Source of the DNA: Sporichthya brevicatena
GTDB taxonomy: Bacteria > Actinomycetota > Actinomycetes > Sporichthyales > Sporichthyaceae
Length of the DNA: 64,000 nt
NCBI RefSeq assembly: GCF_039525035.1
Contig: NZ_BAAAHE010000023.1
Coordinates: 1-64,000 of the forward strand
Reading direction: 5' to 3'
A model generated the notes under the pieces. The model was not told where the DNA came from. It saw only the letters and a program-made list of their open reading frames with translations, and did not search any database. This document shows positions 1-64,000 of this stretch, one piece after another (the first letter of the stretch is position 1; every line of letters begins with the position of its first letter). The position numbers and the translations under genes are program-made.

Positions 1-102
1 CCCCCCGGCCCGCGCTGCGAGCCGGGCGGAGCTGGGGCTGCCGTCAGACGGCCAAGCGACCGCTGCGGCGCGGCGGCAGCTGGCCCCCCGGAGGGCAGCC
101 AT
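1..102 (-). CDS. Possible 5' fragment of a gene running off the window
   Basis: An ATG at 102 on the minus strand lies 4 bases past the stop of the aldo/keto reductase gene. It opens a frame that stays open to the window edge (34 codons, mostly G or C at the third position). The visible residues are Ala- and Arg-rich and match no family I recognise. Another frame here is also open and GC3-rich, so this is weak. It could simply be non-coding. Confidence 0.22.
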   Translation of the reverse strand, partial: MAALRGASCRRAAAVAWPSDGSPSSARLAARAGG

Positions 103-106
103 GCAA

Positions 107-1138
107 TCAGGCCGCCGCCCGCTCGTGGCCGGGGCGACGGCGGAGCGTCGACTGCTGAAGGGCCGGGGGGAGGTAGGCGGAGCGGTCGGGGGCGCCGACG
201 TCGGTGCCCGGGGGGACGATCTGGTCGATCCGGTCGAGGATCTCGTCGGTCAGCCGGACCTCGGCGCCCGCGAGCAGGTCGTCGAGATGCTCCATGGTGC
301 GGGGCCCGATGATCGCGCTGGTGACGCCGGGGTGTGCGATCGCGAACGCCACGGCCAGGTGCGTCATCGGCAGGCCGACCTCGTCGGCGAGCGCCGCGAT
401 CTGCTCGACGGCGTCGAGCCGGCGCTTGTCGCTGAGGCTCGTGAACATGGCGACGCGGTGGAGGTCGGTCGGCCGCCCCTTGCGGATGCGCCCGGTGAGC
501 ATGCCCTTGGCGAGGGGGCTCCAGACCAGCGCGCCCATCCCGTACCGCTGCGCGACGGGAAGCACTTCGTTCTCGATGCCGCGGTTGAGGATCGAGTAGG
601 TCGGCTGTTCGGTGCGGAAGCGTTCGAGACCGCGCCGCTCGGCCACCCACTGCGCCTCGACGATGTCGGAGGCGGGCATCGCGGAGGACCCGATCGCGCG
701 GACCTTTCCGCTGCGCACCAGGTCGGAGAGCGCGGACAGCGTCACCTCGATGTCGGTGTCGGGGTCCGGACGGTGAATCTGGTACAGGTCGATGTAGTCG
801 GTCTGCAGACGACGCAGCGAGTCCTCCACCGCGGTCAGAATCCAGCGCCTCGAGTTGCCTCGCCGGTTGGGGTCGTCCCCCATCGGGAGATGCACCTTGG
901 TCGCAAGGACGACGTCGTCGCGCCGACCTTGCAGCGCCTTCCCCACGATGCGTTCGGACTCGCCGCCTGAGTACGCGTCAGCTGTGTCGATGAAGTTGAT
1001 GCCGGCGTCCAGCGCCTTGTGGATGATCCGGATCGAGTCGTCGTGGTCGGTGTTGCCGATCGACGCCCCGAACATCATCGCGCCGAGCGCGTAGGGGCTG
1101 ACCTTGATACCGGTGCGTCCGAGGTTGCGGTACTGCAT
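107..1138 (-). CDS. Aldo/keto reductase (AKR superfamily)
   Basis: This gene encodes a 343-residue cytosolic NADPH-dependent aldo/keto reductase. The AKR tetrad is visible: Asp51 in DTADAY, Tyr56, Lys81 (after LAT) and His122 in YQIHRPD. The N-terminus MQYRNLGRTG and the late IIGPRTMEHL segment are typical of the AKR family that also contains YajO and the Kv-beta-like proteins. The frame is open upstream of 1138, but homology begins at this ATG, so I chose it. The gene is divergent from a TetR-family gene, and the gap carries paired palindromes, so control by that regulator is likely. The substrate (aldehyde or ketone) cannot be told from sequence. Confidence 0.9.
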   Translation of the reverse strand: MQYRNLGRTGIKVSPYALGAMMFGASIGNTDHDDSIRIIHKALDAGINFIDTADAYSGGESERIVGKALQGRRDDVVLATKVHLPMGDDPNRRGNSRRWILTAVEDSLRRLQTDYIDLYQIHRPDPDTDIEVTLSALSDLVRSGKVRAIGSSAMPASDIVEAQWVAERRGLERFRTEQPTYSILNRGIENEVLPVAQRYGMGALVWSPLAKGMLTGRIRKGRPTDLHRVAMFTSLSDKRRLDAVEQIAALADEVGLPMTHLAVAFAIAHPGVTSAIIGPRTMEHLDDLLAGAEVRLTDEILDRIDQIVPPGTDVGAPDRSAYLPPALQQSTLRRRPGHERAAA

Positions 1139-1201
1139 GTGTCTCCCTGCGCCGTGGTCGAGATGGATCTCCGGTCGTACGTGCCGTACCCTGGACCGAA
1201 A

Positions 1202-1240
1202 CGGAAAGCCGTTCCGGTAACTATACGGAACGCCTTTCCG
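1202..1240. promoter_or_regulatory. Paired palindromes, probable TetR operator
   Basis: Two CGGAA-N5-TTCCG palindromes lie at 1202-1216 and 1226-1240, 24 bp centre to centre. As a pair they also form an inverted repeat matching at 14 of 15 positions. They sit between the divergent aldo/keto reductase and TetR genes, 22 bp before the TetR start. This is the usual place for a TetR dimer-pair operator. Binding by the adjacent TetR protein is inference. Confidence 0.7.
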
Positions 1241-1261
1241 GTTAGCAAGGGAGGGAGCGTC

Positions 1262-1861
1262 GTGCCCAAGGACACCGCACCGCGGCGACTGCGCGCGGAC
1301 GCGCAGCGCAACGTCGACGCTCTGCTCGACGCCGCGAAGGCCGTCTTCGCAACCTCGGGCGTGGACGCGCCCGCGAAGGAGATCGCCGACCTCGCGGGCG
1401 TCGGCGTCGGAACGCTGTACCGGCACTTCCCGCAGCGCTCCGACCTGGTCAAGGCCGTGGTCCAGAGCGAGATCGACGCCTGCGCCGACGCGGCGCCGAA
1501 GCTGAGCGCGAAGCATGAACCGGTCGTGGCGCTCACGAAGTGGCTGCACCGCTACACCCAGTTCCTCGGCACCAAGCGCGGACTCGCGCCGGCGCTCCAC
1601 TCGGGAGATCCGGCGTTCGACGCCCTGCCCGACTACTTCATGCAGCGACTCGGCCCCGCCCTCGCTGCTCTGCTCGACGCCGCGGCCGCCGACGGCGCGA
1701 TCGGCGCCGACGTCAGCGCCAAGGACCTGCTGCACGCCGTCGCCAACCTCTGCATGCCCGTGGACGACCTGGGAGTCGCCTACAGCCAGCGCATGGTCGC
1801 GCTCCTCGTCGACGGCCTTCGCTACCGCGCGGCGGGAGGATGTCCGGTTCCGGCGCAGTGA
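1262..1861 (+). CDS. TetR/AcrR family transcriptional regulator
   Basis: This is a 199-residue one-component regulator. Residues about 15-60 form a TetR-type helix-turn-helix, with the recognition-helix signature GVGVGTLYRHFPQRSDL. The C-terminal ligand domain is not informative. I chose the GTG at 1262 because a GGGAGGGA ribosome-binding site precedes it and homology starts just after; the longer frame to 1019 runs antisense through the reductase gene. The gene is divergent from the reductase, with a palindromic operator between them, so it probably represses that gene and itself. The ligand is unknown. Confidence 0.88.
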   Translation: MPKDTAPRRLRADAQRNVDALLDAAKAVFATSGVDAPAKEIADLAGVGVGTLYRHFPQRSDLVKAVVQSEIDACADAAPKLSAKHEPVVALTKWLHRYTQFLGTKRGLAPALHSGDPAFDALPDYFMQRLGPALAALLDAAAADGAIGADVSAKDLLHAVANLCMPVDDLGVAYSQRMVALLVDGLRYRAAGGCPVPAQ

Positions 1862-1881
1862 CTCGTCCTACCAGGGACGAG
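1862..1881. terminator. Small hairpin between convergent genes
   Basis: CTCGTCC (1862-1868) pairs perfectly with GGACGAG (1875-1881) across a 6-base loop, right after the TetR stop and before the convergent gene ending at 1926. There is no T-tract on either strand. A terminator or mRNA-end role is plausible but weak. Confidence 0.35.
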
Positions 1882-1925
1882 AAACCGCACCGGTCACGCG
1901 AGTGAACGGGCAGATCACGGTGTGC

Positions 1926-2756
1926 CTACGGCGCCGACGTATCGAGACCCGCGGAGCCAGGGGCGGTGTCCCGGGCGGACGGGTCCGGACGTCCCGGGCC
2001 GGCGGGGCCTGCGAAGGCTTGGGCGATCGTCATCCAGGTGGCCGCGGTTTCGCCGACGATCGTCAGACCGGTGTCGGCGAGATGCCGCCGCTGCGTGACG
2101 ACCAGGCAAAACTCCAAGGCATCGCCGACGACCTGGTCGGCCGCGTCCGCGGGGCCCCAGGTCCACCCGGAGCCGTCCGGCGCTTCGAGTTCCACACGGA
2201 TCGGATCGCTCGGGACGTCCATACCGCGGACCTGGAAGCTGTACGCCCGGGCCCCGATCCCGATGTGGGCCACGTGCCGCAGCCGACCGGACGGATCGCG
2301 GGAGACGCCGAGGGCGTCCGCGATGTCCTGGCCGTGCGCCCACGTCTCCATGATCCGCGCGGTTATCGAGGAGGCGAGACTCATCGGAGGCCCGTACCAG
2401 GGAACCCGATCGGCCGGGTTCCCCGCGGCAGCGCGATCGAGCAGTTCGTTGCGAGCACGGCGGAACCACGCGTGCAGGTCGTCGACCGCGATCTCTCGTT
2501 GCCGACGAACCATCCGGTCGGCCAGGTCGGGGCTCGCCGCGGTCCGGGCCTCCTCGATGAAGCGCTCGGGATCGGTGAGCGACAGCACCGTCATGTCGTC
2601 GAAGTAGGCCAGGTGTGAGATCTGATCCCGGATCAGCCAGCCCTCAGCTGGCGTCGGCAGGTTCCAGTCCTGCTCACTCATCGACTCGAGCATGCGCTCG
2701 ACCTCGTCCGTCTCCGCACCCAGGTCGGCGGCCAGGGCCGTCATGCTGATCGCCAT
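1926..2756 (-). CDS. MDMPI/DinB-type metal-binding protein (TIGR03084-like)
   Basis: This 276-residue protein resembles the mycothiol-dependent maleylpyruvate isomerase N-terminal (DinB-like) family, in particular the actinobacterial TIGR03084 group. Candidate metal ligands are His48 in DQISHLAYF, His141 in ETWAHGQD and a His at 161 or 164. The family is thought to bind a divalent metal and in some members a thiol cofactor; the reaction here is unknown. I chose the ATG at 2756 because GGGGGAG precedes it by about 5 bases; Met at 2744 is the alternative. It lies 11 bp after the AtuA-like gene, as the last gene of the TetR-AtuA operon, so it probably acts in the same acyl-CoA route. Confidence 0.8.
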   Translation of the reverse strand: MAISMTALAADLGAETDEVERMLESMSEQDWNLPTPAEGWLIRDQISHLAYFDDMTVLSLTDPERFIEEARTAASPDLADRMVRRQREIAVDDLHAWFRRARNELLDRAAAGNPADRVPWYGPPMSLASSITARIMETWAHGQDIADALGVSRDPSGRLRHVAHIGIGARAYSFQVRGMDVPSDPIRVELEAPDGSGWTWGPADAADQVVGDALEFCLVVTQRRHLADTGLTIVGETAATWMTIAQAFAGPAGPGRPDPSARDTAPGSAGLDTSAP

Positions 2757-2767
2757 CGAACTCCCCC

Positions 2768-4585
2768 TCAGCCTGTGTTCGCGGCCAGGGCCGCGGGGAC
2801 GGTGACCTCCATGGAGAGCAGGTACTGGGAGAAGGTCTTGCCCTGGGCGTCGAAGCGCAGGGAGTTCGCGCCGCCGCCGCCGAGGCTCTCGTGGAGCAGG
2901 AAGTTCAGGGCGAGCAGGTTGGGCAGTTCGAAACGCTCGACCTCGCCGTAGCAGATGTCCTTGAACTGCTGCTTGACGACCTCGCTGGTGATGTTGGCCT
3001 GAATCCAGTGATAGATCTCGGGGCTGCGGGCGCGGATGCCGACGTTGCCCGTGTCGCCCTTGTCCCCAGAGCGCCCGATGCACAGCTGCATCAGCGGGAC
3101 GGTCACGGTCTCCCCCTCTGCGGCCAGCTCCTCCAGCGGGCGGGCGTCGTCGGCCGGGGTGGGCTTGTTCAGCGGCGCCGGTGGGACGCGGACGTCGGTG
3201 TAGGCCGCGGCGGCCGAGGACACCGGCTCGGTGTTGCCGTCCACCGTCACGGTGGCCTTGACCGCGTCCCGGGAGATCAGCGCGGGCCAGTGGGCGACGA
3301 CCTCGGCCACGCGCGGGCGGCCCTGGTCGGCGGGGACGGTCATGCCGGGCAGGGCCTGGAGCATGATGCCGACGACCATCGGGGCGAAGTGCGCCTCGAT
3401 CTTGGCCTTGTCGCGGTCGCGGACGCCGAACTGGATCAGGACCTCACTGGGCTCGGTCGCGGTCAGCGAGGGGTGGGAGGCGTCCCAGCCGATGAACTGG
3501 GTCGAGGCCTCCTCGTAGAGGTCCTGACCGCCCGCGGCGTGCCAGAAGATCTCGGCGACCTTGTTGGCCTTGCGCAGGGTGTCCGGGCCCGAGAGGAGCA
3601 GTCGGCCGACCGAGCGGTATCCGTCGGAGTAGGACACGGCGACCTTGAGCAGCTCCGGCGGCGGGGCGCCGACGATGCCGGAGACGCGGACCCGGTCCGG
3701 GCCCTGCTGGGTCAGCTCGATCGAGTCGAAGCGGGCGATGCAGTCCGGGGACAGGTAGGCCGGGCCGCCCATCTCGTACAGCAGCTGCTCGGAAACCGTG
3801 TGCACCGAGACCAGACCGCCGGTACCGGGGTGCTTGGTCACCACGAACTCACCGTTCGGGTAGACCTCGACCAGCGGATAGCCCATGTTGCGGTGGTCAG
3901 GGACCAGGTGCCAGTCGGTGAAGTTCCCGCCCGTGCACTGGCAGCCGCACTCGATGATGTGCCCGGCCACCACACCCGCAGCCAGCTTGTCCCAGTCGTC
4001 GCCGGCCCAGCCGAAGCGGTGGATCATCGGCGCCATCGCCACCGAGGTGTCGGTGACCCGGCCGGCGACGATCACGTTCGCACCCAGCTCCAGGGCCCGC
4101 ACGATCGCCGGCGCCCCGATGTAGACATTCGCCGACTGCACCTGCCCGCGGATGTCCGAGAGCGGCCGGCCGGTCTCCATGTTCGTCAGCGCCTGACCCG
4201 CGGCCAGCAGCTCGTCCAGGTCCGAGTACAGGTCGTCCCCGGACACCACACCCAGCTTGACCTTGTCCCGCACCCCGAGCTCCTCCGCGAGCTTCTCGAC
4301 CGCCGCCGCGCACGCGTGCGGGTTCACCCCACCGGCGTTCGCGATGATCGTGACGCCCTTGTCCATGCAGGACACCAGCACGTCCCGCAACTGGGTCAGG
4401 AAATCCCCCGCGTACCCCAGCTCCGGGCGCTTGGCCTTCTGCTTCTGCAGAATCGCCATCGTCACCTCGGCCAGGTAGTCCATGACCAGGTAGTCGATCG
4501 GCCCACCCTCGACCTGCCGCCGGGCCGCCGTGGGGTCGTCCCCCCAGAACCCGCCACAGTTGGCGATGACGATCTTCTCGGTCAC
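2768..4585 (-). CDS. atuA: AtuA-like protein (DUF1446, acyclic terpene utilization family)
   Basis: This 605-residue protein belongs to the AtuA/DUF1446 family. The N-terminal part has the family motifs ANCGGFWGDDP near residue 8 and ANAGGVNPHACA near residue 85. The C-terminal 110 or so residues form the AtuA-associated domain with IGRSGDKGDTGNVG. In Pseudomonas, AtuA is required for citronellol and geraniol growth, but its reaction is not established. The start is GTG at 4585, with GGAG about 7 bases upstream. The gene lies between a TetR gene (28 bp upstream) and the MDMPI-like gene. The window also carries a carboxylase and an AtuE/LiuC-type hydratase, which supports a terpenoid or branched acyl-CoA role. 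The symbol is by family only. Confidence 0.85.
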   Translation of the reverse strand: MTEKIVIANCGGFWGDDPTAARRQVEGGPIDYLVMDYLAEVTMAILQKQKAKRPELGYAGDFLTQLRDVLVSCMDKGVTIIANAGGVNPHACAAAVEKLAEELGVRDKVKLGVVSGDDLYSDLDELLAAGQALTNMETGRPLSDIRGQVQSANVYIGAPAIVRALELGANVIVAGRVTDTSVAMAPMIHRFGWAGDDWDKLAAGVVAGHIIECGCQCTGGNFTDWHLVPDHRNMGYPLVEVYPNGEFVVTKHPGTGGLVSVHTVSEQLLYEMGGPAYLSPDCIARFDSIELTQQGPDRVRVSGIVGAPPPELLKVAVSYSDGYRSVGRLLLSGPDTLRKANKVAEIFWHAAGGQDLYEEASTQFIGWDASHPSLTATEPSEVLIQFGVRDRDKAKIEAHFAPMVVGIMLQALPGMTVPADQGRPRVAEVVAHWPALISRDAVKATVTVDGNTEPVSSAAAAYTDVRVPPAPLNKPTPADDARPLEELAAEGETVTVPLMQLCIGRSGDKGDTGNVGIRARSPEIYHWIQANITSEVVKQQFKDICYGEVERFELPNLLALNFLLHESLGGGGANSLRFDAQGKTFSQYLLSMEVTVPAALAANTG

Positions 4586-4613
4586 AGGGGATCTCCGAAG
4601 GGTTCGGGGAGAG

Positions 4614-5207
4614 TCACAGGGCGAACGACGTCGGGTCCGCGAGGAGGCCGCGCGCGATGACCGATCGCACGGTGTGGCGGAGAGCCGCCGGGTCCGGCCC
4701 GCCGCGATTCAGCTCATCCAGACTGGCCATCGCGACGCCGCCCATGATCAGCGCCATGACGTCCTCCACGTCGACCGGGATGAAGGTGCCTTCCCGGACG
4801 CCGTCCTGCACGATCTCGCGCAACGCACCGAAGACCACTTCCTTGGTCTCGCGGAGCTGCTGGCCGAAGTTCTCGCCCGCGAGATTGGCCCGCAGCAACG
4901 CCGAGGCCAGAGCCGGCTGTTCGGTTGTCACCCGCAGGGTGGCGTCCAGGACGGCAACCAGGCGCTCAGTCGGGCCGGTCGCTGCCGAGACCTCCTTCTG
5001 CACCGTCTCACCGATGGCCGCGAGTTTGTCGACCAGGAGGAAGCGGGTCAGCTCCTCCGCGCTCTCGAAGTAGTAGTAGAGCGTCGACCGGGAGATCCCG
5101 GTCGCGTCGACGACGTCGTTGATCCGCACCGGCCCCCCGGGCTGGACCACCTGTTCGGTCACGGCCAGGAGCTTCTCGGCCATCTGCTTCGGAACCGGCT
5201 TCGCCAT
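4614..5207 (-). CDS. TetR family regulator (AtuR-like position)
   Basis: This is a 197-residue TetR-family regulator. The N-terminal helix-turn-helix carries DATGISRSTLYYYFESAEEL at residues about 36-55. The C-terminal domain has the TetR_C pattern typical of acyl-CoA or lipid-responsive members. The ATG at 5207 begins MAKPVPKQ; an upstream extension of 21 residues is open but runs into the operator region. The gene heads an operon with the AtuA-like gene, just as AtuR regulates atuA in Pseudomonas. The upstream gap holds two 30-bp imperfect direct repeats that could be its operators, placing both this operon and the divergent membrane-protein cluster under its control. Confidence 0.88.
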   Translation of the reverse strand: MAKPVPKQMAEKLLAVTEQVVQPGGPVRINDVVDATGISRSTLYYYFESAEELTRFLLVDKLAAIGETVQKEVSAATGPTERLVAVLDATLRVTTEQPALASALLRANLAGENFGQQLRETKEVVFGALREIVQDGVREGTFIPVDVEDVMALIMGGVAMASLDELNRGGPDPAALRHTVRSVIARGLLADPTSFAL

Positions 5208-5225
5208 AAGGCGATTGTGCCCGAC

Positions 5226-5384
5226 GTCTGTACACCAGTTCAAACGAATGTTCAGTCTGATGTATGACATTTGCCGCTCGATGAGCTCAGCCTAAGCGAT
5301 CCCCGCCTGCTCACCCGCGTGAGCGCACCCAGACACCGACCGATTCGAACTCAAGTCTGTACAGGTGTCCAAACTCATGTGTAG
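5226..5384. promoter_or_regulatory. Divergent promoter region with two 30-bp direct repeats
   Basis: The segments 5226-5255 and 5355-5384 match at 22 of 30 positions, including GTCTGTACA, CAAAC and ATGT blocks. They flank the gap between the leftward TetR-atuA operon and the rightward membrane-protein cluster, one near each promoter. This suggests TetR operators controlling both directions; binding is inference. Confidence 0.6.
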
Positions 5385-5388
5385 CCTC

Positions 5389-5402
5389 CGGTCCAACATT
5401 CG
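5389..5402 (+). promoter_or_regulatory. Weak GntR-type operator (GGTCCAACATTC)
   Basis: The core GTCCAAC at 5391-5397 matches the GT-N3-AC core of the repeated operator seen elsewhere in the window, and is identical to the core at 9732 and 33597. It lies 30 bp upstream of the first tiny membrane-protein gene. The flanks match poorly, so this may be chance. Confidence 0.35.
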
Positions 5403-5426
5403 CCACACGTCAGGACTGGAGGCCGA

Positions 5427-5561
5427 ATGTCGCGTTCGTTTGAAAACCGCGAGCGGCGCCGCGGGGTCTACGCCTTCATCGGCGCCTATCTCGCTTTCAT
5501 GCTCACGGTCATCGCCCTGCAGGTCGCGCGCAGTCACGACCTCGGCTACGGGTTCTTCTGA
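5427..5561 (+). CDS. Tiny single-span membrane protein 1 (44 aa)
   Basis: An ATG at 5427 with a GGAGG upstream opens a 44-codon gene. The product has a charged N-terminus (SFENRERRRG) and one hydrophobic segment at residues about 15-33, so the N-terminus is probably cytoplasmic. I do not recognise the family. It is the first of four consecutive membrane-protein genes spaced by 10-17 bp and followed by NorD- and NorQ-like genes, so it is probably a small subunit of the same membrane complex. It shares third-position GC bias with its neighbours, which supports it as a real gene despite its length. Confidence 0.68.
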   Translation: MSRSFENRERRRGVYAFIGAYLAFMLTVIALQVARSHDLGYGFF

Positions 5562-5576
5562 TCGGAGGTCAGATCG

Positions 5577-5693
5577 GTGAACAACGACTACCTGCCCTGG
5601 CAGGACGGCGCGTGGTACGCGCTGATGATCGGGGCCGACGTGCTCATCTTCGCGTTCTGGTGGTTCGTCATGAGCCGCCTCGGCGATCGCTGA
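5577..5693 (+). CDS. Tiny single-span membrane protein 2 (38 aa)
   Basis: A GTG at 5577, preceded by GGAGG (5564-5568), starts a 38-codon gene 15 bp after the previous stop. The short N-terminus (NNDYLPWQDG) is followed by one Trp-rich hydrophobic segment at residues about 14-33 and a positively charged tail (SRLGDR), which suggests a cytoplasmic C-terminus, opposite to the first small protein. The family is unknown. Its position, spacing and codon bias argue for a small subunit of the membrane complex encoded here. Confidence 0.65.
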   Translation: MNNDYLPWQDGAWYALMIGADVLIFAFWWFVMSRLGDR

Positions 5694-5710
5694 CGGGACA
5701 GGTGCACGAG

Positions 5711-5902
5711 ATGTATGAGACCGAGAGCAACGCCTCCCCGGACCTGGGTGTCCAGGACCAGCACCGCTGGCGCGACCTCGACCCGCTCGTGAAGTTGGGG
5801 GTCGGCCTGGGCGCAGTGCTGTTCTGCGGAGTGATCCTCGAGGGCCTGTTCCTGGTGCCCTACGCCCTGATCGAAAACGGCTGGACGCCCGGGACGAAGT
5901 GA
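5711..5902 (+). CDS. Small single-span membrane protein 3 (63 aa)
   Basis: This is a 63-residue protein with an acidic soluble N-terminus (residues 1-26) and one hydrophobic segment at about 27-54 ending in NGWTPGTK. The ATG at 5711 is preceded closely by an in-frame GTG at 5702, so the exact start is uncertain by three residues. It lies 17 bp after small protein 2 and 10 bp before the five-span protein. I know no family match. It fits the same small-subunit pattern as its neighbours. Confidence 0.68.
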   Translation: MYETESNASPDLGVQDQHRWRDLDPLVKLGVGLGAVLFCGVILEGLFLVPYALIENGWTPGTK

Positions 5903-5912
5903 GGACGGAAAC

Positions 5913-6635
5913 GTGACCACAACGCTGAACTCACCGGACGCAGCCAGTCCGACTCCTGAGCTCGACGCCGACGACGCCGCCATCAGCAAGGCCGAACGAT
6001 GGTTCTTCGCCGGCGTGATCATCACCGGGTCGATCCTGGTCGGCCCGATCGGCATCCCGGTTCTCATCTACGGGATCTACCAGCTCCGCAAGATCGAGAA
6101 GCTGGGACGCAAGGCCGTTCGGCCCTGGCACGTCTCCGTGATCGGAGCATTCGCGATCATCGACGCCGCGGCGAACTTCGTCGGGTGGTCGTTCTGCACC
6201 TTCGCCGGTCGGACCGGCGTCGGCTGGACGATCCTCCGCGACGGCTACGGCTTCGGGTTCGACGGGTTCTACTACTCCGACTACGGCTCGAACTACCTCA
6301 TCAACGGAGTCTCGGGCCCCGGCGAGCAGTCCTACATCTTCATGGCCATGTTCGTCCTGTGGCCGATGCGCCTGTGCGCGGCGTGGGCGTTCCTCCAGAT
6401 GAAGCGCTGGGGCTTCCGCTGGATGATCACCACCACCTGGATGCTCGTGCTGTTCTGGGTCGGCTGGACCACCAACGGCCTGATGCACTTCGAGGAGCGC
6501 TTCGGCGAGGCCGGCGGGAGCCCGGAGTTCGGGTTCCTCGGATGGTGGCTGTTCAACAGCTTCTACATCCTCGGGCCGGTCGTGATGGTGCCGTACCTGT
6601 ACACCGTGAACAAGGAGCTGTGGAGCGAGGAATGA
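5913..6635 (+). CDS. Five-span membrane protein of unknown function
   Basis: This is a 240-residue integral membrane protein. Hydrophobic segments are visible at about 31-56, 73-92, 141-162, 170-190 and 208-230. The loop at 104-140 is rich in Gly, Tyr and Phe, and the segment 188-200 holds NGLMHFEERFGEA with His and several acidic residues that might bind a metal. It is unusually rich in Trp. The GTG start at 5913 follows GAGGACGGAAAC. The stop overlaps the start of the NorD-like gene by 4 bases, so the two are translationally coupled. It is the best candidate for the client or core subunit served by the NorQ/NorD-like pair. It is not NorB (too short, with no visible haem-copper His set). Confidence 0.72.
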   Translation: MTTTLNSPDAASPTPELDADDAAISKAERWFFAGVIITGSILVGPIGIPVLIYGIYQLRKIEKLGRKAVRPWHVSVIGAFAIIDAAANFVGWSFCTFAGRTGVGWTILRDGYGFGFDGFYYSDYGSNYLINGVSGPGEQSYIFMAMFVLWPMRLCAAWAFLQMKRWGFRWMITTTWMLVLFWVGWTTNGLMHFEERFGEAGGSPEFGFLGWWLFNSFYILGPVVMVPYLYTVNKELWSEE

Positions 6636-8143
6636 CCCGCGCGGTCAGCCTCTCCGAGCTCGCGGATGTCGTGGCGGTGCTCGCGCCGGCAATGTCGGCC
6701 GGGCGCCGCCACGGCACTCAGATCGTCTCCGGTGAGCGCGCCAACTTCGCCACCGACCTCACGACGGTCTACGTCCCCGCCTCGACGGATCCCTTGCGCT
6801 GGACCACCGTCGGGCTCGCACTCCAGTGCTCCCCGACCAAGGAGATGACCACCGGGTTCGATCTGGCTGCGCTCGCGCCGCGGGATCGCCGGGCGCTGCG
6901 GATCGTCGAGGGCCGGGCCGCGATGGGGTGGGTCATCGGCGAATGGCCGACCCTGCGTGCCGTCTTCGAGCAACTCGTGCCGGGCCAGGAATCTTGGGCC
7001 TGCACGGACGCGGCCGAGCTGGCTTCGCGGGCCGCGGAGCTCGCGGCGAGCGACGCCGTCCTGGACGTCCCGACTCTGTTCGGAGTGCTTCCTGGCGAGC
7101 GTCCGTTGAGCGCGCACCGCACCCGCGTGGTCGGGGACGGCCGCCGGCGCAGCCGTGTGTCGTGGTCGATCAAACAGACCAAGGAGAAGTTTCCGCTGGC
7201 GATCGCCGTCGGCGGTCCGGACGGTGAGGCACCGCGCCTCGTGCCTGTCGACGAGGTGCCTGACGACGAAGCCGAGACCAGCGACCACGACCGCCGGATC
7301 GGCATTCCCTACCCCGAGTGGGACTACCGGACCCAGCGCTATCGAGAGGACTTCGTGACGGTGCTCGAACGCCGGATGTCTCCACGAACGACGGGTGCAA
7401 CACGCATCGATCCGAAGTTGCGCCGCTGGTTCGCCGCACCCCATCAGGTGGAACGACGCGACCGGCTGGAGGACGGCGACCAGATCGACGTGACTGCCTA
7501 CGTGGACACCTACGCGCGGGCGCTCGCCGGCGAGCACACCGACGACCGGATCTACCGCGCCCTGATGCCCCGTCAGCGCGATGTCGCGACCGCGATCCTG
7601 CTCGACGCCACATCCTCACTGCAGGCCCGCGGCGGAGCGGGGTACCGTCTGCAGCTCGCATGTGCCGAGGCCCTGTCGATCGCCATGGGGTCAACCGGCG
7701 AACGGTTCGCTGTCTTCGCCTTCGCGGGCGAGACCCGTCATCGCGTCGAGGTCATGCGGTTGCGGGACTTCTCCCACCCACCCTGGATGCAACCGGCGGG
7801 AGCGACGATCCGGCCCTCCGGGTACACACGGCTGGGCGCGGCTCTGCGCCATGTCACCAGCCGCCTGCGGGCAGTTCCGGCTGAGCGCCGCGTGCTGCTC
7901 TCGATCGGTGACGCCGCTCCCTCCGACGAGGGATACGAAGGGAAGTACGCCGAGCTGGACGTGCGGCGCGCGACCGACGAGGCGCTCGGCGCCGGCGTCG
8001 TCCTTCATCAGATCGCGCTCGGCCGGGTGCACCCGGAACGGCTGGAGCGCTGTTTCGGACCAGGCCGGTTCCACTGCGTGAACCGAGCTGACGACCTCCC
8101 GGCCGTACTGAGCCGGGTGCATGAGGAGCTGACGAGGACGTGA
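6632..8143 (+). CDS. NorD-like von Willebrand factor A domain protein
   Basis: This 503-residue protein resembles NorD/CbbO-type VWA proteins. The pre-VWA part has YPEWDYRTQRYREDF near residue 227, a motif of NorD proteins. The VWA domain begins around 315 with a MIDAS-like ILLDATSSL (Asp325). NorD and CbbO act as adaptors that bring a MoxR-type AAA+ ring to a metalloenzyme client. The next gene encodes such an ATPase, overlapping by 4 bases. No cytochrome c NO reductase, Rubisco or CO dehydrogenase gene is nearby, so the client is probably the membrane proteins encoded just upstream. The ATG at 6632 overlaps the previous stop; the frame open further upstream is a shadow of that gene. Confidence 0.85.
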   Translation: MTRAVSLSELADVVAVLAPAMSAGRRHGTQIVSGERANFATDLTTVYVPASTDPLRWTTVGLALQCSPTKEMTTGFDLAALAPRDRRALRIVEGRAAMGWVIGEWPTLRAVFEQLVPGQESWACTDAAELASRAAELAASDAVLDVPTLFGVLPGERPLSAHRTRVVGDGRRRSRVSWSIKQTKEKFPLAIAVGGPDGEAPRLVPVDEVPDDEAETSDHDRRIGIPYPEWDYRTQRYREDFVTVLERRMSPRTTGATRIDPKLRRWFAAPHQVERRDRLEDGDQIDVTAYVDTYARALAGEHTDDRIYRALMPRQRDVATAILLDATSSLQARGGAGYRLQLACAEALSIAMGSTGERFAVFAFAGETRHRVEVMRLRDFSHPPWMQPAGATIRPSGYTRLGAALRHVTSRLRAVPAERRVLLSIGDAAPSDEGYEGKYAELDVRRATDEALGAGVVLHQIALGRVHPERLERCFGPGRFHCVNRADDLPAVLSRVHEELTRT

Positions 8144-8937
8144 CGACAGAAGCAACGAGCGAGTCGCCCTATTACCTGGCGGCCGGGTCGGAGCAGAAGG
8201 CGATCCGCATCGCGTGCGAACGTGGGCTCGCCGTGATGCTGACCGGCCCGACCGGTTGCGGCAAGACCCGGCTGGTTCGATCCATTGCCGCCGAACTCGA
8301 CCGCCCCCTGGTCACCGTCTCCTGCCACGACGACCTCACCGCGAGCGATCTGCTCGGGCGGTACCTCGTCGTGGGCGGAGACGTCCGCTGGGTGGACGGG
8401 CCGCTCACGACCGCGGTCCGGGAGGGGTCGGTCTGCTATCTCGACGAGGTCGCGGAGGCCCGCCGGGACACCCTCGCCGTGCTGCACTCCCTCCTCGACG
8501 ACCGACGCGAACTCTTCCTCGACCGGACCGGCGAATCGGTGCCCGCGGCACCCGGATTCGCTTTGCTCGCCTCCTACAACCCGGAGTCGCGCAGTCTCCT
8601 CAAGGAACTGAAGCCGTCATTCCGGCAGCGGTTCGTGACGCTGTCCGTCACCTACCTGCCCCCCGAGCAGGAAGCGCTCGTCGTTCAGCACGAGTCCGGC
8701 GTTCCCGAGGACGTCGCCACCGCGCTGGTCCGCAGCGCCGTCGCCCTGCGGCGGTCCGAGCACGCCGGGATCGAACCGCCGTCCACCCGGCTCCTGGTCG
8801 CCGCCGCCTCACTGGTTGCCGCAGGGCTACCGCTGGAGAGTGCGGTGCGCATCGGGCTGGTCAACCCGCTTTCCGTCGAGGGCGCGGTGGCGCTCGCGCT
8901 CGACGAACTTCTCCGCGCCGAGGGAGTACTGACGTGA
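8140..8937 (+). CDS. NorQ/CbbQ-type MoxR-family AAA+ ATPase
   Basis: This 265-residue AAA+ ATPase belongs to the CbbQ/NirQ/NorQ/GvpN group. The Walker A motif GPTGCGKT is at residues 36-43, the family segment DLLGRYLVVGGDVRW follows near 71, Walker B VCYLDEV is near 99-105, and the sensor-1 segment ASYNPES is near 145. Members remodel or activate metalloenzymes together with a VWA partner. The GTG start overlaps the NorD-like stop by 4 bases, and the stop overlaps the SDR start in the same way. The pair is therefore co-expressed with four upstream membrane proteins and a downstream SDR. Confidence 0.9.
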   Translation: MTTEATSESPYYLAAGSEQKAIRIACERGLAVMLTGPTGCGKTRLVRSIAAELDRPLVTVSCHDDLTASDLLGRYLVVGGDVRWVDGPLTTAVREGSVCYLDEVAEARRDTLAVLHSLLDDRRELFLDRTGESVPAAPGFALLASYNPESRSLLKELKPSFRQRFVTLSVTYLPPEQEALVVQHESGVPEDVATALVRSAVALRRSEHAGIEPPSTRLLVAAASLVAAGLPLESAVRIGLVNPLSVEGAVALALDELLRAEGVLT

Positions 8938-9716
8938 GCAGCGCAGCGATGTCGAATCCTGAACCCGCCGGCCGACTGGTTGGGCGCCGGATCCTGGTCA
9001 CCGGGGGCGGCCGCGGGATCGGGCGAGCGATCGCCCTCGCGCTGGCCGCTGAGGGTGCCGACCTCGGTCTGGTGTCCCGGAGCCTGCCCGATCTGGAGGT
9101 TGCGGCCAAGGAGGTCCGCGCCCTGGGCCGCACTGCCGTCGTGGCCACCATGGACGTCACCGACCCGGACAGCGTCGAGCACGCCACCGATCAGGTGGTG
9201 GCTGAACTCGGCGGAATCGACGTCCTGGTCAACAACTCCGGCGTGATCACCGCGTCCCGACTGTTGGACACCAGCGTCGCGGAGTGGGACCGCGTGATGG
9301 ACACCAATCTGCGCGGCACGTTCCTGGTCTGCCGGGCGGCCGGACGTCACCTGGTTGCGCAGGAGCACGGCAAGGTCATCAACGTCGCGAGCCACTTCGG
9401 GTTGATGGCCGCATCCGGGTTCAGCGCGTACTGCGCGTCCAAGGCCGGGATCCTGCACTTCACCAAGGTGCTGGCTCTGGAGTGGGCCCGGCACAACGTC
9501 CAGGTCAACGCCATCGCGCCGGGCTACGTCGCGACCGATCTCAACACCGACCTGCGCGAGGACGAGGCCCGCACCGCGCGGATCGTCAGCCGGATCCCGG
9601 CCCGGCGGATGGCCGAGCCGCGCGAGATCGGCCCGCTCGCAGTTCTCCTCGCGTCGCCGGACTCGGACTTCATGACCGGATCCGTCCTGGTCGTCGACGG
9701 GGGCGAGGCCACCTGA
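8934..9716 (+). CDS. Short-chain dehydrogenase/reductase (SDR)
   Basis: This is a 260-residue classical SDR using NAD(P)H. The cofactor motif TGGGRGIG is at residues 23-30, NNSG stands in for the usual NNAG, a catalytic Ser lies in VASHFG, and YCASK holds the Tyr and Lys. The closing DFMTGSVLVVDGG is typical of FabG-like SDRs. I chose the GTG at 8934, which overlaps the ATPase stop by 4 bases as in the preceding genes; ATG at 8949 is the alternative. Co-transcription suggests it oxidises or reduces a product of the membrane complex upstream. The substrate is unknown. Confidence 0.88.
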   Translation: MSSAAMSNPEPAGRLVGRRILVTGGGRGIGRAIALALAAEGADLGLVSRSLPDLEVAAKEVRALGRTAVVATMDVTDPDSVEHATDQVVAELGGIDVLVNNSGVITASRLLDTSVAEWDRVMDTNLRGTFLVCRAAGRHLVAQEHGKVINVASHFGLMAASGFSAYCASKAGILHFTKVLALEWARHNVQVNAIAPGYVATDLNTDLREDEARTARIVSRIPARRMAEPREIGPLAVLLASPDSDFMTGSVLVVDGGEAT

Positions 9717-9730
9717 GCACGGGGTCTTAA

Positions 9731-9746
9731 AGTCCAACAGTTGACT
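9731..9746 (+). promoter_or_regulatory. GntR-type operator before the esterase operon
   Basis: AGTCCAACAGTTGAC, preceded by TTAA, matches the repeated operator (core GTCCAAC at 9732-9738). It is 71 bp upstream of the esterase start and in the same orientation relative to the gene as the sites at 28185, 32592 and 54199. Confidence 0.7.
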
Positions 9747-9808
9747 GCCTGACTAAGAACCAACTAATCTCGGCCCACCAGGGCGCCCTGCCGAAGGAGT
9801 TCGCCGCG

Positions 9809-10720
9809 ATGTCAACCACCGTCAGCTCGGAGGAGCTCCGCTCCCAGGTCTTCGCCATGTGGCGGAGCATGTTGCCGGACCGTCCGGACGTCACCATCGA
9901 GGAGTTCCGGGCCGGTTACGACCGGATGTTCCGCGACTTCCCGATCGACCCGGGCGCGTCGATCACCGAGGTCGACGCGGGGGGCGTGCGTTCTCTGCTC
10001 GTGCAGATCGGTGGCCCCGACCCGGAGCGCTACGTCGTGTACTTCCACGGCGGTGGCCTCATGTGCGGCAATCCGGAGGGAGTGCGCGGCACCGCCGCTC
10101 TGCTCGCCCGGGCCGCCGACGCGGCGGTGCTCGTGCCCGACTACCGACTCGCCCCCGAACACGCCTACCCCGCCGCCATCGACGATGCGCTCGCGGCCAC
10201 CCGCTGGCTGCTGGCCTCACGGGGCGTGGACCCGAGCCGGCTCGCGGTGCTCGGGGACTCTGCCGGCGGTGCGCTCGCGGCGCTCTGCGCGCTCCGTCTC
10301 GGCGCCGAGGGACCGGGCGCCCCGGCAGCGCTCGTGGGCTGGTCACCCTGGTTGGACTGGACGGTCTCGGGCGCCACGGTGGAGACGAAAGCGGCTGTCG
10401 ATCCCATCGCCAGCGGCCCCTCGCTCCTGATGTCGGCTGCCGCGTACCTGCAGGGCCACGACGCCGCCGACCCGGCCGTCTCGGCGCTGTTCGCGGACCT
10501 CGCCGAACTCCCTCCCACGTTGCTCGAGGTGGGCAGCGAGGAGGTCCTGCTGGACGACTCGGTCCGATTCGCCGCCAGGGCCGAGGCGGCCGGCGTCGAG
10601 GTGACCCTCGAGGTCGCCGACGGACTGCCGCACGTCTACCAGTACTTCGCCTCTTTCCTCGCCGAGGGCCAGGCCTCGATCGATCGCACCGGCAGCTTCA
10701 TCGTCAAGCACACCGCCTGA
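9809..10720 (+). CDS. Alpha/beta hydrolase, hormone-sensitive-lipase family
   Basis: This is a 303-residue cytosolic esterase of the HSL (family IV) type. The oxyanion motif HGGG is at residues 80-83, the nucleophile elbow GDSAGG has Ser151, and the catalytic His is near 275 in GLPHVYQYF with an Asp near 245. Family members hydrolyse short acyl esters or lactones. It heads an operon with luciferase-like and Baeyer-Villiger monooxygenases, so hydrolysis of an ester or lactone made by those enzymes is the natural guess. A GntR-type operator lies upstream. Confidence 0.9.
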   Translation: MSTTVSSEELRSQVFAMWRSMLPDRPDVTIEEFRAGYDRMFRDFPIDPGASITEVDAGGVRSLLVQIGGPDPERYVVYFHGGGLMCGNPEGVRGTAALLARAADAAVLVPDYRLAPEHAYPAAIDDALAATRWLLASRGVDPSRLAVLGDSAGGALAALCALRLGAEGPGAPAALVGWSPWLDWTVSGATVETKAAVDPIASGPSLLMSAAAYLQGHDAADPAVSALFADLAELPPTLLEVGSEEVLLDDSVRFAARAEAAGVEVTLEVADGLPHVYQYFASFLAEGQASIDRTGSFIVKHTA

Positions 10721-10804
10721 CGAGCCTCGGTCACACATCGCACCCGGTGCAGCGCTGGACCGGCGTTGCATCTTCATCGGAACGGAAAGACAGGAGGCAC
10801 GTCG

Positions 10805-11956
10805 GTGGCCCGACAGTGCGGGATGTTGTTCGAGATGCAGGTCGACCGGGACCCCCGCCCGGGCGAGAAGCACACGGCCTTCGACTCCGAGGGGAAGGCG
10901 TACGAGGTCGAGGCGGTCTTCACACCGGAGACCACCCACCGCGCCTTCCACAACGTCGTCGACCAGATCGTGCTGGCCGAGAAGTGTGGGTTCAGCAGCG
11001 CCTGGTTCGTCGAGCACCACTTCTACGAGGAAGCCTCGCAGAGCTCGGCGCCGGACGTGATGCTCGCGCACATCGCGGCGAAGACCGACCGGATCCGCCT
11101 CGGGCACGGCGTGCGGTTGCTGCCGCACGCCTACAACCACCCGGTGCGCGCAGCCGAATCGGCGGCCGTCCTGGACCTGCTGTCCAACGGGCGCCTGGAG
11201 TTCGGAACCGGCCGCAGCCTCAGCCGCCTGGAACTTGAGGGCTTCGGGATCGATCCCGCCACCACCCGCGAGCAGTGGGAGTCGGGGCTGGAGATCATCG
11301 TGGACGCGTGGACCAAGGAGGTGCTCGAGCGCCCCGACGGTCCGATCGTCATCCCGCCTCGCTCGGTGGTGCCCAAGCCGCTCCAGCAGCCGCATCCGCC
11401 ACTGTGGGCCGCCACCACCGGCGCACCCGGTCACGAACTGATGGGCCGTAAGGGTTTGGGGCTTCTCTCGTTCACGCTCCTGCTGCCCGTGGAGGAACTC
11501 GCCCGGCGCATCGGCCTGTACCGCGAAGGCATCGCCCAGGCCGAGCCGGTGGGCCACGTCGTCAACAATCAGGTCGCGGCGATGACGATGGTGCACTGCC
11601 ACGAGGACGGTCAGGTGGCCCGCGAGCGGGCAGGCCAGGCGGTCATGAACTATCTCGAGTGGGCGTTCGGAGCCTTCGTCGGTGCCGCCAAGTGGATGGA
11701 CCCGCGCGAAGGCACCTACAACTACCTCCAAGAGATGATGGGCTTCGACTTCGAGCAGTTGACGTTCGACTTCGTCAACGACAACGACATGGTCATCGTC
11801 GGCACGCCCGACGAGTGCAAGAAGAAGGCCGAGCGCTACTTCGACGCCGGGGTCGACCAGATGCTGTGCCAGATGACGCTGCCCGGCGTTCAGCACGAGC
11901 ACATCATGGAGTCGATCGAGCTGTTCGGGCGCGAGGTCATCCCCGCGATCACCTGA
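10805..11956 (+). CDS. Luciferase-like (LLM class) flavin-dependent monooxygenase
   Basis: This 383-residue TIM-barrel oxidoreductase belongs to the bacterial luciferase-like family. The family features AWFVEHHF (residues about 70-77), an IRLGHGVRLLPH strand and LSNGRLEFGTGRS (residues about 124-136) are present. I chose the GTG at 10805 because an AGGAGG ribosome-binding site lies 7 bases upstream; a longer frame begins at 10766 but lacks one. Such enzymes use FMNH2 or F420H2 supplied by a reductase; I cannot tell which. The following gene is a flavin Baeyer-Villiger enzyme, so it probably oxygenates the same substrate series. Confidence 0.88.
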   Translation: MARQCGMLFEMQVDRDPRPGEKHTAFDSEGKAYEVEAVFTPETTHRAFHNVVDQIVLAEKCGFSSAWFVEHHFYEEASQSSAPDVMLAHIAAKTDRIRLGHGVRLLPHAYNHPVRAAESAAVLDLLSNGRLEFGTGRSLSRLELEGFGIDPATTREQWESGLEIIVDAWTKEVLERPDGPIVIPPRSVVPKPLQQPHPPLWAATTGAPGHELMGRKGLGLLSFTLLLPVEELARRIGLYREGIAQAEPVGHVVNNQVAAMTMVHCHEDGQVARERAGQAVMNYLEWAFGAFVGAAKWMDPREGTYNYLQEMMGFDFEQLTFDFVNDNDMVIVGTPDECKKKAERYFDAGVDQMLCQMTLPGVQHEHIMESIELFGREVIPAIT

Positions 11957-12019
11957 TCCGATCGCCGTGGCGTGAAAAGTGGCAGTCGAGGCGTGAAGGG
12001 CTGGGCAGGTGGAGGCGAA

Positions 12020-13861
12020 GTGACACAGGCTCAGCTGATGGTTGAGGGGCTGGCCGAGCTGTTGAAGGCAGCCGACCGACGCACCCTGGCCGCGGTTGTC
12101 ACCCACCTGTCCGGCGACCCGGAGGCGATCCGGGATCTGCGTGACCGACCGGCGATCGAGGCGACGGCCGCCCAGGTCCTGCCGCCGTTCATGCTCGGGA
12201 TGGCCAGTCCGGCCGCCCCCGACGACGAACTGCTGCAGGCGGCGATGGACCTCGCCGTGGGTGCGCCGATCCCACCCGAGTACCGGGACTACGCGCGGGA
12301 GCAGACCGGCATCGGACCGGTTCCTCCACTCGCCCCGATCCGGGCACCCGAGGACTTCCGGGTGCTCGTGATCGGGGCCGGCGCCTCCGGAATCATGGTG
12401 GCCCGGACCCTGGACAACCGGGGCCTGACCAACTTCCGCATCGCCGAGGCGAACGCGTCCCCCGGGGGCGCGTGGTGGAAGAACACCTATCCAGGCTGTC
12501 GTGTCGACACCCCGAGCCTGCTGTACTCCTACTCCTTCGACCAGGACCCGGGCTGGCCGGAACACTTCAGCCCGCAGCCCGCGCTCCTGCAGTACCTGCG
12601 CGGCGTCGTCGACGACAGCGGTCTGACCGACCGCCTGGACGTCGACACCCGGGTCACCTCGTTGCGGTGGAACGAGACCGAGGCGGTCTGGCACGTCGAA
12701 GCCGCCCACGGCGACGGGTCGACGTCGAGCTCCACCGCCAACGTGGTCATCGCGGCGCCCGGGCTGCTCAGCGTTCCCAAGCTTCCGGACATCCCGGGCC
12801 GGGCGTCCTTCGCCGGACCGGCTTTCCACTCGGCCGAGTGGGACCACAGTGTGGACCTGACGGGCAAACGGGTGGCCGTCATCGGCACCGGGGCCAGCGC
12901 ACAGCAGATCGTCCCCGCGATCGCGCCGATCGCGGGTGAAGTCGTCGTCCACCAGCGCAGCCCGCAGTGGCTGATGCCCCATGAGAAGTACGGGCGCAAG
13001 CTCACCGGCCTGGAGCGAGACCTCTACGACCGCATCCCGATGTACCGGGAGTGGAACCGCTTCGCGGAGTCGTGGCGCTTCGGTGACGGGACCACTCCGC
13101 TCGTCACCGTTGACCCGGAGTGGGACGATCCCCGTTCGATCAGCGCGGCCAACGACCGCTTGCGGGACGAGCTCGAGAAGTACATCCGCCGGGAGGTGGG
13201 CACGCGGCCGGATCTGCTCGAGAAGGTGATGCCGTCCTACCCGCCGTTCACCAAGCGGATGTTGATCGACAACGGCTGGTACCAGGCACTGCTGCGAGAC
13301 AACGTACGGCTGAACACAGCGGCCGTCATCGAGATGACACCGGACGGCGTGCGGACGACCGACGGCTTCGACGAGGTCGACGTGATCGTCTTCGCCACCG
13401 GGTTCCACGCGGACCGCTTCCTCTCCCCCATGCAGGTCACGGGCGTCGGCGGTGTCGACGTGACCGCCGAGTTGGACCGGGACCCGCAGGCGTACCTCGG
13501 ACTCGCCCTGCCGGACTGCCCGAACTTCTTCCTGACCCCGGGGCCGAACGCCTATCTGGGGCACGCGGGCAACGGCATGTTCTTCGCCGAGTGCCACGCG
13601 CGCTACATCTCCGAGTGCCTACGTCTCATGCTCGAGAGCGGATCGCGCGAGATCGTGGTGCGCCCGGAGGCCGTCCGTCGGTACGCGTTGGAGACACGCT
13701 CACGGCTCGACTCGTCGGTCTGGAACAACCCCGAGGTGGACAGCTGGTTCAAGGGCGAGCGCAAGCACATCGTCACCGTCGCCGCGGGCAGCGTCCTCGA
13801 CTTCTGGAACTCCTACCGGCGCGTGGACGTGTCCGCCTACGACTTCGCCCCCCGGGGCTAG
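12020..13861 (+). CDS. Baeyer-Villiger-type flavin monooxygenase
   Basis: This 613-residue FAD- and NADPH-dependent monooxygenase has a long N-terminal extension (residues 1-110) before the first Rossmann motif GAGASG at 119-124. The type I Baeyer-Villiger fingerprint is visible near 264-275 as FAGPAFHSAEWD, and the NADPH motif GTGASA follows near 290. The N-terminal extension resembles that of long type I enzymes acting on bulky ketones such as steroids or terpenoids. I chose the GTG at 12020 because GGAGG lies 4 bases before it. It should convert a ketone to an ester or lactone, matching the esterase two genes upstream. Confidence 0.9.
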   Translation: MTQAQLMVEGLAELLKAADRRTLAAVVTHLSGDPEAIRDLRDRPAIEATAAQVLPPFMLGMASPAAPDDELLQAAMDLAVGAPIPPEYRDYAREQTGIGPVPPLAPIRAPEDFRVLVIGAGASGIMVARTLDNRGLTNFRIAEANASPGGAWWKNTYPGCRVDTPSLLYSYSFDQDPGWPEHFSPQPALLQYLRGVVDDSGLTDRLDVDTRVTSLRWNETEAVWHVEAAHGDGSTSSSTANVVIAAPGLLSVPKLPDIPGRASFAGPAFHSAEWDHSVDLTGKRVAVIGTGASAQQIVPAIAPIAGEVVVHQRSPQWLMPHEKYGRKLTGLERDLYDRIPMYREWNRFAESWRFGDGTTPLVTVDPEWDDPRSISAANDRLRDELEKYIRREVGTRPDLLEKVMPSYPPFTKRMLIDNGWYQALLRDNVRLNTAAVIEMTPDGVRTTDGFDEVDVIVFATGFHADRFLSPMQVTGVGGVDVTAELDRDPQAYLGLALPDCPNFFLTPGPNAYLGHAGNGMFFAECHARYISECLRLMLESGSREIVVRPEAVRRYALETRSRLDSSVWNNPEVDSWFKGERKHIVTVAAGSVLDFWNSYRRVDVSAYDFAPRG

Positions 13862-13869
13862 CCGGCCTC

Positions 13870-14859
13870 GTGACGTCGACCGGCAACCGCGCCCCGCTGG
13901 AGATCGGGCTGGGTTTCTGGAGCATGCAGTCCACCTACATGCGCCCGATCCCGCGCTCCCGGGTCTACGACGAAGCCGGCCAGGAGGCTCAGCTGGTCGA
14001 GGAGCTCGGCTTCGACACGTTGTGGCTGGGCGAGCACCACATGTCCTACGACGGGTACTGCCCGTCGCTCTTCCCGGCGGCCGCCGGGCTGCTCAGCGCC
14101 ACGAGCACCCTGCGGATCGCGTCCGGGGTGCTGGTCCTGCCGCTCCATCCGGCACCGCGCGTGGCGGAGGGGTGCGCCGCGCTGAACTCCCTCGCTCCGG
14201 GGCGATTCCGGCTGGCGGTCGGAATTGGGTACCGCCCGGTCGAGTTCGCCGCCGCCGGGGTCGCGCTGTCCGACCGGGCCGCTCTCACCGACGAACGGCT
14301 GGCGCAACTGCGGGGTCCGGATCTGGTGGAGCGGACGGGGCCGACCGACCTGTGGGTCGGCACCGGGGTGTCCGGCGGCGTCGCTCGGGCGGGCCGGTTC
14401 GGGGCGTCGGTGCTGCTGATGCCCACGGTCACCAGCCGACGGGTGGCGGCACTGCGCGAGGAGTGGACGGCGGCCCTGGCACAGGCGCCCGCCGCGACAC
14501 CAGGTCCCCCACGGCGCCTCGGGGTGATGCGCGAGTGCTGGGTCGACACCGACCCGGCGACGGTCGAATGGGCGCGTGGACGACTGATCGAGATGTGGCG
14601 GCACTACTCGAACTTCTGGGTCGACGACCCGGTCCCACAGCGCGCCCGACGGGACGAACTCGCCGAACAGATGGGCCGTCAGGCGCTGTTCGGCTCGCCG
14701 GACGAGGTGGTCGATCGGCTCAGCCGGCTGATCGCCGCCGGAGCCGACACCATCGCGCTGCGGGTGCGCTTCGACGGCGTCAGCGGTGACGCCCTGCGCC
14801 GGTGCCTCCACCTGATCGCCGACCGGGTGCTGCCGCAACTGGGCCGGGTGACCCGGTGA
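13870..14859 (+). CDS. Luciferase-like (LLM class) oxidoreductase
   Basis: This is a 329-residue luciferase-like protein. The N-terminal LEIGLGFWSM strand, the WLGEHH motif and the barrel strand SGVLVLPLHP support the fold. The GTG at 13870 lies 8 bp after the monooxygenase stop. The stop overlaps the next gene by 4 bases; that gene is a shorter luciferase-like protein, so the two may form a heterodimer as in LuxA/LuxB. Cofactor (FMN or F420) and substrate are unknown. Confidence 0.85.
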   Translation: MTSTGNRAPLEIGLGFWSMQSTYMRPIPRSRVYDEAGQEAQLVEELGFDTLWLGEHHMSYDGYCPSLFPAAAGLLSATSTLRIASGVLVLPLHPAPRVAEGCAALNSLAPGRFRLAVGIGYRPVEFAAAGVALSDRAALTDERLAQLRGPDLVERTGPTDLWVGTGVSGGVARAGRFGASVLLMPTVTSRRVAALREEWTAALAQAPAATPGPPRRLGVMRECWVDTDPATVEWARGRLIEMWRHYSNFWVDDPVPQRARRDELAEQMGRQALFGSPDEVVDRLSRLIAAGADTIALRVRFDGVSGDALRRCLHLIADRVLPQLGRVTR

Positions 14860-15692
14860 GCGGACCACGGACGGGGATCAGCGCCACCGGGGCGGACGCG
14901 GCCGAGATCGTCGAACTCGCCGTGCTGGCCGAAGCGCACAACGTCGACCTGCTCGTGGTCGGCAACGTCCGCGCCGGGCGTCCCAACGGCGACGACACCT
15001 ACGTGGTGACGGCGGCCGCGGCGGCCGCGGCGCGAACCCGGTACCCGCGCATCGCCGTCGTCCTCGACCTGCGGGGCTCGGCACCGCCGTTGCGGGTCGC
15101 CGAGGACCTCGGGGTGCTCGATGTGCTGTCCCACGGCCGACTCGAACTGCTCGTCCGGCAAGGCCCGGACCCGGATCCGTCCCTCACCCGCGACCTCGAC
15201 TCGGTGCTCGGCGCCTGGACGGCCTGGCCGCTCGACGACGCCGCTCGGCCTGAGCGCTTCCTGCCGGTCACCCCGTCGCCGGTCCAGCCGGAGATCCCCA
15301 CCTGGCTGGTGGACGCCGCCGACCCGGCGACCGGCCGGTCCTCGTCCCGGGTCGGATCACTGGTCTTTCTGGAGTGGCCGGCCGGCACACCGGTTCCCGA
15401 CGCGGCCGAACTGCACCGGATCCGCAAGATCCGCGGGGCCGCGGAAGCCACGACGGTGGTGTTCGACCTGGCCGACGTTCCCCGCTCGGACCGGACCGAC
15501 GCGGTGAAGCTCCTCGGCACCGTCGTCGCGCCGTGTCTGCGTTGCGCAGACGAAGAGGTGGACATCCTCGCGCTCGACTCGGCCGACTGGCTGCTGCGGC
15601 GCACCGCCCTGCACGAGCCGCCGAAGCGGAACGACTCACCCGCCAGCTTTGTCAGCCCATCCACCTCGCACCAGAAGGAGACAAGCACATGA
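14856..15692 (+). CDS. Short, divergent luciferase-like protein
   Basis: This 278-residue protein keeps recognisable luciferase-family segments: an N-terminal EIVELAVLAEAHNVDLLVVGN helix and strand (quoted across two elements), and EDLGVLDVLSHGRLELLV near residue 80. It lacks the long middle and C-terminal barrel parts typical of the family, and the conserved His of the EHH motif is not visible. It starts with GTG overlapping the previous gene by 4 bases, and its stop overlaps the SnoaL-like gene. A non-catalytic partner of the preceding protein is plausible, like LuxB beside LuxA. I am sure of the gene, less sure of the role. Confidence 0.75.
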   Translation: MSGPRTGISATGADAAEIVELAVLAEAHNVDLLVVGNVRAGRPNGDDTYVVTAAAAAAARTRYPRIAVVLDLRGSAPPLRVAEDLGVLDVLSHGRLELLVRQGPDPDPSLTRDLDSVLGAWTAWPLDDAARPERFLPVTPSPVQPEIPTWLVDAADPATGRSSSRVGSLVFLEWPAGTPVPDAAELHRIRKIRGAAEATTVVFDLADVPRSDRTDAVKLLGTVVAPCLRCADEEVDILALDSADWLLRRTALHEPPKRNDSPASFVSPSTSHQKETST

Positions 15693-16093
15693 GCGCAGTT
15701 CAGGCGGCCCAGCAGTTGCTCGACGGATTCGCGGCCGGGGATCTCGCGAAGGCTCTCGGAGCTCTTGATCCGGAACTGGAACTGACCTACTCCGACGCCG
15801 TGCCGTGGAAGGGCACCCACCACGGACACCTGGGGTTTCAGACCTTCGCCGGGATGATGCTCGAGCGTTTCGAGGTCGAAGTCGTCGACTACGAGCTCTT
15901 CCAGGCGGGAGAGGAACGGGCCGCGAGCCGTGTAGTCACGAAGTTCACCCTGCGGGCCACGGGGGAGAGCGTGACGATGCCGGTCATGGAGTCCTACTGG
16001 TCGCGGAACGGCAAGCTCCATCGGATCGAGCCGTTCTACTTCAACCAGACGTTGATCGCCGAGATGTACGCCAAGGGCGGTGCGGCCGGCTGA
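15689..16093 (+). CDS. SnoaL/NTF2-like protein
   Basis: This is a 134-residue protein of the NTF2-like superfamily, SnoaL type, starting with QAAQQLLDGFAAGDL and containing the PYXXG-like SDAVPWKGTHHG segment near residue 40. Members are small cone-shaped isomerases, hydratases or cyclases, or binding proteins. The ATG at 15689 is preceded by GAAGGAG and overlaps the previous stop. It ends the esterase-monooxygenase operon and might isomerise or hydrate an intermediate. Its reaction is unknown. Confidence 0.82.
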   Translation: MSAVQAAQQLLDGFAAGDLAKALGALDPELELTYSDAVPWKGTHHGHLGFQTFAGMMLERFEVEVVDYELFQAGEERAASRVVTKFTLRATGESVTMPVMESYWSRNGKLHRIEPFYFNQTLIAEMYAKGGAAG

Positions 16094-16107
16094 GCCCGCT
16101 GCCGAGG

Positions 16108-17262
16108 TCAGAAGCTCCGCGGCATGCCCAACGACTCGGCGACGAAGTTGAGCGCCATCTCGTTGGCGATGGGGGCCAACCGGTAGAGCCGGGTCTTCCG
16201 CCAGTTCCGGTTGACCCCGCACTCCAGGGTGTATCCGATGCCGCCCATCACCTGCATGCCGAGATCGCACGCGGTGAAGCAGTTCTCGGCGGCGACCGCC
16301 TTCGCGGCGGTCGCCTCCGGCCCGCACTCGAGGCCCTGGCTCTGCATCCAGGCGGCGCGGTAGACCATCAGCCGCGCCTGCTCGATCAGAAGGTGCATGC
16401 GGGCGACCGAGTGCTGCACCGACTGAAAGCGATCGATCGTGCCGCCGAACGCGTCACGCTGCCCGGCGTAGACGAGCACCTCGTCCAACGCCGCCTGCGC
16501 CCACCCGAGGCAGAGCGCAGCGGTGCCGATGCGCTCATGGTTGAGCATCCCGATGAGCTGGTAGAACCCGCGGTCGACCTCACCGATCACGGCGTCGCCG
16601 CCCACCCGCACGCCGTCGTAGCTGACGATGTTGGTGTCCTCGCCGGACAGCACCTCGATCGGGTCGATGGCGACACCGGCAGCGTCGGTGTCGACCAGGA
16701 ACAGCGTGACTCCGTAGGCCTTCTTGCCGTCGCGAGGCGCGCTGGTACGAGCGGCCACGATGAGGTGGTGGGCCGATCGGGCGGCCGAGGTGAAGATCTT
16801 GCCGCCCTCGATCACCCAGTCCTCTCCGTCCCGGGTCGCCGTCGTCCGCATGGCGCCGAGCACGTCCGTCCCACCACCGGGTTCGGTGAGCGAGAGCGCA
16901 AACCGCCGCCGCCCGGCGACGAGCTCGGGGAGCAGCACCTTCTTCTGCGCCTCGGACCCGGCCGACGCAAGCAGGTGACCGCCGAAGCACATGGTCGGGA
17001 ACAGCGGGCCGATCACGTCGCCGGCGGCGGACGCCGCCTCCACCACGAGCACCGTGTCGAGCAGATCACCTCCGGAGCCGCCGTACTCCGGGTCGATCCC
17101 GATCCCGAGCCACCCCGCACCGGCGAACTTCTGCCAGACGTCCTCGCGGTGCTCCCCCGCCTTCGAGCAGGCAGCGATCTCCTCCGGCGGGCACTCCTTG
17201 CGGACGAAGCCGCGAACGGCGTCCTGCAGCATCCGCTGCTCGTCGCTGAGCATGAAGTCCAT
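16108..17262 (-). CDS. Acyl-CoA dehydrogenase
   Basis: This is a 384-residue FAD-dependent acyl-CoA dehydrogenase. The FAD and substrate segment LTEPGGGTD is near residue 126. The usual C-terminal YEGT motif is absent (LYRLAPIANEM instead). Glu243 in NHERIG occupies the helix-G position used as catalytic base by long-chain and isovaleryl-CoA dehydrogenases, so it may still be active. The ATG at 17262 has AGAAGGG upstream. It is divergent from a CoA transferase gene, with a GntR-type operator between them. It would introduce the alpha-beta double bond of an acyl-CoA. Confidence 0.9.
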   Translation of the reverse strand: MDFMLSDEQRMLQDAVRGFVRKECPPEEIAACSKAGEHREDVWQKFAGAGWLGIGIDPEYGGSGGDLLDTVLVVEAASAAGDVIGPLFPTMCFGGHLLASAGSEAQKKVLLPELVAGRRRFALSLTEPGGGTDVLGAMRTTATRDGEDWVIEGGKIFTSAARSAHHLIVAARTSAPRDGKKAYGVTLFLVDTDAAGVAIDPIEVLSGEDTNIVSYDGVRVGGDAVIGEVDRGFYQLIGMLNHERIGTAALCLGWAQAALDEVLVYAGQRDAFGGTIDRFQSVQHSVARMHLLIEQARLMVYRAAWMQSQGLECGPEATAAKAVAAENCFTACDLGMQVMGGIGYTLECGVNRNWRKTRLYRLAPIANEMALNFVAESLGMPRSF

Positions 17263-17319
17263 GCGCTGCCCTTCTCACACTGCCCGACCGATTCGGTCCA
17301 ATGATATACATCCACGACG

Positions 17320-17334
17320 ACTGTCCGACCTTAA
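17320..17334 (-). promoter_or_regulatory. GntR-type operator between acyl-CoA dehydrogenase and CoA transferase
   Basis: The sequence reads ACTGTCCGACCTTAA on the plus strand; on the minus strand it matches the TTAAGGTCGGACAGT form of the shared operator. The core is at 17323-17329, 60 bp before the dehydrogenase start and 16 bp before the transferase start, so it could control both genes. Confidence 0.72.
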
Positions 17335-17345
17335 CAGGAGACCTC

Positions 17346-18482
17346 ATGCCGGGACCACTCGCAGGGATTCGAGTCGTGGAGATCGCCGGTCTCGGACCGG
17401 CACCGTTCGCCGCGATGGTGCTGGCTGATCTCGGCGCCGACGTCATCTCGGTCGACCGGGCGGCCTGGGTCGGCACGGACGAACCGATGGACGTGCTTCG
17501 CCGGGGGCGCCGCTCGATCGCGGTCGATCTGAAACACCCTCAGGGAGCGGAGACCGTGCTCCGTCTGATCGAGCACGCCGACGTTGTGCTGGAGGGGTTC
17601 CGGCCCGGGGTGGCCGAGCGGCTCGGAATCGGACCGGAGACCTGCCAGACGCGCAATCCCGCTCTCGTCTACGGACGCATGACCGGCTGGGGCCAGGACG
17701 GGCCGCTGGCCAAGGTCGCCGGGCACGACATCAACTACATCGCGATCGCCGGCGCGCTCCAGCCCATCGGCCGCGACGGTGAGCCACCGGTGCCGCCGCT
17801 CAACCTGCTCGGTGACTTCGGTGGCGGCGGCATGCTGCTCGCGCTCGGGGTACTGGCCGCGTTGCAGGAGCGGAACACCTCCGGGATCGGGCAGGTGGTG
17901 GACGCCGCGATGGTCGACGGCACCGCACTGCTGCTCAGCTTCCTGCACGACCAGCGCCACGTCGGCCTGTGGTCGGACGAGCGGTCCAGCAACTACATCG
18001 ACACCGCTGCCCCCTACTACGACGTGTACGAGACGTCCGACGGGCTCTACATGGCCGTCGGCGCGATCGAGCCGCAGTTCTACGCCGAACTGCTCCGGTT
18101 GCTGGAGCTCGACCCGGCGACCCTGCCCGACCAGGAGGACCGATCGGCCTGGCCGGAGCTGAAGAAGCTCTTCGCCGACATCTTCCGGTGCCGCACCCGC
18201 GCCCAGTGGTGCTCAGTCTTCGACGGCACCGAGTCCTGCGTGACGCCGGTCCTGGCACCGCGCGAGGTGGCCGACTACCCGCACACGGCCGCGCGCGAGG
18301 GAATGATCGCGGTCGGCGACCGGACGCTGCCGGCCCCGGCCCCACGGTTCAGCCGTTCGCGGCCGGGCGTGCCGTCGGCGCCGCCGCGACCCGGTCAGGA
18401 CACCGTCCGGGTCCTCGCCGAGGCAGGTTTCGACGACAACGCGATCCGCGGGCTGATCGCGTCGGGCGCGGTTGCGGGCTGA
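17346..18482 (+). CDS. CaiB/BaiF CoA transferase (alpha-methylacyl-CoA racemase-like)
   Basis: This is a 378-residue family III CoA-transferase superfamily member. The order GHDINYIA (His near 128) and LLGDFGGGG (Asp near 156) matches the His/Asp pair of alpha-methylacyl-CoA racemases, so racemisation of a 2-methyl acyl-CoA is as likely as CoA transfer. I chose the ATG at 17346, where homology starts (PLAGIRVVEIAGLGPAPF); a 15-residue extension is open upstream but overlaps the operator. Epimerising a methyl branch would suit branched isoprenoid chains. Confidence 0.87.
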   Translation: MPGPLAGIRVVEIAGLGPAPFAAMVLADLGADVISVDRAAWVGTDEPMDVLRRGRRSIAVDLKHPQGAETVLRLIEHADVVLEGFRPGVAERLGIGPETCQTRNPALVYGRMTGWGQDGPLAKVAGHDINYIAIAGALQPIGRDGEPPVPPLNLLGDFGGGGMLLALGVLAALQERNTSGIGQVVDAAMVDGTALLLSFLHDQRHVGLWSDERSSNYIDTAAPYYDVYETSDGLYMAVGAIEPQFYAELLRLLELDPATLPDQEDRSAWPELKKLFADIFRCRTRAQWCSVFDGTESCVTPVLAPREVADYPHTAAREGMIAVGDRTLPAPAPRFSRSRPGVPSAPPRPGQDTVRVLAEAGFDDNAIRGLIASGAVAG

Positions 18483-18523
18483 GCGAGCGAGCTCAGCGCG
18501 GGGCCGGCCGACGCGAGCCCGGG

Positions 18524-20119
18524 CTACATCCGGAAGACGCCGTAGCCCGGTGCGCCCTTCACCTCGGCCGAGTGGGTCGCCGACAGTGCAACGCCCAGGA
18601 CGTGCCGGGTGTCGCGGGGGTCGATGATCCCGTCGTCGTAGATCCGCGCGGTGTTCCAGATCGCGGTGGACTCGTTCTCGATCTGCGCCTCGATGGTTTG
18701 CTTCATCTGCTCGTCGGCCGCTTCGTCGAACGGCTTGCCCTGCGAGGCCGCCGACTGCCGGGCGACGATCGACAACACCCCGGCGAGCTGGGGCCCGCCC
18801 ATCACGGCGACCCGGGCGGTCGGCCAGGAGAAGGCGAAGCGGGGGTTGTACGGCCGGCCGGACATGCCGTAGTTGCCCGCCCCGTAGGACGCACCCGCCA
18901 TGAGGGCGATGTGCGGCACCGTGCTGTTCGCCACCGCGTTGATCATCTTGGCGCCGTCCTTCACGATGCCTTTGCGCTCGTACTCGGCACCGACGATGAA
19001 CCCCGTGCAGTTGTGGAGGAAGATCAGCGGCTGGTCCATCTGGTTCGCCAACTGGATGAACTGAGCCGCCTTCTCCGCCTCCTCGGAGAACAGCACGCCC
19101 GCCTGATTGGCCAGGATGCCGACCAGGTAGCCGTGGATCCGCGCCCATCCGCAGATCAGGGCCGGTCCGTAGTTCGACTTGAACTCGTCGAACTCGCTGC
19201 CGTCGACGACCCGCGCCAGTACCTCGCGCACGTCGAACGGCACCTTCGGATCGGCCGAGGCGATACCCAGGAGCTCCTCGGGGTCCTCCAGCGGTTCGGT
19301 GACCGGGCCGGGAGCCGGCCCGAGCTTGCGCCAGCCGAGGTGAGCCACGATGTCGCGCGCGATGCGAATGCCGTCCATCTCGTCGACGGCCAGGTAGTCG
19401 CAGACGCCGGAGGTCCGGGCGTGCATCTCCGCCCCGCCCAGCGTCTCGTCGTCAGAATCCTCACCGGTGGCCATCTTGACCAGCGGCGGGCCACCGAGGA
19501 ACACCTTGCTCTGACCCTTGATCAGGATCGTGTAGTCACTCATCCCCGGCACGTAGGCGCCGCCCGCGGTCGCGTTGCCGAAGACGAGGGCGATGCTCGG
19601 GACGCCGGCCGCGGACATCTGCGTGAGGTGCCGGAACTGATTGCCGCCGCGCAGATAGAACTCCCCCTGGCTGGGGAGGTCGGCACCACCGGACTCCACC
19701 AGGAAGATCAGCGGCAACCGGTTCTCCCGGCAGATGTCCATCGCGCGCAGGATCTTGGTGACCGAGATCGGGTTGATCGCGCCGCCGCGCACGGTCGGGT
19801 CATTGGCGATGATCACGCACTCGGCCCCGGAGACGACGCCGATCGCGGTGACCACACTCGCCCCGGTCGGGAACGAGGTGCCCGCCGCCGCCAACGGTGA
19901 CAGCTCGACCAGCGGACTGCCCAGGTCGACCAGGAGTTCGATGCGCTCGCGGGGCAGCATGCGCCCGCGGGCCCGGTGCCGTTCCACGTACTTCGGTCCC
20001 CCACCACCGAGAGCGCCGTCCAGGTGCCCCTGCAGTTCTTTGAGCGCGTGCTCGACCACCTGCCGATTGGCGGCGTAACTGCGCGATCGGGGGTCGACGG
20101 TGCTCCTGAGACGCTGCAT
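18524..20119 (-). CDS. Acyl-CoA carboxylase beta subunit (methylcrotonyl/geranyl-CoA type)
   Basis: This 531-residue carboxyltransferase subunit transfers CO2 from biotin to an acyl-CoA. The carboxyltransferase N half carries VESGGADLPSQ and GNATAGGAYVPGMSDY; the C half has GNYGMSGRPYNPRF. The segment GQSKVFLGGPPLVKMATGE marks the methylcrotonyl-CoA (LiuB/MccB) and geranyl-CoA (AtuC) group rather than the propionyl-CoA group. I chose the ATG at 20119, where homology begins; the 15-residue extension runs into the promoter. It is divergent from its biotin-carrying partner with one operator between them, instead of being in one operon. Confidence 0.9.
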   Translation of the reverse strand: MQRLRSTVDPRSRSYAANRQVVEHALKELQGHLDGALGGGGPKYVERHRARGRMLPRERIELLVDLGSPLVELSPLAAAGTSFPTGASVVTAIGVVSGAECVIIANDPTVRGGAINPISVTKILRAMDICRENRLPLIFLVESGGADLPSQGEFYLRGGNQFRHLTQMSAAGVPSIALVFGNATAGGAYVPGMSDYTILIKGQSKVFLGGPPLVKMATGEDSDDETLGGAEMHARTSGVCDYLAVDEMDGIRIARDIVAHLGWRKLGPAPGPVTEPLEDPEELLGIASADPKVPFDVREVLARVVDGSEFDEFKSNYGPALICGWARIHGYLVGILANQAGVLFSEEAEKAAQFIQLANQMDQPLIFLHNCTGFIVGAEYERKGIVKDGAKMINAVANSTVPHIALMAGASYGAGNYGMSGRPYNPRFAFSWPTARVAVMGGPQLAGVLSIVARQSAASQGKPFDEAADEQMKQTIEAQIENESTAIWNTARIYDDGIIDPRDTRHVLGVALSATHSAEVKGAPGYGVFRM

Positions 20120-20165
20120 GGCTCCCCGATCGGTCGTTGCGCGGTCCGGTTCTTGGCAATTCAAC

Positions 20166-20181
20166 CATTGTCCGACATTAT
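20166..20181 (-). promoter_or_regulatory. GntR-type operator between the carboxylase subunit genes
   Basis: CATTGTCCGACATTAT contains the perfect palindrome TGTC-C-GACA (core 20170-20176). It lies 50 bp before the beta-subunit start and 34 bp before the alpha-subunit start, so one site can serve both divergent genes. Confidence 0.75.
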
Positions 20182-20210
20182 GCTGCCAGTCGCCTCTCGT
20201 CGGAGTCCAT

Positions 20211-22196
20211 GTGTTTCAGTTCGTTCTGATCGCCAACCGGGGCGAGATCGCGCGCCGCATCGCCCGGACGTGCCGGGAGTTGGGCGTCGGGGTGGGGGCC
20301 GTGTACTCGGACCCGGACGCCGACGCGCTGCACGTCCGCGAGGCCGACCTCGCGGTTCGGCTGCCCGGTGCCACCGCGGCCGAGACCTACCTCGACATCG
20401 ACCTGGTGATCGCGGCCGCGCGACGGATGGGCGCCGACGCCCTGCATCCCGGCTACGGCTTCCTGGCCGAGAACGCCACGTTCGCGCAACGCTGCGCCGA
20501 CGCGGGCATCACGTTCATCGGCCCCTCCCCCGCCGCGATCGCCTCGATGGGTTCCAAGACCGAGGCCAAGCGCACCATGGCCGACGCCGGCGTTCCGTTG
20601 CTCCCCTCCGCCTACCTCAACGACGACGTGGGCGACCCGAGCGAGTTGATCGCCGCGGCCGAGCGCGTCGGCTACCCGCTGCTGGTGAAGGCCAGCGCGG
20701 GTGGGGGCGGCAAGGCGATGCGGATCGTCCACGACCCGTCCACGCTGGCCGACGACGTTGCGGCCTGCCGCCGGGAGGCGAGCGGCGCGTTCGGCGACGA
20801 CACCGTGTTCCTGGAGCGCTACCTCGTCGGCGCCCGGCATGTCGAGATCCAGGTGTTCGGCGATCAGTACGGTCAGGTCGTCCACCTCGGCGAGCGGGAG
20901 TGCTCGGTCCAGCGGCGCTACCAGAAGGTGCTGGAGGAGGCCCCGTCCCCGGCCGTCGACACCGAACTACGACAGAACATGGGCGCGGCCGCGGTGGCCG
21001 CAGCCAAGGCGATCGACTACGTCGGCGCCGGGACCGTCGAGTTCCTGCTCGACGCCGACGGCCGCTACTACTTCCTCGAGATGAACACCCGGCTCCAGGT
21101 TGAGCATCCGGTCACCGAGCTCACCACCGGTCTGGACCTGGTGCGCCTGCAGTTGCTGGTGGCCGCCGGCGAGCGGCTCCCGGAGGACCTGTGGGACCTG
21201 ACCACCACCGGTCACGCGATCGAGGCCCGGCTCAATGCCGAGGACGTCGAAGCCGGCTTCCTGCCGGCCTCCGGGCACCTGATCCGATTCGCCGTTCCGG
21301 AGCGGCCGGGCCTCCGCGTGGACACCGGGGTCGGGTCGGGATCCGAGGTCTCGATCCACTACGACTCGATGCTTGCCAAGGTGATTGTGCACGCCCCGAC
21401 CCGCGGCGAGGCGGCGGCCGCGCTGGCCAGTGCCCTTCAGCACGCCTGCATCGACGGCGTGACCTCGAACCGGGACCTGCTCGTCGGCGTGCTGCGCGAC
21501 GCCGACTACCGTGCCGGCGCCACCACCACCGGCTTCCTCGAAGAACACGACCCCGTCCGCCTCTCCCGGCAGGGGCGCGCGCCGCTCGACCGGGCTCGCC
21601 CCGCTTATCTCGCCGCCGCCGGCCTCGCCGTGCTGGAGCGCAGCCGCGCCGAGGCGCGGGTGCTCAGCAGCGTCCCGGCCGGCTTCCGCTCGACACCGTC
21701 GCAGCCGCAACAGCTCGAGCTGGTGGACGCCGGTACCGCGGTCTCCGTGGAGATCCGCCCGTTGCGCCGGGGGTTCGAGATCGCGCTGGACTCCGAGCCA
21801 CTCGAGCTCGAGGTGCACCGGAGCACCCCCGCGGGGAGCGAGATCACCCTCGACGAGATCCGACGACGCCTCACCGTGGAGTTCGAGCAATCGCGGATCT
21901 ACGTCAGCGGGCCGGAAGGCGTCCTGCCGCTCGCTCTGCGCAGCCGCTTCGCCGACCCGCAGGACCAGATAGAGGCCGGCTCGCTGGTCGCCCCGATGCC
22001 CGGCACGGCCGTGCGGGTCCTGGCGACCGAGGGGGCACAGGTGGCCGCCGGCGACCCGCTCGTCGTGCTGGAGGCGATGAAGATGGAGCACACCATCCGG
22101 GCGACCGCCGCGGCGGTCGTGGCTGCGGTCCGGGTGAAGACCGGTGATCAGGTCAACACCGGCGAGGTGCTGGTCGTCCTGGAGGAGGAGACATGA
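20211..22196 (+). CDS. Biotin-dependent acyl-CoA carboxylase alpha subunit (biotin carboxylase + BCCP)
   Basis: This 661-residue subunit combines a biotin carboxylase domain (residues 1-445, beginning FVLIANRGEIARR, with the Gly-rich ATP loop KASAGGGGKAM near 160 and EMNTRLQVEHPV near 290) with a C-terminal biotin carrier domain. The biotinyl Lys is about residue 624 in EAMKMEH. It supplies carboxybiotin to the divergent beta subunit. I chose the GTG at 20211, with GGAG 5 bases upstream. The stop overlaps the start of the acyl-CoA ligase gene. The arrangement resembles AtuF or LiuD with a partner; the middle BT-like region (450-580) is diverged. Confidence 0.92.
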   Translation: MFQFVLIANRGEIARRIARTCRELGVGVGAVYSDPDADALHVREADLAVRLPGATAAETYLDIDLVIAAARRMGADALHPGYGFLAENATFAQRCADAGITFIGPSPAAIASMGSKTEAKRTMADAGVPLLPSAYLNDDVGDPSELIAAAERVGYPLLVKASAGGGGKAMRIVHDPSTLADDVAACRREASGAFGDDTVFLERYLVGARHVEIQVFGDQYGQVVHLGERECSVQRRYQKVLEEAPSPAVDTELRQNMGAAAVAAAKAIDYVGAGTVEFLLDADGRYYFLEMNTRLQVEHPVTELTTGLDLVRLQLLVAAGERLPEDLWDLTTTGHAIEARLNAEDVEAGFLPASGHLIRFAVPERPGLRVDTGVGSGSEVSIHYDSMLAKVIVHAPTRGEAAAALASALQHACIDGVTSNRDLLVGVLRDADYRAGATTTGFLEEHDPVRLSRQGRAPLDRARPAYLAAAGLAVLERSRAEARVLSSVPAGFRSTPSQPQQLELVDAGTAVSVEIRPLRRGFEIALDSEPLELEVHRSTPAGSEITLDEIRRRLTVEFEQSRIYVSGPEGVLPLALRSRFADPQDQIEAGSLVAPMPGTAVRVLATEGAQVAAGDPLVVLEAMKMEHTIRATAAAVVAAVRVKTGDQVNTGEVLVVLEEET

Positions 22197-23788
22197 GCCG
22201 AGGAGCGGCCCTGGGCGTACCGTCCGACGAGCTGCTGGGCATGACCCTGGGCGAGGTGCTCGCGGCCCACACCCGGGCGCACCCCGACCTGCCCTATCTC
22301 CGCGTCGACGGCGTCGACCACACCTACGCCGAGCTCTGGGCCCGGTCCGGCAGCGTGGCGACCGCGCTGGCTCGCCGCGGGCTGCGCCGGGGCGACCGGG
22401 TCACCACATGGCTCCCCAACGGGATCGAGTGGGTGGTCAGCGCGCTGGCCCTGGCGCGACTCGGAGTGGTCAACGTCCTCACCAACTCCCGCTTCCGATC
22501 CCGGGAGGTGGGCGCCCTGGTGGCCCGGTCCGGCTCGCGCGGGATGATCACCGAGTTCGCGCCGGACGGGGACTTCGCCGCCGAACTCGGAGACAGTTCC
22601 GCATTGGAGTGGACCGTCGCGATCAACACCGATTGGGCTGATCTGACGGCAACTCAGCCGGCCGACGACGAGGTGACCGCCGCGGCCAGCGGCTTGACGC
22701 CGCAGGACACGCTGTACGTCATCTACACCTCCGGCACGACGGGGCTGTCCAAGGGCAGCATGACCCGCCAGGGGCCCGCGCTGAAGAACGCCTTCAACAG
22801 CGGTGTCCGGATGGGATTCACCGACGACGACCGGCTCCTCTGCTTCCTGCCGATGTCGCACACCTTCGGCGCGGTGAACGCATTCCTGAACACGTTCACC
22901 CACGGTGCCCGGCTGGACCTGGAGCGGGACTTCGAGCCGAAGGTGGTGCTCGACGCCATCTCCGACCGCGGCGTCACCGCGATCTTCGGTGTTCCGACGC
23001 ACTACACGATGCTGGTCAGCGAGTACCGCAGCGCCGGCGGCACCCACGACGTGAGCACCCTGACGAAGGGGTGCATCGCGGGCGGGGTGATCGCACCCGA
23101 ACTCAGCGAGGCCCTCGAGTCCGAGCTGACGATCACCGGCCTGACCCAGGCCTACGGGATGACCGAGTCCACGGCTCTGATCAGCCAGGCCCGTTGGGAC
23201 GACCCGATCGAGGTGCGCATCGGCACGACCGGGAAGGCTATGCCCGATGTGCAGGTGCGCCTGGTGGACGGCGAGACCGGCGCCGAGGTGGCCGTGGGCC
23301 GGCCTGGTGACATCCTGATCGGCGGCTTCGGCGTGCATGCCGGTTACCTGGGTATGGACCGGGACCCGTCGATGCGTGACGACGGCTGGTGGAGCACCGG
23401 CGACATCGGATCTCTCGACGAGGCCGGCAATCTCACGATCCTCGGCCGGTCGAAGGACATGTACAAGACCAGCGGGTTCAACGTCTACCCGGCCGAGGTC
23501 GAGGCGTTCCTGGTCCGGCACCCGAGCATTGCCGAAGCAGCGATCGTCGGGATCCCCCACCCGATCAAGTCGGAGACCGGCGTCGCGTTCCTGATCCCGT
23601 CGCCCGGGTGCACGATCGACGAAGCGGACGTGCACGCCTTTGCCCGCAGCGGGATGGCCGGCTACAAGGTGCCGGATCATTTCCTGGTGGTCGAGGATTT
23701 CCCGCGCAGCTCCGCCACCCTGAAGATTCAGAAGCACGAGTTGCGCGCTCAGGCGATCGACCAGCTGGCGGACCCGAGCAGTCAGTGA
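22193..23788 (+). CDS. AMP-forming acyl-CoA ligase
   Basis: This 531-residue ANL-superfamily enzyme activates a carboxylic acid to its CoA thioester via an acyl-AMP. The phosphate-binding motif YTSGTTGLSKGS is near residue 177, STGDIG and GRSKDMYKTSG lie in the C half, and the catalytic Lys is 511 in ATLKIQK. The ATG overlaps the carboxylase stop by 4 bases. The last 7 bases overlap the convergent RibBA gene. Its linkage to the carboxylase suggests that it loads the acid whose CoA ester is later carboxylated, like AtuH. Confidence 0.9.
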   Translation: MSRGAALGVPSDELLGMTLGEVLAAHTRAHPDLPYLRVDGVDHTYAELWARSGSVATALARRGLRRGDRVTTWLPNGIEWVVSALALARLGVVNVLTNSRFRSREVGALVARSGSRGMITEFAPDGDFAAELGDSSALEWTVAINTDWADLTATQPADDEVTAAASGLTPQDTLYVIYTSGTTGLSKGSMTRQGPALKNAFNSGVRMGFTDDDRLLCFLPMSHTFGAVNAFLNTFTHGARLDLERDFEPKVVLDAISDRGVTAIFGVPTHYTMLVSEYRSAGGTHDVSTLTKGCIAGGVIAPELSEALESELTITGLTQAYGMTESTALISQARWDDPIEVRIGTTGKAMPDVQVRLVDGETGAEVAVGRPGDILIGGFGVHAGYLGMDRDPSMRDDGWWSTGDIGSLDEAGNLTILGRSKDMYKTSGFNVYPAEVEAFLVRHPSIAEAAIVGIPHPIKSETGVAFLIPSPGCTIDEADVHAFARSGMAGYKVPDHFLVVEDFPRSSATLKIQKHELRAQAIDQLADPSSQ

Positions 23789-25059
23789 GCCGTCGGCCGT
23801 GAGCAGGTCGGGTCCGTGCCGAGATCCAGCGAGTGACCCATCCGGTCGCGCTTGGTCCGCAGGTACCTGATGTTGTCGGCCGTCACGACCGGCCGGGTGG
23901 ACACGCGGTCGACGAGTTCGAGATCGAATCCCGCCAGGCCGCCGTACTTCTGCGGATTGTTCGAGATCAGTCGGATCCGGTGGACGCCGAGATCGGCGAG
24001 CATGGCAGCGCCGATGCCGTACTCGCGGGAGTCGACCGGGAGCCCGAGTGCGATGTTGGCGTCCAACGTGTCGTAGCCACGTTCCTGCAGCGCGTAGGCC
24101 TGGAGTTTGTGCCCGAGACCGATCCCGCGGCCTTCATGGCCACGGAGGTAGATCACGACCCCGGCGCCTTCGGCCGCGATCAGATCGAGTGCCTGCTGCA
24201 ACTGCTCACCGCAGTCACAGCGACCCGAGCCGAACACGTCCCCCGTCAGGCACTCACTGTGGACCCGGACGAGCGCTCCCCGCGGATCGGCGTCCGCGAC
24301 GGCCAGATCGCCCAGCGTCAGGGCGATGTGCTCGATGCCGTCGGCCGCGCTGCGATAGGTGGTGGCGACGAACCGGTTCCCGCCGACCGGCAGTTGCGCA
24401 CGGCCGGTCCGCGCGATCAAGCCCGCGTTGCGCCGTCGTTCCCGGACGAGGTCGTCGACGTGCACGAAGGTCAACCCGTGGCGCTCGGCAAACTCCCGAG
24501 CCTGCACTCCCGCCATGGGGACCCCGTCGTCACCGACCAGCTCGGTGATCACGGCCACCTCACCGGCCCCGGCCAGCGCCAGCAGGTCGACCGCCGCTTC
24601 GGTGTGCCCTGCGCGTTTCAGCACTCCGCCGGGCCGGGCGCGAAGGGGAAAGATGTGGCCGGGACGCCGCAGCTCGGCCGGCGAGGTCGCCGGGTCGGCC
24701 AGCGCCCGGACCGTTCTCACCCGATCGGCCGCGGAGATGCCCGTCCCCGTGCCGATGTGATCCACCGTCACCGTGAACGCGGTGCCATGGTTGTCCGTGC
24801 TGGCGGCCACCATCAACGGTAGGTCGAGTTCGTCCGCCCGCCGGTCGGCCATCGGAGTGCAGACGATGCCGCTGCCGTGACGCAGGAAGAACGTCATCTG
24901 CTCGACGGTGATGGCCGACGCCGCCATGATCAGGTCGGCCTCGTTCTCCCGGTCGTGCTCGTCGGCAACGACGACCATCCCGCCCTGAGCAAGCACCGCC
25001 ACGGCCTGCCGGATCGCGGACGGGCACCCATCCGCACCCTGCGCCGTTGTTGCCACCAC
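23782..25059 (-). CDS. ribBA: Bifunctional riboflavin enzyme RibBA (DHBP synthase / GTP cyclohydrolase II)
   Basis: This 425-residue fusion makes the two precursors of riboflavin. The RibB half (1-205) has DEHDRENEAD (the family usually has ENEGD) and GHTEAAVDL near 151. The RibA half has zinc ligands Cys270, Cys281 and Cys283 in SECLTGD and GRCDCGEQ, and the YLRGHEGRGIGL loop. It starts with GTG one base after the stop of the acyl-CoA dehydrogenase and is the last gene of a P450 operon, not of a rib operon. This placement suggests extra flavin supply for the many flavoenzymes encoded here. It could be a second copy beside a housekeeping one. Confidence 0.92.
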   Translation of the reverse strand: MVATTAQGADGCPSAIRQAVAVLAQGGMVVVADEHDRENEADLIMAASAITVEQMTFFLRHGSGIVCTPMADRRADELDLPLMVAASTDNHGTAFTVTVDHIGTGTGISAADRVRTVRALADPATSPAELRRPGHIFPLRARPGGVLKRAGHTEAAVDLLALAGAGEVAVITELVGDDGVPMAGVQAREFAERHGLTFVHVDDLVRERRRNAGLIARTGRAQLPVGGNRFVATTYRSAADGIEHIALTLGDLAVADADPRGALVRVHSECLTGDVFGSGRCDCGEQLQQALDLIAAEGAGVVIYLRGHEGRGIGLGHKLQAYALQERGYDTLDANIALGLPVDSREYGIGAAMLADLGVHRIRLISNNPQKYGGLAGFDLELVDRVSTRPVVTADNIRYLRTKRDRMGHSLDLGTDPTCSRPTAH

Positions 25060-25060
25060 G

Positions 25061-26173
25061 TCAGAGTCCGATCCGCTGGGCCAACTGCTCGCGATGGTGG
25101 GTGGCGTCCCCGAACATCACGGCGGTGGTCTTCGCACGCTTCAGGTACAGCTGCGCACTGTGCTCCCACGAGAGACCGATGGCGCCGTGGACGAGGACGT
25201 TCTGCTCCGCGGCGTACAGGAATGCATCGCCGCAGTGAGCCTTGGCCAGGCTCGCCGCCGTGGCGCCGACCTCGCCTCCGACCCCGGTTGCGTGCAGCGC
25301 GTAGTACGCGGCGCTCCGCGCCGACTCGACCCGGACCAGCACGTCGGCACACAGGTGCTTGATCGCCTGGAACGACCCGATCGGACGGCCGAACTGCTTG
25401 CGGATCTTTGCGTGGTCGACCGCCATCTCCAACGTCCGCTGCGCACCGCCGAGGCTCTCCGCTGCCAAAGCCGTCGCCGCGATGTCGAGGACCCGCGCGA
25501 ACGGCCTCCAACTCGGGGAGATCTGACCGATCAGGCGCGCCGGCACGTCATCGAGGACGATGTGCGCCTGCGGGCGGGTGAGGTCGACGACCTGCAACGC
25601 CTCGCGTCGGATCCCGGACGCCGGTGCGTCCACGGCGAACAGGCCGCCGCCCTCGGGAGAGCGGGCGAACACGAGGAGCAGGTCTGCGCCGGCGCCGTCA
25701 CAGACGTAGGACATCTCGCCATGGAGAATCCAGTCGCGGTCCCCCGGCCGAGCCGTCACCGTCACGCCCGCGCCCTCCCACGTGGCGGTCGTGCCGGTGA
25801 GACCGACGGTGGCGAGGAGAGAGCCGTCCACGATCCTCGGCAGGTAGTCGGCGTGTGCCCCAGGGTCGTCGCAGGCCAGGAGGGCGGCCACCGCCAGCAC
25901 CGCGCTCGAGAAGTACGGCACCGGCAACAAGGCTCGCCCGAACTCCTCCAGGACGACCCCTACCTCGACCCAGCCGCAGCCTGCTCCGCCGAAGAACTCG
26001 GGAACCGCCAGTCCGAGCAGCCCCATGCCGGCAACCTGGTCGTACACCTTCGGGTCGAAGCCGCCCGGTAGGTCGGCCACCCGGCGCAGGTCGGTGTCGG
26101 CTGCGTGATCCCGGCACAGTTCCCGGACGGCGGCACGGAGGTCCGACTGCTCAGGCGTGAACGCGAGCCGCAC
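25061..26173 (-). CDS. Acyl-CoA dehydrogenase-like protein without visible catalytic Glu
   Basis: This is a 370-residue acyl-CoA dehydrogenase family protein. The N domain (MRLAFTPEQSDLRAAV) and C domain (KIRKQFGRPIGSFQAIKH near 262-280) are clear. Neither the helix-G Glu (ARVLDIAATALAAE there) nor the C-terminal YEGT Glu (LYLKRAKTTAVMF there) is present. In actinobacterial sterol degradation, such subunits pair with a catalytic partner in alpha2beta2 dehydrogenases. The GTG start at 26173 overlaps the hydratase gene by 23 bp. The likely partner is another dehydrogenase of this window. Confidence 0.85.
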   Translation of the reverse strand: MRLAFTPEQSDLRAAVRELCRDHAADTDLRRVADLPGGFDPKVYDQVAGMGLLGLAVPEFFGGAGCGWVEVGVVLEEFGRALLPVPYFSSAVLAVAALLACDDPGAHADYLPRIVDGSLLATVGLTGTTATWEGAGVTVTARPGDRDWILHGEMSYVCDGAGADLLLVFARSPEGGGLFAVDAPASGIRREALQVVDLTRPQAHIVLDDVPARLIGQISPSWRPFARVLDIAATALAAESLGGAQRTLEMAVDHAKIRKQFGRPIGSFQAIKHLCADVLVRVESARSAAYYALHATGVGGEVGATAASLAKAHCGDAFLYAAEQNVLVHGAIGLSWEHSAQLYLKRAKTTAVMFGDATHHREQLAQRIGL

Positions 26174-26933
26174 GGTTCTCCCCTTCCGCCGCCCACGCGG
26201 CCGGGCGACGGTCGCGGAATGCGGCTACGCCTTCCGCGGCCTCCGCGGATCCGAACATCTGCCGGGACAGCACGGTCATCTCTGCGAAGGCGGCGTCCCG
26301 TTCGAGCTGTGGCACCCGTCGAATCAACGTCTTGATCTGCATCTGTGCCTGCGGTCCCCCGGCGAGGAGTTCGGCGAGCAGGCCCGCCACCTCCGCGTCG
26401 AGTTGATCCATGGGAACCGCGCGGTTCACCAACCCCGTTGACGCCGCCTCCGCGCCGCCGATACGGCGGCCGGTCAGCATCAGTTCAGCCGCGACCGCGC
26501 GTCCCAGCTTCGGCAGGACGATTACCGAGATGATGGCGGGGGCCACCCCGAGGCGCACCTCGCTGAAGCCGAAGCGGGCTTCCGCACTGACCACCGAGAT
26601 GTCGCAGGCGGCGGCCAGACCCACGCCACCACCGAGGCAGTGTCCGGCGATCCGGCCCACGACGGGCTTCGGCGCGTCGAGGATCAACTGGTAGATCTCG
26701 GTCGGGCTCCAGCGGGGAGCACCACCCCCGCCCCGAAGGTCGGCCCCCGCGCAGAAGGTGGACCCGGTGTTGGTCAGAACGATCACCCGCACGGACTCGT
26801 CCGCGCACGCGCGCGCAAGGCCGTCGCCGAGACCGTTGACGAGGGACTCACTCAGGGCGTTCCGGTTGTCCGGTTCGTCGAGAGTCAGGGTCGCCACGCC
26901 GCCGCGGACCTCGGAACGCACACCGCCGCTCAT
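26151..26933 (-). CDS. Enoyl-CoA hydratase, LiuC/AtuE-like
   Basis: This is a 260-residue crotonase. The oxyanion segment GGGVGLAAACD has Gly where classical hydratases have Glu144, while the second Glu is kept in FGFSEVRLGVAPAII. This GGVGL / SEVRLG pattern is that of methylglutaconyl-CoA hydratase (LiuC) and isohexenylglutaconyl-CoA hydratase (AtuE), which act right after the MCC- or GCC-type carboxylase. That fits the carboxylase genes 4 kb away. It follows the P450 gene by 25 bp and overlaps the next dehydrogenase gene. Confidence 0.88.
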   Translation of the reverse strand: MSGGVRSEVRGGVATLTLDEPDNRNALSESLVNGLGDGLARACADESVRVIVLTNTGSTFCAGADLRGGGGAPRWSPTEIYQLILDAPKPVVGRIAGHCLGGGVGLAAACDISVVSAEARFGFSEVRLGVAPAIISVIVLPKLGRAVAAELMLTGRRIGGAEAASTGLVNRAVPMDQLDAEVAGLLAELLAGGPQAQMQIKTLIRRVPQLERDAAFAEMTVLSRQMFGSAEAAEGVAAFRDRRPAAWAAEGENRAARVHA

Positions 26934-26958
26934 ACCGATGTCGTCGAGCCGTCGCCGG

Positions 26959-28128
26959 TCAGGCGTCGTAGCGGACGTGCAGGGGCACCCAGTTGCGAAG
27001 GATGACCTCCGTCAGCTGCGGTGGCTCCTCGTCGGTGTCCAGACGGAGATTCGGCAACCGGTCGAGCAAGGCCTCCACCGCGAGCTTCAGCTCGTTCCGC
27101 CCGACCCAGGCTCCGGGACACAGGTGCGGGCCGACGCTGAAGCTCACGTGCTTCCCGCCCGCCCGAGCGATGTCGAAGGTGTCCGGGTCGGCGAACATCT
27201 CGGGGTCGCGGTTGGCCGAGGCGATCGACGTGTACAGCTGGGCGTCCTTGGAGATGGGGCAGCCCGAGATCTCGTCGTCGTCGTTGGCCGCCCGCCAGAA
27301 GATGTGCACCGGCGGGTCGTACCGCAGCGACTCCTCAAGGAAGTCGGGGATCAGCGTACGGTCGTTCAGCAGACGCTCGTACACACCGGGAAGAGTGAGC
27401 ATCCGGTACGCCGCGTTCGCGATGCTGCGGGTAGCCGTCTCGCTGCCGGCCATGAGGATGTCGCGAACCGTGACCTGAATCAGGTCCTCCTCGGACAGCA
27501 GCTTCCCGTCCTCCTCAACCGTCATGAGGAACTGGAGCAGGTTCTCCTTGGGCGACCGGCGCTGTGCGGCGATGACCTCGCGCATGCGCTCGTCGACCTT
27601 GGCCTGCCACTTCTGCGCCTCCTCGAGAGCGGAGAAGTCGTCCGACGGCGCGTTGAAGAAGGCAGCGCGGGCGTTGCGGTAGCGCACCAGGTCCGGGAGA
27701 TCGTCGTGCTCCATCCCGAAGAGCAGACCGATCACGTTGGCCGGGAACGGGTCGGCGAGGTCGCGGTACAGCTCCGCCTTGCCCACCTCGCCGGCCGCGA
27801 CGAGACGGTCCATCAGACGGTGCAGTTCCGGTCGGATGATGGTGTCGAGGAACGGCGTGACCGTCTTGAAGTTCAGCAGCTTCCGGAAGGTGACGACGCG
27901 GTCCTTGGACTGGTGCTCGTCGTACGCCTCGCCGGGACGCGCCTGCAGGCGGAACCGCTTGGCATTGAACATGACCTCGTACACGTCCTGGTAGCGCGTG
28001 ATGAACTGCCCCTGCAGGATCGGGTCGAAGTAGACCGGGCAGTTCTCCCGCAGGTCCTTCAGATATTCGTACGGCTCACCCGGCGTCTGGTGGAACAGCG
28101 AGCGGGTCGCGTCTGAAACGTTGGTCAC
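26959..28128 (-). CDS. Cytochrome P450
   Basis: This is a 389-residue soluble bacterial-type P450. The haem-binding loop FSVGPHLCPGA gives Cys337 as the axial ligand; the I-helix has MAGSETATR and the K-helix has the EESLR ExxR motif. It needs ferredoxin and a reductase, which are not in this window. The GTG at 28128 has AAGGACG upstream. It leads an operon P450 - hydratase - dehydrogenase - RibBA, with a double GntR-type operator 57-86 bp upstream. Hydroxylation of an alicyclic or branched hydrocarbon or acid is likely, but the CYP family cannot be assigned by eye. Confidence 0.92.
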   Translation of the reverse strand: MTNVSDATRSLFHQTPGEPYEYLKDLRENCPVYFDPILQGQFITRYQDVYEVMFNAKRFRLQARPGEAYDEHQSKDRVVTFRKLLNFKTVTPFLDTIIRPELHRLMDRLVAAGEVGKAELYRDLADPFPANVIGLLFGMEHDDLPDLVRYRNARAAFFNAPSDDFSALEEAQKWQAKVDERMREVIAAQRRSPKENLLQFLMTVEEDGKLLSEEDLIQVTVRDILMAGSETATRSIANAAYRMLTLPGVYERLLNDRTLIPDFLEESLRYDPPVHIFWRAANDDDEISGCPISKDAQLYTSIASANRDPEMFADPDTFDIARAGGKHVSFSVGPHLCPGAWVGRNELKLAVEALLDRLPNLRLDTDEEPPQLTEVILRNWVPLHVRYDA

Positions 28129-28184
28129 GGTGACGTCCTTCCGACGATCCGCGGGGGCTGTCGACGGGCCGATTCAACTCGAGA

Positions 28185-28214
28185 ACAGTCCGACAGTCAA
28201 CTGTCTGACATTTA
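28185..28214 (-). promoter_or_regulatory. Double GntR-type operator before the P450 operon
   Basis: Two cores lie back to back: GTCCGAC at 28188-28194 and GTCTGAC at 28203-28209. The second is in the extended form TGTC-T-GACA with the GTCAAC flank shared by the sites at 9731, 32592 and 54199. They lie 60-81 bp upstream of the P450 start and overlap the last codon of the ligase gene. Confidence 0.75.
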
Positions 28215-29774
28215 TGATTGCGCGGTCTGCTCCCGCAGCACGCGCTTGAGCACCTTCATCGAGGCGTTCTTGGGCAGCTCGCCCACGATCCGCACCTCCT
28301 TGGGGATCTTGAACCCCGCGAGCCGACCCCGGCAGTGGTCGAGAACGGCCGCGGCGTCCACCTGCGCGTCGGCCCGAGCGACGACGGCGGCGGTCACCCG
28401 CTCCCCCCAGGTCTCGTCGGGCACCCCGAAAACGGCGACCTCGCTCACGCCCGGCAGAGCCGAGATCACGATCTCGACCTCTCGCGGATAGACGTTCTCC
28501 CCGCCGGTGACCACCATGTCCTTCTTGCGATCGACGATGTAGAACAACCCCTCGTCATCCATCCGCGCAAGGTCGCCGGTCCGCAGCCAGCCGCCGGCGA
28601 GCACCTCGGCGGAAGCTTCCGGATTCCGCCAGTAACCCGCCATCACCTGATCACCGCGTACGACGATCTCGCCGATCTCCCCCACCGGTACGTCGTTCAA
28701 CTCGTCGTCGACGAGCCGGACGGCGGCCAGGCATTCGTTCCGGCCCAGCGCGGCCAGCAGGTGTGGCTCGCCGTCGGCGGCCCGGCGGTGCTCCTCCGGA
28801 CCGAGCACGAGGACGTTGCCGGACACCTCGGTCTGGCCGAAGTTCTGGACGAAGTCCACGTCGAAGCGCTCCATGCTCCGGCGCAACAGGTCGGGCGGCA
28901 TCGAGGAGGCGCCGTAGGCAATCATCCGCAGTGAGCTCAAGTCGGCGGTCTCGATCGTGGGGTGCGCCAGCACCATGTTCAACATCGTCGGTGCCAGACC
29001 CGTGTGCGTGATGCGGTGCTCCGCGATCGCCGCGAGGAACGCACCGGGCTCGAAGCCGGCCGTGAGGTACACGGTCGCCTGCCGCAGGTGATACTGAAGG
29101 GTCATCACGGCGGCGACGTGGGACAGCGGGAAGCTGAACAGCTGCCGGTCGTCCCGACTCGGATGCCACTCGAGCATGACGTTCAGCATCGCGCTGACGA
29201 GGCTGCGGTGGGTCAGCATCGCGCCCTTCGGCGCCCCGGTCGTTCCGGAGGTGTAGATCAGCCACGCCGTCTCGGCGTCGCGCTCCGGGTCACCGGCCCC
29301 GGGGCCGGACGACCCCGCGGAGTCCGCCGCGGAGGAACCGAGGGCCAGGAACTCGTCGTACGGGGTCAGGCCCGCCGGCGGGTCGGCCTTCCCCAGGACG
29401 ACCACGCGTTCGATCGATGACACCCGCGACCGGATGTCACTGAGCCGCTCAGCGTGCTCGGCCCCGACCACGAGGACGCGCGGTTCGGCGTCGCGCAGGA
29501 TCCCGTCGACCTCGTAGGCGGTCAGCCGTTGGTTCACCAGAGTGAGGATCGCCCGACCCTCGGGTACGCCGTAGAGGCAGTCGAAGTACTCGACGCAGTT
29601 GTCGGCGACGATCGCGACACGATCGCCCGGAGACGTCGTCGCCGCGACGGCGGCGGCGAGGCGGCGCACTCGACCGGAGAGCTCCGCGTAGGTGTACTGC
29701 ACCCCGGCGCTTACCAGCGCAGGGTGGTCCGGGCGCTTGAGCGCCGAGCCGTGGAGGATGTCGCTGAGCTGCAT
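28212..29774 (-). CDS. AMP-forming fatty-acyl-CoA ligase
   Basis: This 520-residue ANL-family ligase carries YTSGTTGAPKGAM near residue 173, RTGDLARMDDEG, DRKKDMVVTGGENVYPREVE, and the catalytic Lys in NASMKVLKR near the end. It converts a carboxylate to a CoA ester through an adenylate. The ATG at 29774 is preceded by AGGAAGGA. It is the last gene of the leftward operon SDR - crotonase - dehydrogenase - ligase, 12 bp after the dehydrogenase stop. It is distinct from the ligase at 22193, so two different acids may be activated. Confidence 0.9.
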   Translation of the reverse strand: MQLSDILHGSALKRPDHPALVSAGVQYTYAELSGRVRRLAAAVAATTSPGDRVAIVADNCVEYFDCLYGVPEGRAILTLVNQRLTAYEVDGILRDAEPRVLVVGAEHAERLSDIRSRVSSIERVVVLGKADPPAGLTPYDEFLALGSSAADSAGSSGPGAGDPERDAETAWLIYTSGTTGAPKGAMLTHRSLVSAMLNVMLEWHPSRDDRQLFSFPLSHVAAVMTLQYHLRQATVYLTAGFEPGAFLAAIAEHRITHTGLAPTMLNMVLAHPTIETADLSSLRMIAYGASSMPPDLLRRSMERFDVDFVQNFGQTEVSGNVLVLGPEEHRRAADGEPHLLAALGRNECLAAVRLVDDELNDVPVGEIGEIVVRGDQVMAGYWRNPEASAEVLAGGWLRTGDLARMDDEGLFYIVDRKKDMVVTGGENVYPREVEIVISALPGVSEVAVFGVPDETWGERVTAAVVARADAQVDAAAVLDHCRGRLAGFKIPKEVRIVGELPKNASMKVLKRVLREQTAQS

Positions 29775-29786
29775 GGCAGATCCTTC

Positions 29787-30959
29787 CTAGCCGCGGGGCA
29801 TGCCCAACAGGCCCTCGGCGATCGCGTTGCGCTGCATCTGATGGGTGCCGCCGCCCAGGCTCAAGGCGAGAGAACTGACGATCCGTTCGCTGATCGCTGC
29901 GACGTCCCGATCGTCATCCGGGAAGGCGAAGGCGCGCGGTCCCAGGAGCCGCGCCCGGAGTTCGTTGAACTGCACATTGATCGTGCCCACCGCGAGCTTG
30001 CCCGCGGCGGCAGCGCCCAGCGGAGGTTCGTCGCCCGGTGGGGCGCTCGCCTGCCGGATCGCCCCGAGACGCTGAACGGCCAGTGCCTCCCACAGGGCGA
30101 GGAGCTCCGCGCGGTAACGCCCTCCGCCCGGCGGGGCCAGACGGACGAGATCCTCGAACTGCGCGGCCAGACCGGCGTAGGAGGCCATCGACAGCCCACT
30201 GCGTTCGGAGGCCAGAACCCGTAGCGCGGCCAGCGCGCCGTCACCGAGCTCACCGACGACATTGCCTCGTGGCACCCGGACGTCGTCGAAGAAGACCTCG
30301 GCGAACTCAGCCGGCCCGCCCAGTTGACGGATCGGTCGCACCGTGACACCGGGCGACCGCATGTCGACCACGAAGCAGCCGATGCCCCGGCGACCGGTCG
30401 ACCCGGGTTCGGTTCGCGCCAACATCAGGCCGAAGTCGGCGTGGTCCGCGGTACTGCTCCAGATCTTCTGACCGTTGACCACGAGTACGTCGCCGTCCGG
30501 GACGGCCGTGGTGCGCATGCCGAACAGGTCCGAGCCGGCCTCGGGCTCGCTGAACAATTGACACCAGAGGTGCTCACCGCGCGCGACCGGGGGCAACCAC
30601 GTCTGCTTCTGCTCCTCGGTGCCGAGGGCCAACAGCAGCGGCGTGAGCATTGCGACACCGACGAGGTTCACGGACGAGTTCGCCCCGACGGCGGCCATCT
30701 CCTCGACCTGGACGAGTTGCTCGCCCAGGGAGCGCAACCGGCCGCCGTACTCAGGTGGGCTGACCGGTAAGGCATATCCCGCCGCTGCCAGCCGACCGTG
30801 CCAGGCCAGGGTCGGAGGGAGCGAGGCATCCGGGTCGTTGCGGTCGAACGGCGGCGCCGGGTCGGTGGCGAGATGGTCCCGGATGCGGCCGCGGAACTCC
30901 TCTTCGGCCTCGTCCGTCACCACGGCTCCTGGGAACCGGGCGAACACGTCCACGCTCAT
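29787..30959 (-). CDS. Acyl-CoA dehydrogenase
   Basis: This is a 390-residue acyl-CoA dehydrogenase. The FAD/substrate segment LFSEPEAGSD is near residue 136, INGQKIW-like VNGQKIWSS is near 162, and Glu252 in LASERSG is a candidate helix-G base. The C-terminus GGGTHQMQRNAIAEGLLGMPRG is typical of large FadE-type enzymes (quoted in part: GGGTHQMQRN). It overlaps the crotonase gene by 4 bases. It probably acts on a chain activated by the adjacent ligase. Confidence 0.9.
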   Translation of the reverse strand: MSVDVFARFPGAVVTDEAEEEFRGRIRDHLATDPAPPFDRNDPDASLPPTLAWHGRLAAAGYALPVSPPEYGGRLRSLGEQLVQVEEMAAVGANSSVNLVGVAMLTPLLLALGTEEQKQTWLPPVARGEHLWCQLFSEPEAGSDLFGMRTTAVPDGDVLVVNGQKIWSSTADHADFGLMLARTEPGSTGRRGIGCFVVDMRSPGVTVRPIRQLGGPAEFAEVFFDDVRVPRGNVVGELGDGALAALRVLASERSGLSMASYAGLAAQFEDLVRLAPPGGGRYRAELLALWEALAVQRLGAIRQASAPPGDEPPLGAAAAGKLAVGTINVQFNELRARLLGPRAFAFPDDDRDVAAISERIVSSLALSLGGGTHQMQRNAIAEGLLGMPRG

Positions 30960-31765
30960 GGTCCGACGTCCAGCAGATCGGACCCGAAGGGTTCATCGCG
31001 ATGGCGCAGTGCCGCCCGCAGCCCATCGGTCCGTGCGTGCTCGGCGAACGCTTGCGCCGCCGGGCTCCCGTGGGCGATCGCGTCCGCCCGCGCGGCGAAG
31101 GCCTGGAGTTCCTCCCGGCCCATCAGATCGAGTCCGTGGTTGATGACCCGCTTGTTGGCGATCAGCATGTCCCTCGCCACCAACGCCATGTGGTGCGCCA
31201 GGCGCATCGTCTCGGCCTCCAACTCTGCCGCCGGCACGGACTGCAGTGCGAATCCGATCTCCGCGGCCATGCGGCCGGTCATGGAGTCACCGGTCAGCAA
31301 CAGTCGCTTCGCCCACTGGGGACCGACGTGGTAGATCCACATCTGGGTCAGCGCAACGCCCATGGAACGGACGGCCGGGAAGCCGATCTTTGCGTCGTCA
31401 GCGACCAGAACCAGATCACAGTGCCCGGCGAGGTCGGTGCCGCCGGCGAGGCAGTACCCGTGCACCTGGGCGATCACCGGCAGCGGCGACAGGAGCACCC
31501 GCGCCCACCGATTCGACAGCCCCTGCAGATGCTCGACGTTGTCGTCGAGGCTCCGCGTTCCGTAGCTTCCGGTGCCCATGTCGTAACCGGCGCTGAACGA
31601 CTTGCCAGAGCCGCGGATGACCACGACGTTGACCGACTCGTCATCACCGGCCGCTTCCACGGCAGTCGCAATGGCCTCGGCCACGTCGACGGAGATGGCG
31701 TTGTGCACCTCGGGACGGTTCAGAGTCAGGATCAGCACCGCGCCGTCCTGCTCCTGCAGCAGCAT
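30956..31765 (-). CDS. Crotonase-family protein lacking both hydratase Glu residues
   Basis: This is a 269-residue crotonase-fold protein. The oxyanion-hole segment reads AGGTDLAGHCD, with Asp at the Glu144 position, and the second catalytic site reads IGFPAVRSMG, with Ala where hydratases have Glu164. It is therefore unlikely to be a simple enoyl-CoA hydratase; isomerase, hydrolase or decarboxylase chemistry is possible. The ATG at 31765 is 11 bp after the SDR gene, and the stop overlaps the dehydrogenase start. I am sure of the fold, not the reaction. Confidence 0.86.
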   Translation of the reverse strand: MLLQEQDGAVLILTLNRPEVHNAISVDVAEAIATAVEAAGDDESVNVVVIRGSGKSFSAGYDMGTGSYGTRSLDDNVEHLQGLSNRWARVLLSPLPVIAQVHGYCLAGGTDLAGHCDLVLVADDAKIGFPAVRSMGVALTQMWIYHVGPQWAKRLLLTGDSMTGRMAAEIGFALQSVPAAELEAETMRLAHHMALVARDMLIANKRVINHGLDLMGREELQAFAARADAIAHGSPAAQAFAEHARTDGLRAALRHRDEPFGSDLLDVGP

Positions 31766-31776
31766 GGAAGGCCGGC

Positions 31777-32529
31777 TCAGGTGTAGGCGCCCTGCGAGAG
31801 CAGGCCCCCGTCGATCCCCAGCACCTGGCCGGTGATGAAGCCCGCGTCGTCCGAGGCAAGGAAGGAGATCCCGGCGGCGATCTCGTCGGGCCGGCCGAGT
31901 CGGCCCATCGGGGTCTGGTCACGCACCGGGTTGAGGAAGGAATCGGCGCCGGCCAGCATCGGGGTTTCCACGATGCCGGGGGCGACCGCGTTCACCCGGA
32001 TGTTCTGCCGCGCGTACTCGATCGCCGCTTGCTTGACCAGGCTGATCACGCCGCCCTTGCTCGAGGCGTAGGCGGCCAGGCCCTTGATACCACCGACCGC
32101 AGCACCCGAGGTGACCAGGACGCACGAACCGCCACCCTGCGCGATCATCGTCGGCAGCACGGCCTTCATCGCGATCCAGTCCGCGGTGAGGTTGATGGTC
32201 AGGACACGCTCGAACTGCTCACGGTTCTGACCGACCACGGTGTCGAGCACCTGGGCGAGGACGCCGTGGACGAGCGCCAGCGAGTCGATCCGGCCGCCCG
32301 AGCCGGTGATCTCCTCGACGAGGGCCGTCCAGGCCGTCTCGTCGGAGGCATCCATCGTGTGGGCGATCAGCGCACCGGGCCCGGGGTCCTCCTTGGCCGT
32401 GGTGTCGACGTTCGCGACATCGACACAGTGGACGGTCGCCCCCTCGCCGGCGAGCCGAATCGCGGTCGCCCGACCGATCCCGGAACCCGCTCCGGTGACG
32501 ATGATCGTCCTGCCTGCGTGGTTGTTCAC
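31777..32529 (-). CDS. Short-chain dehydrogenase/reductase (SDR)
   Basis: This is a 250-residue SDR. TGAGSGIG at residues 12-19 binds NAD(P), Asp in VDVAN suggests NAD preference, a Ser lies in VTSGAAVGG, and YASSK carries the catalytic Tyr and Lys. The usual NNAG is replaced by LVHG near residue 85. It starts with GTG and leads an operon with a crotonase, a dehydrogenase and a ligase. A GntR-type operator lies 63-77 bp upstream. Oxidation of a cyclic or secondary alcohol made by the P450 would fit. Confidence 0.88.
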   Translation of the reverse strand: MNNHAGRTIIVTGAGSGIGRATAIRLAGEGATVHCVDVANVDTTAKEDPGPGALIAHTMDASDETAWTALVEEITGSGGRIDSLALVHGVLAQVLDTVVGQNREQFERVLTINLTADWIAMKAVLPTMIAQGGGSCVLVTSGAAVGGIKGLAAYASSKGGVISLVKQAAIEYARQNIRVNAVAPGIVETPMLAGADSFLNPVRDQTPMGRLGRPDEIAAGISFLASDDAGFITGQVLGIDGGLLSQGAYT

Positions 32530-32591
32530 GGGATCCCTCGTTCCTCGTCGGCAACTCGAGGGGACCGTAGTACGTACTTCGCTAACCAGTC

Positions 32592-32606
32592 AACTGTCGG
32601 ACTTTT
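32592..32606 (-). promoter_or_regulatory. GntR-type operator before the SDR operon
   Basis: AACTGTCGGACTTTT on the plus strand (core 32596-32602), extended by GTC on the left, is one of the best copies of the shared operator. It sits between the SDR start (32529) and the end of the GntR gene (32620). Confidence 0.78.
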
Positions 32607-32619
32607 GCCTGATGGCGCG

Positions 32620-33360
32620 TCAGAGAATCTGGTGCTTCTCCAAGTAGTCCAGATGGGTCAACATGGCTTGCTCCGCGGCCTTGGGGTCGCCGTTCTCGAT
32701 GGCGCGGACGATCGCCACGTGCTGGCGAACGGTACGACGACCCACCTCGGCGTCGAGGTGGAGGTGGTCGACCGGTTGCGCCACCTGGTGCAGCGCGCTG
32801 ACGAAGGCAGCGACCACCCGGTTGCCCGAAGCCTCGCTGATCGCCGAATGGAATCGGACGTCCAGGTCGGGCACGGCCGGATCGTCGTGGGAGATCGACT
32901 TCTCCTCGGCAATGATCTGGCGCAGCGTCACCAGATGCTCCTCCGTGCGGTTCTGGGCAGCCAGGCGCGCGGCCGGAACCTCGAGGAAGCGCCGAACCTG
33001 GCTGGCTTCCTGGTAGCCGAACGAGCCGACCCGGAGCAGGTTCTCCAGATCCTGGCCCAGTTCCTCGCTGAAGGACTCGTGGTTGAGGCTGCGCACGAAG
33101 CTGCCGCCGCCGGCCCCCGGAACCTTCTGGACCAGTCCGTCCGCGACCAACGTGCGCAACGCCTCGCGCACCGTCGTGCGAGACACCCCGAAATCCTGCG
33201 CCAGAGCCATCTCGCTGGGCAGCTTGTGACCCGGGCCGAGGACCCCTGAGCGAATCGCTTCGCGAATCTGGGTCTCCACCTGCTGCCGCGGCCGCTGCAC
33301 CGCCATCACCGAGAACGCCTGGTCGGTCGGGGTGCCAGCGAGCCGCTCCTCCGTCGCCAC
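32620..33360 (-). CDS. GntR-family regulator, FadR/FCD subfamily
   Basis: This is a 246-residue transcriptional regulator. Residues 23-90 form the GntR winged helix (LPSEMALAQDFGVSRTTVRE in the HTH). Residues 105-240 form an FCD ligand domain with metal ligands Asp167, His171, His214 and His236. FCD regulators bind acids or CoA esters and recognise GT-N3-AC operators. The GTG at 33360 has an AGGAG 8 bases upstream. Two tandem operator copies lie just ahead of it, and further copies precede most operons of the window. It is the only GntR gene here, so it is the probable local repressor, relieved by a pathway intermediate. Confidence 0.92.
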   Translation of the reverse strand: MATEERLAGTPTDQAFSVMAVQRPRQQVETQIREAIRSGVLGPGHKLPSEMALAQDFGVSRTTVREALRTLVADGLVQKVPGAGGGSFVRSLNHESFSEELGQDLENLLRVGSFGYQEASQVRRFLEVPAARLAAQNRTEEHLVTLRQIIAEEKSISHDDPAVPDLDVRFHSAISEASGNRVVAAFVSALHQVAQPVDHLHLDAEVGRRTVRQHVAIVRAIENGDPKAAEQAMLTHLDYLEKHQIL

Positions 33361-33392
33361 AGAAGGCTCCTTTCGGGGCTCGCCATCGTAGT

Positions 33393-33420
33393 AAGTCCGA
33401 CTTTTGAAGTCTCACTTTAG
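33393..33420. promoter_or_regulatory. Tandem GntR-type operators before the regulator's own gene
   Basis: AAGTCCGACTTTTG (33393-33406) is followed directly by AAGTCTCACTTTAG (33407-33420); the two match at 11 of 14 positions and each has a GT-N3-AC core. They lie 33-60 bp upstream of the GntR start, which suggests autoregulation. The rest of the 33361-33649 gap holds the next operator and nothing else I can name. Confidence 0.75.
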
Positions 33421-33592
33421 CCTAGACACGCGGGCGCGCCCGACTGGCACGGCGATGGAATTCCTCTACCCCCGCGCCGGGTCCGGCATTCGTCGACAGC
33501 CGCCCCGAGCCTCGGCCGGCGCCGGACCGGTGCCGGTCCGACAAATGCAAATGCTGCCGCGGATTGATTGTCTGCTCTCAGTCTGCCACACT

Positions 33593-33608
33593 AAATGTCC
33601 AACACTTA
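33593..33608 (+). promoter_or_regulatory. GntR-type operator before the ten-gene beta-oxidation operon
   Basis: AAATGTCCAACACTTA (core 33597-33603) lies 42 bp upstream of the CoA-transferase start and matches the shared operator in the same orientation relative to the gene. Confidence 0.7.
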
Positions 33609-33649
33609 GATTTGGTCGCCGCGTCCGCCGCGCACCGAAAGAGGGGTGA

Positions 33650-34843
33650 GTGGCCATGCCGGAGCCCACCGGTGAGACTCCGGGGAGTCCGCTGCCCCTG
33701 GACGGCATCCGCGTCATCGACCTCACGACGTCCTACGCGGGGCCGACCGCCGCGATGCTGCTGGCGGACATGGGCGCAGACGTCATCAAGGTCGAGACGC
33801 CGCGGGGCGACGACACCCGAGCCTGGGGGCCGCCCTTCCTCGAAGGCGAGTCGACGTGGTTCCTGTCCGTGAACCGCAACAAACGCAGCATCTGCCTCGA
33901 CCTGCACCTCGAGGCCGACCGTGCCACGCTCTTCTCGCTCCTCGAGACCGCCAACGCCCTACTGGTCAGCGTGAACCCGGCAAAGCTCGCGCGCCTCGGG
34001 CTCGACCCGGACGACATCGCGGAGCGGTTCCCGGGCCTCATCTTCTGCACGCTCTCCGGGTTCGGCCTGGACGGGCCCCACGCCGCGCTCCCGGGTTACG
34101 ACCTGATTGCCCAGGCTCGTTCCGGCATGATGAGCGTCACCGGCCCGTCCGCCGATTCACCTCAGCGCATGAGCACGGCTGTGACGGACGTCGTCGCGGG
34201 CCTGGTGGCCGCCTTTTCGGTGGCTGCTGCCCTCGTCCGCCAACGGAGCTCAGGGACTGGTGAAGTCATTGACGTCTCGTTGCTGGAGTCCGCACTCCTG
34301 CTGATGGCACCACGGATGGCGTCGTTTCTCGCCGGCGGCGACGAACCGGAGCCCTGCAACGCCACCGACTCCGTCCTCACGCCCTATCAGGCCTTCGCCA
34401 CGGCCGACCGCAAGATCGTGGTGGCTGCGGGCAACGACGCCATGTGGCGGCGGTTGTGCACCGCCATCGGCGGAACCGAACTGCTCACCGACCGCCGCTT
34501 CGCCACGACCGCGGGACGGCAGGCCGCACGCGACGAGATCGCCGAGGCCTTGAGTGAACTGCTCCGCCACGGCTCCGCGGACGAGTGGCTGGAGCGACTG
34601 GCCGCCAACGGCGTCCCGGCGGCGATGGTGCAGAGCGCGAGCGAGGTCGTGAAGGATCCACAACTCATCGCCCGTGGTGCACTCGTGGAGCAGGACCACC
34701 CTGTCGCCGGCCCCCACACGGTCGTGGGTGCACCGTGGCGACTGCGTTCGAACCCGAATCGGGCACCGCGGCGTGCCGCTCCGATGTTGGGCGAGCACAC
34801 CGAGGAGGTGCTGAAGTCGATCAGCCCGGAGACGCCCGCGTGA
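33650..34843 (+). CDS. CaiB/BaiF family III CoA transferase
   Basis: This is a 397-residue family III CoA transferase. The opening GIRVIDLTTSYAGPTAAMLL and LADMGADVIKVE are typical (quoted as separate elements), and the catalytic Asp is near 178 in STAVTDVVAG. It moves CoA between organic acids and activates a substrate without ATP. I used the GTG at 33650 with GAGGGG just upstream; ATG at 33656 is the alternative. It is the first gene of a ten-gene operon with overlapping ends, and its stop overlaps the crotonase start by 4 bases. Confidence 0.88.
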   Translation: MAMPEPTGETPGSPLPLDGIRVIDLTTSYAGPTAAMLLADMGADVIKVETPRGDDTRAWGPPFLEGESTWFLSVNRNKRSICLDLHLEADRATLFSLLETANALLVSVNPAKLARLGLDPDDIAERFPGLIFCTLSGFGLDGPHAALPGYDLIAQARSGMMSVTGPSADSPQRMSTAVTDVVAGLVAAFSVAAALVRQRSSGTGEVIDVSLLESALLLMAPRMASFLAGGDEPEPCNATDSVLTPYQAFATADRKIVVAAGNDAMWRRLCTAIGGTELLTDRRFATTAGRQAARDEIAEALSELLRHGSADEWLERLAANGVPAAMVQSASEVVKDPQLIARGALVEQDHPVAGPHTVVGAPWRLRSNPNRAPRRAAPMLGEHTEEVLKSISPETPA

Positions 34844-35610
34844 CAGAGCACGGCGAACCCCTCGTTCGGACCGCCGGCGTCGGCTCGTCGACGTGGCTGA
34901 CGCTCAACCGACCGGCGTCGTTGAACGCCCTGAACGCGCAACTGCTGGACGAGCTCGAGGCCGGACTCGAGCGCGCGCTCGCCGATCCGGCGGTGCGGGT
35001 CGTGGTCCTCGTCGGAGCGGGCGATCGCGCGTTCTCCGCCGGCGCGGATCTCGACGAGCTCACGGGGCTGGACAGCGCAGCTGCCCTCGCGGTGCTCTCA
35101 CGCGGCCATCGGTTGTTCCGGCGCATCGAGTCCGCACCGAAGCCGGTCGTCGCTGCGGTCGACGGCTACGCGCTCGGGGGCGGCTTCGAGCTCGCGCTGT
35201 CGTGCCACCTGATGGTCGCCACGCAACGAGCCCGCTTCGGGCTGCCGGAGGCCACCCTCGGTCTCATCCCCGGTTACGGCGGAACGCAACGGCTGACGGA
35301 GGCTGTCGGTCGTCGACTGGCTCTTCAGGTCATGCTGACCGGCGCCAAGCTGACGGCCCAACAGATGTGGGAGGCCGGAGTGCTCGCCGCTGCGCCGGTC
35401 GAGCCCGAGGCTCTCGCCGACACCGTCGACACGTTGGTGCACGAGCTCACCCGCGCCGGCGCCGACGCGACGCGGGCTGTCCTCGCCGCCGTCGTCGGGT
35501 CGACACCGACCCTGCCGCTGGCGAACGAGGCGGGACTCGGCGCGATCGCCATCTCCTCGGACGCCGGCCAGGCCGGTATCCGGGCGTTCCGCGAGAGGTC
35601 CGCGAAGTGA
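34840..35610 (+). CDS. Enoyl-CoA hydratase/isomerase
   Basis: This is a 256-residue crotonase with both classical Glu residues: GGGFELALSC and LPEATLGLIPGYGGTQRL. It should hydrate a trans-2-enoyl-CoA to the 3-hydroxyacyl-CoA. The GTG at 34840 overlaps the CoA-transferase stop by 4 bases, and its stop overlaps the next dehydrogenase start. It is the best candidate for the normal beta-oxidation hydratase of this island. Confidence 0.9.
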   Translation: MTEHGEPLVRTAGVGSSTWLTLNRPASLNALNAQLLDELEAGLERALADPAVRVVVLVGAGDRAFSAGADLDELTGLDSAAALAVLSRGHRLFRRIESAPKPVVAAVDGYALGGGFELALSCHLMVATQRARFGLPEATLGLIPGYGGTQRLTEAVGRRLALQVMLTGAKLTAQQMWEAGVLAAAPVEPEALADTVDTLVHELTRAGADATRAVLAAVVGSTPTLPLANEAGLGAIAISSDAGQAGIRAFRERSAK

Positions 35611-36842
35611 GCGGCGTCGACCCCGCGGTCCTCGACGAGCGCACCAGCGACCTCTCCTGCACGACCGAGGAACTCGAGGTGCGTCAGCGGGTCCGGCGGG
35701 TCCTCGCCGAGCACGTGCGTCCGTACGTGCTCGACGCCGACCGAACCGGCGCCTTCCCGCACTCCCAGTACCGCGCTCTGGTCGACGCCGGTCTCGGCGC
35801 CCTGCCGGTCGCGAAGTCCGACGGCGGCAACGGGTGCTCGACCGCGGCCTACGCGATCGCGATGGAGGAGATCACCGCGGTGTGCGGGGCCACCTCGCTC
35901 GTGTACATGACCCAGATGCACACCGCGTGGCCCATTCTGCGCTGGGGGAACCAGGAGCAGCGCGACCGCTTCGTTCCGGCCCTGTGCAGCGGGGACATCT
36001 ACGGCGCGATCGCAATCTCTGAACCGTCCGGAGGTTCGGACGTGGCCAGCTTGCGCACGTCAGCCCGGCCCGACGGCGACGGCTACCTCATCAACGGGGC
36101 CAAGACGTTCATCACCTCCGGGGACGTGGCCGGGGTGATCGTCGTGTTCGCGACCGTCGACCGCAGCCTCGGCCGGCGGGGAGTGACCGCCTTCCTCGTC
36201 GAGCCGGAGCGAGGCGGCGTCACCGCGAGTCGACCGATGTCCAAGATGGGCATGCACGGCTCATCCACCGTGGAGTTGGCGTTCGAGGACTGCCGAGTGC
36301 CGGCGTCGGCCGTCCTCGGTGAGGTCGGAGCCGGGTTCCCGATCGCCATGTCCTCCGTCGTCAAGACCAGGATCAGCGCCGCCGGGCAAGGTCTCGGGCT
36401 GGCGACGGGAGCGCTCCGCGCCGCCGTGGGGTGGGCCGACGAGCGTGGGCTGCTCGACCCGCGATCCCCGCAGGGTCAGCCGGTGCAGGCCGAACTGGCC
36501 ACGTTGCGGGCGCAGGTCCTCGCCGGTCGACTCCTGCTGCTGGCGACGGCCCGCCTGGTCGACACCGGCGACGGCAGCGAGGTCGCCGAGGTCTCGATGG
36601 CGAAGTTGTCGCTCACCGAGCTCGCTGTCTCGGTGTGCGACCGCGTCGTCGACCTGATGGGCGGCGACGGCGACCGGTGCGGCTTCGAGGCGGAACGGCT
36701 GCTGCGGGACGCCCTCGTCACCCGGATCTACGACGGGACCAACCAGATCCAGCAACTGCTGATCGCACGAGACACCCACACGCGCACACGCGCAGCCTCG
36801 TCCGGCAGTTCCACCTCAGGAGGAAGGGAAGACCGCGGATGA
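35607..36842 (+). CDS. Acyl-CoA dehydrogenase with Asp at the catalytic Glu position
   Basis: This is a 411-residue short/medium-chain-type acyl-CoA dehydrogenase. AISEPSGGSDVAS near 130 and the loop SKMGMHGSST are typical. At the C-terminus the usual YEGTNQI reads IYDGTNQIQ, so residue 376 is Asp where the family uses Glu as base, and no helix-G Glu is visible. This could slow or change the reaction; some family members act as decarboxylating or substrate-specialised enzymes. The GTG at 35607 and the stop both overlap neighbouring genes by 4 bases. Confidence 0.88.
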   Translation: MSGVDPAVLDERTSDLSCTTEELEVRQRVRRVLAEHVRPYVLDADRTGAFPHSQYRALVDAGLGALPVAKSDGGNGCSTAAYAIAMEEITAVCGATSLVYMTQMHTAWPILRWGNQEQRDRFVPALCSGDIYGAIAISEPSGGSDVASLRTSARPDGDGYLINGAKTFITSGDVAGVIVVFATVDRSLGRRGVTAFLVEPERGGVTASRPMSKMGMHGSSTVELAFEDCRVPASAVLGEVGAGFPIAMSSVVKTRISAAGQGLGLATGALRAAVGWADERGLLDPRSPQGQPVQAELATLRAQVLAGRLLLLATARLVDTGDGSEVAEVSMAKLSLTELAVSVCDRVVDLMGGDGDRCGFEAERLLRDALVTRIYDGTNQIQQLLIARDTHTRTRAASSGSSTSGGREDRG

Positions 36843-37702
36843 ACGTGGCTGTCATCGGAGCCGGGACCATGGGCTCGGGCATCGCCATCACCACGGTGCT
36901 CGGCGGGCACGACATCTGCCTCATCGACGTCGACGAGCCACGCGTCGCGCTCGGGGAGGAACACGTCGCCCGATTCCTCGATCGCAGCATCTCGCTCGGA
37001 AAGCTGAGCGCCGACGAGGGGACCGCGGCCCGCGACCGCGTGCGGTACAGCACGACGATGAAGGATGCGTCGGACGCCGACGTGGTGATCGAGGCCGTGT
37101 TCGAGGACGTCCCGGTCAAGCAGGCGCTGTTCGCACAGCTCGACGACATCTGCCGACCAGACACCTTGTTCCACTCGAACACCTCGACGCTCTCGGTCAC
37201 TGCCATCGCCGCCGGTTCGCGGCTCCCGGGCCGGGTCGTCGGCACGCACTACTGCAACCCGGCACCGTTGATGAAACTCGTCGAGGTCGTACCGGCGCGG
37301 CAGAGCAGCGACGACGCCGTCGCCCGCACCGTCGAATTCCTGGGTTCGATCCGGAAGTCCGTGGTGATGGCGAAGGACGTCCCGGGATTCATCGTGAACC
37401 GGTTCCTTGTCCCGTTCGAGAACGACTGCATCCGCGCCCTCGAAGCGGGCCGGGCCGACGTCGAGACCATCGACGCGGCGGTGACGAAAGCCCTCGGCTA
37501 CCCGATGGGCCCGTTCACGCTGCTCGACACGGTGGGGCTCGACATCCATTACGCCGTGTCGATGAGCCTGTTCGACCAGCTGCACGATCCGCGGTTCGCG
37601 CCACCGCCTTTGGTGAGCCAGATGATCGCCGCCGGTGAACTCGGCCGGAAGACAGGTCGCGGCTTCTACTCCTACGACAAGAAGTTGGCCTTCGGTGCCT
37701 GA
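36839..37702 (+). CDS. 3-Hydroxyacyl-CoA dehydrogenase (HbdA/FadB2-like)
   Basis: This 287-residue NAD-dependent dehydrogenase oxidises 3-hydroxyacyl-CoA to 3-ketoacyl-CoA. The Rossmann motif GAGTMGSG is at residues 7-14, SNTSTLSVT near 118, the catalytic His in GTHYCNPAPLMKLVEVV near 139, and VPGFIVNR near 180. The length is right for single-domain HBDH enzymes. The ATG at 36839 follows AGGAGGAAGG and overlaps the previous stop. A second, shorter paralogue lies immediately downstream. Confidence 0.92.
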   Translation: MNVAVIGAGTMGSGIAITTVLGGHDICLIDVDEPRVALGEEHVARFLDRSISLGKLSADEGTAARDRVRYSTTMKDASDADVVIEAVFEDVPVKQALFAQLDDICRPDTLFHSNTSTLSVTAIAAGSRLPGRVVGTHYCNPAPLMKLVEVVPARQSSDDAVARTVEFLGSIRKSVVMAKDVPGFIVNRFLVPFENDCIRALEAGRADVETIDAAVTKALGYPMGPFTLLDTVGLDIHYAVSMSLFDQLHDPRFAPPPLVSQMIAAGELGRKTGRGFYSYDKKLAFGA

Positions 37703-37715
37703 GGGGGACACGAAC

Positions 37716-38456
37716 GTGCAGACCATCGGTGTCGTGGGCAGCGGCGTCCTGGGAACGGGGATCGCCGAGCTGTGTGCAGAGGCCGGGTACACCGTGATCT
37801 CCGTCGGCCCGGACCGAGTACCGGACCTGAGCGCGGTGGCCGCCGCGGACATCGTCATCGAGGCGCTCCCCTCCGACGAGCCGAGCAAGGCGCAAGCCCT
37901 GAGCGAGATCGGCCGGCACGTCGGTCCCGACTGCCTGATCGCCACCCACTCGTCCAGCCTGTCGATCACCCGCCTCGCGACCAACGTCCCGCGGCCGGAG
38001 CGATTCGCGGGACTTCACTTCTTTCCTCCGCCGAAGAAGCTGCGGGTCGTCGAGGTGGTGCGCCCCCGACTGGCATCGGACGCCACTATGGAGGCTCTGC
38101 GCGGGCTGGTCGAGACTCTCGGCAGCCATCCGCTGATGGTCCGCGACCAACCGGGCCTGCTGGTGGATCACCTGCTGTTCCCCTATCTGAACCAGGCAAT
38201 CGCGGATTACGACGACGGGTTGGCGTCGGCCGAGGACATCCAGACGGCGGTTCAACTCGGGCTCGGCTATCCGATCGGACCGCTGCAGCTCGCCGACCGG
38301 ATCGGTCTCGACGTCCTGCTCCAGGCGACGGAGAACGTGTACGCGGCGACGCGGGAACAGCGATTCGCCCCGCCGCCGCTGCTCCGCGAGCTCGTCGATG
38401 CCGGACACCTGGGCAACAGGACCGGTGCAGGTCTCGTCGTCGGGACAGACCGGTGA
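37716..38456 (+). CDS. Shorter 3-hydroxyacyl-CoA dehydrogenase paralogue
   Basis: This 246-residue paralogue of the preceding enzyme lacks about 40 residues, mainly between the first Rossmann strands. GSGVLGTG near 10 binds NAD; HSSSLSIT and LHFFPPPKKLRVVEVV correspond to the catalytic region, keeping the His. The GTG start at 37716 follows GAGGGGG. The stop overlaps the MenB-like gene by 4 bases. It may be specialised for a branched or cyclic hydroxyacyl-CoA or form a hetero-oligomer with its neighbour. Confidence 0.83.
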   Translation: MQTIGVVGSGVLGTGIAELCAEAGYTVISVGPDRVPDLSAVAAADIVIEALPSDEPSKAQALSEIGRHVGPDCLIATHSSSLSITRLATNVPRPERFAGLHFFPPPKKLRVVEVVRPRLASDATMEALRGLVETLGSHPLMVRDQPGLLVDHLLFPYLNQAIADYDDGLASAEDIQTAVQLGLGYPIGPLQLADRIGLDVLLQATENVYAATREQRFAPPPLLRELVDAGHLGNRTGAGLVVGTDR

Positions 38457-39235
38457 GCGAGGGCTACGAGGACCTCATCGTCGCCACCGACGGCCCGACG
38501 CTGCGCGTCACGATCAACCGTCCCGAGGCCGGTAACAAGTTCCGGGTCCGGACGGCCGTCGAGCTGGCCGACGTCTTTCGCGCCTTCCGCGCGAGCCGCG
38601 ACCTGCGGGTAGCCGTCCTGACCGGTGCGGGCGAGAAGTTCTTCTGCATCGGCGGTGAGCACGACCCGTTCGACACCTATGACTACGGCAACGTCATGCC
38701 GATCGTCGACGTGTACGAGCTGATCGACTCGGTGCCCAAGCCGATCGTCGCCGCCGTCAACGGCTTCGCCGTCGGCGGGGGCAACGTCCTGCACACGGTG
38801 TGCGACCTCAGCATCGCCGCGGACAACGCGGTCTTCCGCCAGGTCGGGCCGTCCGTCGGCAGCTTCGACGCCGGCTACGGCACGGCGTACCTCGAGGAGA
38901 CCGTCGGGCGGAAGCGCGCCAAGGAGATGTGGTTCCTGAACCGCAAGTACTCGGCGCAGCAGGCGCTCGACATGGGCCTGGTCAACGAGGTCGTCCCCGC
39001 CGCCGAGCTGAGCGGCCGGGTCGACGCCGTGGTCGCCGAACTGCTCGCCCGAGGTCCGCAGGCCCTGGCGGGCCTGAAGGCCGCGTTCTCCGGACGCCAC
39101 ACCGGTGTCGTGGGCCAGGCACGGATGGCGCACGACCTCCTGCTGACGCAGTACCTCTGCACGGAGGAGGCGCGCGAGATGTCAGCCTCGTTCGCCGAGC
39201 GGCGTACACCGGACGAGAAGAAGTTCTGGCGATGA
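38453..39235 (+). CDS. MenB/BadI-like crotonase, candidate ring-opening hydrolase
   Basis: This is a 260-residue crotonase most like MenB (DHNA-CoA synthase) and BadI (2-ketocyclohexanecarboxyl-CoA hydrolase). The segments GGGNVLHTVCDL, VGPSVGSFDAGYGTAYLEE (residues about 130-148) and MWFLNRKYSAQQALDMGLVN are those families' signatures. In BadI, the enzyme opens a cyclic beta-keto acyl-CoA by C-C hydrolysis. There are no menaquinone genes nearby, and the two 3-hydroxyacyl-CoA dehydrogenases directly upstream would make such a keto substrate. A ring-cleaving role is inferred. Starts and stops overlap the neighbours. Confidence 0.85.
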   Translation: MSEGYEDLIVATDGPTLRVTINRPEAGNKFRVRTAVELADVFRAFRASRDLRVAVLTGAGEKFFCIGGEHDPFDTYDYGNVMPIVDVYELIDSVPKPIVAAVNGFAVGGGNVLHTVCDLSIAADNAVFRQVGPSVGSFDAGYGTAYLEETVGRKRAKEMWFLNRKYSAQQALDMGLVNEVVPAAELSGRVDAVVAELLARGPQALAGLKAAFSGRHTGVVGQARMAHDLLLTQYLCTEEAREMSASFAERRTPDEKKFWR

Positions 39236-39948
39236 CCGACCTGCTGCTCCAGACCGTCGACGCTTTCGCGGCGCGGCAGCTCTACCCGGCGGCCGCACTC
39301 ATCGACGCGACCGACGAGGTACCCGCGAGCATCGTCGACACCATGCGGGAGATCGGCATTGTCGGGTTGGGCGACGACGACGCCGATCTGCCCGATGTGC
39401 TGCGAGTCGTCGAGGCCTTGGGCGCAGGCAGTGCCGCGGTGGCGCTGCTCGTGGTGGCCCCGGCAGCGACCACCGGAACGGCCCGCGCACGGACCGGGCT
39501 CCGCGGACTGCGATCGGGCGTTCAGACCGGCTGCGACTTCCCGGCCGAGCACCGTCGGCTCGCTCTCGCGGCCGGCGCCGCCGCAATCGGCGCCGCGCGG
39601 CATGCGTTGAAGGAGACCGCCCGCTACCTCGAACAGCGTCGCGCCTTCGGGCAGGTTCTCATCGACGTCCCGGTCCTGGCGGCGGCCTTGCGCGGTCGCG
39701 AAGCCGACCTGGACGACGCGGCCTCCGCCCTGTGGGGGTGCGCCCGCGATCCTCTGCTGGGGCGAGCGCCGGACGTCGCCCGTCGGGCGACTCGTGCGGC
39801 AGTGGGCGCGACCTTCGATGCGATCCAACTGCACGGCGGGTACGGCTACACCACGGAGTATCAGGTCGAGCGCATCGCACGGGACTGCATCTCCCTCCGG
39901 GCGTTGCTCGCCGAGCTCGACGACGTCGCGGCTGCCCGGGCGAGCTGA
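39232..39948 (+). CDS. Short acyl-CoA dehydrogenase-like protein missing the middle domain
   Basis: This 238-residue protein has an N-terminal helical part (1-85) and a clear acyl-CoA dehydrogenase C-terminal domain (from about 105; TARYLEQRRAFGQVLI, then LHGGYGYTTEYQVERIARD near 205). The roughly 110-residue middle beta-barrel, which binds FAD and substrate, is absent. It is intact as a frame and overlaps both neighbours by 4 bases, so it is not a decayed remnant by the look of it. It may be a partner subunit for the full-length dehydrogenase two genes downstream. Confidence 0.8.
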   Translation: MTDLLLQTVDAFAARQLYPAAALIDATDEVPASIVDTMREIGIVGLGDDDADLPDVLRVVEALGAGSAAVALLVVAPAATTGTARARTGLRGLRSGVQTGCDFPAEHRRLALAAGAAAIGAARHALKETARYLEQRRAFGQVLIDVPVLAAALRGREADLDDAASALWGCARDPLLGRAPDVARRATRAAVGATFDAIQLHGGYGYTTEYQVERIARDCISLRALLAELDDVAAARAS

Positions 39949-39949
39949 C

Positions 39950-40882
39950 ATGGCCAGCGACCGGATGCGGCGGCTCCTCGAGCAGTTGCGGGCCGTGCCG
40001 ATTCGGCCGGACACGAGTCTGGAGCTCCAGCGCGCCGCGTTCGATCAGATGGCGCAGACGTTCCCGGTGCCGGACGACGTGAACGTGCAGGCTGTCGAGG
40101 CCGACGGCGTCCCGTGCGAGTGGGTGAACGCCAACGGCCCGGCCGATCCCGCCGGGGACGACGCCCGTCCCGTGCTGGTCTACCTGCACGGCGGCGGCTA
40201 CGTCATCGGCAGCGCCCGAAGCCACCGGGAGACCGTCGCACGCTTCAGCCGTGCCTCCGGTGCCCGGGCCCTCTTCGTCGATTACCGCCTCGCGCCGGAA
40301 CATTCGTGCCCCGCCCAGGTCGCCGACGTCGTCACCGTCTACCGATGGCTGCTCGACCAGGGCGTCGCCGGACGGGACGTGGTCCTGACCGGCGAGAGCG
40401 CCGGCGGCGGTCTGACGATCGCGACGCTTGTCCACCTGCGCGAGTCCGGACTGCCGCGCCCGGCCGCGGCCGCGGTGGTGTCGCCCTGGGTCGACCTGAC
40501 CCTCACGAACCGCAGCCACGTCGACAACCTCGACGACCCGCTGTCCACGCCCGAGGTGATGGACACCTATCGCCGGTGGTTCAACCCCGCCCGCACTTTC
40601 GACGATCCCCGCGTCTCTCCGGTGTTCGCGGATCTGCACGGCCTGCCGCCGGTCTACGTGACCGCCAGCCGGACCGAACGCTTGCGCGACGACGCCGTCC
40701 GGCTCGTCGAGCGCCTGCGCGCCGCCGGGGTGGAGTCAGATCTCGACCTGCTGCCGGACGCGGTGCACGCCTGGACCTTGTTCCCCCACCTGCCCGAGAC
40801 CACGGAGACCGTTGCGCGGATCGCTGACTTCCTCACCGCACGCCTCTCCCCCGGCGCACGACCCACCCAGGAAGCACGATGA
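39950..40882 (+). CDS. Alpha/beta hydrolase, hormone-sensitive-lipase family
   Basis: This is a 310-residue HSL-family hydrolase. The HGGG motif is at 80-83, GESAGGG places Ser150 as nucleophile, and the likely His lies in DAVHAWTLF near 277. It is a second, diverged copy of the esterase type seen at 9809. The ATG at 39950 is one base after the previous stop, and its own stop overlaps the next dehydrogenase. It could hydrolyse a lactone or ester, or a CoA thioester, within this operon. Confidence 0.88.
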   Translation: MASDRMRRLLEQLRAVPIRPDTSLELQRAAFDQMAQTFPVPDDVNVQAVEADGVPCEWVNANGPADPAGDDARPVLVYLHGGGYVIGSARSHRETVARFSRASGARALFVDYRLAPEHSCPAQVADVVTVYRWLLDQGVAGRDVVLTGESAGGGLTIATLVHLRESGLPRPAAAAVVSPWVDLTLTNRSHVDNLDDPLSTPEVMDTYRRWFNPARTFDDPRVSPVFADLHGLPPVYVTASRTERLRDDAVRLVERLRAAGVESDLDLLPDAVHAWTLFPHLPETTETVARIADFLTARLSPGARPTQEAR

Positions 40883-42021
40883 CCGAGTCGAGTGAGAAGC
40901 GGGCGTTCCGCGAGAGCGTGCGCCGCACGATCGAGCGCCACATCCTCCCGTTCGTCGAGGAATGGGAGGAGAAGGGCATCTTCCCCGCCCACGACCTGTT
41001 CCCGATCCTCGGTGAGGCGGGCCTGCTCGGCCTGGAGTACGCGCCCGAGTACGGCGGTCAGGGCGCCGACCACACCTGGACGGTGATACTCGGCGAGGAG
41101 CTCGGACGGATCCCGTCGATGGGCCTGTTCACCGCCATCGCGGTGCAGACCGACATGGCGACGCCGTCGCTGCACACCTACGGCTCCCACGATCTGAAGG
41201 AGCGTTACCTTCGCCCCGCGATCGAGGGGCGACAGGTCGCCGCGATCGCCGTCACCGAACCTGACGCCGGATCCGACGTCGCCAACATCCGAACCCGTGC
41301 GGAGCGTGACGGGGACGAGTGGGTCATCAACGGCAGCAAGCTCTACATCACCAACGGCGTGCAGGCCGACTGGCTGTGCCTGCTCGCCGTGACCGGCGAG
41401 CCCGGGCCCCGCGGCATGTCCCAGATCGTCGTTCCGACCGATGTCCCCGGCGTGGTCGTCAGCCGTTCGCTCCGCAAGCTGGGGAACAAGGCCTCCGACA
41501 CCGCCGAGATAGCCCTCGCGGACGTCCGGGTTCCGGTCTCCAACACGATCGGCACCGTCGACCGCGGGTTCCACCAGCAGATGCAACAGTTCCAGCACGA
41601 GCGGATGATCGGCGCCTACATGGCCGTCGGCAGCATGCTGATGGCCCTGGCGCAGACCCGACAGTTCGTCCTCGAGCGGCACGCCTTCGGCGCACCGCTC
41701 GCGAACAACCAGTACATCCAGTTCCGGCTCGCCGAACTGTCCGCCGAGCTCGACCTGCTCCGCACGTACACGCACGCCTGCGCCGAATCCTTCGTCCGCG
41801 GCGAGAACACCCAGCGCCAGACGTCGATCAGCAAGCTCAAGGCCGCCCGGCTCCAGCGTGAGATCGCGGACTGGTGCCTGCAGTTCCACGGCGGCCAGGG
41901 CTACATGGAGGAGACCTGGACCGCCCGGTACTTCCGCGACGCGCGCCTGCTCTCGATCGGCGGCGGGGCCGACGAAGTGATGCTCCGCGTGCTGGCCCGG
42001 CTGGACGGGCTGCCGGCCTGA
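40879..42021 (+). CDS. Acyl-CoA dehydrogenase (AtuD/LCAD-type active site)
   Basis: This is a 380-residue acyl-CoA dehydrogenase. AVTEPDAGSDVANIR is near 124, INGSKLYITNG near 150, and Glu241 in FQHERM occupies the helix-G base position of long-chain, isovaleryl- and citronellyl-CoA dehydrogenases. The C-terminal segment is SIGGGADEVMLRVLA. The family fits branched substrates such as citronellyl-CoA (AtuD), but that is a weak assignment by eye. The ATG overlaps the hydrolase stop by 4 bases. Confidence 0.9.
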   Translation: MTESSEKRAFRESVRRTIERHILPFVEEWEEKGIFPAHDLFPILGEAGLLGLEYAPEYGGQGADHTWTVILGEELGRIPSMGLFTAIAVQTDMATPSLHTYGSHDLKERYLRPAIEGRQVAAIAVTEPDAGSDVANIRTRAERDGDEWVINGSKLYITNGVQADWLCLLAVTGEPGPRGMSQIVVPTDVPGVVVSRSLRKLGNKASDTAEIALADVRVPVSNTIGTVDRGFHQQMQQFQHERMIGAYMAVGSMLMALAQTRQFVLERHAFGAPLANNQYIQFRLAELSAELDLLRTYTHACAESFVRGENTQRQTSISKLKAARLQREIADWCLQFHGGQGYMEETWTARYFRDARLLSIGGGADEVMLRVLARLDGLPA

Positions 42022-42095
42022 GCGACAGCCCGCCGGACACGACTGCCCCGCCGACCGCGCGGACGCAGACCGAACCTCACAGAAGTGGGACCGAC

Positions 42096-43472
42096 ATGGC
42101 CACCGACGAGTTCGATGTGATCGTGGTTGGCGCCGGGATGGCGGGCCTGGGCTGCGCCGGGGAGCTCGTCCTGCGCGGGGCCCGTCCGCTCCTGATCTGC
42201 GAGACCGCCGAGGTGGGCTCGCTGTTCCGGGCGACCTGGATCGGCAAGAATCGCGCCTTCGGTCAGTTCCCCACCCGGCAGCACGGCTACGACTGGTGGT
42301 TCCGACTCGCCCGCGCCCTCAACGTGCCGCTGAACCTGTATCCCGGTCCGGACGTCGAGGCCACCGTGCGCGGTTCCGGCGCCTTCCACCCGTTGCACCG
42401 CGCGGTGTCGAGCGCGGCGCTGACCGAGACCGTCGCGAAGATCGTCGGCCTGCCGGTCGAGCACCTGCGACCGTCCTTCGAGGACGTGATGCACCGAGCC
42501 CTGGCGATCCCGTTCGACGATCTGATGCAGCTTCACGACGTCCCGCTGGGGCAGTGGGTGGAGGACCAGAAGGCCGACGAGTTGGCGGCGCAGATCGTGC
42601 TCACGCTGTGTGCGAACGTCAACGCGGTCAGCGTCGAGGAGGCCCGGGAACACCTGTCCGTGTTCGGGGCCTTCGGCTACCTACGGGGGTTCCTCTGCGG
42701 CGAGGCCGACATGGTGATCATGAATCCCGATCCCCGCGAGGCACTGGCGATCCCGCTGGCCCGGGCGATCGAGGCCCGGGGCGGCACGGTCTGGCGGGGG
42801 CGGAAGGTGACCGAGGTACCCGTCGCGAACGGACGCGCCGGCACGGTCGTGCTGGAGGACGGGACCGAGGTGAGTGCGCCCGCGGTCGCCCTCGCGTGCG
42901 GCCCCAGCCGGATCGGCGCGTTGCTGAACCCGGTTCCCGACGAGCTCCACGCACCCTTGGCGAACTACGACCGCATGGTGCCGAAGAACGAGTTCAGCAC
43001 GATCGCCGTCCTGGACCGGCAGGTCGTCAAGCCCGACCCGAACCTGGTGATGGTCTTCAACACCGATGGCTCGAACCTGCAGTGGATGTGGCCGCAGGAG
43101 GTCCTCGCGCCGTGGACCGCGGAACCCGGCAAGCAGATCGTCGTCACGGTGGCGACCGTGAACGACGAGCGCATCGCCGCCGAGGGTGGTCGCGACGGCG
43201 TGCATCAGCGGATGCACGCCGTGAACGACGAACTCTTCCCTGGCTACACCGACGCGATCGTCGGCACGGCCACGGTGAACCACAAATATCTGTGGTTCAC
43301 CACCGGTTGGGTCGGTCCGAAACTCCAGCGGGCGGTCGAGGAGGTCGACGGGCTGTGGCTCGTCGGCGACAGCACCTTCCCCGCCGCCGGGATGAGCAGC
43401 ATGGACGCCGCGTGCGGCGCAGGAGTGTTGGGCGCGCGTGCCATCCACGCCCGGCGCCAGGCAACCGCCTGA
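42096..43472 (+). CDS. FAD-dependent oxidoreductase (amine-oxidase/phytoene-desaturase fold)
   Basis: This 458-residue flavoprotein starts with the dinucleotide fold VIVVGAGMAGLGCAGEL (residues 8-24) and ends with the FAD motif LVGDSTFPAAGMSSMDAACG. This layout matches the NAD(P)/FAD-binding amine oxidase / carotenoid desaturase superfamily. A separate dehydrogenation, for example of a ring or side chain, is plausible. The ATG at 42096 is 74 bp after the previous stop, a longer gap than elsewhere in this operon. It ends 9 bp from a convergent gene. A perfect 11-bp hairpin lies in its coding region at 43274-43301. Confidence 0.85.
   Translation: MATDEFDVIVVGAGMAGLGCAGELVLRGARPLLICETAEVGSLFRATWIGKNRAFGQFPTRQHGYDWWFRLARALNVPLNLYPGPDVEATVRGSGAFHPLHRAVSSAALTETVAKIVGLPVEHLRPSFEDVMHRALAIPFDDLMQLHDVPLGQWVEDQKADELAAQIVLTLCANVNAVSVEEAREHLSVFGAFGYLRGFLCGEADMVIMNPDPREALAIPLARAIEARGGTVWRGRKVTEVPVANGRAGTVVLEDGTEVSAPAVALACGPSRIGALLNPVPDELHAPLANYDRMVPKNEFSTIAVLDRQVVKPDPNLVMVFNTDGSNLQWMWPQEVLAPWTAEPGKQIVVTVATVNDERIAAEGGRDGVHQRMHAVNDELFPGYTDAIVGTATVNHKYLWFTTGWVGPKLQRAVEEVDGLWLVGDSTFPAAGMSSMDAACGAGVLGARAIHARRQATA
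43274..43301. repeat. Perfect 11-bp inverted repeat inside a coding region
   Basis: GGTGAACCACA (43274-43284) and TGTGGTTCACC (43291-43301) are perfect complements around a 6-base AT-rich loop. It lies inside the FAD oxidoreductase gene, 171 bases before its end. It may be a coding coincidence or an RNA element near the convergent gene ends. Confidence 0.5.
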
Positions 43473-43481
43473 CGCCGACAC

Positions 43482-44387
43482 CTACCGCGCGGCCGAATCG
43501 CCGCGCAGTTTGGCCAGCACGACCGCGAGATTGTCGAGAATCTCGGGCCAGACCGCCAGGGGCACGGTGGGCGAGCCGATGCAGATCCGGTCTGCCCCGG
43601 CCGCGTGCAGTTCCTCGATCAGGTCGACGGAGACCTCGCGCGGCTTGATCATCACCGTGACCTCGAACGGCTCGTCGGCGCGCCCGTACTCCGTCAGCAA
43701 CTCCTCGAGTCGCGTGACGTAGGCACGGGTGGACGTCGGGGTGCACCAGGTCCCCAGCCAGCCGTCCCCGAGCCGGGCGGCGCGCCGTAGCGCGGGCTCG
43801 CTGTCGCCCCCGAAGACGATCGGCAGGCTCGCGCCCTGCGGCGGCTTCGGGTAGAAGTACAAGGGCTCGAAGTTGATGTGGCGTCCGGACGCGCGGGTCA
43901 GTTCCTGCGACCACAGCGACCGCAGGACCGGCACGATCTCGTCGCTGCGCGAGGCCCGCGTACGGAAGTCGATACCGGCGGCGTCGAACTCCTCCTTCAT
44001 CCAGCCCAGACCCGCGCCGAGGATCGCGCGGCCGTTCGAGAGGACGTCCAGGGTTGCGACCGCGCGAGCCGTCACCAGCGGGTCGCGCAGCGGCAGGACG
44101 TAGACACACGTACCGAGCCGGATGGTCGTGGTCACAGCCGCCACAGCCGACAGCAGCGCCCACGGGTCGTACAGGTTCACACTGCTCGGGACGGGCGGCC
44201 CGCCGCCGTCCTTGTACGGGTACGGCGAGGTGATCGTCGCCGGCCAGATCAGGTGCTCCGGCACCCACACCGAGTCGCACCCGGCCGTCTCCGCCCGCCG
44301 CGCGAAGTCGACGAGGGAGTCCGGCTCCACGACAGCCATCCAGACCCCGACGGCGACGTCAGGGTACGGCCGAGTTCTGCGAGACAC
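43482..44387 (-). CDS. Luciferase-like (LLM class, probably F420-type) oxidoreductase
   Basis: This is a 301-residue luciferase-like enzyme. The order PDSLVDFARRAETAGCDSVW, VPEHLIWPA, IRLGTCVYVLPLRDPL and LSNGRAILGAGLGW is that of short F420-dependent LLM proteins (separate elements quoted). I chose the GTG at 44387 because an AGGAG lies 8 bases before it; the longer frame to 44483 overlaps the SDR gene. It is the last gene of the transporter operon, 8 bp after the SDR. The cofactor type is inferred. Confidence 0.86.
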   Translation of the reverse strand: MSRRTRPYPDVAVGVWMAVVEPDSLVDFARRAETAGCDSVWVPEHLIWPATITSPYPYKDGGGPPVPSSVNLYDPWALLSAVAAVTTTIRLGTCVYVLPLRDPLVTARAVATLDVLSNGRAILGAGLGWMKEEFDAAGIDFRTRASRSDEIVPVLRSLWSQELTRASGRHINFEPLYFYPKPPQGASLPIVFGGDSEPALRRAARLGDGWLGTWCTPTSTRAYVTRLEELLTEYGRADEPFEVTVMIKPREVSVDLIEELHAAGADRICIGSPTVPLAVWPEILDNLAVVLAKLRGDSAAR

Positions 44388-44395
44388 CTCTGCTC

Positions 44396-45181
44396 CTATC
44401 GTGCGGCCCGGACCGGCGGCCGAGGCAGTTCGACCTTGGTCATCTGGTGCTCGACCAGACCGAGCTGCGCCTGACTGGTCCATATCCGGCCCGTCCCGCC
44501 CCGGTCGAGCGCCTCGAGAAGGTGCGACGCGGTGTCCTCGGGACCGAGCAGATCCAGGCCGGCGGCCAGGACCGCGGTCCGCACGGCCTCGGGCACGAGC
44601 GGAGTGTCGATCACTCCCGGGCAGAAGATCGTCACGCGGACGGAACGGGCCGCCAGCGGGCGCGCCACGCTGAGGCCGAGACCGACCACCGCGTGCTTGG
44701 TCATCGCGTAGTACGGGTCGTCCGGGTACGACATGAGCCCGGCCAGGCTCGCGACGACGACGAGGTCACCGCCGCCGTCCTCCAGCAGCGGCACTCCGGC
44801 GCGGAGTCCGTGAACCACGCCCTCGACGTTCACCGCGTAGGCCCGGGCGATCCGCTCGTACGGCGCCGCCAGCGGGTCCGGTTCGAGGACAGGAATACCG
44901 GCGTTGAGCACGACCAGGTCGAGGCCGCCCAGGTCGTCCGCCGCGATCTGCACGACCCGGTCCCAGTCGGTGGGGCTCGACACGTCCGCGAGCACGAACC
45001 GGCCACCGACCGCTGCGACCGAGTCCGCCCGCCCCGCATCGACGTCGACGGCGAGCACTGACGCTCCGTCCGCCACCAGCCGCTCGGTGAGAGCCAGGCC
45101 GATTCCGGAACCGCCGCCGGTCACGACCGCGCGCCGCCGCCGGAACTCCGGCAAGGAGGTGGCTCCGAGTGCCGGCGTCAC
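44396..45181 (-). CDS. Short-chain dehydrogenase/reductase (SDR)
   Basis: This is a 261-residue SDR. TGGGSGIG near residue 21 binds the cofactor, VDVDAGRA suggests NAD preference, NAG appears in LNAGIPVLE, a Ser lies in VASLAG, and YYAMTK carries Tyr and Lys. The GTG at 45181 overlaps the stop of the upstream binding-protein gene by 4 bases. It is co-transcribed with the importer, so it probably acts early on the imported compound. Confidence 0.88.
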   Translation of the reverse strand: MTPALGATSLPEFRRRRAVVTGGGSGIGLALTERLVADGASVLAVDVDAGRADSVAAVGGRFVLADVSSPTDWDRVVQIAADDLGGLDLVVLNAGIPVLEPDPLAAPYERIARAYAVNVEGVVHGLRAGVPLLEDGGGDLVVVASLAGLMSYPDDPYYAMTKHAVVGLGLSVARPLAARSVRVTIFCPGVIDTPLVPEAVRTAVLAAGLDLLGPEDTASHLLEALDRGGTGRIWTSQAQLGLVEHQMTKVELPRPPVRAAR

Positions 45182-46710
45182 GCCTTCCACGGCATGCACT
45201 TGAACTTCGGGCCAGGAAGTTCGATGCCCTTCGTGCTGATCTTGAAGGTGGTGAAGCAGGGGATGATGCCCGAGCCTTGGCCCTTGACGAACTTCAGGGG
45301 CGGCGAGAGCCCACCGAGCGTCGGGTCCTTCAGCTGGTACAGGCCCTCGTACACCATCGCGGTGGTGATCGGGCCCTGGACCGCCGCCAGATCGAGCGAA
45401 TCGATCGCCGCCTTGAACAGGATGCCCGCCGTCCAGCCGATCACCGAGGGCTGGTCCGGGACTGCCGACCCGGTGTGTGTCTTGAACGCGGCGTGCAGGG
45501 CGTCCAGGGCCGGGGTGCCGGTCGCGGTGTACGGCGCGTTGATGTTGCCGACGTACTCCGTCAGCGTCCTGATGTTCGCGTCGTTGATGACGGTGGGACT
45601 GACCGAGAGCCCGCCGGTCTCCAGCACCGGCTTGTACCCGATGCTGATGCAGGATCGCGCAATCCGTTGCTGCGACGCTGCGTCCACGTAGAGACCGACG
45701 ATCTGCGCGCCGGCGTTCTTGAGGTTCTGGCACTCCGCGGTGTAGTCGCTCTGCGTCAGCGAAACGCCCTGTTGGAAGGCGATCTGGGTCCCCGTGGCGG
45801 CCGCGACCTTGTCGAACTCCTTGTGCATCTGAGCACACGGGGTCGCTTCGATGCAGTAGATCAGGCCCAGCTTCTTGAACCCGGTCTCCCGCACGGCATC
45901 CACGAACCCACCGGCCGAGGCCGGCGTGAAGCTGCCGCCGGACTGGAAGGCGTTCGGGTCGGTGTTCCAAGCGTTGTCCCCGCCGTCGCCTCCGACCAGC
46001 GGCACCCCGAGCCGGTTCGCGGCCGAGCGGGCAGCACCCATGGTGATCGGGATGTTGGCACCGACGATGGCGATCGCCTTCTTGTTGGTCACCATGTCGT
46101 TGATGTTCGACGCCGTCTTCGACGGGTCGGACCCGTCGTCCATCTGGTACAGCTTCACCGGGTGGCACCGGATGCCGCCGTTGGCATTCACCCAGTTGCC
46201 CCACACGCTCAGGCCGAGCCGTTGAAGGCCCATCGATCCGCCGAGCAGGCCGCTGAAGGCTCCCGTCTGGCCGATGACGATCGGTGCGAGCGGCTTGGTG
46301 CACGGGGCATCGCCCGTGCCGGTGGCACCGGCACCTTTCGTCGTGGTCTTCGATCCGGCCGGCGTGGTTCCGGCACTGGTGCCCGCGCTGCTACTGCCGG
46401 TCTTCCCTCCGGAACCCTTGGCGGGGTTGGTCGCCGCCGCGGTGCCACCGTCGGCCGCCGCACCGGTGTCCACCGCCGTAGAGCCACCGGTGTCCAACGG
46501 CATCGCCCCGTTGGCCACCGGCAGGTCGCCCGATCCGGACTGCTCGGCGCCGGGCGCCACCACCGCGCCGGTGACGGCGATCGCCTGATCCTCAGCGATC
46601 TCGTTGTCCGTCAACCGCGTGCCGCACGCGGATGTTGCGACCAGACACAGCAACGAGGCCAGCGCCACGGCCGTCCTCGCCGATCGTGCGGCGGGCAGCA
46701 TCCTTGTCAT
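45178..46710 (-). CDS. Branched-chain-type ABC substrate-binding lipoprotein, copy 2
   Basis: This is a 510-residue secreted lipoprotein. The lipobox VATSAC gives Cys29 as the lipidated residue. Residues about 30-130 form a Gly/Ser/Thr/Ala-rich linker, and the periplasmic-binding (Peripla_BP_6) fold starts at PIVIGQTGAFSG. The ligand domain is very like that of the preceding gene (shared GNWVNANGGIRCHPVKLYQM-type segments), and both proteins are exactly 510 residues. I chose the ATG at 46710, which overlaps the previous stop by one base. It should deliver a small organic ligand to the LivHMGF-like transporter. Confidence 0.9.
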   Translation of the reverse strand: MTRMLPAARSARTAVALASLLCLVATSACGTRLTDNEIAEDQAIAVTGAVVAPGAEQSGSGDLPVANGAMPLDTGGSTAVDTGAAADGGTAAATNPAKGSGGKTGSSSAGTSAGTTPAGSKTTTKGAGATGTGDAPCTKPLAPIVIGQTGAFSGLLGGSMGLQRLGLSVWGNWVNANGGIRCHPVKLYQMDDGSDPSKTASNINDMVTNKKAIAIVGANIPITMGAARSAANRLGVPLVGGDGGDNAWNTDPNAFQSGGSFTPASAGGFVDAVRETGFKKLGLIYCIEATPCAQMHKEFDKVAAATGTQIAFQQGVSLTQSDYTAECQNLKNAGAQIVGLYVDAASQQRIARSCISIGYKPVLETGGLSVSPTVINDANIRTLTEYVGNINAPYTATGTPALDALHAAFKTHTGSAVPDQPSVIGWTAGILFKAAIDSLDLAAVQGPITTAMVYEGLYQLKDPTLGGLSPPLKFVKGQGSGIIPCFTTFKISTKGIELPGPKFKCMPWKA

Positions 46711-48242
46711 CAGTTCCTCTTCCAGCTGTTGATGCACCGAAACTTGGCACCGGGGGTCTGGATGCCCTGGGTCGTGATCTTGAAGTACGTGTAACAGGGG
46801 ATGACGCCGGACGGCTGACCGCGCTTGAACACCAGCGGCGGGGCCAACCCACCGAGGGTCTTGTCCTTGAGGCTGTACAGGCCGTCGTAGACCATCGCCG
46901 TGGTGACCGCGCCCTTGACGCGCTCAACGTCGAGCGAATCGATCGCTCCCTTGAAGAGCATCCCCGCCGCCCAGCCGATCAATGACGGTGCGTCAGGGAC
47001 ATCGGCTCCGGTGTGGGTCCGGAACGCCGTGTGCAGCGTGTCGAGGCCCGGAGTGCCCGTTGCCGTGTATGGCGCGTTCGGGCTGCCGACGTAGAGGGTG
47101 AAGGCCTGAATGTCCGGGTCCTTCGGCACTCCGGGGCTGATGGCCAGGCCGCCGGTCTCCATCACCGGTCGGTAGTCGATGCTCTTGCACGACCTCACGA
47201 AACGCTGGATGGACGCCGCGTCGACGTACACCGCCATGATCTGGACACCGGCGTTCTTGGCATTCTGACATTCCGCGGTGTAGTCGCTCTGGGTCAGGGA
47301 GACCGACTGCCGGAACACGTCCTGCGCACCGGCGGCCTCCACGGTCTGCGCGAAGTACTGGTTCATCTGCTGACAGGGCGATGCCTCGATGCAGTAGATG
47401 AGACCCAGCTTCGTGAACCCGGTCTCACGGGCGGCCTCCACGATGCCGCCGCTCCAGGCCGCGGCCGAGCTCCCGCCGGACAGGAACAGGTTCGGGTCGG
47501 TGTTCCAGGCCGCATCGCCGGCGTCGCCGCCGACGATCGGGACGCCCAGCCGTGCTGCGGCGGAGCGGGCCGCCCCCATCGTGATGGGAACGTTCACCCC
47601 CACCAACGCGATGGCCTTCTTGGTGGTGACGAGTTCGTTGACGTTGGCTGCGGTCCGCGACGGGTCCGAGCCGTCGTCCATCTGGTACAGCTTGACCGGA
47701 TGGCACCGGATGCCGCCGTTCGCGTTGACCCAGTTCGACCAGACGCTCATTCCAAGCCGCTGGTTGCCCGTCGACTGACCGACCAGACCGCTGAAGACCC
47801 CGGTCTGTCCGAGGATGATCGGCTCCAGGGCCCGCGTGCACCGCTCCCCCGCCGCCGCACCCGCCGCAGCGGCCTTCGACGTTCCGGGCTTCGCACCCGT
47901 GACGCTCGCGGTCGTCGATCCGCCGGAGACGCCGGCGGCGGAGACCGCCGCTGGGCCCGCGGCTCCGCTCGCGGCCGCCGCTTCCCCGCTGCCCGGCTGT
48001 GGCACGACCTCGGCCGAGCCCGCAGCACCGGCGACGTTTCCGGCTCCGGCGGCTGTCCCGCCGCCCGCTTCGGCGCCCGGAAGGGCGGTCGCGGGGTTCG
48101 TCACGGTCACGGTGGCCGCCTGCACCTGTCCGATCTCCGCGTCCGACAGCCGGGTACCGCAGGCGCTGGTCGCCAGAACGCACAGCACCGCCGCCAGTGC
48201 CACGGCACCACGGGCCGAGCGGGCGGGCGTCCTGCGAGTCAT
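46710..48242 (-). CDS. Branched-chain-type ABC substrate-binding lipoprotein, copy 1
   Basis: This is a 510-residue lipoprotein with lipobox LATSAC (Cys28), a Gly/Ala-rich linker to about residue 130, and a Peripla_BP_6 fold starting at PIILGQTGVFSG. It is a tandem paralogue of the next gene, with the same length and many identical stretches in the ligand domain, but with a different linker. It begins at the ATG 48242, 43 bp after the LivF-like gene. Two binding proteins with one permease suggest two related ligands or altered affinity. Confidence 0.9.
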   Translation of the reverse strand: MTRRTPARSARGAVALAAVLCVLATSACGTRLSDAEIGQVQAATVTVTNPATALPGAEAGGGTAAGAGNVAGAAGSAEVVPQPGSGEAAAASGAAGPAAVSAAGVSGGSTTASVTGAKPGTSKAAAAGAAAGERCTRALEPIILGQTGVFSGLVGQSTGNQRLGMSVWSNWVNANGGIRCHPVKLYQMDDGSDPSRTAANVNELVTTKKAIALVGVNVPITMGAARSAAARLGVPIVGGDAGDAAWNTDPNLFLSGGSSAAAWSGGIVEAARETGFTKLGLIYCIEASPCQQMNQYFAQTVEAAGAQDVFRQSVSLTQSDYTAECQNAKNAGVQIMAVYVDAASIQRFVRSCKSIDYRPVMETGGLAISPGVPKDPDIQAFTLYVGSPNAPYTATGTPGLDTLHTAFRTHTGADVPDAPSLIGWAAGMLFKGAIDSLDVERVKGAVTTAMVYDGLYSLKDKTLGGLAPPLVFKRGQPSGVIPCYTYFKITTQGIQTPGAKFRCINSWKRN

Positions 48243-48285
48243 GTGCGTTCGTCCTCCGGGTGAGTGGAATGAGCGGGCGGTCCGG

Positions 48286-48984
48286 TCAGTGCACCGCGGT
48301 GCCGAGGTAGGTCTCGAAGATGTCGGCGTCCTGCAGTTCGCTCGGCTCGCCGGCGAAGACGACCTCGCCGCGGTTGAGCACGTAGACGTAGTCGGCCAGG
48401 TCGAGCGCACGCGAGATGTACTGCTCGACGAGCAACAGGCTCGCGCCATCTCGTGCGAGCAGACCCAGGAACTCGAAGATGTCGTCGACGATCTTCGGTG
48501 CCAGACCCATCGACACCTCGTCGAGGAGCACGAACCGCGGCGACTGGACATACGCCCGCGCCAGCGCGAGCATCTGCTGCTCTCCACCGCTCATGGTGCC
48601 CGCGACCTGGCTCAACCGCTGACCGAGGCGTGGGAACGCCTGGTTGGCTCGTTCGATCGCAGCCGTCTCCGAACCGGCAAATGCCTGCAGCGCGAGATTC
48701 TCACGAACCGTCAGGTTCGGGAACACCCCGCGCCCCTCCGGAACATGGCACAGGCCACGCTTCACCAACGCGTTGGGTGTGGCTCCGGTCAAGTCGGCTC
48801 CGTCGAGCAGAACCCGCCCCGAGGTGGGCCGCAACAGCCCCGACGCAACCCGCAGCAGTGTCGTCTTGCCGGCGCCGTTGGCACCGAGCAACGCGACCAC
48901 ACTTCCGGGCGGCACCGCCAGCGTGACGTCGTGCAGGACCGGAGAGCCCTCGTAACCGGCGCAGAGACGATCGAGCAGCAGCAT
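48286..48984 (-). CDS. livF: Branched-chain-type ABC transporter ATPase (LivF-like)
   Basis: This is a 232-residue ABC ATPase. Walker A GANGAGKTT is near residue 34, the signature MSGGEQQMLALARA near 130, and Walker B FVLLDEVSMGLAP near 150. The short length and PEGRGVFPNLTVREN segment fit LivF. Its ATG overlaps the LivG-like stop by one base. It works with the LivG-like ATPase and the fused permease. The symbol is by family; the ligand need not be an amino acid. Confidence 0.92.
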   Translation of the reverse strand: MLLLDRLCAGYEGSPVLHDVTLAVPPGSVVALLGANGAGKTTLLRVASGLLRPTSGRVLLDGADLTGATPNALVKRGLCHVPEGRGVFPNLTVRENLALQAFAGSETAAIERANQAFPRLGQRLSQVAGTMSGGEQQMLALARAYVQSPRFVLLDEVSMGLAPKIVDDIFEFLGLLARDGASLLLVEQYISRALDLADYVYVLNRGEVVFAGEPSELQDADIFETYLGTAVH

Positions 48985-49805
48985 CAGAGTGCTCCCGCCG
49001 TCAGGCCGGCGACGTCGTCCACGGCTTCACTGCCGAGGTAGGCCGCACGCACGATCGGGCTGGCCGCCACCTCGGCGGTGGAACCCTCGAAGATCGGCTC
49101 GCCGAAGTCGAGGACATAGATGTAGTTGCACACGCCCATCACCAGGGCCATGTCGTGTTCGACGCACAGGATGCCGACGCCGCGTTCGGCGACGAGGTGT
49201 CGCAGCAGTTGCCCGAACCGCTCAGTCTCCGTCTTGTCCAGCCCGCTGCTCGGTTCGTCCAGCAACAGGATCCGGAAGTCGCCGGACACCACGCGGGCGA
49301 GTTCGACCAGACGCCGCTGGCCGGTCGAGAGGTCCGCCGGCCGTTGGTTCCGCAGATCACCGATGCCCACCAGCTCGAGCGCCTGTTCAGCGTTCCGACG
49401 AATCATGCCGGTCTCGCGGCGGCTCCCGCGCAGGTGCCGGAGGGGGTGTGAGCCCGCGAACCCGGCCTCCCTCCCCAGTGCGACGTTCTCCCCCACCGTG
49501 AGCGAGTCGAACAACTCCATCCGCTGGAACGTCCGGCCCAGGCCGCGCAACGCCCGCCCGTGCGGACTCAAGCCCGTGACGTCCTGCCCGAACAGCGTGA
49601 TCTGGCCCGACGTCGGTCGGTTGAGTCCGCTGATCGCGTTGAAGGTCGTGGTCTTGCCCGCACCGTTGGGTCCGATCAGGCCGGTGATCCGTCCCGTCGG
49701 GACGTCCAGCGACAATCCGTTGACGGCGAGGAGCCCACCGAATCGGATCTTCAGGTCGGTGACGACCAGACCGCCCTCGTGGGGTGCGTCCGTGTGCTGT
49801 CTCAT
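48984..49805 (-). CDS. livG: Branched-chain-type ABC transporter ATPase (LivG-like)
   Basis: This is a 273-residue ABC ATPase. Walker A GPNGAGKTT is near residue 45, the LivG-type insert with TFQRMELFDSLTV follows, then LSTGQRRLVELARV (signature region) and ILLLDEPSSGLD. I chose the ATG at 49805, which overlaps the permease stop by 4 bases; the frame is open far upstream only as a shadow of the permease gene. It forms the second ATPase of the importer. Confidence 0.92.
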   Translation of the reverse strand: MRQHTDAPHEGGLVVTDLKIRFGGLLAVNGLSLDVPTGRITGLIGPNGAGKTTTFNAISGLNRPTSGQITLFGQDVTGLSPHGRALRGLGRTFQRMELFDSLTVGENVALGREAGFAGSHPLRHLRGSRRETGMIRRNAEQALELVGIGDLRNQRPADLSTGQRRLVELARVVSGDFRILLLDEPSSGLDKTETERFGQLLRHLVAERGVGILCVEHDMALVMGVCNYIYVLDFGEPIFEGSTAEVAASPIVRAAYLGSEAVDDVAGLTAGAL

Positions 49806-51724
49806 GCGACACCTACCGGCTCGTTCTGCTTCGCGGGAGCACGGACCGGTTCCGGCCGTTCGCCGACGAGCACCGGATCGACGATCCGGTCGGCGGAGGC
49901 CACGGCGTGCCGGGCCACGAACTTGTGGAAGGAGCCCTGGGACACCGCTGCGGCGACCACGGCCGCGAACCCGAACCCGACCTGCAGCCAGAGCGTGGCG
50001 TCGGGGTTCGAGATGTAGCCCGGGACGACGATGAGCAGGATCGGCGCCACGACGGCGATGGTCACCGTGCGCCGACCCGAGATCGCCATCACGGCCAGAG
50101 CGACCAGGGACTGCATGTAGTTGAAGCTGTCCTGGTTCACCGAGCCGAACAGCGAGGCGAAGACCGCTCCGCTGATCCCGGCGAGGAAGGTCGACAGACA
50201 GAACACCAGGACGCGCGAGACGTTGACGTTCGTGCCGAGCGTCGACAGGGCCACCGGCGAGTCGGCCAGGCCACGCAGCAGTCGGCCCAACCGCGACCTC
50301 TCCACCATCAGCACGACGAGCACTGCAGCGACGGCGACCGCCAGCAGCAGATAGTACATGCGGGTGTCGGAGTCGAACCCGCCCGGGCGCGCGGTCTGGA
50401 TCTGCCCGAACCCGAACATCCACTCCTTGTTGTAGGCGTACTGCGCGAGCAGCACCCCGAAGCCGAAGGTCGCGAGCCCCAGGTACAGGCCCGAGAGGCG
50501 GATGGCCGGGATGGCGATCAGAGCTCCGGCCGGCACGGCGAACAAGCCACCGAGCAGGACGGCCACACCCCAGGGAACGCCGTTCCCGATCATGTGCCCG
50601 AAGGCGGCGGCCCCGATCGCGGCAAATCCGATGTGGCAGAGCGAGATCTGCCCGGAGGTGCGGACGAGCAGAGCCAACGACGCGAACAGAATCACCTGCG
50701 TCAGCGCCGTGTTCCAGATCGGGAGCCGCACGCCGACCACGTGCGGCACCAGCAGCGCACCGACGGCCAGGAGGCCGAAGCCGGAGGCGCGGACGCGCGG
50801 GGAGAAGGGGCTCGGCGGCACCGCACGCGCCTTCACGTGCCGACCGACCTCGACCAACCGGCCGCGCGGCATGAGGAGCAGGACGAGGAACAGGACGATG
50901 AACGGTGTGTTGGTGTCCAGCCCCTGGAGGAAGTCGACCGTGCCCACCTCTTTGGAGATGAGCTTCTGGAGAAGGCCGACGATGATGCCGCCGACGAAAC
51001 ACATCGGCAGGTTCTTGAACTGTGCGATGGCGGCAGCACCGAACGCCTGGACGACGAGCAGGGACAGCACATTGACGTCGAGCTGCTGCTGGGCGGCTGC
51101 GAACAGCACGCCGGACGCCGCCGCGAAACCACTCCCGATGATCCAGGCGCTACGCCGCACCCGGGCCGGCGAGACGCCCGTCATGTCGAGCAACTGTGGG
51201 TCGTCGACGACGCCCCGCATCGCGGTTCCGAGCAACGTGTACTTGAAGAAGACGTACAGCCCGACGGCCGCGCCGACACCGAGTCCGAGTTGGAGGACCT
51301 GGTCCCAGCTGATGGAGACGCCATTGATCTCGAACGCGGTACCGCCCGGGAGCACGGGCTTGAACGGTTTGGCGTCCACACCGAACACGAGGCTGATCAG
51401 CGCCCGCATCCCGACGAGGATCCCGACCGTTCCCACGATCTTGTAGGAGATGTGCACACCGGCGAGCAGCAGACCGACGCGTTCGAAGATCAGGCCCGTG
51501 ACGAAACCGAACACCACGATCGCGATCAGAGCGGCCAGCGGCCAGGGCAGACCTTGCGTCTCCCGAAGTTCGTAGAACGTGTACGCGGCCGCCGCGCAGA
51601 CCGCACCGTGACCGAAGTTGAGGAGTCCGCTCGTCTTGTAGGTCAGGACCAGGCCCATGGCCGAGAGTCCGTACACGGAGCCGGTGGTGATGCCGAAGAT
51701 GATGTACGGCAGGTACTCGTTCAT
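49802..51724 (-). CDS. Fused LivH-LivM permease
   Basis: This is a 640-residue membrane protein combining two permeases. Residues 1-300 form a LivH-type half (start NEYLPYIIFGITTGSVYGL, LNFGHGAVC near 37) and residues 310-600 a LivM-type half (SGQISLCHIGFAAIGA near 365, IRLSGLYLGLATFGFG near 418). The C-terminal 40 residues are hydrophilic. Such fusions are common in actinobacteria. I chose the ATG at 51724; a GTG 18 bases upstream is the alternative. The start overlaps the stop of a small membrane protein gene. Confidence 0.9.
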   Translation of the reverse strand: MNEYLPYIIFGITTGSVYGLSAMGLVLTYKTSGLLNFGHGAVCAAAAYTFYELRETQGLPWPLAALIAIVVFGFVTGLIFERVGLLLAGVHISYKIVGTVGILVGMRALISLVFGVDAKPFKPVLPGGTAFEINGVSISWDQVLQLGLGVGAAVGLYVFFKYTLLGTAMRGVVDDPQLLDMTGVSPARVRRSAWIIGSGFAAASGVLFAAAQQQLDVNVLSLLVVQAFGAAAIAQFKNLPMCFVGGIIVGLLQKLISKEVGTVDFLQGLDTNTPFIVLFLVLLLMPRGRLVEVGRHVKARAVPPSPFSPRVRASGFGLLAVGALLVPHVVGVRLPIWNTALTQVILFASLALLVRTSGQISLCHIGFAAIGAAAFGHMIGNGVPWGVAVLLGGLFAVPAGALIAIPAIRLSGLYLGLATFGFGVLLAQYAYNKEWMFGFGQIQTARPGGFDSDTRMYYLLLAVAVAAVLVVLMVERSRLGRLLRGLADSPVALSTLGTNVNVSRVLVFCLSTFLAGISGAVFASLFGSVNQDSFNYMQSLVALAVMAISGRRTVTIAVVAPILLIVVPGYISNPDATLWLQVGFGFAAVVAAAVSQGSFHKFVARHAVASADRIVDPVLVGERPEPVRAPAKQNEPVGVA

Positions 51725-52305
51725 GCGCAGCACACCCCACACCGCGCGAGCCCGCGGGCCGCGATCTCCGAATCGGACACGGGCGAGACCACCTTGCCGG
51801 CGACCAGGGCGCAGCTCGCGACATGAACCCGCGTCATCGTCGGTCCGCTGACGTACCCGAACGGGCCGCTCGGATCGACCGGCGCCTCACGCTCGACCGC
51901 GCCACCTCGCGCCGCGCCGGCGTCACCGAGACCCGTGCCGTCGTTGAACTGCTGCTGGATGCGCAACTGAGCCATGACGTCGTGCGCCTCAAGATGCACG
52001 GCGCGGCTCGCCGCCATCAACCAGCCGGCGGTGCCGAGACCGGAGACACCCACCGCGACCGAGCCCACGATGATCCACCGGATCTGGTCGTGCCAGTCGC
52101 CTTCGCCGCTGATCTGGAACCAGGAGACTCCGATGCCGACCAGCCCGACGGCCATCCACACACCCAGCCGAACCAGGTGCCGGCGCTCCCACGGGGCGTC
52201 GGTCGGGATCAACCGGGGCGACCAGTCCGCGGCGTGACCGCGCGAGCCGTCGCGGATCAATCCGTGCCGCGCCGGGCGGGCACGCGGGGGCGCTGTCACG
52301 GACAT
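51721..52305 (-). CDS. Two-span membrane protein with Cys-rich tail
   Basis: This is a 194-residue protein with an N-terminal soluble part (1-45), two hydrophobic segments at about 46-63 and 73-98, and a C-terminal domain ending in VHVASCALVAGK ... LARCGVCCA. The His and four Cys residues of the tail could bind a metal. I do not recognise the family. It starts at ATG 52305 (or GTG 52308), overlapping the preceding stop, and overlaps the permease start by 4 bases. The position suggests an accessory of the importer. Confidence 0.72.
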   Translation of the reverse strand: MSVTAPPRARPARHGLIRDGSRGHAADWSPRLIPTDAPWERRHLVRLGVWMAVGLVGIGVSWFQISGEGDWHDQIRWIIVGSVAVGVSGLGTAGWLMAASRAVHLEAHDVMAQLRIQQQFNDGTGLGDAGAARGGAVEREAPVDPSGPFGYVSGPTMTRVHVASCALVAGKVVSPVSDSEIAARGLARCGVCCA

Positions 52306-52655
52306 CACTGCGGCGTCGAGAGCAGTTCGGCAGTCGACGACACCATCGCGTCGGAGGCGGTGAGCCCGTTCGCCGGCACGAGCGACCGATCCAGTTGTTC
52401 GCGCAACGCCAACCGGATGCCGTGCAGCTCACGCCACTCGTCCCGCAGGTCGGCGGACAGCCACAGGGTCGCGGCGACGCCCATCAGGAAGATTCCCAGC
52501 AGGCCGCCCGACACCACGTACGGCAGTGCCTTGGCGAGGTTGCCGTTGTTGCTGACGCCGAGCCAGCCCAGCAGGAGAGCAATCAGGCCGGCAGTCAGGA
52601 CTGCCAGCGCGGCCGCCCGGTCCCACTGTGTCCGTGCCCAGGTCAGGAGCCCCAC
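52305..52655 (-). CDS. Small two-span membrane protein
   Basis: This is a 116-residue protein with two hydrophobic segments (about 14-34 and 46-70) and a soluble C-terminal tail containing LRDEWRELHGIRLALREQLD, which may form a coiled helix (20 residues). I chose the GTG at 52655, which overlaps the end of the upstream secreted-protein gene by 13 bases; a longer start at 52724 would overlap that gene by 82 bases. Its family is unknown. Together with the next gene it links the secreted protein to the importer genes. Confidence 0.68.
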   Translation of the reverse strand: MGLLTWARTQWDRAAALAVLTAGLIALLLGWLGVSNNGNLAKALPYVVSGGLLGIFLMGVAATLWLSADLRDEWRELHGIRLALREQLDRSLVPANGLTASDAMVSSTAELLSTPQ

Positions 52656-54058
52656 AGGAAGCGCACCACCCTCAGTCGAAGGAAGGACGCGGCAAGGAGG
52701 ACCAATGCCGCGAGGATCAAACACGCCACGTAGATGTCGGACAGATCGCCGGTGGACGCAGCACTCACCGCGTAGGAGGCCGGCCCGGTCAGATCGGATC
52801 CGACGGCCGCACCTGCCACCGGGGCGGTGCCCGGCAGCCCCCCGAGGGCGGGGGTCGTCAGGCTGGGCAGCCCCGCGGAGTCGACGGCGCCCACGCTTCC
52901 CCCGGGGAGCACGCCGTTCGCGATCCCCGGCGACAGACCGCCGCTCGGGCCGAGACCAAAGGCGGACTGCGCCGGGTTCAGCGTCACGCTGGCGGTCGCC
53001 CGACCGAGGGTGAAGTTGATGTCCGTCGGGCCGTTGAAGTACTGATTCGGCGGCGGCGCGGCGGCGGCGTACTTGAACGTGATCGCCGGCGCCACGACAC
53101 CCGTCGTCAGTTCCTGGGCGGCCTGGTAGGTGATGAGGATCCCCTGCTGCTCGAAGGCTTTGAGCACCGAGTCCGCAGGGACGGCGTACGTCGTCGGCTT
53201 GCCGTCACCGCCCGGCATGACGACCGTGAAGGTGCCGTCCCGGAATCCGAGGTCCGGGGCGATCAGCGTCGTTCCGCCGGAGGGAATCGGCAGCGTCGGG
53301 AACTCGATCGGGGGGAGCTGTGCCACACCCGGGATCGGGATCGGAATCGGCACCGTGCCCGGTGTCGACTCCGGAATGGCGATCGCGAGACCAGGGACCG
53401 AGATCCGCCCGATCGACGTGTGCGCGATCCGCACCAGCTCGCCGGTCGTGGAGTCGGCGGTGACCTCGGCGTTCGAGACGACACCCGACAGGTCGAGGAA
53501 GTTGAGGACGTTGAACCCCGCCTTGCTGCGGGCCAGGGCACGGACGCTCTGGTCGGCGAGCGCCTCGACGCGCGCCTCGGACAACAGTCCGGCACCGTCG
53601 CTACCGGCGCTTGCGCGACCGTACGCGTTGCTCGCGCCGCTCTCGGCGTGCAGCCCGACGCCCGGGATCTCTTGATCCTTCGGGTAGTCGCCGGCCTGCG
53701 TCGCCACGATGGCCGGGTAGGCCGGGATCGGCACGCCGAACACAGCGCCCGCGGTCCCGGGCAGGCCGGCCGCGGTGTCCCCGGGGTAGGGGTAGGCGGC
53801 AAAGGCGTCGGAGTTGCCGAGGTTGTTGAGCCGCGCCTCCGCGGTCGGCCCGGCGAACTGGGGGGTCAAACCCAGCGGGATGGAGGCATTGCTGAAGTTC
53901 GCGTCCATGCCGTACGCGCTCGCGAAGCCCTCGAAGGACGGCTTCGCGTCCTGCGCGCCGGCGCGGGCCGCATAGAACGTGGGCGGGGTGACGATCATCG
54001 CCGCCATTCCCAGCGTCACCGCGAATGCCTTCACCGCGGACGCTCGACGTCGCCTCAT
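52643..54058 (-). CDS. Secreted, membrane-anchored protein of unknown function
   Basis: This is a 471-residue protein. An Arg-rich N-terminus and hydrophobic stretch (1-35, cleavage likely after ARAGA) form a signal peptide. The body (36-440) is rich in Gly, Ala, Pro and Thr, has a Pro/Ile-rich stretch near 255 (TVPIPIPIPGVAQLPPIEF) and no Cys in the body except within the anchor. A C-terminal hydrophobic segment (about 443-463) followed by RLRVVRFLWGS forms an anchor. I do not recognise the family. As first gene of the importer operon, it may help pass a hydrophobic substrate across the cell envelope; this is inference. Confidence 0.75.
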   Translation of the reverse strand: MRRRRASAVKAFAVTLGMAAMIVTPPTFYAARAGAQDAKPSFEGFASAYGMDANFSNASIPLGLTPQFAGPTAEARLNNLGNSDAFAAYPYPGDTAAGLPGTAGAVFGVPIPAYPAIVATQAGDYPKDQEIPGVGLHAESGASNAYGRASAGSDGAGLLSEARVEALADQSVRALARSKAGFNVLNFLDLSGVVSNAEVTADSTTGELVRIAHTSIGRISVPGLAIAIPESTPGTVPIPIPIPGVAQLPPIEFPTLPIPSGGTTLIAPDLGFRDGTFTVVMPGGDGKPTTYAVPADSVLKAFEQQGILITYQAAQELTTGVVAPAITFKYAAAAPPPNQYFNGPTDINFTLGRATASVTLNPAQSAFGLGPSGGLSPGIANGVLPGGSVGAVDSAGLPSLTTPALGGLPGTAPVAGAAVGSDLTGPASYAVSAASTGDLSDIYVACLILAALVLLAASFLRLRVVRFLWGS

Positions 54059-54198
54059 CACACTCCCTGGGGCCGTTTTGGGGGCGCCGGGACCGAGTCC
54101 CGGCCGATCACGCACTCGCCTCGCACGACGAAACCGCGACAGACTGTGGTGGCCGTCACGTCGACGCTCGTAATTTAGCGGGCTTTAGCTAGGTGGTC

Positions 54199-54214
54199 AA
54201 CTGTCGGACCTTTA
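54199..54214 (-). promoter_or_regulatory. GntR-type operator before the importer operon
   Basis: AACTGTCGGACCTTTA (core 54203-54209), with GGTC on its left, matches the shared operator. It lies 141-156 bp upstream of the secreted-protein start, between that gene and the end of the sulfotransferase gene. The rest of the gap 54059-54239 holds nothing else I can name. Confidence 0.74.
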
Positions 54215-54239
54215 GCTTTTTGCGCGTTCGGCCCGCCGG

Positions 54240-55397
54240 TCAGACGGTCCCGCCGAATGCCTCCAGGTAGTCGCCGAAGGCCTGCGCGACGTCGTCCTCG
54301 GTCAGGCCGAACGCCGCCAGCACCTCGGCCGGTGGGCCCGGCCGAGAACGCTCCCGGTCCAGCACGAGAGTCATCCGAGACCGTGCCTGGTCGCTCCACC
54401 GCCAGCCGAAGTGGTCGTAGATCGACCCGACCGTTCCCATCGGGTCCTTCACGTAGTGCTCGAAGTGGATGTCCAGAACCTGGTCCGGCGCGAAGGCCGC
54501 TCGTTCGACGACGCAACGCCGCAACCCCGTGGCCCACAGCGCCAGATGTCGCCGGCCCAGCTCCCGCCGATCCGTCTCCATCCCGAAGACGCGACCGACG
54601 TACATCATCAAGCTGCAGATGGACGCGATCGCTGCGATCGGATTCCGATGCAGGTGGAGAATCCGCGCGTCCGGATAGACCGTGGAAATCGCACCGGCTC
54701 CGTACACATGCGTCGGATCCTTGAGGACCCAGCGACGGTCGTCGCCCACGCCGATGAGCTTCAGGACGTCCCGGTGGCGCCGGTATCCCGGGACCAGGTC
54801 GACACCGCGAAGCCACTCCGAGTACGCAGGCACGTTCGCGATCGCCTCGAACAACGGACTGCGGAACGTCTGGAAGATCAGATTCCAGCACTCGTCGACC
54901 AGGTGCGCGTCCGTGTCGTGGATCAGGGACAGGGCGGGGATCGCCTGCTGGAGCGCCTCGTTCGCCTGGCGGCACGCGACGAAGTCCGGATGAGCCGGCC
55001 ACTCCGAACGTGGGGGCCGCGGTTGGGGCCGCTGCAGCAGCCATTGCGGTGCGCCCTGGTGGGCGGGATCCGCGTCGAGCAACTGGTGCAGCACCGTCGT
55101 GGCCGTCCGCGGAATGCCGACGATGAAGATCGGCTCGGTGACGGAGGTCTGTTCCCAGCCCGGCGTCTCCCGCCAACCGCGCTCGGTGACGAGGCGCCCG
55201 ACAAGGGACGCACTGGCGTAGACCCCCACGGGCGTCCGGAGGAATCCCTCCGGACCACCGACGTCCAACGCCGCCGAGACGAGGGCAGTGAGCCCGTCGA
55301 GATAGTCGGTCTCGTCGCCGAAGTCGTCGAGACCGGTCGCGGCGCGCGCCTGGTCCCGCAACTGGCCGATGACGACCCCGACGTCGGGTCGGATCAC
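54240..55397 (-). CDS. Sulfotransferase-family protein
   Basis: This is a 385-residue sulfotransferase-fold protein. The 5'-phosphosulfate loop FIVGIPRTATT is at residues 91-101 and the 3'-phosphate segment LHLHRNPIAAIAS is near 243. The family uses PAPS to sulfate hydroxyl groups, though actinobacterial members of this group are poorly characterised. I chose the GTG at 55397, which overlaps the upstream stop by 4 bases; upstream residues are a shadow. It ends the SDR - luciferase-like - DUF1214 operon. Sulfation of a hydroxylated intermediate is possible. Confidence 0.85.
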   Translation of the reverse strand: MIRPDVGVVIGQLRDQARAATGLDDFGDETDYLDGLTALVSAALDVGGPEGFLRTPVGVYASASLVGRLVTERGWRETPGWEQTSVTEPIFIVGIPRTATTVLHQLLDADPAHQGAPQWLLQRPQPRPPRSEWPAHPDFVACRQANEALQQAIPALSLIHDTDAHLVDECWNLIFQTFRSPLFEAIANVPAYSEWLRGVDLVPGYRRHRDVLKLIGVGDDRRWVLKDPTHVYGAGAISTVYPDARILHLHRNPIAAIASICSLMMYVGRVFGMETDRRELGRRHLALWATGLRRCVVERAAFAPDQVLDIHFEHYVKDPMGTVGSIYDHFGWRWSDQARSRMTLVLDRERSRPGPPAEVLAAFGLTEDDVAQAFGDYLEAFGGTV

Positions 55398-56587
55398 CGC
55401 CGGTACCGCCGGGAGAATCCCCGGTTGCGCCGCCGCAACTCCGCCTCCCGCTCGGCGGACGTCACCCGGGCCGCGCCGGGCAGCTCCGCATCCACCCGGT
55501 CGACCGGGACCAGCCGGGTGCGCGGGGTCGTCATCCGCGACGCCCCCATCGTCCGGTACCACAGCGTGGTCTCCGGCAGCCCACGGTTGTCGATCCAGTT
55601 GTGCACACCGGGGTCCTCTCCCGACACCACCATCCGCACCACTCCGTCCGCGTCGACCACGGCCTGACGGGCATTCAGACCGGACTGGGCGACGGCCGGG
55701 TCCAACGTCACGCCCTGCCGCGAGTACGCCTGGAGCGACCAGTACTCGGAATCGGGGAGGTCGAACTCGACGATCAGGGCATCACCGTCGCCGAGACTGG
55801 CCCAGCCCGCCGAGTACCGGATCAGACCGGTGGAGCCGTGGGCCACCGATCCTGGGTCGGAGAAGGTGTTCGGCTTCTCCCCGCGCCAGTGGTCCGCGTA
55901 ACCGGACCAGAACGCGACGGTCTCGGTGAAGTGGCTGGTCGCCCGGTGCAGCCGCGGCAGGACGTCCGCCGCCAGGGCGTCGGCGTCGCGCCGCGGCGGC
56001 GGATCGAGCACCTCCAGGTGGAACCAACTCGGGTCGGCGTCCCAGTCCAACCAGTAGTCGCGGATGTGGAAGTTCGTCGCCTCCGGGCTCAGCGCGAACC
56101 AATTCCCTTCCTGCGGGTCGACGCTCAACAGCACCTCGAAGTCACCGTCGGCATCGCAGCACACGGTCGCCGACGAGTACTCGGCGAGCTCGCGGAAGCC
56201 CCACAACCCGTAGTTCCCCGCGCCGACGCTGAGGATCCACGGTCGGCCGCGCGCGTTGCCGGAGAGCCGATAGGTCCGTGAGGGGTCGACCAGCACCGTG
56301 TAGTAGCAGTTGTCGGCGTTGGGCAGTCCGTACGGGGTGAGCTCGTCGATCAACGGATACAGGTGCGGGCGCTCGAGGTCTGCAGGCCCGACGTGGGTGC
56401 GCACGCTGTCGGCGAGCATCCGCACGGTGAACCGGATCTCGTCGAGCAACTCCCGTTCGCCCAGATCGGGGCGCTTCGCGATGCTCGCCGCGCCCGCTGC
56501 CTTGATGCGGTCGCAGAACGAGTTCCACTCGTCCACCGCGTCGTCGAGTGTCATCGACAGCTCCTTCGCCGCCTCGTCCGCGGTCAT
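55394..56587 (-). CDS. DUF1214-type protein
   Basis: This 397-residue soluble protein resembles the DUF1214 family, which is often found with DUF1254. The C-terminal part has YWSLQAYSRQGVT, NARQAVVDADG and VSGEDPGVHNWID, typical of that group; a segment near 100 (YYTVLVDPSRTYRLSGN) is also characteristic. The function is unknown. The ATG at 56587 overlaps the luciferase-like gene stop by 4 bases. Homologues in actinobacteria are frequent in steroid- and terpenoid-type clusters, so a role in handling such intermediates is possible. Confidence 0.78.
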   Translation of the reverse strand: MTADEAAKELSMTLDDAVDEWNSFCDRIKAAGAASIAKRPDLGERELLDEIRFTVRMLADSVRTHVGPADLERPHLYPLIDELTPYGLPNADNCYYTVLVDPSRTYRLSGNARGRPWILSVGAGNYGLWGFRELAEYSSATVCCDADGDFEVLLSVDPQEGNWFALSPEATNFHIRDYWLDWDADPSWFHLEVLDPPPRRDADALAADVLPRLHRATSHFTETVAFWSGYADHWRGEKPNTFSDPGSVAHGSTGLIRYSAGWASLGDGDALIVEFDLPDSEYWSLQAYSRQGVTLDPAVAQSGLNARQAVVDADGVVRMVVSGEDPGVHNWIDNRGLPETTLWYRTMGASRMTTPRTRLVPVDRVDAELPGAARVTSAEREAELRRRNRGFSRRYRR

Positions 56588-57423
56588 ACGACCGACCCCG
56601 TCAGTCGGTCGGCCGCCAGTTGCCCCGCCAGGTCCCAGGTCTGATCGAAGGAGTCCGTGAGGAACTCGACGACGACCTCGTCGCAGCCGGCGTCCTCGTA
56701 CTCGGCCACGCGAGCGGCGACGTCGATGTCGGGCGGAACAACCAGGCGGACCACGCGCGGGATCCGCCGCCCGGCCCGCTGGTCCAGTTCGGCTCCGAGC
56801 CGGACCACCTCCGCCGGTTCGATCACCGCCGGGTACCACGCGTCCGCGTGCCTGGCCGCCCGTCGCAGCGCCGCGGGTGAGTGCCCTCCGACGTAGAGCG
56901 GCGGATGGGGCCGCTGTACCGGGGTGGGCTCGAAGGTGATCGGTGCGTCGAACCCGTAGTGCGCACCTGGCCAGCTGAACTCCCCACCGGTCCAGCACCG
57001 CTTGATCAGGTCGATGGCCTCGTCGGTGGCCGCACCCCGGTCCTTGAACAGGGCCCCCCTGCCCACGACGGCGTACTCGTCCTGCAGGTATCCCACCCCG
57101 ATGCCGACAGCGAGCCGGCCGCCGCTGAGCCGGTCGACGGTCGTCAGGGCCCGGGCCGTGAGCACCGGGTCCCGCAGCGCCAGGACCAGCACACCCGGGC
57201 CGATGGTGATCGTTCGCGTCGTGGCGGCGCAGAACGCAAGGCAGGAGAGCACGTCGTCCCAGAGGGCACCGTGGTAGGGCAGCTCCGCCATGCCGCGACT
57301 CCAGACGGAGTGGTCGGTGAACCACACGGAGCTGTAGCCCCAGTCCTCCGCCGCGGCCGGTAACCGCTGCACCATCTGCAGGCTGTCCGGCCCCGAGTTC
57401 CGCACACTCAGACCTGTTCGCAC
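56584..57423 (-). CDS. Luciferase-like (LLM class, probably F420-type) oxidoreductase
   Basis: This is a 279-residue luciferase-like protein of the short F420-dependent type. WFTDHSVWSRG near 34, ITIGPGVLVLALRDPVLTAR near 72 and LSGGRLAVGIGVGY near 98 are the family signatures. The GTG at 57423 follows GGGAG. It lies 12 bp after the SDR gene. It adds to the unusual number of luciferase-like enzymes in this window (five). Confidence 0.86.
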   Translation of the reverse strand: MRTGLSVRNSGPDSLQMVQRLPAAAEDWGYSSVWFTDHSVWSRGMAELPYHGALWDDVLSCLAFCAATTRTITIGPGVLVLALRDPVLTARALTTVDRLSGGRLAVGIGVGYLQDEYAVVGRGALFKDRGAATDEAIDLIKRCWTGGEFSWPGAHYGFDAPITFEPTPVQRPHPPLYVGGHSPAALRRAARHADAWYPAVIEPAEVVRLGAELDQRAGRRIPRVVRLVVPPDIDVAARVAEYEDAGCDEVVVEFLTDSFDQTWDLAGQLAADRLTGSVV

Positions 57424-57435
57424 ACCGCTCTCCCG

Positions 57436-58224
57436 TCAGTACGGCGCCATTCCGCCGTCGATCGAAATCTGGGCACCCGTCACCGAGGCGCCCGCCGGCG
57501 ACGCCAGGTACACCGCCAGTGCTCCGATCTCCTCCACCGTCACGGGCCGACGGGTGGCCGACATCGCCAGGTACATCGCCAGCATCTGCTCCGGGGTGAG
57601 CCCCATCGCCGCAGCAGCGTCGTCCTCGTAACGCCGGACGAAATCGGTCAGAACCAGGCCGGGGCACAGCGCGTTGACCGTCACGCCGGAAGCGCCGACC
57701 TCGTGCGCCACGCTCTTGGTCAGGCCGTTCAACGCATGCTTCGACGCGACGTACGGGGCCTGCCCCGGGGACCCGGTCTTGCCCAGGATCGAGGACACGT
57801 TGAGGATCCGCCCGTGTTCCCGCGCGATCATGTGCGGGAGCGCGCGCCGCATCGTCCAGAACGGCGCATCCACGTTCACCGCGAACGCGTTCCGCCAGCT
57901 CTCGTCGGTGGTCTCGACGACGCGGGCGCCGACGTTGGGGCCACCGGCGTTATTCACCAGGATCTCCAGCGACCCGTACGCGGCGACCGTGCGATCGATC
58001 AAGTCTTCGGCAGCGTGTTGAGAACTCACGTCGACGGCCACGAACTCGGCGGCGCCCAGCTCCTCCTGCGCACGCTTGCCCCGCTCCGCGTCGCGGCCGC
58101 AGATCACGACAGTCGCCCCCTGTGCGACGAAAGCCCGGGCGATGCCGAGCCCGATCCCGCGGCTTCCACCCGTCACCACGGCGACGTGGCCGGCCAGTTG
58201 CGTGCCGGCGACCGGGTCGGCCAT
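57436..58224 (-). CDS. Short-chain dehydrogenase/reductase (SDR)
   Basis: This is a 262-residue classical SDR with TGGSRGIG near 18, LVNNAGGP near 89, a Ser in NVSSILG and YVASK. CGRDAERG after the second strand suggests NADP use. The ATG at 58224 has a GAGGGAAG upstream. It is the first gene of a four-gene leftward operon. A GntR-type operator lies in the gap to the divergent PEP-domain gene, about 50 bp upstream. Confidence 0.88.
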   Translation of the reverse strand: MADPVAGTQLAGHVAVVTGGSRGIGLGIARAFVAQGATVVICGRDAERGKRAQEELGAAEFVAVDVSSQHAAEDLIDRTVAAYGSLEILVNNAGGPNVGARVVETTDESWRNAFAVNVDAPFWTMRRALPHMIAREHGRILNVSSILGKTGSPGQAPYVASKHALNGLTKSVAHEVGASGVTVNALCPGLVLTDFVRRYEDDAAAAMGLTPEQMLAMYLAMSATRRPVTVEEIGALAVYLASPAGASVTGAQISIDGGMAPY

Positions 58225-58270
58225 CGCTTCCCTCGCTCCTTCGCCGGCCCCCCGGACGTTGCCAGGGTAC

Positions 58271-58285
58271 CAATTGTCGGACAGA
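58271..58285. promoter_or_regulatory. GntR-type operator between SDR and PEP-domain genes
   Basis: CAATTGTCGGACAGA contains the perfect palindrome TGTC-G-GACA (core 58276-58282). It is 52 bp from the SDR start and 34 bp from the PEP-domain gene start, so it may control both directions. Confidence 0.75.
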
Positions 58286-58315
58286 CTACCAATTGCTGAT
58301 TAGCAGACCGTCGAC

Positions 58316-59956
58316 GTGGAGCTCGCCGTGCAGAGGGATCCCACCCATTCGACCTCCGAGCCGAACCGGTGTTGGACGCTCACCAACATGAGCGAGGCGA
58401 CGCCCGACGTGCTCACGCCGATGTGCTGGAGCCTGTGGACGCCGCTCGGCGAGCTCGGTGCCCGCCGGGCCTGGCACGAGCTGGGCCTGCTCCCGCGATC
58501 CATGGTGCGACTGCCCGCGGACGTCAACGGCTTCGTGATGGCTCCGTTCTACGGGCGGCAGGCGATCAACGTCGACCTGCTGGCCACCTTGATGGGAGCG
58601 TTACCGGGAACCAGCCGGCAGGACGTGGAACGCGACTTCATGGGGACCGTCCGCTCCGACGCCCCCAGCGACCGGGCGCCCAGTGGGCGACTCCCCTTCA
58701 TCCTGCTTCGCGCGCCGCTGGTGCTCGCGCGGTTGGACTCGCGGGTGGGCGCCCTGTACACGGACCAGCTCGAATGGTGGCGCCGCGACGTCTTCCACCG
58801 TGGTCAGCCCGACGGTCAGGCTCTGCTCGTGGCCGCCCGTGACCGTTTCCTCGCGGCCATGACCCTGCACGCGCACGGTCGGTTCCTGAGCCAGGCGGTC
58901 CAGGGCGCGATCCTCAAGCTGGCCGCGTCGGCCGGCGCGGGCCACCTTGCCACCGGCCTGTACTCCGGGTTCGGCGGGGTCGCCGAGACCGCAGTCGCCG
59001 AGGACCTGTGGGAGTTGTCGCGCGACCGGCTCACGGAGCATGAGTTCCTGTCGCGGCACGGCTTCCACGGGCACGACGAGGGCAACGTCTCCGGCGTTCC
59101 CTGGCGGTCGGACCCGGCCCCGATCCGGGCCCTGGCCACGACGCTGGCAGGGCGGACGGAGGCCAGTCGTCCCCGCCTGCGCGAGCAGGCCGCCCAGCGG
59201 CAGCGGCAGGCGGCGGAGCAGGAACTACGCGAGCTGCTTCCCCGCTCCCGTCGGCCGGCCGTAGCCGCCCTCGGCCGCCTGGCGCGACGTCAGATCCGAT
59301 GTGTGGAGCGAACCAAGGCCGCATTCCTCATGGCGATCGACGGCGCCCGGGCAGCCGGCACCCTGCTCGGACCGGAGTTGGTCGCAGCCGGCCGGGTACA
59401 CGAGCCCGCCGATGCCCTCTTCCTCACCATCCCGGAGCTGCTCGGGGACCCGTTCCCCGATTCCGCAGAGCTGGCCACCTTCCGCCGTGGCCTTCGCGAC
59501 CACTACCGCACCCTGACGGTGCCGACAACCTGGGTGGGCACTCCTACCCCGGCGGACGACACTCCCGTTCACCCAGTCTCGCCGACTGTGGGCGAGTCCT
59601 TCAAAGCCGATCTGGTCATCGGCGCGCCCGGCAGCAGCGGCGAGGTCACCGGTCGGGCCCGGGTCATCACGCGGCTGGACGAGGCGTACGCGCTGGACGA
59701 GGGCGAGATCCTGATCTGCCGTCACACCGACCCCGCCTGGGTGGTGGCGATGTCGCTGGCCGATGCACTGGTCATCGACATCGGTGCAGCAAGCAGCCAC
59801 GGCGCCATCGTCGCCCGCGAACTCGGCATCCCCTGCGTGATCGGGACCGGCGACGGAACCGACCGGATCCGCACCGGAGACCTCGTCGCGGTCGACGGCA
59901 CCCGCGGCGAGGTGCGCATCCTCGAACGCCAGACCAGTCCGGAGCTATCGGGATGA
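58316..59956 (+). CDS. PEP-utilizing-enzyme mobile-domain protein
   Basis: This is a 546-residue protein whose C-terminal 90 residues form the phosphohistidine swivelling domain of PEP-utilizing enzymes: ASSHGAIVARELGIPC places the His at 495. There is no PEP-binding barrel or ATP-grasp domain. The N-terminal part carries WTLTNMSEATPDVLTPM (near 20), seen in stand-alone PEP-synthase-like proteins. I kept the GTG at 58316 because this conserved segment starts before the ATG at 58388. Its stop overlaps the DUF7064-like gene. The function is unknown; it may depend on an ATP-grasp partner encoded elsewhere. Confidence 0.8.
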   Translation: MELAVQRDPTHSTSEPNRCWTLTNMSEATPDVLTPMCWSLWTPLGELGARRAWHELGLLPRSMVRLPADVNGFVMAPFYGRQAINVDLLATLMGALPGTSRQDVERDFMGTVRSDAPSDRAPSGRLPFILLRAPLVLARLDSRVGALYTDQLEWWRRDVFHRGQPDGQALLVAARDRFLAAMTLHAHGRFLSQAVQGAILKLAASAGAGHLATGLYSGFGGVAETAVAEDLWELSRDRLTEHEFLSRHGFHGHDEGNVSGVPWRSDPAPIRALATTLAGRTEASRPRLREQAAQRQRQAAEQELRELLPRSRRPAVAALGRLARRQIRCVERTKAAFLMAIDGARAAGTLLGPELVAAGRVHEPADALFLTIPELLGDPFPDSAELATFRRGLRDHYRTLTVPTTWVGTPTPADDTPVHPVSPTVGESFKADLVIGAPGSSGEVTGRARVITRLDEAYALDEGEILICRHTDPAWVVAMSLADALVIDIGAASSHGAIVARELGIPCVIGTGDGTDRIRTGDLVAVDGTRGEVRILERQTSPELSG

Positions 59957-60978
59957 GCAACGTGACCGACGACGGATCGACGTTCTACCTCAACGTGCAT
60001 GAACGCAGCTTCGGCCAGGCGCACCCCTCGGACGACCGTCTGCACCGCGACGCCAATGCGTTGATCCCGGACGACCCCGACCTGGTCGAGACGCAGTACC
60101 TCGGCTTCAACGTCCCGACGGCAGGCATCGACGCGTTCAACTACGTGTGGGCGCATCCCAATCTCGGCACGGCGAGCGGCGGGGCATGGGCCTGGCAAGG
60201 CGAGAACGCCGGCCAACTGCACTCCGAGCTCTTCGACATGCGCAACTACCTGCCGATCTCAGCCGTCGGCGAACTCGACTCGTACATCCTCCCGAACGGC
60301 TACGGCGTCGAGGTGGTGAAGCCCCTGGAGGAGCTCCGAATCACCTATGAGGACGCCTCCCGGGGGAACGCCTTCGACGTCACGCTCAGCGCATTCATGC
60401 CACCGGCGGTGATCGCCAACGGTAAGCACTTCGAACAGGGCATGCGCACTCGTGGGTCCATCACCCTGCTCGGCGAGCAACACACCGTCGACGGATTCAC
60501 CATCCGGGACCGGTCCTGGGGCGAGACCCGCCCCGAGGCGCCACGACTCGCCCCCGTGGTCCATTGGATGACGCCGGTGTTCGGCGAGGACTTCGCAATC
60601 CACGCCTTCGCCGTCGAGGACCCCACCCGCAAACCGATCTGGGACGGCCTCTTCGAGTTCTCCGCGGACCGGGCCGCCGAACTCTCCCGTGGCTGGGTAT
60701 GGAAGGACGGCGATCTCACGTATCTCGAGTCGGTCACCCTCACCGCCGAGTGGGATCTGACCCGCCGCTATCCGACGGCCTACCGGGTCGACATGGTCGA
60801 CGTCGAAGATCGGCGCTGGTCGATGACGGCGGAACTGGTCGCCGCGTCCAACTGGTACCTGTGGAACAACATCTACACCCCGATCCTGCTGATGCGGTTC
60901 GAGTGCGACGGCCGCAGCGGGTACGGGGACTCTCAGATCGGCGCGTGGACCGACGTAGTTCGCCGGCGACTGCCCTGA
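59953..60978 (+). CDS. DUF7064/CrtC-like lipocalin-fold protein
   Basis: This is a 341-residue soluble protein resembling the DUF7064/7065 (hydroxyneurosporene synthase CrtC-like) group. The central TIRDRSWGETRPE segment near 178 is the strongest family sign, with VVHWMTPVFGEDFAIHAFAV after it. CrtC-like proteins hydrate or bind isoprenoid chains, but this group is uncharacterised. The ATG at 59953 overlaps the PEP-domain gene by 4 bases. It is the last gene of the island before the unrelated right-hand block. Confidence 0.78.
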   Translation: MSNVTDDGSTFYLNVHERSFGQAHPSDDRLHRDANALIPDDPDLVETQYLGFNVPTAGIDAFNYVWAHPNLGTASGGAWAWQGENAGQLHSELFDMRNYLPISAVGELDSYILPNGYGVEVVKPLEELRITYEDASRGNAFDVTLSAFMPPAVIANGKHFEQGMRTRGSITLLGEQHTVDGFTIRDRSWGETRPEAPRLAPVVHWMTPVFGEDFAIHAFAVEDPTRKPIWDGLFEFSADRAAELSRGWVWKDGDLTYLESVTLTAEWDLTRRYPTAYRVDMVDVEDRRWSMTAELVAASNWYLWNNIYTPILLMRFECDGRSGYGDSQIGAWTDVVRRRLP

Positions 60979-60985
60979 CGCAGCC

Positions 60986-61741
60986 CTACTCCGGGAACGG
61001 AGCGATGCGGGCGAGGGTGGGGAGGAGAGCCCACCGGGTGAGCCACTGCTGCCGGCCGCCGGGGAGTGCGGCGGTCTGGGCCGTCCAGCTGGTGCGGAGG
61101 GTCTTCTTCCACCCGAGCCGGGGGTGGCGGGCGAGGACGTCGTCGACGTAGGCCGCGGGCATGAGCTCGAGCCCGCTGCCGGCGACATCGGTGAACGCGC
61201 CGGCGGAGACGAAACCGCCGGGCGAGGTGACGTCCTCCAGCGCCCCGACCGTGATGTGACCACAGATCTCCGCGCCGACGCGGGCCGAGAACGCCGGGTC
61301 GGCGCCGTGGGCGAGCAGGAACGCCTCGGCCTGCTCAGCCCCGGTGAGCGCGAAGCATCGGCCGGGCGTCGGGGTCTCGAGGGTGATGTCGTGCAGAAGG
61401 CTGGCAATGAGCGCCTGCTCAGGGTCGACCGCCCGCCGCTGGTGCTCGGCGATCGCGAGACCGAACCAGAAGGTCCGCCACGAGTGCTGGAGCACGCACG
61501 GTGAGAGCACCTCGGTCGCGTGCTCGATCGTCTCCTTCGCCAGCGTGGAATCCGGCAGGACGAAGGCGTCCAGGTCGACCTGCGCGGTCCCCCGGCGACC
61601 GGTCGCCAGACGCAGTCGCACGCCGGGGTACTTCGCGACGGACCGGAGCAGAGGCGGGAACAGCGCCCTGCTCTGGGACCTGGTCAGCACCCCACCGGTT
61701 GCGCGGGCCCAGTCGTAGTCGATTCCCTCCGGAGCAGCCAT
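60986..61741 (-). CDS. HD-domain protein (cyanamide hydratase-like)
   Basis: This is a 251-residue HD-superfamily protein. LQHSWRTFWFG (His near 85), LLHDITLE (His-Asp near 116) and GRCFALTGAEQAEAFLL match the cyanamide-hydratase-like HD group, which binds a metal. The substrate is unknown. The ATG at 61741 has no visible ribosome-binding site; the upstream 35 bases form a perfect palindrome that ends at the start codon. It is convergent with the DUF7064-like gene, 7 bp away, and seems unrelated to the catabolic island. Confidence 0.82.
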   Translation of the reverse strand: MAAPEGIDYDWARATGGVLTRSQSRALFPPLLRSVAKYPGVRLRLATGRRGTAQVDLDAFVLPDSTLAKETIEHATEVLSPCVLQHSWRTFWFGLAIAEHQRRAVDPEQALIASLLHDITLETPTPGRCFALTGAEQAEAFLLAHGADPAFSARVGAEICGHITVGALEDVTSPGGFVSAGAFTDVAGSGLELMPAAYVDDVLARHPRLGWKKTLRTSWTAQTAALPGGRQQWLTRWALLPTLARIAPFPE

Positions 61742-61775
61742 GGCCGGAACCGTACGGTCGTATCGGTTCCGGCCA
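61741..61775. repeat. Perfect 12-bp inverted repeat at the HD-gene start
   Basis: TGGCCGGAACCG (61741-61752) and CGGTTCCGGCCA (61764-61775) are perfect complements; the 11-base spacer TACGGTCGTAT is itself nearly self-complementary. The repeat ends at the HD gene start codon and fills the place where a ribosome-binding site would be. It could be an operator or a translation-blocking hairpin. Confidence 0.7.
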
Positions 61776-61790
61776 CCAGATGATCTCCGG

Positions 61791-61967
61791 TCAGACGCGT
61801 GTCAGATTCGGACGCGATTCGGCGAGCTCACGATCGCGCGGGTTCGGTACGTACCGGACGATCGACTCCACCACCCGACCGCCCTCGTTCTCCCAGCGGT
61901 CCAGCTGCACCAGCTGACTGCGGATCGGGTCGAGCTCCGACCCCCGAACACTCGGCAGAACTGGCAT
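61791..61967 (-). CDS. Small protein (58 aa), possibly the C-terminal half of a frameshifted gene
   Basis: An ATG at 61967 with GGGGAG about 7 bases upstream starts a 58-codon frame (PVLPSVRGSELDPIRSQ and so on) with strong G/C third-position bias. The product is hydrophilic and unrecognised. The preceding frame (61828-62094) is coding-like only up to about 61970, where the codon bias switches to this frame. The two may be one gene split by a one-base shift in the GGGG run at about 61975, or two overlapping genes. Confidence 0.5.
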   Translation of the reverse strand: MPVLPSVRGSELDPIRSQLVQLDRWENEGGRVVESIVRYVPNPRDRELAESRPNLTRV

Positions 61968-62094
61968 CGTCACTCCCCTCGATCTCGGCACGGAGGCCGG
62001 CGAGGAAGCTCCGCGCCTCCGCGCGGCTGATTGCATCTATCGTACCACGATAGACCTGATAGACCGTCAGCTCGCCGAAGGCGTCCAGGGGCAC
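61828..62094 (-). CDS. Small protein reading frame overlapping the previous one
   Basis: A GTG at 62094 starts PLDAFGELTVYQVYRGTID and continues as RAEARSFLAGLRAEIEG, with coding-like codon bias for about 40 codons. Beyond about 61970 the bias is lost in this frame and appears in the other one. The real gene may be a single roughly 100-codon gene spanning 62094-61791. I know no family. Confidence 0.4.
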   Translation of the reverse strand: MPLDAFGELTVYQVYRGTIDAISRAEARSFLAGLRAEIEGSDDASSAECSGVGARPDPQSAGAAGPLGERGRSGGGVDRPVRTEPARS

Positions 62095-62165
62095 GGCGGC
62101 CGACGTGTGGCGCGGGCAACGTCCGCGCGCCGGTTGAGCGGGCCCAGGCCGGACAGTGTCAGGAC

Positions 62166-62240
62166 ATGAAGCTTCTCCTGCTCCTCGTCGTCGTTGCCGC
62201 CGTCGCCGCGTTCTTCGCCACGCGCTCCAAGCAGCGCTGA
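62166..62240 (+). CDS. Possible 24-residue single-span peptide
   Basis: An ATG at 62166 opens a 24-codon frame that is one hydrophobic helix (KLLLLLVVVAAVAAFFATR) followed by SKQR. Third positions are mostly G or C. The ribosome-binding site is weak (CAGGA close to the ATG). It is 17 bp before the YbdK-type gene and could be co-transcribed. It is too short to judge. Confidence 0.35.
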   Translation: MKLLLLLVVVAAVAAFFATRSKQR

Positions 62241-62257
62241 GACCAGACCCTCGCCCC

Positions 62258-63343
62258 ATGCGCACGGTCGGCGTCGAGGAAGAACTCCTGATCGTCGACC
62301 CCCGCACCGGATCTGCGCGCGGGCTCGCCGACGACGTGGTCGAGGCTGCGGACGAGGGCGTCGAGACGGAGCTGCAGCGCCAGCAGGTCGAGATCGCGTC
62401 CGCGCCGCAGCAGATCCTCACCGAGCTCGCCACCGACCTGACGGAACAACGGGCGGCCGCCATCGCCGCCGCTGCCGACCGCGGGGTGGCGCTCGCGGCG
62501 CTCGGCACCTACCCGGGACAGGTGCAGGCGCAGCCCAGCTCCGACCGGCGCTACCGCCGACTCGTCGACCGGCTCGGTCTGCCCGCCCGCGAACAGCTCA
62601 CGTGCGGTACGCACGTCCACGTCGAGATCGCGGACCGGGCCGAAGGGGTGGCGGTCCTCGACCGGATCCGCCCGTGGTTGCCGCTCCTCGTGGCGCTCTC
62701 GGCGAACTCCCCGTTCTGGCAGGCCGAGGACACCGGGTTCGCCAGCTACCGCCACGAGGCCTGGGGCCGCTTCCCCTCTGCCGGTCCGACCGAACTGTTC
62801 GGCTCGGTCGAGAACTACGACCGGACGGTGGAGGCACTCGTCGCCACCGATGCGCTGCTCGACCGCGGGATGCTCTACTTCAACGCCCGTCTGTCGGCGA
62901 AGTTCCCGACCGTCGAGATCCGCGTCGCCGACGTCTGTATCCGTGGCGAGCACGCCGTGCTCGTCGCAGCCCTCGCCCGCGCGCTCGTCGCCACCGCAGC
63001 GCGGGATTGGCGCGCCGGCGCGGACCCCGACCCCGTGCGCCTCGAGTTGCTCCGCGTCGCCTACTGGACCGCCGCCCGCTGGGGTCTCGACGGCGACCTC
63101 CTAGATCCCCGCTCCGGCCGGCCCGTCCCGGCCCGCGACGCGATCGCGACACTGCTCGACCACCTCACCGACGCCCTCACCGAGACCGGCGACCTGCCGC
63201 TCGTCCGCGGCCTGCTCGAGCAGCTGCTCACCGACGGCACCAACGCGCGCTGGCAACGCACCCACGTCGAACAAGGCGCCGACTGGCCCGACCTCGTCCG
63301 CGCCGCGGTCGAGCTGACGCGCGAGCCGATCCGCCTGCCCTGA
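62258..63343 (+). CDS. YbdK-type carboxylate-amine ligase (GCS2 family)
   Basis: This 361-residue ATP-dependent carboxylate-amine ligase belongs to the glutamate-cysteine ligase 2 family. MRTVGVEEELLIVD at the N-terminus, TCGTHVHVEI near 112, ALSANSPFW near 148, and TVEIRVADVC near 222 are its signatures. YbdK has weak gamma-glutamylcysteine ligase activity; actinobacteria often carry several copies of unknown role. I chose the ATG at 62258, where homology starts. Confidence 0.9.
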   Translation: MRTVGVEEELLIVDPRTGSARGLADDVVEAADEGVETELQRQQVEIASAPQQILTELATDLTEQRAAAIAAAADRGVALAALGTYPGQVQAQPSSDRRYRRLVDRLGLPAREQLTCGTHVHVEIADRAEGVAVLDRIRPWLPLLVALSANSPFWQAEDTGFASYRHEAWGRFPSAGPTELFGSVENYDRTVEALVATDALLDRGMLYFNARLSAKFPTVEIRVADVCIRGEHAVLVAALARALVATAARDWRAGADPDPVRLELLRVAYWTAARWGLDGDLLDPRSGRPVPARDAIATLLDHLTDALTETGDLPLVRGLLEQLLTDGTNARWQRTHVEQGADWPDLVRAAVELTREPIRLP

Positions 63344-63387
63344 CCCGGTGCACGCGTAGCGGAGTTCCGGGCGGGCAGGGCGTTGGT

Positions 63388-63999
63388 ATGACGTCGACCC
63401 TTCGCGCCCTGGTGCTGTGCTGCACGCTGAAGTCCGGCGACGCCGAGTCGAGCTCGGAGAAGCTCGGCCGGGAGGTGCTGGTCGCGCTCGCCGATCACGA
63501 CGTCGACGGTGAGGTGGTGCGCGTCGCCGACCAGAACGTGAAGTTCGGTGTCAGCACCGACGAGGGCGACGGCGACGGCTGGCCCACCATCCGACGCAAG
63601 GTGCTCGACTCCGACATCGTGGTGATCGCGACACCCATCTGGATGGGTCAGCCCTCCGCGGTCGCCAAGATGACGCTGGAGCGGCTGGACGCCGAGCTGT
63701 CCGAGACCGACGACCAGGGCCGGCCGACGATGTACAACAAGGTCGCCGTCGCCGCGGTCGTCGGCAACGAGGACGGCGCCCACCACTGCTGCGCCGAGGT
63801 GATGCAGGCACTCAACGACGTCGGCTTCACCGTCCCCGCCGCGGGCGGCACCTACTGGGTGGGCGAGGCGATGCAGAAGACCGACTACGTCGACGCCGGC
63901 CCGAAACCCGAGACCACCGGCGCCGCGACCAAGACCCTCGCCGCCAACGCCGCCCACCTCGCCCGGCTGCTCCGCGACTCCCCGTACCCGAAGAGCTGA
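63388..63999 (+). CDS. Flavodoxin-fold NAD(P)H-dependent reductase
   Basis: This is a 203-residue flavodoxin-like protein of the NADPH-dependent FMN reductase group. The FMN phosphate loop region is LCCTLKSGDAESSSEKLG (residues 10-27), and ATPIWMGQPSAVAKMTLERL near 86 is the typical flavin-contact segment. It is a generic reductase; it could supply reduced flavin, but nothing ties it to the island. The ATG at 63388 follows GGGCAGGGCG. The stop is the last base but one of the window. Confidence 0.87.
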   Translation: MTSTLRALVLCCTLKSGDAESSSEKLGREVLVALADHDVDGEVVRVADQNVKFGVSTDEGDGDGWPTIRRKVLDSDIVVIATPIWMGQPSAVAKMTLERLDAELSETDDQGRPTMYNKVAVAAVVGNEDGAHHCCAEVMQALNDVGFTVPAAGGTYWVGEAMQKTDYVDAGPKPETTGAATKTLAANAAHLARLLRDSPYPKS

Positions 64000-64000
64000 G

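Follow-up and report, generated by a model that had tools for sequence, protein, structure and literature searches.

A NorQ/NorD-type AAA+/VWA pair dedicated to a probable four-subunit membrane complex in Actinobacteria

We describe a six-gene operon of Sporichthya brevicatena that probably encodes a membrane complex, built from one six-helix and three single-span proteins, together with an AAA+/VWA machine of the NorQ/NorD type whose remodelling action makes that complex active; we give this reading a probability of about 0.68. That the machine is dedicated to a four-subunit membrane client is well supported, as it follows from the six-gene units of other genomes, the co-occurrence of the VWA and membrane genes, the retention of the VWA gene in genomes where the membrane genes stand alone, and fusions among the small genes. 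The four-part membrane complex is nameless in Pfam, NCBIfam and one RefSeq annotation, and our search of the open-access literature found no published description of the six-gene unit.

Results

The window, a 64,000-nucleotide stretch of contig NZ_BAAAHE010000023.1, carries SM1, SM2, SM3, MEM240, VWA and AAA as a single tight operon adjoining a terpene-breakdown gene cluster (Table 1). SM1/SM2, SM2/SM3 and SM3/MEM240 are separated by 15, 17 and 10 bp, and 4-bp overlaps join MEM240/VWA, VWA/AAA and AAA/SDR. An earlier, sequence-only reading of this DNA had reported these genes with the same positions, 10-17 bp gaps and 4-bp overlaps, all of which we reproduced; the five spans it gave the 240-residue protein are replaced here by six long predicted helices. 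Despite its overlap with AAA, the SDR gene does not belong to the conserved unit. A TetR gene also adjoins many homologous units. Genes for AtuA, BVMO and LLM enzymes neighbour the operon in the window, and P450, SDR or acyl-CoA genes lie nearby at other loci.

Table 1. Genes of the operon and its flanks in the window
Gene	Positions	Strand	Description
TetR-family regulator	4614-5207	-	divergent; alternative start 5270
SM1	5427-5561	+	44 aa, single-span, basic N-terminus, GYG near C-terminal end
SM2	5577-5693	+	38 aa, single-span
SM3	5711-5902	+	63 aa, single-span; alternative upstream GTG start at 5702 possible
MEM240	5913-6635	+	240-residue polytopic membrane protein, six long predicted helices
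VWA	6632-8143	+	503 aa, NorD-like, MIDAS intact
AAA	8140-8937	+	265 aa, MoxR-class AAA+ ATPase (NorQ/CbbQ/GvpN type)
SDR oxidoreductase	8934-9716	+	translationally coupled in the window; outside the conserved unit

Both members of the ATPase pair are recognisable, as had been proposed. AAA matches the solved NorQ in the PDB (8e-76) and the Pfam families AAA_5 (5e-37) and CbbQ_C (2e-19). Its Walker A (GPTGCGKT) and Walker B (CYLDE) motifs are present, with GPTGCGKT and LDE invariant in the family; judged by this AAA_5 core, these motifs and the CbbQ_C domain, it is a NorQ/CbbQ ATPase of the MoxR class. The VWA family profile finds NorD at 1e-55, far above every other PDB chain, with the alignment to solved NorD limited to profile positions 223-509. 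NorD of cNOR has a long N-terminal domain and linker; here the N-terminal 220 residues are conserved inside the protein's own family and show no alignment to NorD. The window MIDAS reads D325-A-T-S-S329, T399 and D427, and D325, S329, T399 and D427 are invariant across 28 family members; a VWA domain with this DxSxS-T-D motif marks the protein as a predicted NorD-type partner.

The tiny genes are real, as the sequence-only reading held, given their protein-level conservation across genera and the signature of selection. The pN/pS of SM1-SM3 homologues is 0.24-0.26, compared with 0.30 for the large membrane protein. Ranking 966 six-frame ORFs with profiles built without window sequences put the correct ORF first for SM1, SM2 and SM3 alike, each on a weak single E-value (0.03-0.5). 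In 82 of 85 units SM1 stands as a separate gene, and in the other 3 it is fused; SM2 and SM3 are apparently fused in L010-L012, and all three tiny genes form an apparent triple fusion in L017, L018 and L084. Mycobacterial relatives of SM2 carry FWYWxxxxxGTF at the C-terminus, and those of SM3 have an extra extracytoplasmic tail with two conserved Cys, which window SM3 lacks. We set aside a likeness of SM2 to HmcD, a weak match (2.7e-3) under our cut-off and spanning a short single-span alignment.

A MEM240 relative is encoded in 332 genome stretches. In a plasmid collection one relative turned up, annotated 'hypothetical protein', on a Mycobacterium branderi plasmid. The six-gene unit is kept across classes of Actinobacteria, including many mycobacteria, and the expected co-occurrence of all six genes was seen in 57 of the 85 units examined. 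The window shares its gene order, SM1-SM2-SM3-MEM-VWA-AAA, with an Acidimicrobiia MAG (L087) and with G172, a genome from another family and another deep branch of the phylum. In a survey of 148 mycobacterial genomes, 80 of the 82 that encode MEM also have the cognate VWA and 0 of the other 66 do, which upholds the proposed dedication of the pair to these membrane proteins; the loci surveyed are mostly mycobacterial and non-independent, and the profile searches for the unit covered Actinobacteria. The sequence-only reading had named in advance what would count against it, and the opposite was found on each point: in the mycobacterial survey the VWA turned up only together with MEM, in the window's genome no norB adjoins the unit, and the tiny genes are conserved.

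The four membrane genes stand alone at 22 loci in 21 genomes, and all 21 hold a cognate VWA elsewhere (E <= 1e-260). Since 54% of mycobacteria overall have this gene, the chance of such an outcome is 0.54^21 = 2e-6 with kinship ignored, and this suggests that such quartets are served in trans. Genomes G001, G002, G448, G502 and G605 have divergent MEM loci and lack a cognate VWA, so some MEM subfamilies do without one. In the window's genus, two loci have a different AAA+, of the PF00004 type and overlapping MEM by 4-13 bp, in place of NorQ/NorD, a hint that what is needed is remodelling driven by ATP.

Neither MEM240 nor its alignment has a relative in the PDB, Pfam, NCBIfam or PHROGs, and structure comparison gave no robust fold match, so the HMM and structure search recommended by the sequence-only reading did not identify the protein. 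Invariant polar residues in the family are Asp, Asn, Tyr, Glu and Arg. Conserved D84, D95, H100, D117 and E138 lie on TM3 and the outer loop, and the conserved polar residues as a whole cluster extracytoplasmically. D95 is conserved in 99% of the family and is Cys in the window; the nearby H100, kept in 95% and the only extracytoplasmic His to be widely conserved, is Arg in the window. We regard MEM240 as a candidate catalytic or substrate-binding subunit.

Discussion

In cNOR, NorQ and NorD are required for FeB insertion, and docking of NorD by its MIDAS and an ATP-driven twist by the NorQ hexamer have been shown (PMC13036017). If the operon described here works in a similar way, SM1, SM2, SM3 and MEM240 would form one membrane complex, the NorD-like VWA would dock on it through the MIDAS, and a NorQ-like hexamer would twist the docked quartet with ATP from the cytoplasm. 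The quartet may be an enzyme for a substrate or intermediate that is lipophilic and terpenoid- or steroid-like. MEM240 is without a recognisable relative, and it is the catabolic context that points to an enzyme. The enzyme would act from outside the cytoplasm, the side on which the conserved polar residues cluster.

The likeness to known systems lies in the machine. The norCBQDEF cluster of Paracoccus also joins a MoxR-class AAA+ to a MIDAS-bearing VWA partner serving a membrane complex, and the similarity to NorD covers the C-terminal half of the window VWA. Unlike that cluster, the window unit is without norB and norC, its VWA has about 500 rather than 640 aa, and no haem or metal motifs are recognisable in the four-part membrane complex that would be its client. 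CbbQ/CbbO (Rubisco activase) and GvpN-type ATPases share the AAA_5 and CbbQ_C architecture, but in the window the partner VWA is NorD-like and the client membrane-bound.

The sequence-only reading took the quartet for a metal-dependent membrane enzyme, perhaps an oxygenase or desaturase, with metal insertion as its maturation step. We find this possible though somewhat unlikely. It would fit the role of NorQ/NorD in loading FeB into cNOR (PMC13036017), the several carboxylates and one His conserved on TM3 and the outer loop, the NorE-/NorF-like genes (COX3 and COX4_pro families) 3-4 kb from MEM in L011, and the Rieske ferredoxin-like genes near MEM in L010 and L011. However, family, profile and structure searches gave MEM240 no match to an oxygenase family or fold, and D95 and H100 are lost in the window. 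The PmoC/AmoC subunit of particulate methane/ammonia monooxygenase crosses the membrane several times within a membrane complex, and PmoC, at about 240 residues, is similar in size to MEM240; MEM240 lacks any AmoC/PmoC family or fold match, none of 33 MEM members matched PmoC/AmoC or PmoA/AmoA in Pfam, and what we take to be the His-rich Cu-ligand pattern of PmoC/AmoC is not apparent. An AmoC search of the window's genome was empty, and control genomes likewise gave no match.

The company kept by related pairs also weakens the case for a metal. All 18 of the other NorQ/NorD-like pairs listed in mycobacteria stand beside AveC-like (PF17198) spirocyclase proteins, not norCB. Found in the same genomes as the unit described here, they share with it a catabolic setting and the placing of an AAA+/VWA pair next to a polytopic membrane protein. 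They have no tiny genes, and their VWA proteins match in the C-terminal half only, at about 1e-50, whereas mycobacterial cognate VWAs match at <1e-249. AveC-like proteins form a spirocyclase/dehydratase family, of which a known relative performs spiroketal formation and dehydration, and the characterised member is not known to be a metalloenzyme. A NorQ/NorD-like pair thus need not imply a redox metalloenzyme.

These neighbours lend some weight to the view that the quartet isomerises, cyclises or dehydrates lipophilic intermediates in the membrane without redox chemistry, and that the ATPase pair assembles or remodels it without metal insertion, but we consider this unlikely. In Foldseek one MEM240 model resembles the human EBP sterol isomerase, which is also of similar size (probability 0.98, TM-score 0.50/0.55), but at a non-significant E of 0.68, and the probability falls to 0.20 with a second model. 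The EXPERA Pfam profile matched 0 of 33 MEM members, and when 198 genomes were scanned for EXPERA proteins the sole match, below threshold, was to a DUF4386-like protein of the same genome. Common ancestry of MEM240 with AveC-like proteins is likewise unsupported, as hhalign comparison of the profiles gave a probability of 6 and PF17198 matched neither MEM240 nor its homologues.

An uptake system or receptor for a hydrophobic substrate, rather than an enzyme, is less probable again. Four membrane proteins in catabolic clusters could be read in this way, and by inspection Mce-/YrbE-like genes lie near the unit in G172. Against it, the unit's membrane proteins, including 33 MEM members, matched no transporter family in Pfam, and clusters in the window's genus have ABC transporter genes of their own. 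We know of no transporter that comes with a NorQ/NorD pair and three accessory proteins of one span each. It is improbable that the pair serves another product of the cluster, such as a P450, with its linkage to the membrane genes secondary: P450 genes occur at 51 loci but are not always in the neighbourhood, whereas VWA and the membrane genes are tied by the mycobacterial co-occurrence and, in the window, by their overlap. That the unit is simply a nor cluster, or what remains of one, as the NorQ/NorD-like ATPase and VWA genes might suggest, can practically be dismissed, since the membrane genes are neither norB nor norC, the window's gene list has neither beside the unit, and the genome's single COX1-family gene lies on contig 37, in agreement with the earlier observation that the known clients are missing here.

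The reading we prefer, a dedicated NorQ/NorD-type machine that remodels a four-subunit membrane complex, adds a widely kept client to the few known for MoxR/VWA pairs. Three of its four client genes are very short in many loci and so are easily missed. As loci that have their own ATPase pair and loci that lack one occur in the same genome, dependence on the pair is directly testable. If it is confirmed, a new membrane-protein family gains a testable function, and NorQ/NorD biology would reach beyond denitrification to the way in which mycobacteria and related bacteria degrade hydrophobic compounds. More tentatively, Actinobacteria may have recruited the NorQ/NorD machine to activate unrelated membrane enzymes that take part in the catabolism of lipids and terpenoids. 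A new four-subunit enzyme, matured both in cis and in trans and possibly a carboxylate-ligated metalloenzyme of new fold, would be one client class and AveC-like proteins a second.

Results

The membrane quartet, which comprises three tiny single-span proteins (SM1, SM2 and SM3) and the 240-residue membrane protein MEM240, is real and hitherto undescribed. Purifying selection acts on the tiny genes, and profiles built without the window sequences recovered them, which bears out their proposed conservation at the protein level. No convincing Pfam family was found for MEM240 and 32 homologues, nor did they have an NCBIfam, PHROG or PDB sequence match. The sequence-only reading gave MEM240 five spans; both AlphaFold2 models (pLDDT 81 and 82; pTM 0.78 and 0.77) have six long helices. 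Foldseek matched the first model to human EBP with probability 0.98, but at an E-value of 0.68, and the EBP probability was only 0.20 for the second; we therefore assign MEM240 no fold. A DUF4386-like membrane protein with a sub-threshold EXPERA (PF05241) match lies at L110:1198-1938 (L numbers are genome loci), separated by about 28 kb from that genome's second MEM locus, and similar proteins adjoin or neighbour MEM in L010, L011, L039 and L059.

Features of the window unit, in gene order
Feature	Positions
SM1	5427-5561
SM2	5577-5693
SM3	5711-5902
MEM240	5913-6635
VWA (NorD-like)	6632-8143
AAA (NorQ/CbbQ-like)	8140-8937
SDR	8934-9716

The first genes are spaced by 15, 17 and 10 bp, and thereafter overlap by 4 bp. 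The actinobacterial genome that contains the window, on contig 23, measures 5.2 Mb. On its upstream side the unit is flanked by a divergently oriented TetR gene and a homologue of AtuA (PF07287, 1.8e-150). Downstream, the genes encode a lipase-like hydrolase and monooxygenases of the LLM and Baeyer-Villiger types, and there are acyl-CoA and carboxylase genes as well. With pathway names assigned from gene families, these surroundings look like catabolism of a terpenoid-like compound. Genes outside the window were called by a simple purpose-written script.

Polar residues invariant across 77 MEM homologues include R70, D84, N88, D117, Y120, E138 and R196. D95, N125 and K139 (99% each) and H100 (95%) are near-invariant, and the window protein deviates at all four (D95C, H100R, N125G and K139Q; 6195-6329). 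Of the residue types proposed for this check (His, Glu or Cys), the glutamate E138 is invariant and the histidine H100 is Arg in the window. Either the four near-invariant residues are non-essential, or the site is altered in the window copy. By a positive-inside reading, the TM2/TM3 and TM4/TM5 loops would lie inside and loop 98-135, carrying D117 and Y120, outside; E138 would stand at the start of TM4, on the same outer side.

The adjoining pair is NorQ/NorD-like, as proposed. AAA comprises AAA_5 and CbbQ_C (Pfam) and matches NorQ in the PDB at 8e-76; higher-ranking Midasin rows were discounted as multi-domain sums. Through its C-terminal 290 positions, the VWA family profile matched both solved NorD proteins (1e-55 and 4e-53) and nothing else in the PDB below 1e-5, and the window VWA retains its MIDAS residues.

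Scanning 84,980 species genomes yielded 332 stretches encoding a MEM relative; the best 80 candidates were retained, so the sample leans mycobacterial. The best 79 loci come from Mycobacterium sensu lato, Nocardia, Rhodococcus, Williamsia, Aldersonia, Sporichthya and Acidimicrobiia. All searches were within the phylum, and a phylum-wide draw was positive in 9 of 396 genomes, indicating a patchy system. Six-frame profile searches covered 87 loci, or 85 units, as L012/L050 and L014/L091 are identical regions; the genomes are related, and counts are not independent. As to whether the six genes always occur together, 57 units have them all, including the window and genome G172 (whose AAA scored below the threshold used, yet is present and was counted); 22 have the quartet without the pair, and the remaining six are fused or divergent forms.

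The window order recurs in G172 and in L087 (Acidimicrobiia), where SM1 is the tail of an ORF called too long; mycobacterial loci are mostly reordered (SM2-VWA-AAA-SM1-MEM-SM3), and many carry an additional MEM copy upstream. The two copies split in a tree mainly into clades of 44 and 41, which is an old duplication with both copies retained, and paired MEM genes in separate clades (L013 to L094) suggest a heteromeric form of the putative complex. SM1, SM2 and SM3 form a single fused protein upstream of MEM at L017:9540-9968, L018:9498-9980 and L084:4886-5248, overlapping MEM by 4 bp in the latter two and lying 80 bp ahead of it in L017. By inspection, Mce- and YrbE-like genes (L114:1406-4379) lie about 3 kb from the G172 unit.

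Discussion

The pair is tied to the membrane genes. Among 148 mycobacterial genomes, 82 carry MEM and 80 a full-length cognate (MEM-linked type) VWA, every one of them among those 82; G448 and G502, the MEM genomes without one, have divergent MEM matches only. Homologues of the pair could instead have occurred mostly without the membrane genes, beside norCB; this co-occurrence argues otherwise, and the one COX1-family gene of the window genome is far from the unit. In mycobacteria and Nocardia, cognate VWAs score 830-945 bits versus at most 190 for other NorD-like VWAs, a wide gap; the window VWA scores 653 and that of G172 348. Host genomes of quartet-only loci encode a cognate VWA elsewhere in 21 of 21 cases, versus 54% overall. 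For the three triple-fusion loci, it is present in two host genomes and absent from G605, and it was not found in the same-genus genomes G001 and G002, whose MEM loci are divergent. A stand-alone AAA+ ATPase takes the place of the VWA and NorQ-like genes at L010:9153-9980 and L011:10632-11501, overlapping MEM by 4-13 bp; the L010 protein is PF00004 with AAA_lid_3 (Pfam), and the L011 one was assigned by sequence resemblance. In a same-genus genome, a MEM quartet is preceded at a distance of 3-4 kb by NorE-like (COX3) and NorF-like (COX4_pro) genes (L011:5331-6219), with no norB found near them by inspection.

Of the other NorD-like VWAs, a sister class in the same genomes, 18 of the 18 that could be checked among the matches listed from 40 genomes lie no more than 2.7 kb from an AveC-like (PF17198) gene; of the cognate VWAs, 0 of 24 do. 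The neighbourhoods of eight NorQ/NorD-like loci largely give the same picture; the distance to the AveC-like gene is about 6 kb in L126. This second class of NorQ/NorD-like pairs is found in the window's genus as well as in mycobacteria (for example L129:4749-7273, L131:7477-10001 and L132:7054-9508). Gene proximity suggests that AveC-like proteins may depend on these pairs. Because AveC is described as an enzyme that forms a spiroketal and dehydrates (PMC13303154), the step from a NorQ/NorD-like pair to a metalloenzyme is weakened.

In nitric oxide reductase (cNOR), a NorD finger plugs into the NorQ hexamer, and ATP-driven rotation stretches the NorD linker, a movement proposed to open cNOR so that iron can be inserted (PMC13036017). 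By analogy, the pair would act on the quartet from the cytoplasmic side, and genomic context makes the quartet a candidate enzyme.
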